Below are positions 1 to 40,203 of a stretch of DNA of 40,203 nt, piece by piece (position 1 is the stretch's first letter; every line of letters starts with the position of its first letter). Under the pieces are notes generated by a model, which saw only the letters and a list, made by a program, of their open reading frames with translations, did not search any database and was not told the origin of the DNA. The translations under genes and the position numbers were made by a program. This DNA is from a virus, in the IMG/VR virus record IMGVR_UViG_3300014933_000174, positions 1 through 40,203 of that record. One strand, given 5' to 3'.

Positions 1-119
1 ACTGATGTACCGTCTGTGTCATTGCCAGAACGAGTTCCTGCAAACGCAAAGAGTGAACCAAATCTACGTCCGTTGTTGGGTGATGCACCTTGAGTAGCCG
101 CTTGACCAGAATACTTGAT
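1..119. repeat. Left copy of 119-bp terminal direct repeat
   Basis: Bases 1-119 are identical to the last 119 bases of the window. The copy lies inside the capsid gene and keeps its frame across the join. This is the signature of a circular (or circularly permuted) genome cut at an arbitrary point by the assembler, not a biological terminal repeat. The unit genome is 40,084 bp. Confidence 0.95.
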
Positions 120-548
120 AGAAGCACCGTCAGCACGAACCATTTGAAGCTCAACGTCAAACATGATCTCAGTCAATTGCTTGACTTCTTGATATGCTTG
201 GGGATCGCCACCAGCTTGCTCTACTGCACGAGCTGTACCAGTTGCACCAATAACAGTTGTGAAGATCTGTGTGTAGTTACCAATGTTTGAACGAGTATTT
301 GACTCAGACAAAGCTGAAGTAACTGCTGCGCCTTCTAAGGCTGCATTTAATGTTGGTTGACGGAAATAGTCATTAGGCCAGATGTGTAGCGTAGAGTTAA
401 TCTTGCGCTTTTTAGACATAGCCATGTTAGTGACAGGAGTACGGTCTTTAACATAGTTAGAGACTGTCAAGTCCATATCTTTAACAACGATGTCGGTTTG
501 GTATGGGCCATTACCGTTACCCAGGTTTGCAGAAGTGATTTGTGCCAT
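1..548 (-). CDS. Major capsid protein, N-terminal part (SU10/DUF5309 type)
   Basis: This is the first part of the major head protein. The ATG at 548 starts MAQITSANLGNGNG, and the frame runs off the left edge, continuing at the right edge of the window. Joined, it is 385 residues. The stretch SNIGNYTQIFTTVIGATGTA followed by an EQAG-type segment is what I know from the SU10/DUF5309 family of HK97-fold capsid proteins. It follows the portal and scaffold genes in the usual head-gene order. Family assignment is from recognition of motifs, not a search; the coding call is certain. Confidence 0.85.
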   Translation of the reverse strand, partial: MAQITSANLGNGNGPYQTDIVVKDMDLTVSNYVKDRTPVTNMAMSKKRKINSTLHIWPNDYFRQPTLNAALEGAAVTSALSESNTRSNIGNYTQIFTTVIGATGTARAVEQAGGDPQAYQEVKQLTEIMFDVELQMVRADGASIKYSGQAATQGASPNNGRRFGSLFAFAGTRSGNDTDGTS

Positions 549-568
549 GATTTTAAGTTCCTAAAAGG

Positions 569-1675
569 TTACTTGCGCCTTTGTTTGTTAGTTGCAAGCA
601 TTGTTGCCAAAAGTTCTCTAGCTGCGCTTTTATCGCCTCTGTTTGCTGCTTGTTGAAGCTTTTCAGTCTCTGTGGAAGGTGAGGTTTTAGCTTTTGCACC
701 AGATTTGATACTGGCAGCAATAGATCCACCTACATTGCGAACTACAGGCTTTTCACGAAACTTCATTCCGTCTCGTATTAAACCTAGCAAATATTCGTCA
801 CTAGAGATCAAATCAATATTTGGTACTCCAGGAACAAGCGTTGCCTTCGCACTTCCCCAATCCTTAGATAGTTTGTCTCTTAGTTCATCAAAATTAGCCC
901 TGTTTGCCAGTTCTTTATCTTGAAAACTTTGTCTTGCTTTCTCTAAAGTTTGTTTTACAAACGAAGATCTAGCATTGAGAAATTGTTCTACCTTTGGACG
1001 ATTAGTCTGGATAAACTGTGACTTTTCCTGAATTAACTGAGTGTTTTGACGGATTGCCGCCTCTGCCTCAGATCTTTCTAACTCAGTTGTAGCCTTGTCA
1101 CGGATTTGTACCCATTGCTGGTTATAGCCTTGTAATGTTATTAGCTCATCAGCAGTTGATTGCAACTGTGGAACTAACGTCATTTCAATGCCAATCTGTA
1201 ATCCGTCTAGTTCAGCCCTTCTTTTCGACTCATACTCTTCAAAATCAGCTTTTTCAGCTTTTAAACGTCTAGAGTTTTCATCTAAAGCACTTGTTTGACC
1301 AAGGAGAGTAGCTGCCTTCTTTGCAGTTAATTCAACGAACCCGCCCTCAGCGTTTTTGTTCGGTATCCTTAACTTCATGTCAGGATTTTGCTCTGCAAAT
1401 TCAAAGAAGTTTACTGGTTCGTTTGCTCCATCGGAGGACTCTCCATCTTCTTCATTTACAGTTTCCTCTATCGCACTCGTACCTTCTTCAGGTTCAACTT
1501 CCTCTTCGGGAGTAGCCTGTGGGGATTCAGCTTTCGCTTCCTCTTGTCCACCTGGAGGCTCTTTACTGCCAATCACTTGAGGACTGTTCCGTCTGTTAAC
1601 GGCAATCATCTCAGCAATTTGTGCTTCTGGGCTTCCAGTTTGTTGCGAAACGGCCTGTTCGGTTACGTTTTCCAT
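569..1675 (-). CDS. Capsid scaffold protein
   Basis: A 368-residue protein lying between the portal and capsid genes, where scaffolds sit. Residues about 40-90 are very acidic and Pro/Glu-rich. Residues about 130-270 are charged and helical with long runs typical of coiled coil (for example LDENSRRLKAEKADFEEYES). The C-terminus is basic and ends NKQRRK, like the capsid-binding helix-turn-helix tail of P22-type scaffolds. Role in guiding capsid assembly is inferred from position and composition; there is no sequence signature as such. Confidence 0.75.
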   Translation of the reverse strand: MENVTEQAVSQQTGSPEAQIAEMIAVNRRNSPQVIGSKEPPGGQEEAKAESPQATPEEEVEPEEGTSAIEETVNEEDGESSDGANEPVNFFEFAEQNPDMKLRIPNKNAEGGFVELTAKKAATLLGQTSALDENSRRLKAEKADFEEYESKRRAELDGLQIGIEMTLVPQLQSTADELITLQGYNQQWVQIRDKATTELERSEAEAAIRQNTQLIQEKSQFIQTNRPKVEQFLNARSSFVKQTLEKARQSFQDKELANRANFDELRDKLSKDWGSAKATLVPGVPNIDLISSDEYLLGLIRDGMKFREKPVVRNVGGSIAASIKSGAKAKTSPSTETEKLQQAANRGDKSAARELLATMLATNKQRRK

Positions 1676-1678
1676 AGT

Positions 1679-2068
1679 TTATCCTATTTTCCTAAGTTGT
1701 TGCAATTCCTCTTGAAGGCTTAGACCTTTAGTCTTAGACTTTTCCAGTTCTCTTTCTACTTTCACCTCTGAAAGATGCTCCATAAACTCCGTTCTTTCTA
1801 TAAAAGTAACGAAATCTCTAATTCCAATGAGGTTGTGTGAGTAGTTAACTCTTTCCTCGTCCGTCTTGCAATCTTCTATCCTGTCCATGATGTAAAACCT
1901 ATAAAGGTTAAACAACAGAGCCAAATCATTGTTGGCTAGTAATCTTTTGGCGGCCTGAGCGTTTTCAAAGACTAAGGTTTTCCTATGTCCTGATGCTCCC
2001 GCTTCTGTGTCTTCTACTCTAGTTCTGTGGTTAAAGTAACCAACTATATTTCCAATCAAAGTCTTCAT
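1679..2068 (-). CDS. Hypothetical protein between portal and scaffold
   Basis: A 129-residue protein, mostly alpha-helical by composition, with no family I recognise. It sits 7 bp after the portal stop and 3 bp before the scaffold start, so it is co-translated with head genes and may act in head assembly. The C-terminal third (from about residue 95) is Glu/Lys-rich and probably coiled. No signal peptide or membrane segment is visible. Confidence 0.7.
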   Translation of the reverse strand: MKTLIGNIVGYFNHRTRVEDTEAGASGHRKTLVFENAQAAKRLLANNDLALLFNLYRFYIMDRIEDCKTDEERVNYSHNLIGIRDFVTFIERTEFMEHLSEVKVERELEKSKTKGLSLQEELQQLRKIG

Positions 2069-2075
2069 AAATCTC

Positions 2076-4256
2076 CTAATCTACTCGCACATCAGTTAAC
2101 TTTCCTTTTTTAGCTGCCATAGCATCAAACATATTGTCAACATCGTATTGTTGGGTTTCTTTAGCTAATTTAGCAGTTTTAGCTTGAACTTCTTGTACAG
2201 TAGCTTGGTTAAGAGCTGCTTTACTTTGGTGTACAAGCTCTTCAGCAGGAGGAGGTTGCTTGGATTTAGCTTGCGCTAGTTTTACTGCTTCATCCATTGT
2301 TATCAAATAAGCATCTACATGGCGAACACCCAAGACTCTTAAAGTATCTTCATAAGGTCTTCTGGCTTTTGCAAACATTTCAGGCATTTCAGGGTTTAAT
2401 TGCATGACCACTTGTGCAAACTGCTGTTGAGCTTGAGTGATTAGTTGTTGTCTGGTTAGCCTATTTTCGTCAGACATAAACCCTAGACCTAAATCAATGT
2501 TGATCATTTTTCTGTCAATGAATTGATAGTTTGCCATTGCTTGTGCATCCAAGAAAGGGCCACCTTTTTCTGAGCAAACGTGAGCTAATTGTTGGATAGA
2601 GTAATCGTCAGCATACTGAATCATTGTGTGCCATACAAGGTGAATAACATCTTGTAGTGCTATTGCACAATTTTTAATCATCTCATCTTGGATAAGTTGA
2701 TTTGGCCCCATAGCAGTTTGGAGCTTAAATCCTGAATTACCATCCTTCATAACCTCTGGATTTAGAGAATCAGCAGGATTGGTCATTCCTATCATTGCCA
2801 TATTGTCTTCTTTAAGCGAAGCCATAGCAGAATCAACGTATGCCAAATTGCCTTGCAAAGGTGCAAACTCAAAAACGTGCTTAGTAGGATCAAACTTACG
2901 ATCAAGTACAAACATAGCACTAACGCCTCGCTGAATCTCTTCAGCATCCACAAACTCAGGATTAACCCCAATCCTAGGAGTAGAGGCTTGCATTGCAAAG
3001 CTAAGTTGAGCACGTCTAATCGATGTTGCATATTCTTGAATCGGTACTAACCGCTCTCCAAGTGAATAGCCAAAGAAGTTGCCAGTAATAGGCTTAGGGC
3101 ACATATTTGCCAAAGGAATAAAGTCAACTTCCTTAACGTACAAAATATAAGAGCCTGAATAGCAAACCTCAACAATCTCTTCTTCACCGTCTCCATCAAC
3201 ATCTTTTCTAAGCCAAGCAGTTGTCAACATAACAACCCTTGCATATCGATCAGCACCTTGTGAGGCAATAACACCCTGTCCAGGAACAGGCGTAGAGTCT
3301 CTTGCGTGTAGAGCTAAATCATTCTCCAATGCTCCTGCTTGATAAGCTCCCGCAGGGCCATAAGCAGCATGATCAGCAAACTGTTCCATGTCAATAAAAG
3401 GATATTGAACTTTTGCCTCATGGATAGTCATTGGCTCGTAAAACCCTACAAAATCCTGATACATGATTTGTGGGATTGTTGGGTTACATACGAAGTAATG
3501 TTGAGCAATATGCTTGATTCGAATATTGGTTTGTGTACCAGTACATTTGTACTTTGCACGATAAATAGTGTTGTTGGATATTGCTTCTTCCAACTCTGCG
3601 CCTGGGGCTGATTCTTGCTCTTCCTCTTGCTCATCCCCTGGTTGCATAGATTCTTGCATAGCTTGTTGTAAATTTACATCAACCTTACGCATTTGTTGTC
3701 TAAGGGTTTTCAAACCACTTTCAGCAGCCTGTAATTCAAAAGCCTTTAACTGATCTTTTGTCCCAGTTACTTCTTTGTATTGGGTAATAGTGTCACGAAC
3801 AGGCATCACCATCACAATACCGTTCTTGTGCATCAACGCATCTTGAGCCCAGTCACGAATAACTGCATACGCATTGTTTTTGTTATTAATGAAATACTTA
3901 ACCATGTCTGTTGCTTGTTCAGCACCGTCTTGGTCAGATTCATCAAATCTTTCAAACTCAAAGTTAACCTTTCCATCAGGCATTAAGCACTTTGTAATTA
4001 CCGCAGTAGCGTAATCGATACCTGGAGTTACTACTGGATGGATGTAATCTAGCCCTCGGATTGGCTCTGTAGATTCAGATACTGGAATATTTAAATAATG
4101 GTAATCCGTAAAACGGTTGTAGGTATTCTTAGCTTGAGTCAAGCGAAGGTAGTCAACCATTTTCATATATGCTTCGTGACATACTTTTTCTGCAATACCA
4201 CGATTGCCAGAAGGAGATGCCAGATTTTCAACTACCAAATTTTGCTTGAATAACAT
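2076..4256 (-). CDS. Portal protein
   Basis: The dodecameric ring at the capsid vertex through which DNA passes. At 726 residues it has the large size of P22-type podovirus portals. It lies directly between the large terminase and the scaffold. The middle holds a long alpha/beta region with YARVVMLTTAWLRKDVDGDG, typical of the wing or clip region of such portals. The C-terminal part (residues about 640-726) is Gln/Ala/Lys-rich and helical, fitting a barrel helix. The start is preceded by AAAGGTTAACT, a leader shared with other late genes. Assigned by size, order and overall look. Confidence 0.85.
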   Translation of the reverse strand: MLFKQNLVVENLASPSGNRGIAEKVCHEAYMKMVDYLRLTQAKNTYNRFTDYHYLNIPVSESTEPIRGLDYIHPVVTPGIDYATAVITKCLMPDGKVNFEFERFDESDQDGAEQATDMVKYFINNKNNAYAVIRDWAQDALMHKNGIVMVMPVRDTITQYKEVTGTKDQLKAFELQAAESGLKTLRQQMRKVDVNLQQAMQESMQPGDEQEEEQESAPGAELEEAISNNTIYRAKYKCTGTQTNIRIKHIAQHYFVCNPTIPQIMYQDFVGFYEPMTIHEAKVQYPFIDMEQFADHAAYGPAGAYQAGALENDLALHARDSTPVPGQGVIASQGADRYARVVMLTTAWLRKDVDGDGEEEIVEVCYSGSYILYVKEVDFIPLANMCPKPITGNFFGYSLGERLVPIQEYATSIRRAQLSFAMQASTPRIGVNPEFVDAEEIQRGVSAMFVLDRKFDPTKHVFEFAPLQGNLAYVDSAMASLKEDNMAMIGMTNPADSLNPEVMKDGNSGFKLQTAMGPNQLIQDEMIKNCAIALQDVIHLVWHTMIQYADDYSIQQLAHVCSEKGGPFLDAQAMANYQFIDRKMINIDLGLGFMSDENRLTRQQLITQAQQQFAQVVMQLNPEMPEMFAKARRPYEDTLRVLGVRHVDAYLITMDEAVKLAQAKSKQPPPAEELVHQSKAALNQATVQEVQAKTAKLAKETQQYDVDNMFDAMAAKKGKLTDVRVD

Positions 4257-4265
4257 AGTTAACCT

Positions 4266-5858
4266 TTAGATTCGTTGCAATTTGCCTTCAACAACAGGGA
4301 TTCTACGGTTAGCAAAGGTGTTTGCTCTGCTAACAACGGATTCTCCATGTCCTTGAATCAACGCCAATATTCCTATTCTTGCTGAATCTATATGATCATC
4401 TGGATCACTAAATCTGCCCATTTCATCGATAGCGTAATTCCTGGCTTCATCCAAGAACGATTTACAGGATTCGTTAACCAGTAAAGTGTTACGCTCCATC
4501 ATTAGCCTCATTATATTGATTCCGTAGGCTTTGTGGTTAGTTACCTTTCCCTGATCGTTCGCAGGATTGAGGATTGCGCCAGATATGCAGTTAAGGCCAT
4601 ACGAATCCTCAAATACCTCCCTGACACTTTGCTCTGTAAGCGTGTATCTACCTGCTGTTGCTGCATCATGCGGTAAAGCAATGGGCACGCCTTTGGATTC
4701 CTTATCAAGTAAATAGTGAACATATTCGTCAGGCGTTTCCCCTGAAGGGATTGTGATCTGCCTGTGAAGATAGATAATTTCATTAATTGAGTCTCTAAAA
4801 AAGAACGAGATAACGGTTGGGTCATTCTTAATTCCTAAGTCAAAACTAATTAATCTCTCTAACTTATCGTTATTTCTCAAATCATGTTCATCAGACTTGT
4901 AGATAGGCCATTCCAATAAAGGAAACACTACGCCTTTGCCCATTAAAGGAACACCGTTCATACGACATTCTCTTTCCCAAGGCATAAAGTCTCTGGCTAA
5001 CTGTTCTCTTTCTTCAAGAGGAAAGAAGGGCTCACCCCACTCATTAGTAAAGGGTATATCGTCCCAACCGACTCTGACATGGGCATAGCCATCGACTTGA
5101 TCCCAGAACTTACGAACCAACCCTGACATACCTTTGAGCGGAGTAAATGAGCAAATGACTTGTCCATTTCTTGATGCTGTTCTGACAACAAGCTCGGAAA
5201 ATGTCTCATCTGGCGGTTGCTCGTCAAGAACAACGAGATCAAGCTCAAATCCTTGTAAATGTCTAACTTGTTGTGTGTAGTTTGAAAAGTAAAGTTTGGA
5301 CTTCCCGCCTGTAATATGCCAAACTTCCATTGCAAGCACGTTTGCACCATCCGAACGGATAGATTTAAAGTCAATAAGTTCTCTAGGTATAGCACCAGAA
5401 CCAAGGCGATAACTTTGTTTAATGTCATCACAACCCAAGAGTTTACTTTGGAGAGTCTTAGCCACCTGTTCCCAGGATTCACCTGCGCACATAGCAATGA
5501 TGGGAGATTCATATACTTTTCCTTTCCAATGTGGAGGGTACTTTCCTGTCAAATGAAAAGCAGTCTCATAGGTAGAAGCCAGCGTTTTTCCACTTCTGTT
5601 TGCAGCGATCATCCCTCTTCTGGTAAACCTTTTACCCAATTCAAAGAATCTATTTTGATAAGAAAAGGGTTTGAACCATTTCAATTGGTTGTATTGCATA
5701 TCTTCCGCTATCTTGTCGGTAGCAATACGCATAGCATCAAATTGTTCTGGGGTGAAGTCTTTTAGTTTCTTTTTACCACCAGCAAGGTTGATCAGGTGCT
5801 TTAAAGCCCTTGTTTTGTAGAGTGGTTGTATATAGGTACTGGCTTCACTTTTTGCCAT
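4266..5858 (-). CDS. terL: Terminase large subunit (ATPase and nuclease)
   Basis: The packaging motor that cuts concatemers and pumps DNA into proheads. It is 530 residues from the ATG at 5858. An upstream in-frame TTG at 5876 would add six residues and has a poorer start context. Walker A is AANRSGKT at residues 85-92 and Walker B is LDLVVLDE at 207-214. A C-terminal RNase H-like nuclease follows, with candidate acidic residues in SFDLG (D340), LPHDAA and DDHIDSAR. The gene order terminase, portal, scaffold, capsid is standard. The packaging strategy cannot be read from sequence alone. Confidence 0.95.
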   Translation of the reverse strand: MAKSEASTYIQPLYKTRALKHLINLAGGKKKLKDFTPEQFDAMRIATDKIAEDMQYNQLKWFKPFSYQNRFFELGKRFTRRGMIAANRSGKTLASTYETAFHLTGKYPPHWKGKVYESPIIAMCAGESWEQVAKTLQSKLLGCDDIKQSYRLGSGAIPRELIDFKSIRSDGANVLAMEVWHITGGKSKLYFSNYTQQVRHLQGFELDLVVLDEQPPDETFSELVVRTASRNGQVICSFTPLKGMSGLVRKFWDQVDGYAHVRVGWDDIPFTNEWGEPFFPLEEREQLARDFMPWERECRMNGVPLMGKGVVFPLLEWPIYKSDEHDLRNNDKLERLISFDLGIKNDPTVISFFFRDSINEIIYLHRQITIPSGETPDEYVHYLLDKESKGVPIALPHDAATAGRYTLTEQSVREVFEDSYGLNCISGAILNPANDQGKVTNHKAYGINIMRLMMERNTLLVNESCKSFLDEARNYAIDEMGRFSDPDDHIDSARIGILALIQGHGESVVSRANTFANRRIPVVEGKLQRI

Positions 5859-6033
5859 AGTTATCCCTGATATCAAGGAAGATCTTTGCGCTCATAGCAA
5901 GGAGATGGATATCTAAAGAAGACAGATTGTGTATATCTTTCTTTAGGAATTCCAAAACCTTACGAGCACAAAATTCTGCTTGATTAGGCAGACGGATATT
6001 AAAATCGTCTTTGTCGTAATCTTCTTTAGACAT
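5845..6033 (-). CDS. Hypothetical protein upstream of terL
   Basis: A 62-residue protein starting at the ATG at 6033, which overlaps the stop of the upstream gene as TAATG and so suggests translational coupling. Its end overlaps the terminase start by 14 bp. It has a charged N-terminus (MSKEDYDKDDFN) and a helical remainder, with no recognised family. Position next to terL makes a packaging accessory role possible but unproven. Confidence 0.65.
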   Translation of the reverse strand: MSKEDYDKDDFNIRLPNQAEFCARKVLEFLKKDIHNLSSLDIHLLAMSAKIFLDIRDNYGKK

Positions 6034-6680
6034 TACGCCCAAGGATCAGCAATGTTTTTGGCAGAGACTGAAACAATGTTTTTATCAATCAAAGGCCAGA
6101 TACTTGCGCCTTTCTCACCGATACAGTAAGTGTATAAACCCCTGCCTTTTTCAGTAAGAGATCCATCTGCTCTTCTAAGGATAATCTCTTCTGTTCTTGG
6201 GTCTAACCAGGAATAACGCTCTGGTACTGTTTGACCAAACTTGTTAATCCTTGATCCAACAGCAATCATCTCAGTTGGCCCCATAACCTGATAGGTAATG
6301 ATTCCATTATCGTATTTACGAAACATAATCTGCACCTTACGATCCGATTGTGGATCTAAAGGGTGAGGCATATTCGTAGCATTGAAATGATGAATCTGAG
6401 AATCTTCTGGGGGAAGATCAGCACCTCTTGGAGGAGGGAAGGGCTTTTTCTCATCAATAGGGATTAAATCCTTCTTATCTACATAAGGATTGTCTTCCGT
6501 AATAAAGTCTTGAGGAACCTTCTTACCTTCTAAGGCGTTCTTAGCTGCAAGATATTGTTCTTCTTTAGGTTTGCCAATAAGGTCTAGCGATAACCCAGTC
6601 TTGTCATAAACAAACTGAGCTAAATCTCTAGCATTGGGAAGGTCTGCCTTTAGGGCATCTACGTCATATAAATCTGCCAT
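6033..6680 (-). CDS. Hypothetical late protein, 215 residues
   Basis: Starts at an ATG at 6680 preceded by AAAGGAACTAGAA, a good SD. No family name is known to me. Residues about 75-110 are Pro/Asp-rich (KKPFPPPRGADLPPEDSQ). The rest looks globular, with a FRKYDNGIITYQVMGPTEM stretch of beta character. It lies three genes upstream of the portal and is coupled to the next gene. Probably a virion or packaging protein by location; that is inference. Confidence 0.7.
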   Translation of the reverse strand: MADLYDVDALKADLPNARDLAQFVYDKTGLSLDLIGKPKEEQYLAAKNALEGKKVPQDFITEDNPYVDKKDLIPIDEKKPFPPPRGADLPPEDSQIHHFNATNMPHPLDPQSDRKVQIMFRKYDNGIITYQVMGPTEMIAVGSRINKFGQTVPERYSWLDPRTEEIILRRADGSLTEKGRGLYTYCIGEKGASIWPLIDKNIVSVSAKNIADPWA

Positions 6681-6701
6681 TTCTAGTTCCTTTATCTAAA
6701 C

Positions 6702-7031
6702 TTACTCTTTTTCCATCTCTTCTTCGTACTTCTCTTTTGCTCTATCAGCATGGTGATGTGCTAATTCTTTGTGCTCGTCAACTCTTTCATCTTCACCTTT
6801 ACCCATTCCTAACCAGGAAGCACAGTGGTGTGCATGACAAGCACCATGATGTTCATGTTGTTCTTTAGCTGATTTGGTTAACTTATGAGCCAATGAAGAA
6901 GCTTTTTCAAAGTCATCATTTACATTTTCAAAGTCATTACCAACAGATTTTTTAGGTTTCTCAGCAGAAGGAGGAATTGATCCACCAAGGGAGCCAAAGA
7001 AAGAATTTATTTTGTCTCTAGGTTGGCTCAT
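6702..7031 (-). CDS. His-rich acidic small protein
   Basis: A 109-residue protein with a striking central cluster of His and two Cys (HEHHGACHAHHCASWLG, residues about 58-75), then a charged helical tail with more His (HKELAHHHADRAKEKYEEE). The cluster would bind metal such as zinc or nickel. The ATG overlaps the preceding gene's stop (ATGA). It belongs to a run of small late proteins before the terminase. Family and function are unknown. Confidence 0.7.
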   Translation of the reverse strand: MSQPRDKINSFFGSLGGSIPPSAEKPKKSVGNDFENVNDDFEKASSLAHKLTKSAKEQHEHHGACHAHHCASWLGMGKGEDERVDEHKELAHHHADRAKEKYEEEMEKE

Positions 7032-7276
7032 TTTGGTTGTAACCTCGCTTTATCTTTTGCTGTTGTGAAGGATACCTTAGATCCTTTACGTCCTGCATTG
7101 ATGTTTTGGATGTGTTGATCAGAGAAGTCTTCATGTCCAAGGGCTTTTACTGCACGCTTGGCAATAGATTCACCATGAGCATGACCTTGTGCAAAACTCT
7201 CTAATTTATCGTTGATAGGCTTTCCAACGCCTTTAGACATTTGTTTGCCACCGCTAATAACTCTTCCGTAGTTCAT
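7028..7276 (-). CDS. Small basic late protein, 82 residues
   Basis: Basic protein rich in Gly, Lys and His, with SFAQGHAHGESIAKRAVKAL in the middle and a Lys/Arg-rich C-terminus (AGRKGSKVSFTTAKDKARLQ). Likely nucleic-acid binding by charge only. The start is preceded by GTGAGATAACT and the stop overlaps the next start. Not recognised as a named family. Confidence 0.65.
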   Translation of the reverse strand: MNYGRVISGGKQMSKGVGKPINDKLESFAQGHAHGESIAKRAVKALGHEDFSDQHIQNINAGRKGSKVSFTTAKDKARLQPK

Positions 7277-7283
7277 AGTTATC

Positions 7284-7577
7284 TCACTTTAGAAAGTTGG
7301 TACGATCAGAGTTCATATAAGCAATATTGGTAGACTTTGTGTCATAAGCCTTTGGCTGATGTACTTCTACCTTTTGGTGTCTACCGTGTATTACGCTGGT
7401 ATTACCTGCACTAGGCGCAGATTGATGACCAGGTGCGTAATGTGTACCACCCTTCTTAATAGTAACGTCAGTAACTCCACCTTTTTTACTGTGAACGCTA
7501 TGGTCAACCAAACCCTTGGTTACTGCGTGTTGTTTCATGAGTGTGGGGGCATTGTTGCCAGAAGTATAGTGGCTCAT
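7284..7577 (-). CDS. Small His/Lys-rich late protein, 97 residues
   Basis: Starts by ATGA overlap with the stop of the basic protein upstream. Rich in His, Lys, Gly and Thr, with little predicted hydrophobic core, which suggests an unstructured or DNA-associated protein. It forms with its neighbours a set of small late proteins between the GNAT-like gene and the terminase. Function unknown. Confidence 0.65.
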   Translation of the reverse strand: MSHYTSGNNAPTLMKQHAVTKGLVDHSVHSKKGGVTDVTIKKGGTHYAPGHQSAPSAGNTSVIHGRHQKVEVHQPKAYDTKSTNIAYMNSDRTNFLK

Positions 7578-7726
7578 TTCTTTCCTTTAGGTTTACGCTT
7601 TGCCTCTGCCTCTCTTTTCATAGAGTATGCAATCGCAACAGCTTGGGATTCTTTCTTACCTTCTTTACGCTCTTTAGCCACATTCTTTCCAAATGCAACC
7701 TTAGACTTAGACTTGATTAATGGCAT
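7574..7726 (-). CDS. Very basic 50-residue protein
   Basis: A 50-residue ORF starting MPLIKSKSKVAFGKNVAKER and ending KRKPKGKK. It recalls a short conserved phage protein of the form MPLIKSKSKKAFSKN...QAVAIAYS, seen in many environmental phages and of unknown function. The start overlaps the upstream stop as TAATG and its own stop overlaps the next ATG. About one third of residues are Lys or Arg, so DNA binding is plausible. Confidence 0.75.
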   Translation of the reverse strand: MPLIKSKSKVAFGKNVAKERKEGKKESQAVAIAYSMKREAEAKRKPKGKK

Positions 7727-8070
7727 TATTTCACCTTAGACAGAGTTTCCATAAAAGCATCCAGAGCACCATCAGCATCAGTCTCCTCTTTACTGGCAAC
7801 GCTCTGTACATAGTCTACAGTAATTACAGGAGCTCTGCTAGATTCATAAGAAGCCATCTTATCCGCTATTCGTGCCTTATCCTTCATATCCAACTCATCA
7901 CTTTGCATAGCCTCTATCAAGATCTCCATTGCCGTCTTCAAAGGAGCCTGTCCCTTGTCAATCCTCTCTTGATTCAACTTGTTAAACAAAGCCCCATATT
8001 CCGTTACCTTGTTTACTACAGATTCAGCCTGTTTCTTCTTAGTTGGTAAGGTTGATACCTTTGATGCCAT
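7726..8070 (-). CDS. Helical protein, candidate terminase small subunit
   Basis: 114 residues from the ATG at 8070, which has AAAGGACGGACTCA in front; a longer in-frame start at 8133 lies within the upstream gene. The sequence is helical and charged (KTAMEILIEAMQSDELDMKD, then KARIADKMASYESSRAP), a pattern I associate with small terminase or DNA-recognition proteins of environmental phages. Its place upstream of terL supports this weakly. No clear HTH is visible, so this is a candidate only. Confidence 0.55.
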   Translation of the reverse strand: MASKVSTLPTKKKQAESVVNKVTEYGALFNKLNQERIDKGQAPLKTAMEILIEAMQSDELDMKDKARIADKMASYESSRAPVITVDYVQSVASKEETDADGALDAFMETLSKVK

Positions 8071-8581
8071 TGAGTCCGTCCTTTGTTCTAAGCCAGCCAT
8101 AACTCCCGTTAACAGTAAACCCACGCTTCTCATGGATCTTCATAAATCCCCTATGATCACCTCGTATAGATGTACTACAAACCACAGGAACACCATTCTG
8201 ATACGCCCATAATATATGTTGGTCAATCATAGCATTGATCAGTCTCACCCTCGTCTTAACAGGAAGTCCTAAATCAACATGATGGAACTTCGCATTAGAT
8301 ATCTCCTCAGTTGAATAGGTCGTATACCCACCCCTGTCAAACCAACAAAACCCCAACAGCTTATCAGCGTACTCCACACTCATAACAGCAGGCCTCGCTA
8401 CCGCCAAAAACTCCCTACTCCGATCAAACTGCTGATACGCAGATGCCATCGTTACATTCTTTCTAAAGATAGCCTTACTGGTAGTCAATATCCCATCCAC
8501 CTCCCCTCCAAATCCATCCGCCATCTCTACTATATCCTCCACATCATGCAAAGGATGCGCTAAGCTCCACTCTATCTCCAT
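8039..8581 (-). CDS. GNAT-like acyltransferase, first late gene
   Basis: 180 residues. The shape fits a small GNAT fold: an N-terminal LAHPLHDVEDIVEMADGFGG helix, a middle part on cofactor binding (FLAVARPAVMSVEYADKLLG, then CWFDRGG), and a C-terminal RGDHRGFMKIHEKRGFTVNG segment, which is the usual end of GNAT proteins. I know similar proteins next to terminase genes in freshwater phages. Substrate unknown. It heads the minus-strand late block, and its upstream region holds no clear promoter I can name. The end overlaps the next gene by 32 bp. Confidence 0.6.
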   Translation of the reverse strand: MEIEWSLAHPLHDVEDIVEMADGFGGEVDGILTTSKAIFRKNVTMASAYQQFDRSREFLAVARPAVMSVEYADKLLGFCWFDRGGYTTYSTEEISNAKFHHVDLGLPVKTRVRLINAMIDQHILWAYQNGVPVVCSTSIRGDHRGFMKIHEKRGFTVNGSYGWLRTKDGLNGIKGINLTN

Positions 8582-8710
8582 ATCCCACCCCCATAAGTTC
8601 TCTTCAGTTTACCAGAAACTTTTCAATTAAAAATTTTTATACACAATCCACTTATCCCCTATTCCATATACGATTGGTTAACCTGAATGTTCTGAATATA
8701 TTTTGAGAAT

Positions 8711-8728
8711 GGGGGAGTGGGCCCCCCC
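8711..8728. repeat. G/C-run inverted repeat
   Basis: A run of five G is followed within a few bases by GGGCCCCCCC, so the two arms can pair through five or six G-C pairs. It stands out in AT-rich DNA. Confidence 0.5.
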
Positions 8729-8749
8729 TCTTAGCCTTCCTTCCAGTAG

Positions 8750-8780
8750 TACCCCCCTTAGACTAATCCTAGTGGGGGTA
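8750..8780. repeat. Inverted repeat TACCCCC / GGGGGTA
   Basis: Perfect 7-bp arms (8750-8756 and 8774-8780) with a 17-base loop. It lies about 20 bp from the preceding G/C-run repeat. No T-tract follows, so it is not a normal intrinsic terminator. Confidence 0.55.
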
Positions 8781-9218
8781 GTGTTGTTAGTTTACTGTAG
8801 GGGGCCTGGTCTCTTTTAATGAATGAGAGTAGATCGAATTGGTTTACTAGAAGATAAGTAGATCTTAATAGTTTGTATTCTCTCTCTCTATAGATTGGAT
8901 ACTAATGCTCAAGGGTTTGATTGTTCCGAGCCATAAGAGTTTACTAATCTCTAATCTCAAGGGTTTACTATGCGATCGATGATTGATCGTTATTCTCTTA
9001 ATAGTTATTATTGATTATAAGTAGACTATTGATAGTTATTCTCTATCTATGCTTATTATGTCTCTACCTATTGGATGATGCTAAAGGGTTTATTTATTGT
9101 GCGGAATACTCAATTTTTTAAATACCTACTTTGCTGCTCAAATAGGCTTTGACTATTAGATTGTCCAATTACATTAAAAAATATTCATTTGACAATAGAA
9201 GTTTTTATGCTCTAACCC

Positions 9219-9246
9219 TTGAAAAGGTTAACTATTCCTATATAAT
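9219..9246 (+). promoter_or_regulatory. Sigma-70 promoter for the left plus operon
   Basis: TTGAAA at 9219-9224 and TATAAT at 9241-9246 are separated by 16 bp, close to the consensus for the host housekeeping sigma factor. The first gene starts 47 bp after the -10 box, with an AGAGG SD. This is the clearest promoter in the window. Confidence 0.75.
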
Positions 9247-9253
9247 TAATGCA

Positions 9254-9271
9254 TAGTGCGATATTGCACTA
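9254..9271. promoter_or_regulatory. Inverted repeat at the transcription start, possible operator
   Basis: TAGTGC / GCACTA arms of 6 bp with the 6-base spacer GATATT, lying 7 bp after the TATAAT box and so over the expected start site. It could be a repressor operator or a short 5' hairpin. Confidence 0.5.
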
Positions 9272-9292
9272 GATTACACAAAGAGGTTGATT

Positions 9293-9388
9293 ATGATCTA
9301 CATGGATTTATTCATTGTTTCTGGTTTGGTTGTCGCTATTGGATGCGCTGGCATTTTGTGGATTAGAGCTAAATATTGCGGTTACTGA
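9293..9388 (+). CDS. 31-residue single-span membrane peptide
   Basis: ORF MIYMDLFIVSGLVVAIGCAG plus a basic tail, preceded by AAGAGGTTGATT. Residues about 5-24 form one hydrophobic segment. It is the first gene after the promoter. Small single-span peptides of this kind are common in phage early operons; function unknown. Confidence 0.6.
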   Translation: MIYMDLFIVSGLVVAIGCAGILWIRAKYCGY

Positions 9389-9467
9389 ATACTTAACTAT
9401 TAAACCCTTATTTATAGGGGTTTAATGGGTAACTATTTTGTTATCACAATTTATAGGAGTCCAATCC

Positions 9468-10229
9468 ATGCAAAATCCATATCTTCAATTGATTAAAGAG
9501 TTAAATCTTATTTACAAACCGATTCTAGGTACATCTTCAACGAAAACAATTAAAGGAGAGAAAAAGGGTTATTTAACCGCTATCGTATATCTAACACCTG
9601 ATCTCGATTTATGCCCGTATAGCGTTATTTCAGGTTGTTTAGAAGCGTGTTTGTATACTGCTGGGAGAGGCGCTTTCAACAAAATACAATCACAAAGAAA
9701 ATTAAAAACACTTTTTTTTAAGGAAAATATTAGAAGCTTTATGCTCTCATTGTGTGCTGATATATGGGCACTTGAAAGGAAAGCTTTGCGACTAAGATTA
9801 ATCCCTTTGGTTCGATTGAATAAAACTAGCGATATCTTGTTTGAAAATATTCAAATAGAAAATTCAGGGTTAACTATTTTTCAAGTTTTCCCGCATATCG
9901 ATTTTTACGACTATACGAAGCACCCGAAAAGAAAATTAGAAGGAAAAACTGCAAACAATTATGATCTTACCTACTCTTTTAGTGGCATAACACCTAAGAA
10001 AATCACTGAAGCAGGGTTTAATAATCCAGATAATAAAAGGGTATCGGTCGTTTTTATGCGCAAAGAAGATATTCCTAAAAGCTTTAACAATTTTATGGTG
10101 ATAGACGGAGATAACACGGATTTAAGACATATCGAACCATCAAATGTTGTCGTTTCACTATATGCCAAGGGTAAAGCTAAGCGAGATAATGGCGGGTTTG
10201 TTCAAATTAAAGGTGTTCATTATGAATAA
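9468..10229 (+). CDS. gp88/DUF7227-like phage protein
   Basis: 253 residues from the ATG at 9468, which has AGGAGTCCAATCC in front; the in-frame TTG at 9438 lacks an SD. The segment LDLCPYSVISGCLEACLYTA with following GRG, the later IPLVRLNKTSD, the FPHIDFYDYTKHPKRK stretch and MVIDGDNTDLRHIEPSNVVV match, in order, a family I know as gp88/DUF7227 in many phages. The family's three conserved Cys near the N-terminus are kept, which would suit a metal or iron-sulfur site. Biochemical function is not known to me. Confidence 0.75.
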   Translation: MQNPYLQLIKELNLIYKPILGTSSTKTIKGEKKGYLTAIVYLTPDLDLCPYSVISGCLEACLYTAGRGAFNKIQSQRKLKTLFFKENIRSFMLSLCADIWALERKALRLRLIPLVRLNKTSDILFENIQIENSGLTIFQVFPHIDFYDYTKHPKRKLEGKTANNYDLTYSFSGITPKKITEAGFNNPDNKRVSVVFMRKEDIPKSFNNFMVIDGDNTDLRHIEPSNVVVSLYAKGKAKRDNGGFVQIKGVHYE

Positions 10230-10386
10230 GAAAGAATTAATTAATTTAATATTCGATGCATACAATTATGATCTAGAGTCTACAGTAAATCCTAGTGCTA
10301 CAATCGATGAACTTTTAAATCTGTCAACCAGTCAACTATGGGCAATTGCTATTGATCTAGATATTTTAGGGGATGAACTATTATGA
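10222..10386 (+). CDS. 54-residue acidic protein
   Basis: Starts at the ATG at 10222 inside the end of the gp88-like gene, with AAAGGTGTTCATT in front. Helical and acidic (MNKKELINLIFDAYNYDLES, ending LDILGDELL). Its stop overlaps the next ATG as ATGA. Not recognised. Confidence 0.65.
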   Translation: MNKKELINLIFDAYNYDLESTVNPSATIDELLNLSTSQLWAIAIDLDILGDELL

Positions 10387-10544
10387 ATAAAATTAAAAAA
10401 GGTTCGATAGGGGTAGACTTAAACGACGATCGAGGAAAATTATTTCAGGTCTTCCACATTGGCCATGAGTTTATTTATTTCAAATATTTAAACTCACCCG
10501 GCACAGGCATGTGTAAAATAGTAGATTGCTGGGTATTAATGTAA
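10383..10544 (+). CDS. 53-residue hypothetical protein
   Basis: Last gene of the left plus operon, coupled by ATGA to its neighbour and followed 18 bp later by a terminator. It begins MNKIKKGSIGVDLNDDRGKL and has beta character. No family recognised. Confidence 0.65.
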   Translation: MNKIKKGSIGVDLNDDRGKLFQVFHIGHEFIYFKYLNSPGTGMCKIVDCWVLM

Positions 10545-10562
10545 TTTTTTAGGGTTTAAATT

Positions 10563-10589
10563 AAACGAGCGTAATTGCTCGTTTTTTTT
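10563..10589 (+). terminator. Intrinsic terminator of the left plus operon
   Basis: Perfect 8-bp stem AAACGAGC / GCTCGTTT with the 6-base loop GTAATT, running straight into a T-tract. A textbook Rho-independent terminator 18 bp after the last stop. Confidence 0.9.
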
Positions 10590-10602
10590 AAATTTACTCT
10601 GT

Positions 10603-10618
10603 AAGTGTGCGCTCACTT
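10603..10618. repeat. Operator- or iteron-like dyad, copy 1
   Basis: AAGTGTGCGCTCACTT: two 7-base arms around a 2-base centre, with one mismatch from the dyad repeated at 10767 and 10794. See those entries. Confidence 0.65.
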
Positions 10619-10766
10619 CGATTGCATTAAATTCTAGGGTTTTTGAGACGTTATTTTAAAAGTATAGGGGTAGGTATAGGTTAACTATTTAAAGCGATTC
10701 TAGGGCATTCTGAGCGTTTTAAAGCACTATTTTTAAGTGCATTTTAATTATTAAATTTTGCAAATG

Positions 10767-10782
10767 AAGTGAGCACTCACTT
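10767..10782. repeat. Operator- or iteron-like dyad, copy 2
   Basis: AAGTGAGCACTCACTT: perfect arms AAGTGAG / CTCACTT around CA. It lies 27 bp, start to start, from copy 3 and shares the flanking TTAC with it. The spacing is 2.5 helical turns. Suited to binding a dimeric protein. Confidence 0.75.
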
Positions 10783-10793
10783 ACATTTTAGCG

Positions 10794-10809
10794 AAGTGAG
10801 CACTCACTT
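10794..10809. repeat. Operator- or iteron-like dyad, copy 3
   Basis: Exact copy of the 16-base dyad at 10767. The three copies lie in a 422-bp gene-free stretch (10545-10966) between the convergent ends of the left plus operon and the long minus operon, so they are not in an obvious promoter. The rest of that stretch holds two terminators and AT-rich sequence. Confidence 0.75.
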
Positions 10810-10923
10810 ACGTTGAAAAAAAATGAAAAAAAATGTATTTTTACCCTATCCACCCCCCCTTGTTTTTTAAACGCAACAATGATTTAAATATAGGTGTGCA
10901 AAGCCATATAATACATATAACAC

Positions 10924-10968
10924 AGCCACCACGCCTCTTAACAATGCGCAACCTTGGTGGCTTTTTTT
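10924..10968 (+). terminator. Second plus-oriented intrinsic terminator
   Basis: Stem AGCCACCA (10924-10931) with TGGTGGCT (10955-10962), loop of 23 bases, then a T-run to 10968. The T-run overlaps the stop codon of the DUF1364-like gene on the other strand. Since the left plus operon already ends at 10563, this terminator either protects the minus operon from plus-strand reading or ends a short plus RNA made in between. Confidence 0.65.
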
Positions 10969-11326
10969 ATTCTGGGAAAACTTCTAAATATTTCAGTACT
11001 TTCTCTGTTGCTTCACGTTTCCAATCCTTTTTTAAAGGGTCTAAATATATTTTCTTCCATTCGTACACCTGGTAAGGCCATCTCTCATCAAAATGGGCGT
11101 TTTTCTCGATCTTTGAACCCTTTCCCTGATCCAGCCACCCGTGACATCTTGCACAAGCCCAGATTGAATAGCAGTCCTCTGCTTTGAGCCCTCTACCTTT
11201 GCCATGTACGAGTTGATTTGAATGTGCTGCGACTGTTGTTTCAGATTCACCCAGGCAGTTATCAAGGGCTTGAAGTATGCAAGGTTGACCTTGTGCGAGT
11301 TTAAGTAGGTTTGGATCTCGATACAT
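10967..11326 (-). CDS. DUF1364-like putative HNH-type nuclease
   Basis: 119 residues. The start RDPNLLKLAQGQPCIL, then TTVAAHSNQLVHGKGRGLKA and CARCHGWLDQGKG, follows the pattern of DUF1364 phage proteins (an N-terminal GxxC, a central AAH plus a Lys/Gly stretch, then CxxCH). Those Cys and His residues would form a zinc site and a ββα-metal-like active site. A role in recombination or DNA processing is inferred from the family and from RusA in the same operon. It is the last gene of the minus operon. Confidence 0.7.
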   Translation of the reverse strand: MYRDPNLLKLAQGQPCILQALDNCLGESETTVAAHSNQLVHGKGRGLKAEDCYSIWACARCHGWLDQGKGSKIEKNAHFDERWPYQVYEWKKIYLDPLKKDWKREATEKVLKYLEVFPE

Positions 11327-11489
11327 TTTCTTGTCTTATTTGTATTTCTTCTGATAATAATTGTCTGTCAAGATATTTTCTTAACCAATCTATACCCCCC
11401 ATTGCTTTGAACATATCTGCCTGATCTGGGGTCATTCGTAGGCCAATGTTTATTTTTGATCCTGTGAGTTCTGATTTAGGTCTTGGCAT
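11301..11489 (-). CDS. Ribbon-helix-helix-like small protein
   Basis: 62 residues starting MPRPKSELTGSKINIGLRMT, followed by a helical part ending WLRKYLDRQL. The short basic beta strand followed by two helices suits a ribbon-helix-helix DNA-binding protein of the MARPKSELTG type I know from phages. It overlaps the DUF1364-like gene by 26 bp. Likely a small transcription regulator. Confidence 0.6.
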   Translation of the reverse strand: MPRPKSELTGSKINIGLRMTPDQADMFKAMGGIDWLRKYLDRQLLSEEIQIRQENVSRSKPT

Positions 11490-11492
11490 GGT

Positions 11493-11582
11493 TTACTCAC
11501 AATACTTGATCATTATGTAAATACAAAACAATATCGAGGATATTGCTACCGAGTCCATAGTTAACTCAATTAATATCTTCAT
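11493..11582 (-). CDS. 29-residue membrane peptide
   Basis: Starts by ATGA overlap with the stop of the upstream gene and ends 3 bp before the next ATG. The sequence MKILIELTMDSVAISSILFC and what follows are hydrophobic over about 20 residues. Supported mainly by perfect packing between genes; its SD is weak. Confidence 0.45.
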   Translation of the reverse strand: MKILIELTMDSVAISSILFCIYIMIKYCE

Positions 11583-11917
11583 ATTCCAACCTTCATTTCT
11601 GTTCGTCTGCAATATTCGTTTACCTTCCAAACATCAATTCGAAGCTTTGCTGCATCAAGCATATGCCTAAGATACTCTTCCTCTTGCATAAACTCTTTTA
11701 TTTTTGCACAAGCCTCAATGTACTTGTCATGGCTGTAGGCGTATGCTTCCTTTGATGCTACGCTTCCCGACTCTTCGCTCATCAGTATTGCTTTTACTGT
11801 CTTCAGTAGATTTTCCGATTCGATCCGAGAAGCTTTCGCTATGGCGTATCTCTGTGCGTTCTTCGTTATGTACTCTATCGCCAGGTTCGGGTTGATTGTT
11901 TCGATTGTTTCGTCCAA
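11579..11917 (-). CDS. Helical phage protein, 112 residues (TTG start)
   Basis: I place the start at the TTG at 11917, which has GGGAGAACATTT in front; no ATG lies in a suitable place. The body (YITKNAQRYAIAKASRIESE, then EEEYLRHMLDAAKLRIDVWK) is all helical, and I know similar proteins in phage early operons, where they carry no assigned function. It overlaps the preceding gene by about 190 bp in another frame, which is unusual and makes one of the two ends uncertain. Confidence 0.6.
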   Translation of the reverse strand: MDETIETINPNLAIEYITKNAQRYAIAKASRIESENLLKTVKAILMSEESGSVASKEAYAYSHDKYIEACAKIKEFMQEEEYLRHMLDAAKLRIDVWKVNEYCRRTEMKVGI

Positions 11918-11990
11918 AAATGTTCTCCCAGTTCTTTTCAAATGTGCCTAAATCTACCTCTCTTGGCCTTCTTGATGACCCTTTTCCCAT
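11727..11990 (-). CDS. MGKGS-type small phage protein, overlapping
   Basis: 87 residues from an ATG at 11990 with GGAGAAATAA in front, starting directly after the upstream stop. The N-terminus MGKGSSRRPREVDLGTFEKN and WENIFG fits a short conserved phage protein (MGKGS..RP....F..N...IFG) of unknown function. The C-terminal 50 residues are Arg/Ser/Asn-rich and overlap the next gene in another frame; in relatives this tail is variable, so it may be under weak constraint. Confidence 0.6.
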   Translation of the reverse strand: MGKGSSRRPREVDLGTFEKNWENIFGRNNRNNQPEPGDRVHNEERTEIRHSESFSDRIGKSTEDSKSNTDERRVGKRSIKGSIRLQP

Positions 11991-12206
11991 TTATTTCTCC
12001 ATGAATGTTCTAGTTAACTTAATAAAATTTGCAAGAGATGCTGGATCTCTCTTATCCATTGACTCAATTAACCCTTTTAACAGTTCTTTCGAGGTTATAA
12101 GATCGTTTGAAAGGTTTCTCAAGTGATTCTCGAAGTCTGTCTGACTCACTTTGATCGAACGATTGCTTGTTATTGATTTTGATATAAGGTCTGCATGGAT
12201 GCTCAT
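11991..12206 (-). CDS. 71-residue helical protein
   Basis: Starts at an ATG with AGGAGATAGCA in front. Helical, with LRNLSNDLITSKELLKGLIE in the centre. The first 143 bp overlap the end of the preceding zinc-finger-like ORF in another frame. Not recognised. Confidence 0.6.
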   Translation of the reverse strand: MSIHADLISKSITSNRSIKVSQTDFENHLRNLSNDLITSKELLKGLIESMDKRDPASLANFIKLTRTFMEK

Positions 12207-12291
12207 TGCTATCTCCTAGTTCGTTAAAAATAGTTGCACAGGTCTTGCACCTGTAAAACTTCCTATTTACGTTTCTAATCTTTTCTATCAT
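12064..12291 (-). CDS. Small zinc-finger-like protein, overlapping
   Basis: 75 residues from the ATG at 12291, which overlaps the upstream stop as ATGA. The N-terminal half has FYRCKTCATIF and later EHPC, a C-x2-C...H-x-C set fit to bind zinc. The second half overlaps the strong-SD gene at 12206 in another frame, so the C-terminus may be under little constraint, or this ORF may be a chance extension. Confidence 0.5.
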   Translation of the reverse strand: MIEKIRNVNRKFYRCKTCATIFNELGDSNEHPCRPYIKINNKQSFDQSESDRLRESLEKPFKRSYNLERTVKRVN

Positions 12292-12464
12292 AAGTTCATA
12301 TCCAAGTATTTCTGTACCGCTCTTTGCCAAACATTTTCACCCGTCAAATCCAAAAGGATTCTCTTTTGCAAAGCGTTCAACCGAATATACATTCTTCTCT
12401 CATCTTCCTTAAAAGGTCTCCCAGAACCCTTTCTTTTACCGCCTTTTGTCTTCTCAGAATCCAT
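12288..12464 (-). CDS. Small basic DNA-binding-like protein
   Basis: 58 residues from the ATG at 12464 (an alternative ATG at 12479 adds five). It starts MDSEKTKGGKRKGSGRPFKE, a very basic Gly/Lys stretch, then a strand-helix-helix part (MYIRLNALQKRILLDL and VWQRAVQKYLDM) of ribbon-helix-helix look. It overlaps the end of the upstream gene. Probable DNA-binding regulator. Confidence 0.55.
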   Translation of the reverse strand: MDSEKTKGGKRKGSGRPFKEDERRMYIRLNALQKRILLDLTGENVWQRAVQKYLDMNL

Positions 12465-12660
12465 TTTTCTTGGCAACATCAGCCCAAACAGTCCGTGGCA
12501 TATTTGTTGTTTTAATATAATGGTTAATCAAAAAGTAAAAGGCTTGGTTATAAGTCATAGTAACACCTGTATCATTCTTGACCCTGTCTCTAATCTTATC
12601 TATGTGCTCATCAATGTAAACAGTAATTCTTTTTTGATGCTCTCTTCCGCTGCTATTCAT
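12454..12660 (-). CDS. Ribbon-helix-helix-like protein
   Basis: 68 residues. KRITVYIDEHIDKIRDRVKN is a strand followed by a helix, then YNQAFYFLINHYIKT gives a second helix, as in Arc/MetJ-type repressors. The ATG has AGGAGTCCAAT in front, a leader shared with early genes on the plus strand. Likely a regulator of phage genes; the operator is unknown. Confidence 0.6.
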   Translation of the reverse strand: MNSSGREHQKRITVYIDEHIDKIRDRVKNDTGVTMTYNQAFYFLINHYIKTTNMPRTVWADVAKKNGF

Positions 12661-12669
12661 ATTGGACTC

Positions 12670-13098
12670 CTAATCTAAATCTTCTCGTATCGATATTGAT
12701 ACAAATGGTAGTTTACTATATTTTTTTTCAATGGTTAACCGAATAATTTGATTATCGTCCAAATAAACCACACCATTCATTGCATCAAGTACTGCTTTAG
12801 CCAGGTTATCAAGATCAGGCTTTTTTATATGCCTCACAGACCCATTTAAATAACCCTCCAAGGCTTTCTTAGGGGTAGATGCTGGTATTGGCATACCAAA
12901 CATTAATAAGACGTTTATAGGGGTTTCTAAAGGTTCTGACAATCCCATTGCAGTCTTAGAGTTTTCCCTAATAACATCCTCATATTCCCTTGTTTTTGTA
13001 GGAGTGTAGGTTTGGACGAAGTTACCTCGCCTGGCATAACGAGGTCTACCTTTTGCAACTGGAGTTATTTCAATTTCAAAGTGAACCATGAAAGTCAT
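12670..13098 (-). CDS. rusA: RusA-type Holliday junction resolvase
   Basis: A 142-residue endonuclease that cuts four-way DNA junctions as a dimer. The N-terminal strand ends in AKGRPRYARR (residues 15-24). The catalytic stretch is KKPDLDNLAKAVLDAMNGVV with YLDDNQ (Asp 95, 97, 114 and 115), as in RusA proteins, which use several Asp to bind magnesium. Length is typical for the family (about 120-140). With ERF and the SSB-like protein it would resolve recombination or replication intermediates before packaging. Confidence 0.92.
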   Translation of the reverse strand: MTFMVHFEIEITPVAKGRPRYARRGNFVQTYTPTKTREYEDVIRENSKTAMGLSEPLETPINVLLMFGMPIPASTPKKALEGYLNGSVRHIKKPDLDNLAKAVLDAMNGVVYLDDNQIIRLTIEKKYSKLPFVSISIREDLD

Positions 13099-13282
13099 TA
13101 AATACTGCCTCCATTTGACTTTGAAATCTTTCTAACCTTTTGCAATAAGTATTGTCAAACTCTTTATCTACAAAATATTCAAGTTCTAGATAATCTATTG
13201 CTTTTTCTACAGATCTCCACTTTGCAGTTGAACTTTTATCTAAATTATTTCTAATTATTCTAAATGCTTGTTCTTTATTCAT
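13076..13282 (-). CDS. 68-residue hypothetical protein
   Basis: Acidic helical protein (MNKEQAFRIIRNNLDKSSTA at the N-terminus). The ATG has TAAGGAGTAAGAC in front, a leader repeated at several genes of this operon. Its end overlaps the rusA start by 23 bp, so the two are probably co-translated. Not recognised. Confidence 0.65.
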   Translation of the reverse strand: MNKEQAFRIIRNNLDKSSTAKWRSVEKAIDYLELEYFVDKEFDNTYCKRLERFQSQMEAVFNDFHGSL

Positions 13283-13292
13283 GTCTTACTCC

Positions 13293-13409
13293 TTAAGTTT
13301 TGTTTGTTTTTGTGTCGTAGTAATAAATAAACCACATTACAAACGGCAGACACCATATCAACCCTGCACCACTTACAGCCAATATAAGAAATAGCCACTC
13401 AATAATCAT
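13293..13409 (-). CDS. 38-residue membrane peptide
   Basis: MIIEWLFLILAVSGAGLIWC and a following hydrophobic stretch form one long or two short membrane spans, then a charged tail DTKTNKT. The ATG overlaps the upstream stop within the sequence ACACATGA, a junction also seen in the plus-strand early operon. Function unknown. Confidence 0.6.
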   Translation of the reverse strand: MIIEWLFLILAVSGAGLIWCLPFVMWFIYYYDTKTNKT

Positions 13410-13642
13410 GTGTTCTTCTCCTTTAGGGCTTCGTTAATGTGCGTGTAGAAAACCCAATTTAATGAGTCACCAGACTTGACGGCTTCTTCTTGTACGCCTT
13501 CCCACAACAACTTAACTTGCGTTTGAGTAAGCCCTACCCATCTGCGCTGTGGTGGGGCTTGCATTGAGTATTGACACATACACCCTTGCAATATGCTTGA
13601 GTGAAGACCCATTACTTTTCCGCAGTTTGAACAAGTGCTCAT
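13406..13642 (-). CDS. Small Cys-rich modular protein
   Basis: 78 residues. N-terminal CSNCGKVMG with a later CMC could bind zinc. Next come APPQRRWVGLTQ and a helix, ending NEALKEKNT. The PPQR-x-W-x-G-L-T segment recurs in several small proteins of this phage and in other betaproteobacterial phages as I recall them. The ATG has GAGGAATAAGAC in front; its last codons, AAGGAG, are also the SD of the next gene. Confidence 0.65.
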   Translation of the reverse strand: MSTCSNCGKVMGLHSSILQGCMCQYSMQAPPQRRWVGLTQTQVKLLWEGVQEEAVKSGDSLNWVFYTHINEALKEKNT

Positions 13643-13645
13643 GTC

Positions 13646-13759
13646 TTATTCCTCATCTTGTTCCATGGCTTCCGTTGCATCGTTGATTGGTATGCCATCA
13701 GGCGGCAAGTATTGACCAATCACTTTGATGATTGCTTCAAGTCTTTGTCTGTCGTTCAT
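13646..13759 (-). CDS. 37-residue protein of the YLPPDGI type
   Basis: MNDRQRLEAIIKVIGQYLPP followed by DGI is a short conserved phage sequence I have seen in several environmental phages. Function unknown. The start overlaps the upstream stop as ATGA, and the last codons (GAGGAATAA) carry the SD of the next gene. Confidence 0.6.
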   Translation of the reverse strand: MNDRQRLEAIIKVIGQYLPPDGIPINDATEAMEQDEE

Positions 13760-13962
13760 GCGGCCTCCGTTTTAAAGCTGTAGTGTTTTTGAGTAATAGG
13801 GGTAAAAATAATGTTGCGAAGACAGCCGTTACAAAACACGGTCATGCTGTAGTTTTCAGCAATGTAATCAGCCACTGCCGCGCTGCACGTACCGTGATAA
13901 CCAGCCATGCTGCTCATATTGTTAAGTAAACGACTAGCTTCTTTTTTAATTACGTTGTCCAT
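13756..13962 (-). CDS. 68-residue hypothetical protein
   Basis: Contains TVFCNGCLRN (C-x2-C) near the C-terminus and an additional Cys and His upstream (GYHGTCSAAV), so metal binding is possible. The ATG has AAGGAGTAAGAC in front, identical to three neighbouring leaders. Not recognised. Confidence 0.6.
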   Translation of the reverse strand: MDNVIKKEASRLLNNMSSMAGYHGTCSAAVADYIAENYSMTVFCNGCLRNIIFTPITQKHYSFKTEAA

Positions 13963-13965
13963 GTC

Positions 13966-14391
13966 TTACTCCTTAATTCCGTGTGCGGCATCTAACATGG
14001 CTCGTGCATCAGCCTTGAAGTCGTCGCTGTAAATTGCCCATTGGTCGTCTCTATCCACGCCACAGGCATCAGCCTGTCGCTCGTTCAACATTCGAGCAGC
14101 GGTTACCACCATTTCATCTGTTAGCGTCTGACGCTGTGGTGGGGTGGTGTAGAACTTTGTGCCTTCTGGAAAAGGCAAATCTTGAGTTACAGGACACCAC
14201 ATGCCAAAGGATTGATCGTACTCTTGTGACTTGTAGCAAAGCTCTCCACGATAAATCATTAGTGCTGGTTTTGCCAAGGCTTCTTTTTCCAAGTTTGCGA
14301 TGACATCAAGAATAATTTGCCTCGCTGCAAAATCTCGCCCGTCAAGCGACAAATCATGCGCTTCTTTTAATGCTTTTGTTTGTGTTGTCAT
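13966..14391 (-). CDS. Modular small protein ending AAHGIKE
   Basis: 141 residues. A helical N-terminus (KEAHDLSLDGRDFAARQIIL) is followed by a middle part and then the module TTPPQRQTLTDEMVVTAA ... DDFKADARAMLDAAHGIKE. The PPQR / LTDE / AAHGIK module recurs in the neighbour at 14588 and, in part, in the plus operon at 18566. The last codons (ATT AAG GAG TAA) form the SD for the next gene. Base composition is richer in G+C than the flanks, which suggests acquisition. Confidence 0.65.
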   Translation of the reverse strand: MTTQTKALKEAHDLSLDGRDFAARQIILDVIANLEKEALAKPALMIYRGELCYKSQEYDQSFGMWCPVTQDLPFPEGTKFYTTPPQRQTLTDEMVVTAARMLNERQADACGVDRDDQWAIYSDDFKADARAMLDAAHGIKE

Positions 14392-14394
14392 GTC

Positions 14395-14586
14395 TTACTC
14401 CTCAATTCGCTCTTTGCAGATTTCATACTTTGGCTGATGCGCTCCAATAGGTCGAATAAACCGTGGATATTCTCCATATTTAAAAAAATCTACGGGCGTA
14501 TGTTCATAGAAGTTATGCCAAGAAACTGGTTCGTAAATTGGAACCTTCACCAAACGATATGGCGTTCCGTTTTTGTCTCGCAACAT
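14395..14586 (-). CDS. 63-residue hypothetical protein
   Basis: Starts at the ATG at 14586, which has AAAGGATATTGAA in front; a longer frame to 14664 lies within the upstream gene and has no SD. It contains YEPVSWHNFYEHTPVDFFKY, rich in aromatics. The product ends ERIEE, where GAGGAGTAA is again the SD of the next gene. Family unknown. Confidence 0.6.
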   Translation of the reverse strand: MLRDKNGTPYRLVKVPIYEPVSWHNFYEHTPVDFFKYGEYPRFIRPIGAHQPKYEICKERIEE

Positions 14587-14587
14587 T

Positions 14588-15118
14588 TCAATATCCTTTA
14601 ATGCCGTGGGCGGCTTCGATGGCTCGTGCTTGCTCGTAAGCCATGCCAAATGGCGGTATCCCAAGTTTGGCTAACTGTTCATTCGTAAGCGGTTTGCGCT
14701 GTGGTGGGGTGGTAACTTCTTTCAATACACACTCAAGTCGATGCAAAAACCAAGCTGAACGGTATGGGTCACTATCGTCATATTCATGGATAAAGCGATG
14801 CAACGCTGTTGGCTCTGGCGTTGTTCTTGGCGTGTCTAGCACTTGACCTTCTAAACCAACCTCTGCGCGTTTGCGAAATTCATCGTTCTCGATAATCAGA
14901 TTGCACTCTGACCAAGTTGGTAACGAGTTTTCTGGCGCTTGTTCACCCACCGCAGGCTCCTGCTCTGGCTGTGCCAGGGCTTCTTTGATGGCTTTTTCTG
15001 CTACCAGTTTGGCAAAGGTTTTGTAGCGTTTATCGAACGCATTTGTAGTGCCGTCATCCAATTCGTAATCAACAAAACCAGCCTTTCTAGCTATTTCTAT
15101 AATTTCATCTTCTGTCAT
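14588..15118 (-). CDS. Modular protein ending AAHGIKGY
   Basis: 176 residues with three parts: an N-terminal MTEDEIIEIARKAGFVDYEL helix block, a middle Pro/Glu-rich linker (about 50-60) and variable region, then TTPPQRKPLTNEQLAKLG ... RAIEAAHGIKGY. I know the C-terminal module from many small phage proteins of Burkholderiales; no function is assigned. The last codons carry AAAGG, the SD of the next gene. G+C is above the phage average. Confidence 0.65.
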   Translation of the reverse strand: MTEDEIIEIARKAGFVDYELDDGTTNAFDKRYKTFAKLVAEKAIKEALAQPEQEPAVGEQAPENSLPTWSECNLIIENDEFRKRAEVGLEGQVLDTPRTTPEPTALHRFIHEYDDSDPYRSAWFLHRLECVLKEVTTPPQRKPLTNEQLAKLGIPPFGMAYEQARAIEAAHGIKGY

Positions 15119-15293
15119 TTCTACTCCTTAATATTTCCATTTTGTTCTTAACTCTTTCACCCATACCTTTAAATATTTCTAATCTTTGTTTGATCTTTAC
15201 TTCATTTCTGATGTATTCAATCCATTCAGGTTTAAGTGCCAACTCTGCATATTTCCATTCCAAATCTTCAATTTGTTTATCAAGTTCATCCAT
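15105..15293 (-). CDS. 62-residue coiled-coil-like protein
   Basis: Starts at an ATG immediately after the stop of the overprinted ORF (TAA ATG). The sequence MDELDKQIEDLEWKYAELAL then KQRLEIFKGMGERVKNKMEI is highly charged and helical. Its end overlaps the next gene by 14 bp. Not recognised. Confidence 0.55.
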   Translation of the reverse strand: MDELDKQIEDLEWKYAELALKPEWIEYIRNEVKIKQRLEIFKGMGERVKNKMEILRSRNDRR

Positions 15294-16344
15294 TTAAGAT
15301 TCGCCATGCGGTAGCCGCGCACAAGGGCACTTGCCCATTTCCAATGGCTTTAAGTCTGTCCACTCTAGAGGCCATCCCATTAACCACTCTACCCACGTTG
15401 GGTTCAACTGCCCAGAAGTCGGGTGAGCGACCATAGAAAGGTTCAATTGTTTGCTCTTTTCTGCTCTTCGTTGAATTGATGGATTGCTCATGTTCCCTTT
15501 GTCCTTGTGGTCGTATGCTTGAGGTGTCGGAAACTTCAATTTTTCCGCATCCCTCACCGCTTGATTGATTGAGTATTGGGCTTGATGTCCAGATTTCCTC
15601 TTGGGTGTCCACAATTCCTGAGTCCCCCTTGCCCCACAATTTGCATCTGGGGTTGGCCAAAGTCTCTGCCCTACTATCGTCTCCAAGTTGGGATTGCGCT
15701 TGTCGTTCCAGGCTGATTCGGAAGTTATCGTTGAAGCCATTGCCGAGCAACTCCTTGGTGTTGGCCATTTCTCTTGTTTCTTTTTCAATGCTTTTCTGCT
15801 GTTGCTCCCACCATCTAATCCTGTTGTATTGGGTGTGTGAAAGCTGTCCACGCCATTTGGCGACAATCCAAATTCTGTCCCTCTGATGGTTTGCTCCAAC
15901 GTCCGCTGCTCCCAACACTCCCCATCTCGCATTAAACCCCATTGAGGCCAAGTCTCCGAGAACTCGTCCAAGCCCCCTAGAAGTGAGCATTGGTGAGTTT
16001 TCCACGAAGACGAATCTGGGTCGTACTTCGTGAATGATCCTCGCCATTTCTCCCCACATTCCTGATCGTTTTCCATCAATTCCTGCACCTTTTCCTGCTG
16101 CTGAGATGTCTTGACATGGAAATCCGCCAGATACGACATCAACAATTCCTTCCCACGGTCTTCCGTCAAAGGTTTGAACGTCATCCCAAATCGGGAAAGG
16201 CGGGAGAAGTCCGTCATTTTGTCGGGCGCACAATACACTTGCTGGATAGGGTTCCCATTCAACGGCGCAGACTGTTCGCCATCCGAGAAGTTTTCCCCCC
16301 AAAATTCCTCCCCCAGCACCTGCGAATAAAGCCAACTCATTCAT
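15286..16344 (-). CDS. C5 cytosine DNA methyltransferase
   Basis: 352 residues. Transfers a methyl group from SAM to C5 of cytosine. Motif I FAGAGGG is at 7-13, motif IV GGFPCQ at 73-78 with catalytic Cys 77, motif VI FVFVEN at 111-116, motif VIII QRDRIW at 154-159, and motif X GNGQVPL near 336. The region between VIII and IX (about 165-310) would be the target-recognition domain and holds LSHT, MANT, LANP and VSDT repeats. The ATG overlaps the upstream stop and has AAAAGGAGAACT in front. No partner restriction enzyme is seen, so it probably protects phage DNA or marks it. Confidence 0.92.
   Translation of the reverse strand: MNELALFAGAGGGILGGKLLGWRTVCAVEWEPYPASVLCARQNDGLLPPFPIWDDVQTFDGRPWEGIVDVVSGGFPCQDISAAGKGAGIDGKRSGMWGEMARIIHEVRPRFVFVENSPMLTSRGLGRVLGDLASMGFNARWGVLGAADVGANHQRDRIWIVAKWRGQLSHTQYNRIRWWEQQQKSIEKETREMANTKELLGNGFNDNFRISLERQAQSQLGDDSRAETLANPRCKLWGKGDSGIVDTQEEIWTSSPILNQSSGEGCGKIEVSDTSSIRPQGQREHEQSINSTKSRKEQTIEPFYGRSPDFWAVEPNVGRVVNGMASRVDRLKAIGNGQVPLCAATAWRILNG
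15294..16340 (-). CDS. ORF overprinting the methyltransferase (WPTP / LNPTWVEWLMGWP type)
   Basis: A 348-codon ORF in the +1 frame of the methyltransferase gene, covering almost all of it. Its content is not random: KWRGSFTKYDPDSSSWKTHQ, then GGLDEFSETWPQWGLMRDGE, WPTP repeats, and LNPTWVEWLMGWPLEWTDLK match in order a protein type I know next to or over phage dcm genes. Its ATG lies 4 nt after the methyltransferase ATG behind the same SD; later starts at 16217 or 16187 lack an SD. No catalytic motif is known. It may act with the methyltransferase. Coding is strongly suggested but not proven. Confidence 0.7.
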   Translation of the reverse strand: MSWLYSQVLGEEFWGENFSDGEQSAPLNGNPIQQVYCAPDKMTDFSRLSRFGMTFKPLTEDRGKELLMSYLADFHVKTSQQQEKVQELMENDQECGEKWRGSFTKYDPDSSSWKTHQCSLLGGLDEFSETWPQWGLMRDGECWEQRTLEQTIRGTEFGLSPNGVDSFHTPNTTGLDGGSNSRKALKKKQEKWPTPRSCSAMASTITSESAWNDKRNPNLETIVGQRLWPTPDANCGARGTQELWTPKRKSGHQAQYSINQAVRDAEKLKFPTPQAYDHKDKGNMSNPSIQRRAEKSKQLNLSMVAHPTSGQLNPTWVEWLMGWPLEWTDLKPLEMGKCPCARLPHGES

Positions 16345-16673
16345 AGTTCTCCTTTTACTCTTAAAGCTTCTTGCGCAAACTTTAAAGATATTGGTTTAAC
16401 AGATAAACCTCCTTTCCAATCTCTAATAATCTTTTTAGCCCATTCTTTATGATCAATAGGTTTATAAACCTTGGAAGTAAACATTGGAGAACACATTAAT
16501 TTAAATTGTCTTGCAGAAGGCAACTCACCCTTAATGTTCTGTATACCCCATTTGATATATCCAATCTCTACATTATTCAACTCAGATCTCCACTCTTCTT
16601 TATTTAATGCTTCAACAGAAAAACCCTTCTCTTCAAATCTCTTAAATAACTTATCTATAACTCTTAATTCCAT
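16341..16673 (-). CDS. Lambda P-like replication protein (helicase loader candidate)
   Basis: 110 residues. The segment VEIGYIKWGIQNIKGELPSA with RQFKLMC recalls the WPPSxxEFxxxC-type region of P-like proteins, and HKEWAKKIIRDWKGG looks like their C-terminal part. P-type proteins bring the host DnaB helicase to the phage origin. At 110 residues it is shorter than lambda P (233), so this could be only the conserved domain. The ATG has AAGGAGTTTAAGTT in front. It is the first gene after the structured leader. The assignment is tentative. Confidence 0.4.
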   Translation of the reverse strand: MELRVIDKLFKRFEEKGFSVEALNKEEWRSELNNVEIGYIKWGIQNIKGELPSARQFKLMCSPMFTSKVYKPIDHKEWAKKIIRDWKGGLSVKPISLKFAQEALRVKGEL

Positions 16674-16897
16674 AACTTAAACTCCTTAACGTTTTACCCA
16701 CGAAATAACCAACCAGAGGATCTTCTGATACTTACAAAGATTATTCACTTCATCTTTGCTGATGCTCTCGTTTATCTAGCTTACAAGGGTTAACTTGTTC
16801 AGTTTTTCACTATCCCGAAAAGATCAAGTCTCTAGGAGATACCTGCCTGATTCAGCACGTTTATCTGAGTCTGTCGCATCCACATTCTCAAGGGTCT

Positions 16898-16909
16898 GGT
16901 TGGCCAACC
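16898..16909. promoter_or_regulatory. 12-bp perfect palindrome GGTTGGCCAACC
   Basis: A perfect palindrome in the gene-free leader, about 30 bp downstream of the terminator hairpin on the minus strand. It could be a protein-binding site for a dimer. No second copy was noticed. Confidence 0.45.
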
Positions 16910-16930
16910 CCGATCAGTATTGCGTACAAA

Positions 16931-17011
16931 ACAAAAAAGCCGTTTAAAACTGTACCTTGGTGCAAACTAACTAAGTTTCCCTAGTTAGCAAGATACAGAC
17001 TTAAACGGCTT
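16931..17011 (-). terminator. Branched hairpin with T-tract downstream of the Cro-like gene
   Basis: On the minus strand AAGCCGTTTAA (17011-17001) pairs perfectly with TTAAACGGCTT (16947-16937), extended after a small internal loop by CTGTA / TACAG. Inside lies another perfect 7-bp hairpin CTAACTA / TAGTTAG. The outer stem runs into TTTTTT. It reads as an intrinsic terminator with an unusually long, folded loop, or as an attenuator or stable small RNA. Confidence 0.7.
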
Positions 17012-17052
17012 CAAAACATTGCTTTGCACGGCAACGCTTTCAGTATATACGA

Positions 17053-17271
17053 TTAAACAGGGTTTTCTACTTTTTCTTCAACTTTATCTTCAAACCATTC
17101 AGGTTTTAACAACATTAAAGATTTAACCCTTTGAGCAGGTACTCTCCCTTTCTTTACCCAACGATATGTAGCAACCTTAGATAACCCAAGCACCTTTGCT
17201 ACTTTATACATAGTGCCAGCCTTAGCCAACAACTCCTCTACAGTCATACTATCTACCTTCTTACTAGCCAT
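17053..17271 (-). CDS. Cro-like transcription regulator
   Basis: 72 residues. A helix-turn-helix spans about residues 19-48 (GTMYKVAKVLGLSKVATYRW, then VKKGRVPAQRV), the layout of small Cro/YdaS-type proteins: VAKxLGLSKxATYRWVKxGxVPAxRV. The gene is the first of the minus operon and faces the plus early operon across a 183-bp gap with several inverted repeats, so it likely controls both promoters. No CI-type repressor or integrase was found beside it. AAAGGAGATAGAT precedes the start. Confidence 0.8.
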   Translation of the reverse strand: MASKKVDSMTVEELLAKAGTMYKVAKVLGLSKVATYRWVKKGRVPAQRVKSLMLLKPEWFEDKVEEKVENPV

Positions 17272-17304
17272 ATCTATCTCCTTTAAAAAGTTAACTATAG
17301 CATA

Positions 17305-17318
17305 ATAGGTAAACCTAT
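17305..17318. promoter_or_regulatory. Operator candidate ATAGGT-AA-ACCTAT
   Basis: Perfect 6-bp arms around AA, 34 bp upstream of the Cro-like start codon. Its size fits a dimeric HTH protein, so it is the best candidate for autoregulation. Confidence 0.5.
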
Positions 17319-17364
17319 ATTAATGTAATACTTTATTCTATTAGGGTTTATTTATCCAAAATAT

Positions 17365-17379
17365 TTGTAATTTTTACAA
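17365..17379. promoter_or_regulatory. Operator candidate TTGTAA-TTT-TTACAA
   Basis: Perfect 6-bp arms around TTT in the middle of the divergent control region. It differs in sequence from the repeat at 17305, so the two may bind different proteins. Confidence 0.45.
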
Positions 17380-17421
17380 CAGGACTAGCTAAATGGTTAA
17401 CCAATATAGTAAACTTCATTC

Positions 17422-17438
17422 ATCAACAAATCGTTGAT
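17422..17438. promoter_or_regulatory. Inverted repeat ATCAAC / GTTGAT before the first plus gene
   Basis: Perfect 6-bp arms with a 5-base loop, ending 5 bp before the AAGGAG SD of the first early gene. It may fold in the 5' leader of the mRNA or bind a protein. Confidence 0.4.
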
Positions 17439-17454
17439 TAACTAAGGAGTCCAA

Positions 17455-17700
17455 ATGAGTAAGTCTACAGTTATTTTTAATGGTGCAGAGGTAAATGTTT
17501 ACTTTACCTACGATGAAGGCCAAATCGGGTCAACCGATAGTTATGGTGCTAAGTACGAGCCTGACTATCCACCTAGCATTGATATCGATGAGGTTCTTTA
17601 TCAAGGAGTAAATATCATGCCATTCTTGGATGAAGATGATCTTTCTGAGATCGAATCCCTGGTAACTGAACAAGCTAAAAAAGAATACGATGGAGAATAA
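17455..17700 (+). CDS. Acidic early protein, 81 residues
   Basis: First gene of the plus early operon, with AAGGAGTCCAA in front of the ATG. Starts MSKSTVIFNGAEVNVYFTYD and is acidic in the C-terminal half. No family recognised. Early placement suggests a role in host takeover or regulation, but that is inference. Confidence 0.7.
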   Translation: MSKSTVIFNGAEVNVYFTYDEGQIGSTDSYGAKYEPDYPPSIDIDEVLYQGVNIMPFLDEDDLSEIESLVTEQAKKEYDGE

Positions 17701-17701
17701 C

Positions 17702-17863
17702 ATGGGTATCAAAGACGAATTAGAAGCGTACAAAGAAGGTTATGCTCATGGCAAACAATTTGTACTTGACTTTGTTAACCAAACAACAAAGCAAGATTTC
17801 AAAGAATTAGTAGATCTTATTATCTGGATCAGAAAACAGGAGTCCCAAAATGAAGTTAAATAA
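17702..17863 (+). CDS. 53-residue early protein
   Basis: ATG one base after the previous stop. MGIKDELEAYKEGYAHGKQF followed by an amphipathic helix ending in a charged tail; the end overlaps the next gene by 14 bp, and the next SD lies within it. Not recognised. Confidence 0.65.
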   Translation: MGIKDELEAYKEGYAHGKQFVLDFVNQTTKQDFKELVDLIIWIRKQESQNEVK

Positions 17864-18050
17864 TCGTAATGTTGTTGATATAGAGATTGATGGTGTTGAT
17901 CCAAGAGACTATCCAGATTTTTGTGATGCGTACTTTTGTTACGCAGTCTGGGAAGATACGATGGAAGAGTTAACCGATAAAGAGCTAGAACAGTTAACCA
18001 ATGAGTGTGGTGACACTCTCAACGAGATGGCTTTTGAGCATTATTTATAA
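17850..18050 (+). CDS. Acidic early protein of the YPDFCDAY type
   Basis: 66 residues. IDGVDPRDYPDFCDAYFCYA and then LTDKELEQLTNE match a small phage protein pattern I know as DYPDYCDAYxxxA...LTDEELExLNE, of unknown function. Strongly acidic, so it could act as a DNA mimic or bind a protein, but that is a guess. CAGGAGTCCCAAA precedes the ATG. Confidence 0.65.
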   Translation: MKLNNRNVVDIEIDGVDPRDYPDFCDAYFCYAVWEDTMEELTDKELEQLTNECGDTLNEMAFEHYL

Positions 18051-18060
18051 GGAGATCCAA

Positions 18061-18381
18061 ATGAAGACATTTAATGAGTTTTTTGAAAATTTAACAAAAA
18101 TGGTTAATCAAGGTTTGGCTCGTAATACAGACCCTGAGACATCAAAAGATGCAGCACAGTCAGTAGATGTCACTAACCTTGAACAGATCGTCCTGGACGT
18201 GATTAAACGCTATCCAAACGGGTGTATTAGCCAAGACGTAGAGTCTGAACTGGCTCAGTACAGATCAAGCTCTATAACTCCTCGATACAACCAGTTAATT
18301 AAAAAAGGTCTGGTAATTGATACGGGAGAAAAAAGACCAGGCTTTTCTGGTCGTAATCAACGGGTAATGAGGGCAGTATGA
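18061..18381 (+). CDS. Winged-helix DNA-binding protein
   Basis: 106 residues from the ATG at 18061 (AAGGAGATCCAA in front); the frame extends further upstream but only inside the preceding gene. TDPETSKDAAQSVDVTNLEQ, then VIKRYPNGCISQDVE and SSITPRYNQLIKKGLVIDTG followed by KRPGFSGRNQRV, is a typical winged helix of small phage regulators. Likely a transcription regulator in early infection. Confidence 0.75.
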   Translation: MKTFNEFFENLTKMVNQGLARNTDPETSKDAAQSVDVTNLEQIVLDVIKRYPNGCISQDVESELAQYRSSSITPRYNQLIKKGLVIDTGEKRPGFSGRNQRVMRAV

Positions 18382-18569
18382 CTAAAGAATATACAAAAAT
18401 TAAATTTACCAAAAATTCAGAATGGACTTGCTATTGTTTTGGGTCAAAAGATGGAGAAGGTTTAATCTGGGTTCCGACTGAGGGTAAAGTTCCTAATTGG
18501 TTTTGGAGAAAAATGCAGTATTTGATACTGGGTAATCGTTGGGTAAAAGAAGCAAGGGGACAAGAATGA
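18378..18569 (+). CDS. 63-residue hypothetical protein
   Basis: Coupled to both neighbours by ATGA overlaps. Rich in Trp and Lys (KNSEWTCYCFGSKDGEGLIW, then VPNWFWRKMQYL). No family known to me. Confidence 0.6.
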   Translation: MTKEYTKIKFTKNSEWTCYCFGSKDGEGLIWVPTEGKVPNWFWRKMQYLILGNRWVKEARGQE

Positions 18570-18796
18570 CTAAAGAAGAAATTATTGCGATTGGCGCTAT
18601 CGAAGCCGCCCACGGCATTAAGGGGGGAAGCATGAAGTGCCAAAAATGCAATTTGGAATGGCAAGAACCTTGCGAACAGACAGCATGTATTGAGCTGTTC
18701 GGCGAGTGTATTTCTTGTCGACGCTTTGTGCTGACCGAAGACGAGGTTAAGCAGATTCAAGAAGCCGCCAACGGCATTAAGGAGAATAACACATGA
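18566..18796 (+). CDS. Chimeric AAHGIK / zinc-ribbon small protein
   Basis: 76 residues from an ATG overlapping the upstream stop. It begins MTKEEIIAIGAIEAAHGIKG, which is the end-module of other proteins here, then continues MKCQKCNLEWQEPCEQTACI with ECISC (four CxxC-type Cys pairs), and ends with a second module EAANGIKENNT. AAGGGGGGAAGC in front of the internal ATG at 18632 is a good SD, so the zinc-ribbon part may also start on its own. It looks like two genes fused at a junction cassette. Confidence 0.65.
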   Translation: MTKEEIIAIGAIEAAHGIKGGSMKCQKCNLEWQEPCEQTACIELFGECISCRRFVLTEDEVKQIQEAANGIKENNT

Positions 18797-19119
18797 ATGC
18801 AAATGAACTAGCTGATTTATTACATACAGAGGATGTTCAATTCTCACAACAGAGTGTTAATGGTTGGGCAGAAGAAGCAATCACCATGCTACGCCAGCAA
18901 CAAGAAAGTATCGAGGGTTTGACTAGAGACTATGACCTATTGCTTGACGAGCACCAACTACTACTTAAAAAAGAATGGGTTGGGCTGACAGATGAAGAGA
19001 TTGAAAAGGGGCGTGACCAGACGTTCAGCATCAACAACCCTTACTGCCCTTGCGACAGTAAAACGATGCGTAAGGCAGTGCGATGGGCTGAAGCCAAACT
19101 CAAGGATAATAACACATGA
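18793..19119 (+). CDS. Modular coiled-coil early protein
   Basis: 108 residues. MNANELADLLHTED ... WAEEAITMLRQQQ, then a coiled part (ESIEGLTRDYDLLLDEHQLL) and the module EWVGLTDEEIEKG, a combination I recall in small proteins of Burkholderiales phages. It also has CPCDSKTMRKAVRWAEAKLK. Stop and start codons overlap with both neighbours (ATGA). Function unknown. Confidence 0.65.
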   Translation: MNANELADLLHTEDVQFSQQSVNGWAEEAITMLRQQQESIEGLTRDYDLLLDEHQLLLKKEWVGLTDEEIEKGRDQTFSINNPYCPCDSKTMRKAVRWAEAKLKDNNT

Positions 19120-19262
19120 ATGAATTTTTTACTAACGCAGGATGGTTTGGATTGTTTGCTATAGGAATTCTTGTATTTTTACTTGGGTATCTATGTGGCT
19201 ACAAACCAAGAGCACTGTTTTTGCTCGAAGAAATTGAAGCTAAATATAAGGAAAAAATATGA
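19116..19262 (+). CDS. 48-residue single-span membrane protein
   Basis: MNEFFTNAGWFGLFAIGILV continues FLLGYLCGYK, giving one membrane span (about 9-28), then a charged tail. ATGA overlaps on both sides. Not recognised. Confidence 0.6.
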   Translation: MNEFFTNAGWFGLFAIGILVFLLGYLCGYKPRALFLLEEIEAKYKEKI

Positions 19263-19483
19263 CACACGAAAAAAAGTTTGACGCAATCAGCAAGCTCAAA
19301 GATATTGAGATGGAGCTACACCGTTTGAAGAACGCACTAGAGATGGCAAACAGAACGCTTGAAGCAAAGCACCAAAAGGTCGTGTTCCCCACGATGCTCC
19401 GCAAGATGTGGAGTGGAGGCGAGGTGCAAGCATGGCTCGATGAAAACGTGAACAAGGATAAGAACACAAGGGGAAAAGAATGA
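19259..19483 (+). CDS. 74-residue coiled-coil protein
   Basis: KFDAISKLKDIEMELHRLKN and ALEMANRTLEAKHQ form a probable coiled coil; the C-terminus is basic. Coupled by ATGA on both sides. Its last codons include AAGGATAAGAACACA, a variant of the junction cassette found at 18780 and 19104. Not recognised. Confidence 0.6.
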   Translation: MTHEKKFDAISKLKDIEMELHRLKNALEMANRTLEAKHQKVVFPTMLRKMWSGGEVQAWLDENVNKDKNTRGKE

Positions 19484-19911
19484 GTACACCTTATCGAACC
19501 AAAAAAGGCATCTTAATTGGGTCTAATTATTCTAAAAAGGTTAACTATCACAATGAAGATCAGGATTGGATCCAAAGAATAGCTCTTGGAGAAAAGAATT
19601 CATATACGATTGATACAGTAGTGACATGGACTATGTGGGCTTTGGTTGTTTATTCCATTGCAGGTCTTTTATCGGCTTGTGGAAGCAATAATCTACCTCC
19701 AGCATATTCATACGTTAGTGCTCCAGTCGTTCCTATAGTCTTAGAATCTAAGGCTGAACAATTAAGTCGGCAACAAGTGATAAACGGTATAAACGATTGT
19801 GAAACTAACTCTATGAGAGCAGTTGTAGTGACTAGTAAACGCATAGTGGGAGGGTTTACCTCAGATATACCAATCGATGTTCAATGTTATCCCAGACGAT
19901 CAATTTATTAA
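19480..19911 (+). CDS. Membrane-anchored protein with lipobox-like motif
   Basis: 143 residues. A hydrophobic stretch at about 47-66 ends in LLSAC (Cys 67), a perfect lipobox (L-S-A-C), but 45 polar residues come first, which is unlike a normal signal peptide. An internal ATG at 19633 would give a short lipoprotein signal but has no SD. The C-terminal part (INDCETNSMRAVVVTSKRIV, then IDVQCY) has two Cys and recalls conserved phage proteins of unknown role. Envelope location is likely; spanin function is a guess. Confidence 0.6.
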   Translation: MSTPYRTKKGILIGSNYSKKVNYHNEDQDWIQRIALGEKNSYTIDTVVTWTMWALVVYSIAGLLSACGSNNLPPAYSYVSAPVVPIVLESKAEQLSRQQVINGINDCETNSMRAVVVTSKRIVGGFTSDIPIDVQCYPRRSIY

Positions 19912-19921
19912 GGAGTTCCAA

Positions 19922-20128
19922 ATGAAACTTAAAGAAAACTATGAAGACTTTATCTCTAAAAATCTAAGTGAATTTAGAGGGTTAAAGTATTGCGCTTATT
20001 GTAGAGACCTAAACACAACAGAAAAGCCATGTGAGTTTTGTGGGCACGACACAATGGTTAACTTTGAGGACTTTGACAGAGAAACCCAAAGAAATATTGT
20101 TTCGGAGGAGCTCAGTAAATATGCGTGA
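19922..20128 (+). CDS. Small zinc-finger protein
   Basis: 68 residues from the ATG at 19922 (AAGGAGTTCCAA in front). KYCAYCRDLNTTEKPCEFCG has two C-x2-C pairs 10 residues apart, the layout of a zinc ribbon. It could bind DNA, RNA or protein. It overlaps the next gene by 8 bp. Confidence 0.65.
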   Translation: MKLKENYEDFISKNLSEFRGLKYCAYCRDLNTTEKPCEFCGHDTMVNFEDFDRETQRNIVSEELSKYA

Positions 20129-20339
20129 AGCGTGTGCAGAAGCGGGTAAGTATTGTGTTGTTAAAAGACATACGAAAACCCTCAAAGCCGAGCACCCTTA
20201 TCTATCTACAGTTAACTACTCTAGTTATATCAGGTGTGGGTTCTGCGACACAGTTTGGGAGTGGAGAATCTTTGGAAAACAAATAATTTACAGGAATAGG
20301 AATAGAAATGAACACATATCAGAAATTGAACATAGCTAG
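20121..20339 (+). CDS. Zinc-binding-like small protein
   Basis: 72 residues from the ATG at 20121, with GGAGGAGCTCAG in front. Contains KYCVVKRHTKTL and RCGFCDTVW (C-x2-C). Its 3' part (20244-20292) is the first copy of the 49-bp repeat that also ends the truncated ERF copy. The last 12 residues overlap the start of that copy. In an ancestor its end was probably followed directly by the one full ERF gene. Confidence 0.6.
   Translation: MREACAEAGKYCVVKRHTKTLKAEHPYLSTVNYSSYIRCGFCDTVWEWRIFGKQIIYRNRNRNEHISEIEHS
20244..20292. repeat. 49-bp direct repeat, copy 1
   Basis: Identical to 20562-20610, with an offset of 318 bp. It begins TGCGACACAGTTTGGGAGTG and lies in the end of the zinc-binding-like gene. 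Together the copies flank the truncated ERF gene and mark a recombination event. Confidence 0.9.
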
Positions 20340-20604
20340 AGAAAAGTTTCACCAACAGAAACTAAAGAAGTCAGGATTAAATAAGTTTGCAGGTTATCAA
20401 TACTTTGAACTATCAGACTTCCTTATCCCTGCTTTAAATATCTTTAATGAAGTAGGGTTGTGCTCTACCATCTCATTTAACAAAGATTATGCGGAAATGA
20501 GAATAATTAACGTAGATAACCCAGATGAGTTTCCTATCGTTATTACTTCTCCAATGGGTAGTGCGACACAGTTTGGGAGTGGAGAATCTTTGGAAAACAA
20601 ATAA
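20308..20604 (+). pseudogene. Truncated ERF copy
   Basis: 98 codons. Residues 1-85 are closely similar to the N-terminus of the full ERF gene that follows (MNTYQKLNIAREKFHQQKLK against MNTYQKLNIARNKFHQQKLK). After SPMGSA the frame enters the 49-bp repeat and reads TQFGSGESLENK before stopping. The conserved second half of the ERF domain (the GA..TY..RY region) is missing, so it is probably not active as an annealing protein, although it could still be made and affect the full protein. GGAATAGGAATAG precedes the ATG. Confidence 0.8.
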
Positions 20605-20610
20605 TTTACA
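20562..20610. repeat. 49-bp direct repeat, copy 2
   Basis: Exact copy of 20244-20292. It encodes the odd C-terminus of the truncated ERF copy in another frame and is followed by the leader of the full ERF gene. Confidence 0.9.
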
Positions 20611-20628
20611 AGATTAGGAATAGATCAA

Positions 20629-21246
20629 ATGAACACATATCAGAAATTAAACATAGCGAGAAACAAGTTTCATCAACAGAAACTAAAGAAGTCAGGGTTA
20701 AATAAGTTTGCAGGATACTCATACTTTGAACTATCAGACTTTCTTATCCCTGCTTTAGATATCTTTGGTGATGTAGGGTTAAATGCAACCATTTCGTTTA
20801 CTAAAGACTATGCTGAAATGAGAATAGTTAACGTAGACAACCCTGATGAGTTTCCTATTGTTATTACATCTCCAATGGGTAGTGCTGCACTTAAGGGATG
20901 CCACGAAGTTCAGAATATTGGTGCCGTCGAAACGTACCAAACGAGGTATCTTTTTGTTCAGGCATTGTGTGTTGTTGAGCATGACATACTGGATGCCACA
21001 ACTGGACAAACCCCAGTCAAGAGACAAACCCCAACGGATAGCCCTATAACGCTCGATGAGGACACCGAAAACAACCTGGTTGACATTGCAATAGGTATTG
21101 AAGATATTGCCTCTCAAGGCGATATAGTGGGTGCATATAAAGAGTATTTAAAAGTGACAGATGACGAAGAGAAAACATTCCTTTGGAAAAAGTTAACTAG
21201 TACAACAAGGTCAGCAATTAAGAAACATGGAGAATCTTTAAAATGA
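20629..21246 (+). CDS. erf: ERF-family single-strand annealing protein
   Basis: 205 residues. ERF-family proteins anneal complementary single strands in recombination and in genome circularisation. The fold signature is seen in YSYFELSDFLIPALDIFGDV, FPIVITSPMGSAALKG and then QNIGAVETYQTRYLFVQALC with DILDA. Residues about 130-205 form a more variable acidic tail with helices. The next gene encodes an SSB-like protein, the usual partner, coupled by ATGA. Active-site residues are not defined for this family. Confidence 0.85.
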   Translation: MNTYQKLNIARNKFHQQKLKKSGLNKFAGYSYFELSDFLIPALDIFGDVGLNATISFTKDYAEMRIVNVDNPDEFPIVITSPMGSAALKGCHEVQNIGAVETYQTRYLFVQALCVVEHDILDATTGQTPVKRQTPTDSPITLDEDTENNLVDIAIGIEDIASQGDIVGAYKEYLKVTDDEEKTFLWKKLTSTTRSAIKKHGESLK

Positions 21247-21500
21247 GCGAATATAAAACTTACGACAACACAAATAAAGGTACATTGTTTAAAAATGACA
21301 ATGCAAAGAAAGAAACAGACCCTGCCTACAAAGGTCAAATCAATGTAAATGGAACAGAATATTGGTTAAGTGCATGGGTAAAAGAATCTAAAAAAGATGG
21401 TAAAAAGTTTTTTAGTTTATCATTAACACCAAAGGATAGAGACGTACAAGCCCCCACTAGAAGGGAAGTACCTGCGGATGACGAAGAAATCCCTTTTTGA
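21243..21500 (+). CDS. SSB-like small protein with acidic tip
   Basis: 85 residues. KGQINVNGTEYWLSAWVKES and FFSLSLTPKD look like a small OB-fold or DUF736-like protein of phages, and the end PADDEEIPF closely copies the acidic tip (DDDIPF) by which bacterial SSB recruits partners. It directly follows ERF and is translationally coupled. I infer ssDNA binding or competition with host SSB for partners. Confidence 0.65.
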   Translation: MSEYKTYDNTNKGTLFKNDNAKKETDPAYKGQINVNGTEYWLSAWVKESKKDGKKFFSLSLTPKDRDVQAPTRREVPADDEEIPF

Positions 21501-21578
21501 TCAGTTTAGGGTAGGCATTAGGGTGTTTTTGATTGGACTCCTTACCCCTTTTGTCTACCCCCATATCGGAGAAATAAT

Positions 21579-21686
21579 ATGCTATTAGATGCTATTTTGT
21601 TTGCAACAGTTTGCATGATTGCAGGAACTATTTTTACGACAACCTGTTGGTTAGCTATTCTTGCTATTAATAAACTAGATTCTTAG
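21579..21686 (+). CDS. 35-residue membrane peptide
   Basis: MLLDAILFATVCMIAGTIFT continues TTCWLAILAI, nearly all hydrophobic, with CGGAGAAATAAT in front of the ATG. Last gene of the plus early operon, 79 bp after the SSB-like gene. Confidence 0.55.
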   Translation: MLLDAILFATVCMIAGTIFTTTCWLAILAINKLDS

Positions 21687-21740
21687 GGGGATCATAATTG
21701 CGCCAAGCAACTAACCTTGTAGATGTGAAAAACTTGGTCT

Positions 21741-21774
21741 TGTACCGCTCCCCCTGAAATTTTGAAGCGGTACA
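21741..21774. terminator. Hairpin between convergent operons
   Basis: Arms TGTACCGCT (21741-21749) and AGCGGTACA (21766-21774) pair perfectly over 9 bp with a 16-base loop. It lies between the end of the plus early operon and the end of the minus late block. T-tracts on both sides are poor, so its efficiency as a bidirectional terminator is uncertain. Confidence 0.55.
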
Positions 21775-21810
21775 TATCCTTTTAAACCTGACAGAAGGCA
21801 GACTAATCTA

Positions 21811-22233
21811 CTAACCTTCTATCTTCTTACCTGCTTTTAAATCTGAAAGTGTAAGATTATTTGTATATTGGAAATGAGCTAATTCTTTAAAAGATTTCCA
21901 ATTACCTGCCCACTCTAAACCGCATTCTTGCCCGATTGCACCTATTTGTGCCCAAACAGGGTGACTTCCGTCCCAGTCTGGCTTGCCATTAACCACAGGC
22001 ACAATATCCACAGCGCACCTATGATTATGAAAAGAATCTCCTCCTCTTGCATTTGTGACAATTTTGCCCTGAGTTGTGCGCCCTTGAGCATAAAGAGCAT
22101 CTTGACTTTCATAATCCCGATATGTAGAAGTAACCAAGATGTCGATGCCATTATGCTGACAAGCCTTAATAAAATCTTCAACTCTTGCTTTAACTTGTGG
22201 AAGTAAGTCATCTAAGTTTCTTGAATTAATCAT
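21811..22233 (-). CDS. Endolysin, M15-type peptidase (VanY/L-Ala-D-Glu)
   Basis: 140 residues. Cuts the peptide part of peptidoglycan at lysis. The zinc site follows the M15 pattern SxHxx(G/R)xAxD: DSFHNHRCAVDI gives His 69 and Asp 76, and ELAHFQ gives His 120. STYRDYESQDALYAQGRT near the N-terminus is the family's substrate-binding part. There is no signal peptide, so it needs a holin; its start overlaps the end of the holin-like gene as ATGA. Last gene of the late block. Confidence 0.9.
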   Translation of the reverse strand: MINSRNLDDLLPQVKARVEDFIKACQHNGIDILVTSTYRDYESQDALYAQGRTTQGKIVTNARGGDSFHNHRCAVDIVPVVNGKPDWDGSHPVWAQIGAIGQECGLEWAGNWKSFKELAHFQYTNNLTLSDLKAGKKIEG

Positions 22234-22733
22234 TTTGTGGGTTGTGAGTTATGTAACATAGCATCCTTGGCTTGTGAGCCTGCAGAGCTACCAAAGTAAA
22301 AAGACATGATCGCAGTCCATGCCGTACCAAGCGAACCTAACATCAAAAGCAAAGCATCAGACGTTTTAAATGTTTCCATCATTAGACCGACCAATATACT
22401 GAAAAATCCAATCGTAACCAATATTGCTAAAACTGGCGGAATAAAAGAATGAGTGTTTTGCTGAAGATCACGAGCAGATTTTCTGTCCTGAACCGCCATT
22501 TGCTCAAAGTTCAAACCCAACTCTTGCGCTTTAGCTTTTAACGCAATCTCAGCCTGTTGTATAGATGCAACTTGTTCAGCAGTTAATTTACTATCCTCAA
22601 TATTCTTTTGAATATCCTCAGATTTCATGCCTAAAGCTGATTCTAAAGCTGATACCGCCATGCCTGCAACTGGAGTACCCAAAGCAGATGCAATCGTTGG
22701 TGCTAGTTGCTCAATCGTTTTTATCCAATCCAT
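22230..22733 (-). CDS. Holin-like membrane protein (GTA-holin type)
   Basis: 167 residues. The first 80 are helical and soluble (LAPTIASALGTPVAGMAVSA, then an Ala/Glu/Lys helix). Two membrane spans follow, FIPPVLAILVTIGFFSILVG and LLLMLGSLGTAWTAIMSFYF, ending FGSSAGSQAKD. This layout is that of the 3TM/GTA-type holins placed next to endolysins. It overlaps the endolysin by 4 bp. It would open the inner membrane for the endolysin. Confidence 0.7.
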   Translation of the reverse strand: MDWIKTIEQLAPTIASALGTPVAGMAVSALESALGMKSEDIQKNIEDSKLTAEQVASIQQAEIALKAKAQELGLNFEQMAVQDRKSARDLQQNTHSFIPPVLAILVTIGFFSILVGLMMETFKTSDALLLMLGSLGTAWTAIMSFYFGSSAGSQAKDAMLHNSQPTK

Positions 22734-22742
22734 ATAACCCCC

Positions 22743-23386
22743 TTAATTACAGTATCTGGGCAAATACCCAGTTTGTCTAAACATTTTGTAACACTCAACC
22801 TCTTTACCATCATTCATAAAGTTCTTTTTAAACTCTATATACCAACCATCATCTTCTCGGCGTGTTAAATAATCTTGTCTAATATAAAACATTAACCCAA
22901 AAATTGTTAACAGTACCGCAATGATCGAGGTTGCAATAGCAATTCTGTAGTGCAAAACATCCAGATGCCTTTGTTTTTCTTGAGCCTCTTTGATGTCCTT
23001 TTTTTTTGAGCAATCTCAAACTTTGCCTTATCTGCTAATAATCTATCTCTTTCTTTTTGAAACTCTTCCCACATTGCCCCCAACTCAGGAGGAGTATCAT
23101 AAATTAATGTTTGTCTAAGTTCGTAAGATGCCTTTTCAAGTTGCTTTCTAGCCATGACGTTTTCTAAGGCTTGGGCTTGAATAGACTTTCCCTTAACTGG
23201 TTCTTTTTCTCTTTGTTTTATTTCCTTGTGGGCTTTTTCACTATGCTCAAAGAATGATCCCAATCCTTGAGATATTTCTTGCATGATCCCAAAAGCCTCT
23301 TTGCCAGTAGATTTAAATTCCTTGTACATGGCAACACCCTGCTTAACAGCAGAAAGAACCATCAAGCAACCGCTAATTGGATCCAC
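22743..23386 (-). CDS. Membrane protein of the lysis cassette, joined by -1 frameshift
   Basis: From the GTG at 23386 the zero frame gives 159 residues and stops at 22907 after a basic, senseless end. At an A9 run (23007-22999) a -1 shift leads into a 215-codon frame with DIKEAQEKQRHLDVLHYRIA, then a membrane span (IATSIIAVLLTIFGLMF) and a C-terminal domain ending at 22743. The downstream frame has no ATG or SD of its own. The full protein, soluble helical part plus C-terminal membrane anchor, matches a type I know in lysis regions of environmental phages. A sequencing indel is the other explanation. Confidence 0.65.
22999..23008 (-). promoter_or_regulatory. A9 slippery site for -1 frameshifting
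   Basis: Zero-frame codons CAA AAA AAA AGG contain A AAA AAA, the type of slippery heptamer used by dnaX and many phage genes. Slipping back one base continues AAG GAC ATC. I did not find a clear stimulating hairpin by eye. Confidence 0.6.
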
Positions 23387-23608
23387 TTACTTCTTCCAGA
23401 ACTGAATAAATGCAGTAAACGCAGTAAAGAACCCTACAACAATAATAATAGGCTTGGCAACACTAGCAATCCAACCTAACACTTTAAACGCACCTTGGAC
23501 GTTTTGAAAGGCTTGTACCATGTCTTTGGTATTGGCATCAATATCATCAACCTTGGATTCTAAAGATACCAATCTTTCGTATATTTGTTCGTGAGTTACG
23601 TTTTCCAT
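23387..23608 (-). CDS. Coiled-coil plus one membrane span, XhlA/holin-like
   Basis: 73 residues. The N-terminal half (MENVTHEQIYERLVSLESKV with DDIDANTKDM) is a coiled coil; the C-terminal half (WIASVAKPIIIVVGFFTAFT) is one membrane span with a short basic tail. This is the plan of XhlA-type small lysis proteins. The next gene starts with a GTG directly after its TAA. It probably works with the holin and the M15 endolysin. Confidence 0.65.
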   Translation of the reverse strand: MENVTHEQIYERLVSLESKVDDIDANTKDMVQAFQNVQGAFKVLGWIASVAKPIIIVVGFFTAFTAFIQFWKK

Positions 23609-23609
23609 G

Positions 23610-25331
23610 TTATTTCGGTACTACCGCCCCTTTGATTTGTCTTTCTGCAACCTTTTGTGATTCTTCTGTATCGCCTTGACCCATATATCCTGCAAATGGA
23701 TTAGCAAGTCCCATTAAGGCATTGCCTAAATACTTTTGTGCTTCTTCAGGATTTCCATGTTTAGCAGCAGTTCTTGCGTTTGCCAAATCTGCTAAGGTCA
23801 TAGCAACACCACCAATCGCACCTGCTTTTAAAAATTTTGGCCTTAATTCTTTAGGTATCCTAGAAAAGAAATTAGTATCTTCTGGTGCTGCTAAACCATT
23901 TTCTTTGCCAGTCATAGAAGGTATACCTGCTATTTTGGATGCAGGTATATTAGCCTCAGACCATTTTCTTAAAGCTTTATCAAACTCTGGATCATAGGTT
24001 GCATCTCTTGGGTTTGTTCGATAATTACCAAGAGGTTTACCACCCATCAAATCTTCTTTTGCTTTACGGTATTTTTCAAAGCCATGAGTATTGATAAAGT
24101 GAGTATCTTGACCTCCCATACCTGGAATAAATACAAAACCTTCTGGAACTTTATGTGTTGCTTTTAGCTTTTCAATATCTGCTTTTAGCTGAGGATCTGA
24201 TGCAATTTGCTTATTACCTTCTTCAATAATCCTTTTCATTTCAGGGTGCATTGGCTTATTAGCTATTTCTTCCCTTGTTAAATGATGAGTGGGTTCTAAA
24301 TTTGCTTCTTTTATAACTTTTAATTCAGCTTGTCTTCTAACTTCTTTTTCAGCATTGGTTAGGTTATTTCTTGGTTTGCCAGATACTCCTCCTCTTTGTT
24401 TTTCTTCAACATTAGGATTTGTAGAATCAGAAGTAGCTTCTATTTGTGTTTTACCAACTTCAGATCCTTGATCATGCAATGGATTGGCCTCTGAACCACT
24501 TTCAACAGGATTAGCGGAAACCTCTCCAATAGCAGATTGATTTGATACTGGAGGCTTAGGCGCTGTCCCAGTAGTTTGCTCTATAACTTGTTGTGCAGGT
24601 GTAGCAGGAGGAATGGCAAGAGGAGCAGGTGGATTTGCAGGTAAAGTTCCAGGTAAACCCTGAGTATTAAGAGCTCCAGGAACAGAGCCTTGTGGAACCG
24701 ATGGAGCACCAGGAGGCAACATACTTAAGGCCGACTCAGCAGTAGCAGTTGGCTCAGTTTGGATGCCAGGCGTAGCAGTATTTGGAAGTTCAACAGTAGA
24801 TCCTTGCAAAGCAGGACTAACACCTTCAACAGGCGCAGTTGATTTAGCACCCATACTTTCCAATTTTGCTCTATGAATTTCTTCTGCTCTTCTTTCTTCT
24901 GCAATATGTTTTTCTTCTTTTAATCTCATTTCTAATGCAAGCTTAGGATCAATTCCAGCTTCTGAATTTACAGGAGGTTTAATACCTTCATTTTCCTGAA
25001 GTTTTAATTGTCTTTCTTGAACTTTTATACCTCTGTTTTCACCACTTATAGTTCTTTTTAAGCCTTCACCTGCACCTTGAAGAGCTTTTAATCCTAAGTA
25101 CCCAACAGAAGCTTCTGGAATTGCTCTAAGCGCAGAAGCTCCGTAATCAATATTACCTTGTTGATCAGTTTGATATGGGTTGAAATCTTGAGGGCTTATA
25201 CCTGCAAAATTTGAAGATTTTGGAATAGCAGGTTGACTTGGCTTATTATTGGATTCAGTAGATTTAAGAGCTTCAGCATCTGCTCTTTTTTTCTCTTGCT
25301 CAGTTTCTAAATCATTTATATCTAATGGCAT
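23610..25331 (-). CDS. Large low-complexity virion protein, ejection protein candidate
   Basis: 573 residues. The long middle (about 150-330) is Pro/Ala/Thr/Gly-rich and low in complexity; the C-terminal 60 residues hold a helix with a hydrophobic core (LKAGAIGGVAMTLADLANAR). It starts by TAATG overlap with the transglycosylase gene, and the two likely belong to one ejection complex as in T7 gp15/gp16 or P22 gp16/gp20. No enzymatic motif. The function is inferred from position. Confidence 0.55.
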   Translation of the reverse strand: MPLDINDLETEQEKKRADAEALKSTESNNKPSQPAIPKSSNFAGISPQDFNPYQTDQQGNIDYGASALRAIPEASVGYLGLKALQGAGEGLKRTISGENRGIKVQERQLKLQENEGIKPPVNSEAGIDPKLALEMRLKEEKHIAEERRAEEIHRAKLESMGAKSTAPVEGVSPALQGSTVELPNTATPGIQTEPTATAESALSMLPPGAPSVPQGSVPGALNTQGLPGTLPANPPAPLAIPPATPAQQVIEQTTGTAPKPPVSNQSAIGEVSANPVESGSEANPLHDQGSEVGKTQIEATSDSTNPNVEEKQRGGVSGKPRNNLTNAEKEVRRQAELKVIKEANLEPTHHLTREEIANKPMHPEMKRIIEEGNKQIASDPQLKADIEKLKATHKVPEGFVFIPGMGGQDTHFINTHGFEKYRKAKEDLMGGKPLGNYRTNPRDATYDPEFDKALRKWSEANIPASKIAGIPSMTGKENGLAAPEDTNFFSRIPKELRPKFLKAGAIGGVAMTLADLANARTAAKHGNPEEAQKYLGNALMGLANPFAGYMGQGDTEESQKVAERQIKGAVVPK

Positions 25332-27058
25332 TATTCAGCCCTTCCAGTTTTTGCATTGTATTTTTGTAAAGTCAATTTGCCATTTTTATAATTCATTATT
25401 GGAGCTCCATCTGGTAAATTTGGATTTGCACCATCAACCTTGGCGTGATAGAACTTTCTATAATTTTGTATTCCTTGAAATTCAGGTGATTCTTGAAATT
25501 CTTTTATTATTTCAGCATGACTCATGGTTTTAGCTTTTTCACCATATATTTCATTCCATACGGATTGTGCTTGTTGACCACTTTCTCTTTCCGCTAACCA
25601 ATGCTTAACACCTCTTGCACCACCTTGTAAGTCTAATATTCCAGCAGTTCCAGCACCAGGTGCGTGTTTGCCTTCAGAGTTTTTATCCATTGCAGTAACA
25701 TTCGCAATGTCTCTTAGATATTGCTTAAAACCTCCAATCTGATCTGGAGGTAATCCTGATAATGTTGCAATGTTTTGTATTTCGTTTTCAAGTTGAGCAC
25801 CACCTTTAACCAATGCCAAACCTTTAATGAGTGCTTGAGTTTGCGGATTTTTTAAAGCATTATCTAAAGCACCACCATATTGCTTTGTTCTATCAGTAAT
25901 ACTATTTAATAGAATATTTTCAGAAGGTACATTTCGCATTCTATCTGTAATATTATTTAATGCATTAATTTTATATCCACTTTCAAGAACTGAATCAGTA
26001 GGATTGCTTCGATTTGGATCAATTTTAGACTGTTCACTTGCTGCCCTTGTGCCGATAGCGCCTTCTGGAGACAATGAAGTAACTTGTATTCCATTTGGTA
26101 ACCTATCCCCAGTTTTAGGATCTGTGTACCACATATCCCCACGAGCATTTCTGTTTATCCAAATTTGTTGAACTCTATATGTTCCATCATCATTTTTAAT
26201 CTTTGCCTCTCCAATTACAGGAGCAGACAAAGCTCCACCAGTAATTGAATTTAATGCTCCTTGTTTGTCACCAAATAATGCTTGAGCAAAAGCCATACCC
26301 CATCTTGGGCCAAACTCTTGAACACCTTGTTGAAGATGGTCTGCTGCAACAATATTATGTTCGCCAGTTTGAGGAGCACTTTTTACCGCAGTAACACCAT
26401 TATCAATTGCTTTTAATTGAACGTCATGCTCTGGAGACATTTCTGATGCAGGATTAACCGCAGGAATAATGTTGTTTTCTTTTCTCATTTGGTCAAGTCT
26501 TTGTTGACCAATTACTTCAGGCTGATTAACCGCTACTTGATTTTGATTTAATCCAACAACATTTTGATTTGTTTGTGGGTTGACTTTATTGCCTAACGCT
26601 TTTGTCATTTTGTCATCAATAGTTCTTCTAAATTCACCTACTGATGTATCAGGATTAAGCCTATTTTTTCTTAAAATTTCATCACTTAAGTAATGTTTTA
26701 ATTGATCATCATCATTGGCTTGAAGTAAAGCAGATGCTTTTGGAGCACCTGCCCAGTGCATTATGTATTGATTAGTAGGGGTTACTTCTAATCCATGTCT
26801 TTTTAAAGATTGAGTGTTTTCATTTAAAAGAGCGTTTTGATATAACTCTTGTGCATCTGGGTTATTTTTGAATTCATCAAAACTTAAATTAGGTAAATCA
26901 GGATTATTCTTTTTTACGCCTTCAAATGTAGATTTTATAAATTGATATTTACCACTTGCACTTGATTCAGGATTTTTAGTAGAACCTCCGCCAGTTTCTA
27001 ATGTGGCAATAGCCCTGTTTGCAGGATCTTGAGCAATGAGTTCTGTTTCTGTTGACAT
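25331..27058 (-). CDS. Virion lytic transglycosylase
   Basis: 575 residues. The N-terminal 120 residues form a lysozyme-like domain: AIATLETGGGSTKNPESSAS with GKYQFIKSTF puts a catalytic Glu at about 22 in the E-x-G-G...G-x-Y-Q-F layout, and NQYIMHWAGAPKASALLQ matches the later part. The rest is long and helical. Such proteins are ejected with the DNA and open the peptidoglycan at entry. The ATG has TAGGAAATAAT in front. Neighbours on both sides are ejection-type proteins. Confidence 0.8.
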   Translation of the reverse strand: MSTETELIAQDPANRAIATLETGGGSTKNPESSASGKYQFIKSTFEGVKKNNPDLPNLSFDEFKNNPDAQELYQNALLNENTQSLKRHGLEVTPTNQYIMHWAGAPKASALLQANDDDQLKHYLSDEILRKNRLNPDTSVGEFRRTIDDKMTKALGNKVNPQTNQNVVGLNQNQVAVNQPEVIGQQRLDQMRKENNIIPAVNPASEMSPEHDVQLKAIDNGVTAVKSAPQTGEHNIVAADHLQQGVQEFGPRWGMAFAQALFGDKQGALNSITGGALSAPVIGEAKIKNDDGTYRVQQIWINRNARGDMWYTDPKTGDRLPNGIQVTSLSPEGAIGTRAASEQSKIDPNRSNPTDSVLESGYKINALNNITDRMRNVPSENILLNSITDRTKQYGGALDNALKNPQTQALIKGLALVKGGAQLENEIQNIATLSGLPPDQIGGFKQYLRDIANVTAMDKNSEGKHAPGAGTAGILDLQGGARGVKHWLAERESGQQAQSVWNEIYGEKAKTMSHAEIIKEFQESPEFQGIQNYRKFYHAKVDGANPNLPDGAPIMNYKNGKLTLQKYNAKTGRAE

Positions 27059-27066
27059 ATTATTTC

Positions 27067-27459
27067 CTATGCAAAGGCTGCAATTCCACTATCAATTGCT
27101 CCTGATCCGCCAAACCCAACAAGAGCATTAGCAAAATTAGGCAATGAATTATCAATAATGCTTGGATCTGATTCTGCAACTTCTGTTGAATTATCTTGGG
27201 CTTGAGGCGCCATAGAAGATTGACCAGGTATTACTGGGCTTGTAGTACTTGGAGGTATACTTCCTGATGGAGACTTTAAGTAACTATTCAACATATTACC
27301 TGACATATTATTATTGCCAGTTAACATACTGTTCATTTGGTCTTGACTCAATATACCTGCTTTATTTAAACCATATAAAGCGGCAACAGAACCTATTCCT
27401 CCGCTTCCAAGAGAATCATATTGAGTGTAATTTGCACTAGGATTAGGCAGGAAGTTCAT
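27067..27459 (-). CDS. Hypothetical late protein, 130 residues
   Basis: Ser/Asn/Pro-rich with two hydrophobic Gly/Ala segments, at the start (GSGGIGSVAALYGLNKAGIL) and the end (NFANALVGFGGSGAIDSGIA). It overlaps the S74-fusion gene by 17 bp. Possibly a small ejection or tail protein that enters the membrane; no family recognised. Confidence 0.6.
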   Translation of the reverse strand: MNFLPNPSANYTQYDSLGSGGIGSVAALYGLNKAGILSQDQMNSMLTGNNNMSGNMLNSYLKSPSGSIPPSTTSPVIPGQSSMAPQAQDNSTEVAESDPSIIDNSLPNFANALVGFGGSGAIDSGIAAFA

Positions 27460-28465
27460 GCTTTAATTCCTCAATTTTTTTAGCTAAATCATCAATTTGA
27501 GTTTGTTGTTGTTTAATAGCGTTAACCAATACTGCGGTTAACCTTGGATAATCTATACCTAAATAACCATCTTTTTTACTAACAACTTCAGGTATTAAGG
27601 CTTGTACGTCTTGAGCAATAAAACCAATTTCTTTTCTGTCTCCATAAACTTGTGCATCTTTCCAAAGCCAAGATACAGGAATAAGTTTTTTAACTTCTGC
27701 AAGCCCATAATCAAGTACATGAACAAATCTTTTTAACCTCATATCACTAAGGTTAATTCCAGAATTTTTACCAGAACCAGATTGTGATTGACTTTGTGTA
27801 CCAGAGTAATTTGGTGTTGTAGAGCCTTGTGGTACACCAAATATAGTACTTGCATATTGGTTGTACAAACCTGTTGGAGCACTTGCGTAACCAAGGGTTT
27901 GTCCATAAGTTCCAGGAGCACTTGCTAAGTTTTGAGTTCCAATAGTTGCTAAAGAATTAGCAGCAGATTGCCTTCCTGCGGTAATGCCTGACTCAACTTG
28001 TGCAGCAGTAGAGCCAAGCATTTGTTGTTGTAATGCTTGTGTAGCTTGATTAGCAAGGGCATTTCTAGCAGATCCCGCTTCTCCTGCTCCCGCAAAACCT
28101 GCGTTAGAACCTACATTAGCCTGTTGAGCAGCAAATTCCGAAGGAGCCAATGCTCCTTGAACTTGTTGTTGCTCATATTGAGGGCTGAAAAGGCTTTGTA
28201 AGCCTTGTATACCACTTTGCAGAGAACTTTGACCTGCATTGTATTGGGTCTGTCCAACAGCATTTGCCGCCTGAGTTGCGTTTGATGCCGCATTATTCAG
28301 ATTAGGCGTTTCTTGGTTGTATACATTTGTAGCACCACCTACCGTATTTAAATAAGTAGGAATTAAGTTAGCTAAAGCTGTATTTTGTAGATTTAGTGTT
28401 TCAGTCTGTTGAGGCGTTAGTTGCGTACTCGTTGACTGACTTCCAGATGATTTACCGCCACCCAT
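27443..28465 (-). CDS. Ala/Gln-rich virion protein with C-terminal S74 chaperone domain
   Basis: 340 residues. The first 220 are rich in Ala, Gln, Asn and Gly (NNAASNATQAANAVGQTQYN), like ejection or internal virion proteins. The last 110 are a peptidase S74 / intramolecular chaperone domain: LSDMRLKRFVHVLDYGLAEV carries the Ser-Asp-x-x-x-Lys site, EIGFIAQDVQALIPEV the conserved core, and a coiled tail ends EELKHELPA. S74 domains cleave themselves after trimer assembly. They usually sit on fibres or spikes, so this pairing is unusual. Confidence 0.75.
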   Translation of the reverse strand: MGGGKSSGSQSTSTQLTPQQTETLNLQNTALANLIPTYLNTVGGATNVYNQETPNLNNAASNATQAANAVGQTQYNAGQSSLQSGIQGLQSLFSPQYEQQQVQGALAPSEFAAQQANVGSNAGFAGAGEAGSARNALANQATQALQQQMLGSTAAQVESGITAGRQSAANSLATIGTQNLASAPGTYGQTLGYASAPTGLYNQYASTIFGVPQGSTTPNYSGTQSQSQSGSGKNSGINLSDMRLKRFVHVLDYGLAEVKKLIPVSWLWKDAQVYGDRKEIGFIAQDVQALIPEVVSKKDGYLGIDYPRLTAVLVNAIKQQQTQIDDLAKKIEELKHELPA

Positions 28466-28475
28466 AATTTACTCC

Positions 28476-29009
28476 TTAACCTTTACCATTACTTACATTC
28501 TGAGATGCCGAGGGTTGACTACCTTTTCCGCCTCCTCCGCCTATTGGCTGAGACATAGGTTGACTATTACCTCCTTTACCACCGCCATGAACTGTATTCA
28601 TGTATTGGTTAGGTTGCCCCATTATAGGTTGACCTGACGTAACCGTGTTTTGATAGTTACCGCCTTTGCCACTCATCAGTTGGTTGGGCATTTGACCGCC
28701 TTGACCATAGTTATTTTGAAAGCCATTATTAAAATTAGCGCCAGGCGGAGCCATCCCACCACCATAGTTGCTTATAGTGTTTTGCGTATTAGGTTGACCA
28801 ATGTTATATATAGGAGCATTTGACTTTCCGCTTGATTGTTGTTGTTGCGGTTGTTGTTGACCATATCCAGGGAACATTCCACCAGCATTATTTCCTGTGA
28901 TACCGTTGTAAATATCAACAGGAGCTTGCTCAACGCCTTCTAAAGCATTCCCTATGCCATGTGAAATGCCTGTTACCGCATTTGTTAAACCACTTACTGC
29001 TCCGCCCAT
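28476..29009 (-). CDS. Gly/Gln/Asn-rich low-complexity protein
   Basis: 177 residues. After about 45 ordered residues (GLTNAVTGISHGIGNALEGV) it is a Gly/Gln/Asn/Pro repeat-like sequence with GGGKGG and PQQQQSS runs. The leader AGGAGTAAATTATGGG is shared with the next gene, and both proteins start MGGxxSG-like. Role unknown; a flexible linker or fibre-associated protein is possible. Confidence 0.6.
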   Translation of the reverse strand: MGGAVSGLTNAVTGISHGIGNALEGVEQAPVDIYNGITGNNAGGMFPGYGQQQPQQQQSSGKSNAPIYNIGQPNTQNTISNYGGGMAPPGANFNNGFQNNYGQGGQMPNQLMSGKGGNYQNTVTSGQPIMGQPNQYMNTVHGGGKGGNSQPMSQPIGGGGGKGSQPSASQNVSNGKG

Positions 29010-29067
29010 AATTTACTCCTAGTTAACCTATTTTATTCTTATCCATTAAATGATGCTTGTCGCATAA

Positions 29068-30498
29068 TTATCCTACTTGATAAAAATATGCTGTTGAACT
29101 TAAATTTCCTGTTGTAGTAACGCCTGAAGTAATAAAGTTGCCAGCACTATTAAAATATGTCAAACTAGCATAAGTAGACGGCCCCAAGCAAACTAAGCTG
29201 TAATTACCTGCTGCTAAATTTTGTAATAATATTGAAAAACAAAATGAAGACGATATTATATTTATATATGGTGTTGTTGCATTGTAGTTTGGTGATGCTC
29301 CACTAAGACTTACATCAAATTCAGCCATTACAGTAGAAGAAGAATTTAAAATTTGAAAAGAATAAGTCCCTGAAATTGCTGCTGGTCTGGTTGAATAAGT
29401 GTTGGCATAAAAATTAATAAAGCCAGAGCAAGTAACAATTGTGCTACCAGTTTTATGTATTACAAATATTGAATTTGGCAAAAGAACTGCATTAGAAGTA
29501 GAGCTAAGAATAAACTGGCCTGTTACTTGGTTTTGAGCAGTAACAAGTCCATTTAAATAAACACCAGTTCCATCATCAATTATATTTTGTGTTGTTGTTC
29601 CAAAAGCAAATGTACCATTAGGATTAATAAGCCCTCCAGCTCCAGAACTAATAGTATGATTTGTGTAATCAATAACTGGAGGACTTGTTCCTGCGTTAAT
29701 AGTAGAAGAGTTAACTGTTACTGCATTTAAAGTACCCGCAGTAATAGTTCCTAGATTTGCGTTTATTGCACTTAGGTTTCCTACTTTTAAAGTAGCTAAA
29801 TAAGGAGCTGCCCAAAGTGTTAAATTAGTTGTAGGGTTATATATACCATCTATTTGGTAAACATTTTGTCCTGATAAATAAGAAGGAGGGTTTGCTACCC
29901 AATGTTCACTTCCTCCCCATTCGTTATCTGGGGGAAATGTTGCATTACCAGTAGTTGTAAAAGTTGCTGGTGATCCACCTAAACTTGTTGAAGTTACCGC
30001 ATAAGCACTTCTAGCTGTAAGATTTGTTGAAGTAGAAACTACTGATAAATCAATAGGAGTAGCAGTTACTGGGGTTTGATAATTAATAGTTGGAGCTGAT
30101 GTTGCAACAATTAAATTAATCTGTAAACCACCAAATGTTTGATACCAAATGAGCTTTCCGCCAGAAAAAGTACCATTTATCTTATACCAAACATAATCAG
30201 CAGGATTGGTTGAATAAGTATTATCATTTGTATTTCTTAAACCATAATAAGAATTTGTTGATAAAGGACTAGATGAAAAGTTAACTGAACCAGAACCATT
30301 ATCAGCGTAAGCAACATCTAAATATCTATATAAATAAGCAGTTGTTTGTCCTGTTGAAGCGGTAGCAGTAGTAGATGTTGAGTTAACTATTCCTGTTGTA
30401 AAGTTTGGATTTACATTGGTATTTAAGTTTGCAAGAATATAGTTAATTGCTCCTGCTACTTGGTTAGAAGAAGCTTGTGGTGTTACAAAATAAGACAT
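29068..30498 (-). CDS. Tail fibre or spike protein
   Basis: 476 residues, Thr/Ser/Asn-rich throughout. Residues about 50-120 (YLYRYLDVAYADNGSGSVNF, then TNPADYVWYKI) resemble a module of phage tail proteins. Residues about 230-270 contain LSAINANLGTITAGTLNAVT, a repeat type seen in lambda-J-like fibres. The C-terminal part is beta-rich. The end overlaps the next gene's start. Probably a receptor-side structural protein. Confidence 0.65.
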   Translation of the reverse strand: MSYFVTPQASSNQVAGAINYILANLNTNVNPNFTTGIVNSTSTTATASTGQTTAYLYRYLDVAYADNGSGSVNFSSSPLSTNSYYGLRNTNDNTYSTNPADYVWYKINGTFSGGKLIWYQTFGGLQINLIVATSAPTINYQTPVTATPIDLSVVSTSTNLTARSAYAVTSTSLGGSPATFTTTGNATFPPDNEWGGSEHWVANPPSYLSGQNVYQIDGIYNPTTNLTLWAAPYLATLKVGNLSAINANLGTITAGTLNAVTVNSSTINAGTSPPVIDYTNHTISSGAGGLINPNGTFAFGTTTQNIIDDGTGVYLNGLVTAQNQVTGQFILSSTSNAVLLPNSIFVIHKTGSTIVTCSGFINFYANTYSTRPAAISGTYSFQILNSSSTVMAEFDVSLSGASPNYNATTPYINIISSSFCFSILLQNLAAGNYSLVCLGPSTYASLTYFNSAGNFITSGVTTTGNLSSTAYFYQVG

Positions 30499-32156
30499 TA
30501 GAACGCATCCTCAACAACAGTTGACAAGAAGGTCATGGCAGTCAAATTCCATGTATTTGTCGCATCATTTGAGCTAACTTTTAATGCAATTGTACGAACA
30601 TCATTTTGAGTGGTTGTTACCCAAGGGTTATCTGTAACGATCTGAACTGTTTCAGGATCACCAAAAATAGGAGTTTGAGCGGTTGAATTTGCTCCCCCAA
30701 GCGTAATTGTGATTGCAGGGTTATTAGATGGTGTGGTTGTTGATATTTCAGGGAATAACCTATGCACATAAATATGATGTGGATAAGTTATAGGATTTAC
30801 TTGATCATCTAACAAAGTCAAATTATCACGCTCAAAAAGGCTTGATATGGCGTTTCCTGAAAAAGATGTGCCTTGGCCTGTCTGGACTAATTGAAGACCT
30901 CCTGCGCCTGTATTAGGGGCATACACGACACACCTAGAAGATAGATTAAACGTACCTCCTGTAGACCCACCAGAATATACAGGAGCCTCTACTGCCATGG
31001 CAGAATTGTTAATGGTTTTAGGGCAATTCCAGATCTTTAAGTCATATCTGTAAGACAACATCTGATCACAATATCCAGTAGAGGATAAAGATGGATAGTA
31101 AATTTCAATTTGATTCTTTTTAGTATTGTTTACTAAATGGACGTGTTGAATGTAACTTGGATTTAAATTGTTATAAAAGTAATTTTTTAACTTTTGGTTA
31201 GCCAAAGAAACAAAATTCGTTCCATCAAAAGCCCAAATGTCTCTAGCATCAACACCGTAAACAATCTCATCACCATTATCCCAACAGTTCTGATTTAGTA
31301 AACCCCTACCCTTTTTAAATGGAGCAATAGCAAATGTAGGTGCGTTATAACTTTGGTAAGCAATAGGAGCAAAGATTACTGTATCCCAATAACTACAAAC
31401 GTAAAAATTAGCGCCCAAAGGAAATCCATCAATCAATGGGCCTCTAACAGGAACTTCTAATTCGTTTGCAGTATTTGTTAATGTAGGAGCCCAAGTAGAA
31501 GGCACTCCTGTATTGGCAAATGATTGTGACCACCTTACTGTTGTTGGGTAATTTGTTGAACTACCAGATGTATTTTTAGTTAAGTTACCCGCTATCAATA
31601 TATTGCCAATATTGGGAGAGGAATATTCCCTTACAAATGATGCTTGGACTGAAGTAATACCTAATGAACTTTCATAATTCCAAACATAGATATTTGGGCT
31701 CTGATCAGAATATGAATTGTCGTATAAACGTATTTGTGTATCTGAAGGTAAAAGATACATTGGAGGGTTAATGCTGTCGTTAATGATAAACACTTGACCA
31801 ATCCAAGAACCAGTAATAGCAGGATTTGATGAGTATCCAGTCCCCACAAAGGGAGAAGGAGGAGTTATTGTTGAAATTCCTGAGTTATCAATTTTGTACC
31901 AAATACCTGCACTTGTTGCAACAATAAATACCCAATTATTGTTATACCTAAAACCACCTTCAATATAAATAATATTACCTGATATAGCAGATAAGATGGA
32001 TATTTCACCATCTACCTTTTTTAATCCTCTAACATCTGCTTCTACGTTATAACCATTGTTATATTCATTAGGAGCAAGGGCATTGCTTGGAATGTCAGGT
32101 GTAAAACTCATATTCGCAAATGGCACTCTAAGTGGTGTATACCCTTGATCCGACAT
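30498..32156 (-). CDS. Conserved structural protein (beta-propeller-like)
   Basis: 552 residues beginning MSDQGYTPLRVPFANMSFTP with DIPSNALAPNEYNNGYNVE, a start I know from podovirus-like environmental phages, where it is annotated as virion or tail protein. The whole is beta-rich with repeated Trp-containing strands (NNWVFIVATSAGIWYKIDNS), suited to a propeller such as a tail nozzle or stabilisation protein. Its leader is ATTAAAGGTTAACT, of the same kind as the portal's. Exact place in the tail unknown. Confidence 0.65.
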   Translation of the reverse strand: MSDQGYTPLRVPFANMSFTPDIPSNALAPNEYNNGYNVEADVRGLKKVDGEISILSAISGNIIYIEGGFRYNNNWVFIVATSAGIWYKIDNSGISTITPPSPFVGTGYSSNPAITGSWIGQVFIINDSINPPMYLLPSDTQIRLYDNSYSDQSPNIYVWNYESSLGITSVQASFVREYSSPNIGNILIAGNLTKNTSGSSTNYPTTVRWSQSFANTGVPSTWAPTLTNTANELEVPVRGPLIDGFPLGANFYVCSYWDTVIFAPIAYQSYNAPTFAIAPFKKGRGLLNQNCWDNGDEIVYGVDARDIWAFDGTNFVSLANQKLKNYFYNNLNPSYIQHVHLVNNTKKNQIEIYYPSLSSTGYCDQMLSYRYDLKIWNCPKTINNSAMAVEAPVYSGGSTGGTFNLSSRCVVYAPNTGAGGLQLVQTGQGTSFSGNAISSLFERDNLTLLDDQVNPITYPHHIYVHRLFPEISTTTPSNNPAITITLGGANSTAQTPIFGDPETVQIVTDNPWVTTTQNDVRTIALKVSSNDATNTWNLTAMTFLSTVVEDAF

Positions 32157-32165
32157 AGTTAACCT

Positions 32166-32348
32166 TTAATGTGCATCTTGTAAAGAAGTGTCAACTGGAG
32201 GAGGAACAGTTGCAACTGGAGGAGTTTGTTGAGCCGCTACCTCTTTTTGAATTGCTTCAATGATTTGAAATACTTCTTGATAGGATTTTGTCCCGAGGTA
32301 ACCCATAATCATATTGACTGTTTGTACTGATAAAGTGATTTTGTCCAT
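32166..32348 (-). CDS. 60-residue hypothetical late protein
   Basis: MDKITLSVQTVNMIMGYLGT with KSYQEVFQIIEAIQKE, then a Pro-rich tail. Short proteins with this TVN..M.YLG...Y.EVF.LI..I pattern are common in tail regions of related phages; function unknown. It sits next to a holin-like gene. Confidence 0.6.
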   Translation of the reverse strand: MDKITLSVQTVNMIMGYLGTKSYQEVFQIIEAIQKEVAAQQTPPVATVPPPVDTSLQDAH

Positions 32349-32350
32349 TT

Positions 32351-32536
32351 CTATTCCTCTGGTGTTTCAATAAATCGTAGCAATACTACTACGACTGAAA
32401 TTATAATACCTACCCACATTTGATGAATAGGGGTTAAGGGTAGCTCCATAACAAAGCCTTGCAATACAGAAAGAATTGCAATAACCAAAGCCCATTGGAC
32501 TTGCTTAGATTTTAATGTTGTGATTAGTTGGTTCAT
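32351..32536 (-). CDS. Small two-span holin-like protein
   Basis: 61 residues from the ATG at 32536, overlapping the upstream stop as ATGA; a longer frame lies within the upstream gene. After a short basic start, WALVIAILSVLQGFVMELPL and MWVGIIISVVVVLLRFI form two membrane spans, and the end is acidic (ETPEE). This is the layout of class II holins. It is far from the endolysin, so the genome has holin-like genes at two places. Confidence 0.6.
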   Translation of the reverse strand: MNQLITTLKSKQVQWALVIAILSVLQGFVMELPLTPIHQMWVGIIISVVVVLLRFIETPEE

Positions 32537-32697
32537 GCTGATGTAATAGTTTGCCAAGCAGAACCTGTATAAACACAAAGTTTGCCTAGAGTTGAATCAA
32601 AAACGATATACCCAGCAGTAACTGTTAAAGCATTTTTCTGAGTTGTAGTTACCACAGGAACTTGAACACCATTTGACCCGTCAATCGTTACTGACAT
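32533..32697 (-). CDS. 54-residue tail-associated protein
   Basis: Starts MSVTIDGSNGVQVPVVTTTQ and ends VYTGSAWQTITSA. The TxxQ...A..GxIVFD...GKLCVYTGSAWQ pattern is the short beta-strand module found in phage fibre proteins, here as a free small protein. Coupled to the holin-like gene by ATGA. Confidence 0.6.
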   Translation of the reverse strand: MSVTIDGSNGVQVPVVTTTQKNALTVTAGYIVFDSTLGKLCVYTGSAWQTITSA

Positions 32698-32698
32698 A

Positions 32699-32953
32699 TT
32701 AAGCTCCTATCTTATTTTGTGCTAGTTGAGCTTGGTACGCAGAAATAACTTCAGCAGTCCATACTGCCGTAGCAATAGCCTTTACTTTAGGGTCTTGAGT
32801 AGATACATCATCCCCAGGAGAAAGTACCCACCTAGAAAAGTTACGGGCTATCTCGTTACCTGAGTCTGTAATAACCTGCGCTTGACGTACTTGTATTACA
32901 CCATTCTCTAGTACTTCAATTTTGTCAATTGTGTTTGTTGATGCGAGTGTCAT
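32699..32953 (-). CDS. 84-residue conserved phage protein
   Basis: Starts at the ATG at 32953 with AAGGAAATCACA in front; the frame goes further upstream only inside another gene. IEVLENGVIQVRQAQVITDS then NFSRWVLSPGDDVSTQDPKV follows a small protein pattern common near phage fibre genes (VLENGVIQVR....APGDD.S..D..V). It may be a fibre chaperone or accessory protein; not proven. Confidence 0.65.
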   Translation of the reverse strand: MTLASTNTIDKIEVLENGVIQVRQAQVITDSGNEIARNFSRWVLSPGDDVSTQDPKVKAIATAVWTAEVISAYQAQLAQNKIGA

Positions 32954-32963
32954 TGTGATTTCC

Positions 32964-33617
32964 TTAAAAAGTTGCTTGATACCAGCACATGCCGACAAGT
33001 CTCGTGCTGCTTGTCCACAAAGTGGACGCGGCGGCGGGAACGGTGTAGCCGGTTCCAGCCCCTGTTAAATATCTTGGGTACAGATAAGACTGGCCCGGTT
33101 GGGGGCCGGGGACAATGCTCGTGACACTTACACCCAAACTAGCCATGTAAGTGATAGAGCCGCCGCCTTGAGAAATGTCAGAAGTGCTTAATGCGGCAAA
33201 CGGCAAGCCCGAAATACACCCCGTGCCGGATACGCTCCCTAGTGAACTCAAAGTGACGTCAAATTCCACAAAAACGATATTTCCGATTTTTGTGTATCTT
33301 CCATTCCTTGAAGCATAAGTCTGCCCCGAGCCACCCGCATCGCCAACTAATGCCGGTGTCCAAGTCCCAGTCTCATAATCATTTAGCGTACTATTTGTAA
33401 GAGCACTACTATTGTTAAAGGTTATCCCTGCGTTAGAACCAAACCCTATTGAATTAGCAAACGTAACCTTTTGTGTATTATCTATAGTAACCGCAGTAGT
33501 AGCAGTACCCCCAGACGTAGTCGTTTGTAGAACAAGTTGTCCGCTCGAATCAGCACTCTGGACTATTCCTGTAATTCCAGAAGATACCCCATTATCAGAT
33601 TTTATAATTGATGCCAT
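32964..33617 (-). CDS. Fibre protein with YETGTWTP-type receptor domain
   Basis: 217 residues. The N-terminus (MASIIKSDNGVSSGITGIVQ to about 55) resembles that of the neighbouring S74 fibre, so the two are paralogous there. The C-terminal part begins NDYETGTWTPALVGDAGGSG with RNGRYTKIGNIVFVEF, a beta-domain common at the end of phage fibres. The coding DNA of this part (about 33000-33340) is clearly richer in G+C than everything around it, which points to recent exchange of the receptor domain. Confidence 0.7.
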   Translation of the reverse strand: MASIIKSDNGVSSGITGIVQSADSSGQLVLQTTTSGGTATTAVTIDNTQKVTFANSIGFGSNAGITFNNSSALTNSTLNDYETGTWTPALVGDAGGSGQTYASRNGRYTKIGNIVFVEFDVTLSSLGSVSGTGCISGLPFAALSTSDISQGGGSITYMASLGVSVTSIVPGPQPGQSYLYPRYLTGAGTGYTVPAAASTLWTSSTRLVGMCWYQATF

Positions 33618-33620
33618 TGG

Positions 33621-34814
33621 TTATCCTTTAAGAGCCGTTACTTGGGTTTGTAGGGTTGTTACTTGGGATTGTAGGGTTGTAATCATAGCTTGTTGTTCTT
33701 GGATTGCTTTGAGCAAAATAAAAGGCAAAACAGATGTTTTTACTTCTTTGCGTGTATCACCATTTTTATCGGGCTGGCTATCTTGAACTAAATTTGGAAA
33801 AACCTGTTCAAGTTCTTGAGCAATCCAGCCCAATTCTTTTGGAGTCCCGTCGTCATCTGAAATCCAGTTGTATTTAACAACACGCAATTTCATGACATCG
33901 TCAATGTATCCGTTTCTGGTAGTTTCAATATTTTTCTTTAAACGCTGGTCAGACACGGTTCCGTAAGTTCCGTTGGAATAAACATAGAAGTTAATACCGC
34001 TTGAACCAGAACAAGTTATAGACTTGTATGTTGTGTTGTTTGCATTTGCGTAACTATAAACGCCATCGCCAGTATAGTTATTAACAAAATACCCAGAATA
34101 AGCAATAGTAGCTGTTGTACTTGAAACAAATTTACCAGATGCTGTTGTAGTCCCCACCAGCAAGTTACCGCTGGAGTCGATACGGGCACGTTCTGCAATA
34201 GTGCCAGCAGAACCTGTAGAAAATACTAAGTTACCTGTTTTACCTCCAGCATAGCTAGTAATTAAACCGCTAATCTGAGCATATAGATTATCAGAAGTAT
34301 AAGGTGCACCATATGAACCTTTAAAGGTAATAGAGTTACCAATATTATCTGTACCGTTGTTGTTAACTAATGTAATGCCTGATTGATTGCTACTTGTTGG
34401 AGAATAAACACTTAATTTATCATAAGAAGTAGTTGTTCCAACTAATAAATTCCCACTAGCATCAAGCGTCATTGATTGGGAGCCGGAAACCTTAAATGCG
34501 TGAATTGACGCATCGTAGTTCTGCTGCAAATAAGCAGCGCCTGTCCTGTTGTAGCTAATCAAGTTACCTTGAGAGCCAGAATAGAACATCTCAATACCAG
34601 CGCCAGAAGCAGGTGCTGAGTAACCTTGTGAACGCACAACACCGCTTGCGTCTAACTTTGCACTAGGAGTAACACCCACGCCAACATTCTGACTTGTATC
34701 TAAAGTTAAAGCAGTAGTACCACCATTGGTCTGTAGTTGCAAAACACCTGAAGTATCTGCTGAGTATGAAAGAGCCGTAGTTGTCGTAGTCCCTGCACTT
34801 ATCGTTGAAGCCAT
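33621..34814 (-). CDS. Tail fibre with C-terminal S74 self-cleaving chaperone
   Basis: 397 residues. The N-terminus (MASTISAGTTTTTALSYSAD) is shared with the next fibre gene. The middle is built of repeats like ARIDSSGNLLVGTTT. The C-terminal 110 residues are the S74 domain: VSDQRLKKNIETTRNGYIDD has the Ser-Lys dyad, KELGWIAQELEQVFPNLVQD the core, then FILLKAIQEQQAMITTLQSQ forms the coiled stalk that is released after autocleavage. A trimeric host-binding fibre. Confidence 0.85.
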   Translation of the reverse strand: MASTISAGTTTTTALSYSADTSGVLQLQTNGGTTALTLDTSQNVGVGVTPSAKLDASGVVRSQGYSAPASGAGIEMFYSGSQGNLISYNRTGAAYLQQNYDASIHAFKVSGSQSMTLDASGNLLVGTTTSYDKLSVYSPTSSNQSGITLVNNNGTDNIGNSITFKGSYGAPYTSDNLYAQISGLITSYAGGKTGNLVFSTGSAGTIAERARIDSSGNLLVGTTTASGKFVSSTTATIAYSGYFVNNYTGDGVYSYANANNTTYKSITCSGSSGINFYVYSNGTYGTVSDQRLKKNIETTRNGYIDDVMKLRVVKYNWISDDDGTPKELGWIAQELEQVFPNLVQDSQPDKNGDTRKEVKTSVLPFILLKAIQEQQAMITTLQSQVTTLQTQVTALKG

Positions 34815-34823
34815 GTTTATTCC

Positions 34824-35462
34824 TTAAATTTCTACCCAACGAGAGCCTGAAGCAATCGTTACTGTTACACCGCTATTTAAAGTTGTTGGGCCAACAGAAA
34901 ATCCGTTTTGACCCGTTGCTATAGTTACGTTACTTGAAATAGTTTTACCGTTTATTATTATTCCATTAGTAGAGGCTACATTGGGTGCTTGTAGTAAACC
35001 TGTACTGGGGGTATAAAGGTATTTAGCGTTACTTGTATATACAGTTAAAGCAGTACCTGATGTTGCGTTAGCAAACAAAGGATAAACTGTTGTAGCAGTA
35101 GCAGTATCATTACTGATTGCCGCTCCACCCACAGAAGCCCAAGCACTACCGTTATATCCTTCAAATTGAGATGTTGTTGTGTTAAACCTCAACATACCCT
35201 GTACACCAGTAGGCTCTTGAGCAGTTGTTCCCGCAGGAAGTGTTATTGCGCTTGTTAAACTTGCAAAGTTACCTATATTGGATGCTTTAGAAGCAACAAC
35301 CTGTACAGTACCAGAGTTGTCTTTATAAAAGAGTTTTCCATCAGTAATGTTTATAGCTAACTCTGAACCACTTGTGTCGTTTGTCAAATTACCCGCAGAT
35401 GGAGTATTGGTAGCAGTTGAGCTACTGTATATTTGAACTTTTGAATATCCTGTTTGTGCCAT
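34824..35462 (-). CDS. Fibre or tail structural protein, 212 residues
   Basis: MAQTGYSKVQIYSSSTATNT with PSAGNLTNDTSGSELAINIT and DGKLFYKDNSG is a common fibre N-terminus in environmental phages (TPxAGxL..GELAINxxDGKLFYK). A second block GMLRFNTTTSQFEGYNGSAW is the known strand-turn-strand unit of fibre repeats. The leader is AGAGGTTAACT, like the portal and the 552-residue protein. Adaptor or short fibre. Confidence 0.65.
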   Translation of the reverse strand: MAQTGYSKVQIYSSSTATNTPSAGNLTNDTSGSELAINITDGKLFYKDNSGTVQVVASKASNIGNFASLTSAITLPAGTTAQEPTGVQGMLRFNTTTSQFEGYNGSAWASVGGAAISNDTATATTVYPLFANATSGTALTVYTSNAKYLYTPSTGLLQAPNVASTNGIIINGKTISSNVTIATGQNGFSVGPTTLNSGVTVTIASGSRWVEI

Positions 35463-35471
35463 AGTTAACCT

Positions 35472-35873
35472 CTAAAAAGAGCCTCCACCAATTGTCGCAC
35501 CATTTAGTGTCCCACCTGTAATTGCTACTGCGTTTGCGTTTTGAAAAGCCATTGACCCAAATGCTGCTCCAGTAGAAAAAGCAAATTGACCAGGAGTTGA
35601 CCAAGTAAGGGTACTTGAAGCTGAAGAACTAACTATTGCAACAGATACCCAAACTGCATTTGTTGGTGTTACAGGTGGATAAGCCAACCATCCAGTAGGA
35701 GGTGTTCCTGTATTAGTTGTAAAGTCCCAAGAGCCACCAGTAGGAGTAGCAGGTTGAGAAGGTGCTACTTGGAAAACATACCATTGAAAATATGTACCAC
35801 CATAGGTAATTCCTTGACCATAAAGTCCATTAGACTCTTCATTGGTTAACCCATAAAAACTATTGGTCATCAT
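35472..35873 (-). CDS. Short paralogue of the 676-residue fibre's N-terminal domain
   Basis: 133 residues from the ATG at 35873, which overlaps the upstream stop as TAATG and is followed at once by a second ATG; GGTGGAGGAACATTC in front is a strong SD. PATPTGGSWDFTTNTGTPPT repeats the neighbour's PATPTGGSWNFQTGVGTPPS and the following ...PNAVWVS(V/I)A segments. The ends are also alike (IGGGSF and IGGGTF). A tandem duplicate that kept only the attachment-type domain. Confidence 0.75.
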   Translation of the reverse strand: MMTNSFYGLTNEESNGLYGQGITYGGTYFQWYVFQVAPSQPATPTGGSWDFTTNTGTPPTGWLAYPPVTPTNAVWVSVAIVSSSASSTLTWSTPGQFAFSTGAAFGSMAFQNANAVAITGGTLNGATIGGGSF

Positions 35874-37903
35874 TAGAATGTTCCTCCACCAATAGAAAGT
35901 GTTGTCCATGTCGGAGTAGCAGAACTTCCCTGAGAAGTAATTACTTGACCCGCAGTTCCGTAATTTGTGGTTCCAGACCCTGTACCTGCCGCTAAATTAG
36001 TATTCAACCCAATAGCACCAGACACGTTAATAACGTGAGCATATTGACCTGATGATCCCCAAGCAAAATAAAGGTTTTTACCATTGCCTGAGCCAACTGT
36101 AATATCGCCATCATGCCCAGAAAAATAAACACCATTATTAATGCTAAAGAAATCAGCAGGGGTAGAAGCACTAAATACCGATGAGTTCATTCCAAACTCA
36201 CCATAATAAGTTGAGTCTGTACCTAAATCATTGCTTAAAACGTAATTAGTTGATGCTCCTGCTGTTCCACTTTTGTTTTGAATAACAGTTTGCAAATAAC
36301 TACCTGACACACTTGCGCCAGAAGCAAACGGTGAATTGCTTGCATTAAATGTAAGATTAGGAGTTGTACTTGTTGTCGAGGTAGTTAATAAAACAGGAGT
36401 GGTTAAAACATTACTAACAAAAGTAAAACCAGAACTAGAGGAATAAGCACTTGTACCATTTCCGTAAGGTATATACCCTGCGGTCAAAGAAGTTAACCCT
36501 GTACCACCATTAGCAACTAAAACTGTTCCTGTAACATTAGAAGCAGTTCCTGTAGTGTTTTGATTAAATGTAGGCCAAGTAAAAGTACCTGTTGAGAAAT
36601 TACCTGAAGTAGGAGTCCCTAAAACTGGAGTTACAAAAGTAGGAGAAGTTGCTAACGCTAAAACTGTTCCTGAACCTGTTGTTGAATAAGATGTACCCCA
36701 AGCAGATCCTGTTGAATTAGGAATTCCTGCGCCTGGATAAACCATCGTTGAAGAAGCATTTATCGTAATTGCAGTAGAACCGTTATAAGTTGATCCACTA
36801 CTAAATGTTACATTGGTTCCTGCGGTAAGGTTGGCTAAATTAGCCCCTAAAGAAATACCAGATATAGTGCTATTCGTTAATGAACTGTTAGGTATTGCAG
36901 TAACTTTAGACCCTGCTAAACCAGTAATCCAAGTAGGGTTTGAATAACTACCCGATGTATAAACACCATTGGTAACCGTAGCCGAGTTTCCTGTTACAGA
37001 AATAGGCCATGTTCCAGTTGCGCCAACACCCGCATAAGTAGGAGCACCAACATCTGTGTTTGTTAAAACTACTGCACCTGTATAACTATTTACAGATGTA
37101 ACTAGGTCTGTGTTATCAATCTTTTCCCAGACTGAACCATTAAAGATTGCCCAATCATTAGGTTGCCAATCAGTTATTCCATTAAGGTTTGTTGTTCCCG
37201 CTACGCTGACAATATAGTAATACCCGTTAGTTCCAACACTTGAAGTCAAAGTAGGAGTATTGGTGCTTGCGTTCCAAGAACCTTGAAAAGCTAAAGTACC
37301 AGTAATAGTTATCCAAGTTGTATCGTAATCAGCATTACTATTCTTAATTAAAGCCTGACCTGTTGTTCCTCCAGACGAAACACCTGCACCTTTTGGTATT
37401 CCAAAGTTAAATACTGCCGCACTAGAAGTTCCAGAATTAGTAACTGTTGCAGAAGTACCAGGATTAGTCGTTGTTGTTGTTCCTACCGCAATCGTAGCCG
37501 CTGATCCTGTAACGCCTTGAGGTATACCAAAGTTAAGTACTGCGTTATAAGAGGTTCCACTATTGTTAACAGTAGCAGAAGCTCCAGGGCTTAAAGTGGT
37601 TGTTGTTCCAACTGCAACTTGACCTGCTGCACCCTGTTGATACCATAGTCCTGGGGCTGACCAGGTGAACGTTGATGGCGATAACGAAGAGACTAGGGCA
37701 ATAGATACCCAAACCTCATTAGAAGGGCTTGCAGGAGGCGCATCTGACCAACCTGAAGGAGGTGTTCCTACGCCAGTTTGAAAGTTCCAAGAACCGCCTG
37801 TAGGTGTTGCAGGAGCAGTTGAAGATGATTGAAATATAAACCATTGGAATTGGACAATCTCCACTCCGCTATATTGGTTTCCATAAAGACTATTTGATGC
37901 CAT
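35873..37903 (-). CDS. Large tail fibre protein
   Basis: 676 residues. Domain 1 (about 1-95) has APATPTGGSWNFQTGVGTPP and a WVSIALV strand, shared with the short neighbour. Residues about 97-130 and 139-171 are two copies of a VGTTTT..PG.SATV.NSGTS...V.NFGIP.G unit known from phage fibres. Residues 190-300 hold a WNASTNTPTLTSSVGTNGYY-type domain; later parts are Ser/Thr/Gly-rich fibre repeats such as VLVANGGTGLTSLTAGYIPY. Probably the main host-binding fibre. Confidence 0.75.
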   Translation of the reverse strand: MASNSLYGNQYSGVEIVQFQWFIFQSSSTAPATPTGGSWNFQTGVGTPPSGWSDAPPASPSNEVWVSIALVSSLSPSTFTWSAPGLWYQQGAAGQVAVGTTTTLSPGASATVNNSGTSYNAVLNFGIPQGVTGSAATIAVGTTTTTNPGTSATVTNSGTSSAAVFNFGIPKGAGVSSGGTTGQALIKNSNADYDTTWITITGTLAFQGSWNASTNTPTLTSSVGTNGYYYIVSVAGTTNLNGITDWQPNDWAIFNGSVWEKIDNTDLVTSVNSYTGAVVLTNTDVGAPTYAGVGATGTWPISVTGNSATVTNGVYTSGSYSNPTWITGLAGSKVTAIPNSSLTNSTISGISLGANLANLTAGTNVTFSSGSTYNGSTAITINASSTMVYPGAGIPNSTGSAWGTSYSTTGSGTVLALATSPTFVTPVLGTPTSGNFSTGTFTWPTFNQNTTGTASNVTGTVLVANGGTGLTSLTAGYIPYGNGTSAYSSSSGFTFVSNVLTTPVLLTTSTTSTTPNLTFNASNSPFASGASVSGSYLQTVIQNKSGTAGASTNYVLSNDLGTDSTYYGEFGMNSSVFSASTPADFFSINNGVYFSGHDGDITVGSGNGKNLYFAWGSSGQYAHVINVSGAIGLNTNLAAGTGSGTTNYGTAGQVITSQGSSATPTWTTLSIGGGTF

Positions 37904-37911
37904 TTCAGTCC

Positions 37912-38901
37912 TTATTTGAAGCTGTAGCGATAGTTCCTGGGTTGGAACTCGCTTGTTAAATGCCTATCTCCACCGCTCCAAAGGTCTTTCATAGCCTGAT
38001 CTTCAATCAAACCATAAGAAGCATCAAATCTAGCGTTCCATTTTTCTGCTTCCGCTACGTTCTTTTTCTTGTCGTAGTAAACAGATAATACCTTGTACAT
38101 ATACCCTTCAGGGAATGTAGAAAGAATAGCATTGTTTTGGACTAAGGGCGTTAAAGAGTCCCCAGTAGGGCCAAGCAAGAAAGGGAAAGACTTCACATAA
38201 TACGCAAGAATTGTTGTTCCATTGCCAGGGTTAGGCGTAAACATATAGTTCGGGCCAACCTCTGAAAACTGAGCACGAATAACCCTTGGAACACCAAAAG
38301 GCTTAACGTAGAGCTGATCAATCATTGACAAACGAATAATCTCTCGATCTCCAACCCTATCGTAAATAATCCAAGGCCCAAACCCTGCATTTAAAGTACC
38401 AGGAGAAACCTGTGAACTAGGGGTTTGTTGAAAGAAAATAATAGGCCAATTCATGTCCGCAGGTATAGGAGCCATACCATTGGTATCTGTAACAATTTGA
38501 GAAGGACTTACAGGATCGTAAGGATTGCTTCTTAAAGCAGGAAGATAAATTGTTCTAAACGACAACTCAGCAAATTGAATACTGAATTGAATATCTAAAG
38601 TTGATTGTGTTGGCAACTTCAGAATAGGTGTTGGCAATGTAAATGCACCCCAAATAAGATCAGGGTCAGAAACAACAATTGTGCTTGATGTAACAGATAA
38701 GACCGCAGTAAACGGCCCTACAGGAGTGGGTGAGATAAAGTCTCCCACAAAAACCAAAGAAGTCGTATCAGAAGCGGTTGTAATTGCCCCAGAAGTAGGG
38801 TTATATGCTGTTGCGTTAACTGCTACGCCAAATGGAATCGCTCCAACCCATTGAGCCACTCTGGTAACAAGACTGTTGGCAGATTGGATAAAAAGCGACA
38901 T
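37912..38901 (-). CDS. Head-tail connector or tail adaptor candidate
   Basis: 329 residues. The C-terminal quarter, FPEGYMYKVLSVYYDKKKNV followed by AEAEKWNARFDASYG, has the helix-turn-helix layout of connector proteins that end in ...EARF...Y. The middle is beta-rich (FSIQFAELSFRTIYLPALRS). It is the second gene after the capsid, where adaptors sit. It is long for a gp6-type adaptor, so a two-domain tail-tube protein is also possible. Confidence 0.5.
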   Translation of the reverse strand: MSLFIQSANSLVTRVAQWVGAIPFGVAVNATAYNPTSGAITTASDTTSLVFVGDFISPTPVGPFTAVLSVTSSTIVVSDPDLIWGAFTLPTPILKLPTQSTLDIQFSIQFAELSFRTIYLPALRSNPYDPVSPSQIVTDTNGMAPIPADMNWPIIFFQQTPSSQVSPGTLNAGFGPWIIYDRVGDREIIRLSMIDQLYVKPFGVPRVIRAQFSEVGPNYMFTPNPGNGTTILAYYVKSFPFLLGPTGDSLTPLVQNNAILSTFPEGYMYKVLSVYYDKKKNVAEAEKWNARFDASYGLIEDQAMKDLWSGGDRHLTSEFQPRNYRYSFK

Positions 38902-38910
38902 AAAAAATCC

Positions 38911-39417
38911 TCATCGAGTCGGTATGCTTGGATTGTACGGCAACGGTATTTTTCCGCTTGGATGACAAACAAAGTCCGAATAATATTCGTTAACTATGGC
39001 GTAAAACAAAATTTTGTCATCAATATCTTGTTTGATTAATTCCCAGGGACGGTTGTTAAACCATCTTGATGAAATCTCATGTGCAAAACACTTGGGAAGA
39101 TTCATCGCATGAAATGTACCCGCAAAGAAAGGATTGTCAGTTCCATGAATTGCATAAAACTCTCGTCTTTCTTTACAGTCTTTCCTAATTGCATCAACAT
39201 TGTGTTGTGTGTATTGGACGTATCTTCTACCATCCTCAGCACCAACTTTGTAATCAATACGGTCAGTCTTGAATGTTTGCGACCAAGTGCCAGACTTAAT
39301 GTCGTTATATAGCTGATTGTTTTTGGCAACAATCCCCTCTATTCCCGACTCCAGATTACCTTTTAAATAGTAATCTTCGTTAACCTTAGCTTCTTCGTTG
39401 TTTAAATTCAATTCCAT
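38911..39417 (-). CDS. Hypothetical protein after the capsid terminator
   Basis: 168 residues. Charged and mixed in structure (YYLKGNLESGIEGIVAKNNQ, then FKTDRIDYKVGAEDGRRYVQ). It starts just downstream of the terminator that follows the capsid gene and precedes the connector candidate by 9 bp. Likely a head-completion or internal protein by place; no family recognised. Confidence 0.6.
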   Translation of the reverse strand: MELNLNNEEAKVNEDYYLKGNLESGIEGIVAKNNQLYNDIKSGTWSQTFKTDRIDYKVGAEDGRRYVQYTQHNVDAIRKDCKERREFYAIHGTDNPFFAGTFHAMNLPKCFAHEISSRWFNNRPWELIKQDIDDKILFYAIVNEYYSDFVCHPSGKIPLPYNPSIPTR

Positions 39418-39426
39418 ACTAATTCC

Positions 39427-39464
39427 AAATAAAAGAGAAGCCTCCCCTTTCGGAGAAGCCCCTC
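39427..39464 (-). terminator. Strong terminator after the major capsid gene
   Basis: On the minus strand a 13-bp stem (39464-39452 with 39447-39435, including several G-T pairs) closes on a GAAA tetraloop and is followed by TTTTATTT. It lies 10 bp after the capsid stop. It would reduce downstream tail gene expression relative to the capsid, as T7 T-phi does. Confidence 0.85.
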
Positions 39465-39474
39465 AGTTTACCAA

Positions 39475-40203
39475 TTAAGCCAAGTAACGTTGTACTTGTG
39501 CGCTTGGGCGTGGAGTTGTAACAACTGTATCTCCAGGAGACATAGCCGCTAAAACTGCAACACCTGCTGGGTTACGCACGATCAATGTACCTTCCATAAT
39601 GTATTGATCCAAACTTGCATCAGCATTGGAGAATACTTCATTGTTAGGGCCAAGTTCACGCAAAGAACCCCATTGAACAACATCAGGATTCAAGAACAGA
39701 ATCGCATTGTTGTTGGAACCAGTCTGATCCATGATCCAGTCATCATCGATTTGGTATGTATAGTTGAAGTCACCTTCGTATGTACCAATCGTATCGCCTT
39801 TGTCAGCAGGGTTGAACCTGTTAATAGAACGTGATTGTGGAATGTTGTCAGAAATGCTGGTACGCATAGATGTTGGAACAACCATGTTCGTGATCTTAGC
39901 GTTGAATCGTTGTTCAGCAGCAGTTACCAATTGCTTGTACAGAACAGGAGAGAAGTTCTGTAAAGTCTCGTTACCACCAAAGCTGAAATAACCCAAACCT
40001 GCGTTAGACAACACACCATTGAAAGGTACGTTTGTATTAACTGCAGAAGTTGTGTCATTGGAGTCAGAAGTAGCAAGGTTCAGTACTGATGTACCGTCTG
40101 TGTCATTGCCAGAACGAGTTCCTGCAAACGCAAAGAGTGAACCAAATCTACGTCCGTTGTTGGGTGATGCACCTTGAGTAGCCGCTTGACCAGAATACTT
40201 GAT
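39475..40203 (-). CDS. Major capsid protein, C-terminal part
   Basis: Continuation of the capsid gene from the left edge. Position 40203 equals position 119 of the unit genome and is the first base of a codon, so the frame is kept. The C-terminal half holds LNPDVVQWGSLRELGPN and YIMEGTLIVRNPAGVAVLA, matching the pattern near the end of SU10/DUF5309 capsid proteins, where a residue stretch about a Trp-Gly-Ser-Leu precedes a TLxVRNxxGV strand. The stop at 39475 is followed in the minus direction by a strong terminator, as often seen after capsid genes. Confidence 0.88.
   Translation of the reverse strand: MKYSGQAATQGASPNNGRRFGSLFAFAGTRSGNDTDGTSVLNLATSDSNDTTSAVNTNVPFNGVLSNAGLGYFSFGGNETLQNFSPVLYKQLVTAAEQRFNAKITNMVVPTSMRTSISDNIPQSRSINRFNPADKGDTIGTYEGDFNYTYQIDDDWIMDQTGSNNNAILFLNPDVVQWGSLRELGPNNEVFSNADASLDQYIMEGTLIVRNPAGVAVLAAMSPGDTVVTTPRPSAQVQRYLA
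40085..40203. repeat. Right copy of 119-bp terminal direct repeat
   Basis: Exact repeat of the first 119 bases of the window. Joining the two copies restores one uninterrupted capsid gene, so the contig is a complete genome. Confidence 0.95.

Follow-up and report, generated by a model that had tools for sequence, protein, structure and literature searches.

The stretch of DNA analysed here (the window) is a virus record of 40,203 bases, and matches to a portal protein (2076-4256, minus strand), an Erf-like annealing protein (20629-21246, plus strand) and a tail fibre (33621-34814, minus strand) mark it as tailed-phage DNA. Its minus strand carries two overlapping open reading frames, as the initial annotation had claimed: the alpha ORF, which encodes a C5 cytosine methyltransferase (MTase), and in the +1 frame the beta ORF (ORF2), in which the motifs quoted at that time were all found as written. 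The two start codons are interlocked, and a GGAG just upstream could be the ribosome-binding site of both genes. The features of the locus are the following.

15286..16344, minus strand: alpha ORF (C5 cytosine methyltransferase), 352 aa, ATG start; motifs I–VIII and X, without motif IX
15294..16340, minus strand: beta ORF (ORF2), 348 aa, ATG start, +1 frame; hairpin region, PTP cassettes, motif IX
16338..16344, minus strand: interlocked starts ATG A ATG (ATGAATGAG); alpha ATG at 16344-16342, beta ATG at 16340-16338, 4 nt after the alpha ATG
16349..16352, minus strand: Shine-Dalgarno-like GGAG, read from the sequence, 4 nt upstream of the alpha ATG and 8 nt upstream of the beta ATG
15862..16344, minus strand: alpha catalytic half with motifs I–VIII, overprinted by the beta N-terminal half; substitution pattern of the alpha-frame type
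15906..16037, minus strand: conserved part of beta, SFTKYDPDSSSWKT...SETWPQWGLMRDGECWE; a low-confidence model shows strands
15660..15767, minus strand: beta PTP cassette 1 (WPTPRSCSAM...IVGQRL), family 2
15534..15659, minus strand: beta PTP cassette 2 (WPTPDANCGARG...DAEKLK), family 3
15408..15533, minus strand: beta PTP cassette 3 (FPTPQAYDHKDK...PTSGQ), family 1
15351..15407, minus strand: beta motif IX-like segment LNPTWVEWLMGWPLEWTDL near the ORF2 end, from hhalign to one-frame MTases
15295..15357, minus strand: alpha motif X, RLKAIGNGQVPLCAATAWRIL, from hhalign; both frames constrained in this region
15379..15861, minus strand: alpha-frame shadow of the beta variable region, an open frame under little constraint that links motifs VIII and X

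Alpha matches PF00145 (E=7.6e-33) and phrog_363 (E=1.4e-66), and it has the motifs I–VIII of a PF00145 C5-MTase, with PCQ and ENV/ENS. ORF2 matches phrog_1008 (E=1.6e-30), which is labelled 'DNA methyltransferase'. Searches of Pfam and NCBIfam with ORF2 gave no match, and its profile produced only chance-level matches among PDB sequences. The AF2 model of beta alone was poor (pLDDT 56, pTM 0.27) and had no structural match, a PDB fold search with it being meaningless.

The initial annotation had argued from three stops in 64 codons that an ORF2 of this length would very rarely arise by chance. This reasoning was too simple, since it leaves aside codon usage and the encoded protein, but its conclusion holds. 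In 50,000 synonymous-codon shuffles of this gene, the +1 frame had a mean of 6.1 stops over the tested stretch and was free of them in a fraction of 1.4e-4. The decisive evidence is conservation. The loci were fetched by the catalytic half alone, so that relatives were not picked by ORF2 itself, which gave 80 viral loci (78 parsed) and 50 bacterial ones. All parsed viral loci (78/78) retain the ORF2 ATG and an open +1 frame. In 112 full-length relatives, stops are rare in the +1 frame, with a mean of 0.11 per gene compared with 4.9 in synonymous shuffles and none at all in 103 of the genes, these counts coming, like the others given here, from related sequences which are not independent trials, with host breadth as the safeguard. 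The +2 frame of the same relatives has 16.2 stops against 13.9 in the shuffles. Among 48 genes with clear landmarks, no +1 stop was found where 53, 78, 64 and 50 were expected in the N-terminal, catalytic, variable and IX–X regions, respectively, and the canonical MTases of the same genomes contain 8–20 +1 stops, close to their own shuffles. The bacterial loci span Proteobacteria, Chloroflexota, Planctomycetes, Verrucomicrobia and others, and their +1 stops lie essentially only upstream of the MTase start or close to the MTase end. Some of these 50 loci carry less weight, being incomplete or interrupted in the MTase frame; the full-length MTase genes among them match the viral pattern. The arrangement appears on these data to be kept across very distant phages and bacteria.

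The codons themselves point in the same direction. The second MTase codon, if it encodes Asn, is AAT in 100/100 relatives, even though most Asn codons in the rest of these genes are AAC (745 of 1250), and what is kept is thus the ORF2 ATG. Similarly, 32 of the 47 columns that are invariant within the first 80 residues of alpha show a biased choice of codons (p<1e-6). A BLOSUM-based test of beta changes at alpha-synonymous sites was weak, with an N-terminal difference of 0.135 (standard error 0.071) and nil in the catalytic part, so the claim for the N-terminal part is built on the avoidance of stops, on the AAT start and on the bias in codon choice. Taken over the whole gene, the comparisons indicate that ORF2 is conserved and under selection.

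Several records deviate from the intact form. A premature alpha stop with intact beta occurs in five loci (L053, L034, L310, L359 and L364), and in another (L067) beta is short and alpha intact; these may be sequencing errors or real inactivations. At L058:2970-4380, an insert with HNH-endonuclease-like sequence (CERCGGIQTLHRHHLDNNPLNN) interrupts the two overlapping genes in their motif IX/X part. A plasmid search found only 6 records. Four of 5426 complete E. coli genomes have a relative annotated as DNA cytosine methyltransferase (e.g. NZ_CP090448.1:1254490-1255205).

Mismatch rates were determined by alpha codon position in 23 disjoint pairs, and 347 overlapping pairs agree with them. At alpha positions 1, 2 and 3, the rates were.069,.028 and.206 in the first 80 codons and.120,.069 and.212 in the rest of the catalytic part. 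Position 3 is thus the fastest, as expected for an MTase frame, and this was so upstream of the variable region in 23/23 pairs. In the variable region the rates were.328,.144 and.121, and the fastest in 17/17 disjoint pairs was alpha position 1, where the ORF2 codons have their third base. The DNA there consequently evolves as an ORF2 gene, with the MTase frame as a mere open passenger. This passenger frame has no stops in the variable region against 286 expected, which partly results from selecting full-length genes. In the IX/X region (.113,.047 and.090) both frames are slow. The rates indicate that selection acts on the MTase frame upstream, on the ORF2 frame in the variable region and on both at the IX/X end. 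The second frame, then, has homologues, stays open in relatives and is under frame-specific constraint. Together with the retained ORF2 ATG, the stop-free +1 frame and the switch in position-specific rates, this strongly supports the earlier proposal that both proteins are made from one stretch of DNA.

The conserved motifs of C5-MTases are divided between the two frames. The HMM alignment of the alpha family with canonical MTases ends after motif VIII and leaves out motif IX. In genomes that contain both types, the PF00145 match of most split-type members breaks off at about position 160–196 of 324, whereas that of most canonical ones continues to about 322. The C-terminal end of alpha was aligned by hhalign (prob 93.7) with RLKAIGNGQVP, the motif X of one-frame relatives. 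The terminal ORF2 segment LNPTWVEWLMGWP was aligned with motif IX through these relatives: the beta LNP segment matches one-frame MTases (hhalign prob 97.4, E=1.2e-11), and the one-frame LNP segment falls on RLTPQECSRLMGF, the canonical motif IX, in a full-length hhalign alignment (prob 99.8). The direct match of beta to the canonical MTase profile is weak (E about 0.1–0.2). The one-frame profile matches solved MTases only over motifs I–VIII, and the motif IX link was for this reason made with hhalign. PF00145 MTases have IX and X in one chain; at this locus X lies on alpha and the IX-like segment on beta.

The part of ORF2 that separates the hairpin-like region from motif IX holds units starting with W/F/L-PTP, with a median length of 39 residues. 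The 147 PTP units from 80 proteins form 41 families which recur in varied order and number, as in the arrays [2,3,1] of the window, [2,1] of L015, [3,1] of L030, [2,3,0] of L044 and [2,0,1] of L020. The catalytic halves of 886 pairs are at least 82% identical in DNA; in 722 of these pairs the identity of the variable region falls below 40%, and the motif IX segment is nearly unchanged in the pairs listed. The cassettes behave like exchangeable target-recognition domains and would set the target of the enzyme.

Relatives with all the parts in one frame were found in actinophages. Their MTases hold PTP units, the LNP segment and motif X in cis in the catalytic frame, as in mycobacteriophages, where for example WillSterrel gp71 has LNPAFPEWMMGWPTGWV followed by motif X. 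The model of a one-frame MTase was confident over motifs I–VIII and the LNP–X part, with a disordered stretch in between, and it matches M.HhaI. The +1 sequence resembling the beta segment SFTKYDPDSSSWKT...SETWPQWGLMRDGECWE is present even in these one-frame relatives; their loci keep a shorter +1 ORF with hairpin and PTP, which in some of them (e.g. L162 and L163) ends just upstream of the LNP segment. In actinophages L145-L174 (e.g. L167), the first PTP units are in the +1 ORF and the rest in the catalytic frame, followed by IX and X. At one locus (L241), the catalytic frame contains motif IX and a different frame motif X, and the tails look as if they had been swapped through an indel in the variable region. 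These variants, both the one-frame enzymes with a residual +1 ORF and L241, show the plasticity of the arrangement. About 14 contigs (L264-L277, e.g. L265:1180-2680 and L271) carry a different type of phage C5-MTase, in which the catalytic frame ends after motif VIII and the later parts (SSKACEGILRRANRRGKVLPKALEDAL, then canonical motifs IX and X) are in two other frames. This type may represent a second form of overprinted or split MTase.

We consider it probable that the locus encodes a split C5-MTase whose alpha and beta chains come from the same DNA and assemble into one enzyme. Alpha, in frame 0, would provide the AdoMet-binding and catalytic core (I–VIII) and motif X. Beta, starting 4 nt downstream in the +1 frame and using the same ribosome-binding site, would provide motif IX, located in the small DNA-binding domain of other C5-MTases, and target recognition through the PTP cassettes. 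Both proteins would be produced together from the interlocked starts and would form a two-subunit MTase that methylates the phage DNA, presumably against host restriction. A swap of cassettes would then alter the target and leave the catalytic core untouched. The initial annotation had named a partner, an inhibitor and a target-site switch as possible functions of the second protein. The partner role is favoured because ORF2 has the motif IX and the predicted target-recognition region which are absent from the MTase frame.

Some of the same observations could be explained without a second subunit. The conservation of the DNA of an MTase gene makes its shifted translations similar as well, and the ORF2 motif SWKT, read from the sequence, is the shifted FVEN of the MTase, so beta might be an untranslated by-product of MTase composition and conservation. 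The shuffles, the AAT start, the codon bias and above all the beta-type substitutions in the variable region contradict this, and canonical MTases show nothing comparable, which makes a by-product extremely unlikely. A programmed frameshift was also considered, by which the ribosome, having read the alpha catalytic half, would move into the +1 frame and produce a single fused chain that includes the target-recognition part and motif IX. Both frames are indeed open across the entire gene and the one-frame relatives have the same order of parts in cis. We rejected this explanation as very unlikely: the beta ATG, kept in every parsed viral relative, and a +1 frame which is stop-free from the first codons are both needless for a shift near motif VIII, and the fused chain would be without motif X, because this motif is in frame 0.

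Beta may also regulate or inhibit the MTase as a separate protein, or act on host enzymes, and merely resemble motif IX. The long N-terminal half of beta without a known homologue would fit such a role, as would the +1 ORF retained by some one-frame MTases despite their motif IX in frame 0. However, motif IX is absent from the alignment of the split alpha family with canonical MTases, and the beta cassettes and LNP segment resemble parts which one-frame MTases have in cis. We therefore regard a separate regulator as unlikely and prefer the two-chain enzyme. As to its generality, we see about an even chance that such loci represent a very widespread class of phage and prophage two-chain cytosine MTases encoded in two overlapping frames, whose second frame is a mix-and-match set of target-recognition cassettes, which are re-targeted as enzymes by recombination, and in which out-of-frame indels move cassettes or motif IX between the chains and even give rise to one-chain enzymes.

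The records examined annotate one product per locus; if the two-chain reading is correct, they omit or mislabel one of the two halves of a common phage enzyme. MTases cloned from the annotated ORF alone may then seem inactive, and the target of the phage enzyme would have to be read from the hidden frame. The locus is also an unusually clear case of natural overprinting, in which one stretch of DNA switches its coding frame and then serves both, and it offers a modular system for studying how phages change methylation targets in the escape from restriction.

We found no description of the phage overlap in the open-access literature; it may have been described earlier elsewhere. PHROG 1008 (the beta match) and PHROG 363 (the alpha match) are both labelled 'DNA methyltransferase', with no mention of the overlap. 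What appears new is the breadth of the arrangement, the beta start 4 nt after that of alpha, the frame-specific map of selection and the cassettes.

The closest parallel is M.EcoHK31I (YGGCCR), a two-polypeptide C5-MTase. Its small subunit, said to have 176 aa, is reportedly (work of Lee et al. 1995) read in another frame within the gene of the large one, and the small chain at our locus likewise lies in another frame inside the gene of the large chain. Unlike that subunit, beta is nearly as long as alpha and starts 4 nt after it, and the arrangement is spread over phages and many bacterial phyla. In M.EcoHK31I, motif IX is found in the small subunit, and motifs I–VIII and X in the large one (PMC3404938). 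This is analogous to alpha, with I–VIII and X and without IX, and to beta, whose motif IX is seen via one-frame relatives, its direct match to the canonical profile being weak. The target-recognition domain (TRD) of M.EcoHK31I was predicted in the large subunit (PMC3404938), whereas the substitution patterns here would place target recognition in beta, the former assignment being itself a prediction. M.AquI (CYCGRG) is also a C5-MTase in two chains, alpha and beta, but it is split inside the variable region and its small subunit holds IX and X together (PMC3404938); here IX and X are on different chains and overlap in the DNA.

The cassettes have a counterpart in one-frame enzymes. The actinophage MTases such as WillSterrel gp71 have similar PTP units, the LNP motif IX and motif X, but all in the catalytic frame. 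The multispecific MTases of Bacillus phages are single chains whose TRDs, of about 40 aa each, are in frame with the catalytic domain. Those of SPR, phi3T, rho11 and H2 have several tandem TRDs in one enzyme (PMC8936443). The units described here are likewise tandem, have a median of 39 aa and occur in recombined order, which suggests that they are TRDs too, but in contrast to the Bacillus phage domains they lie in the overlapping frame.
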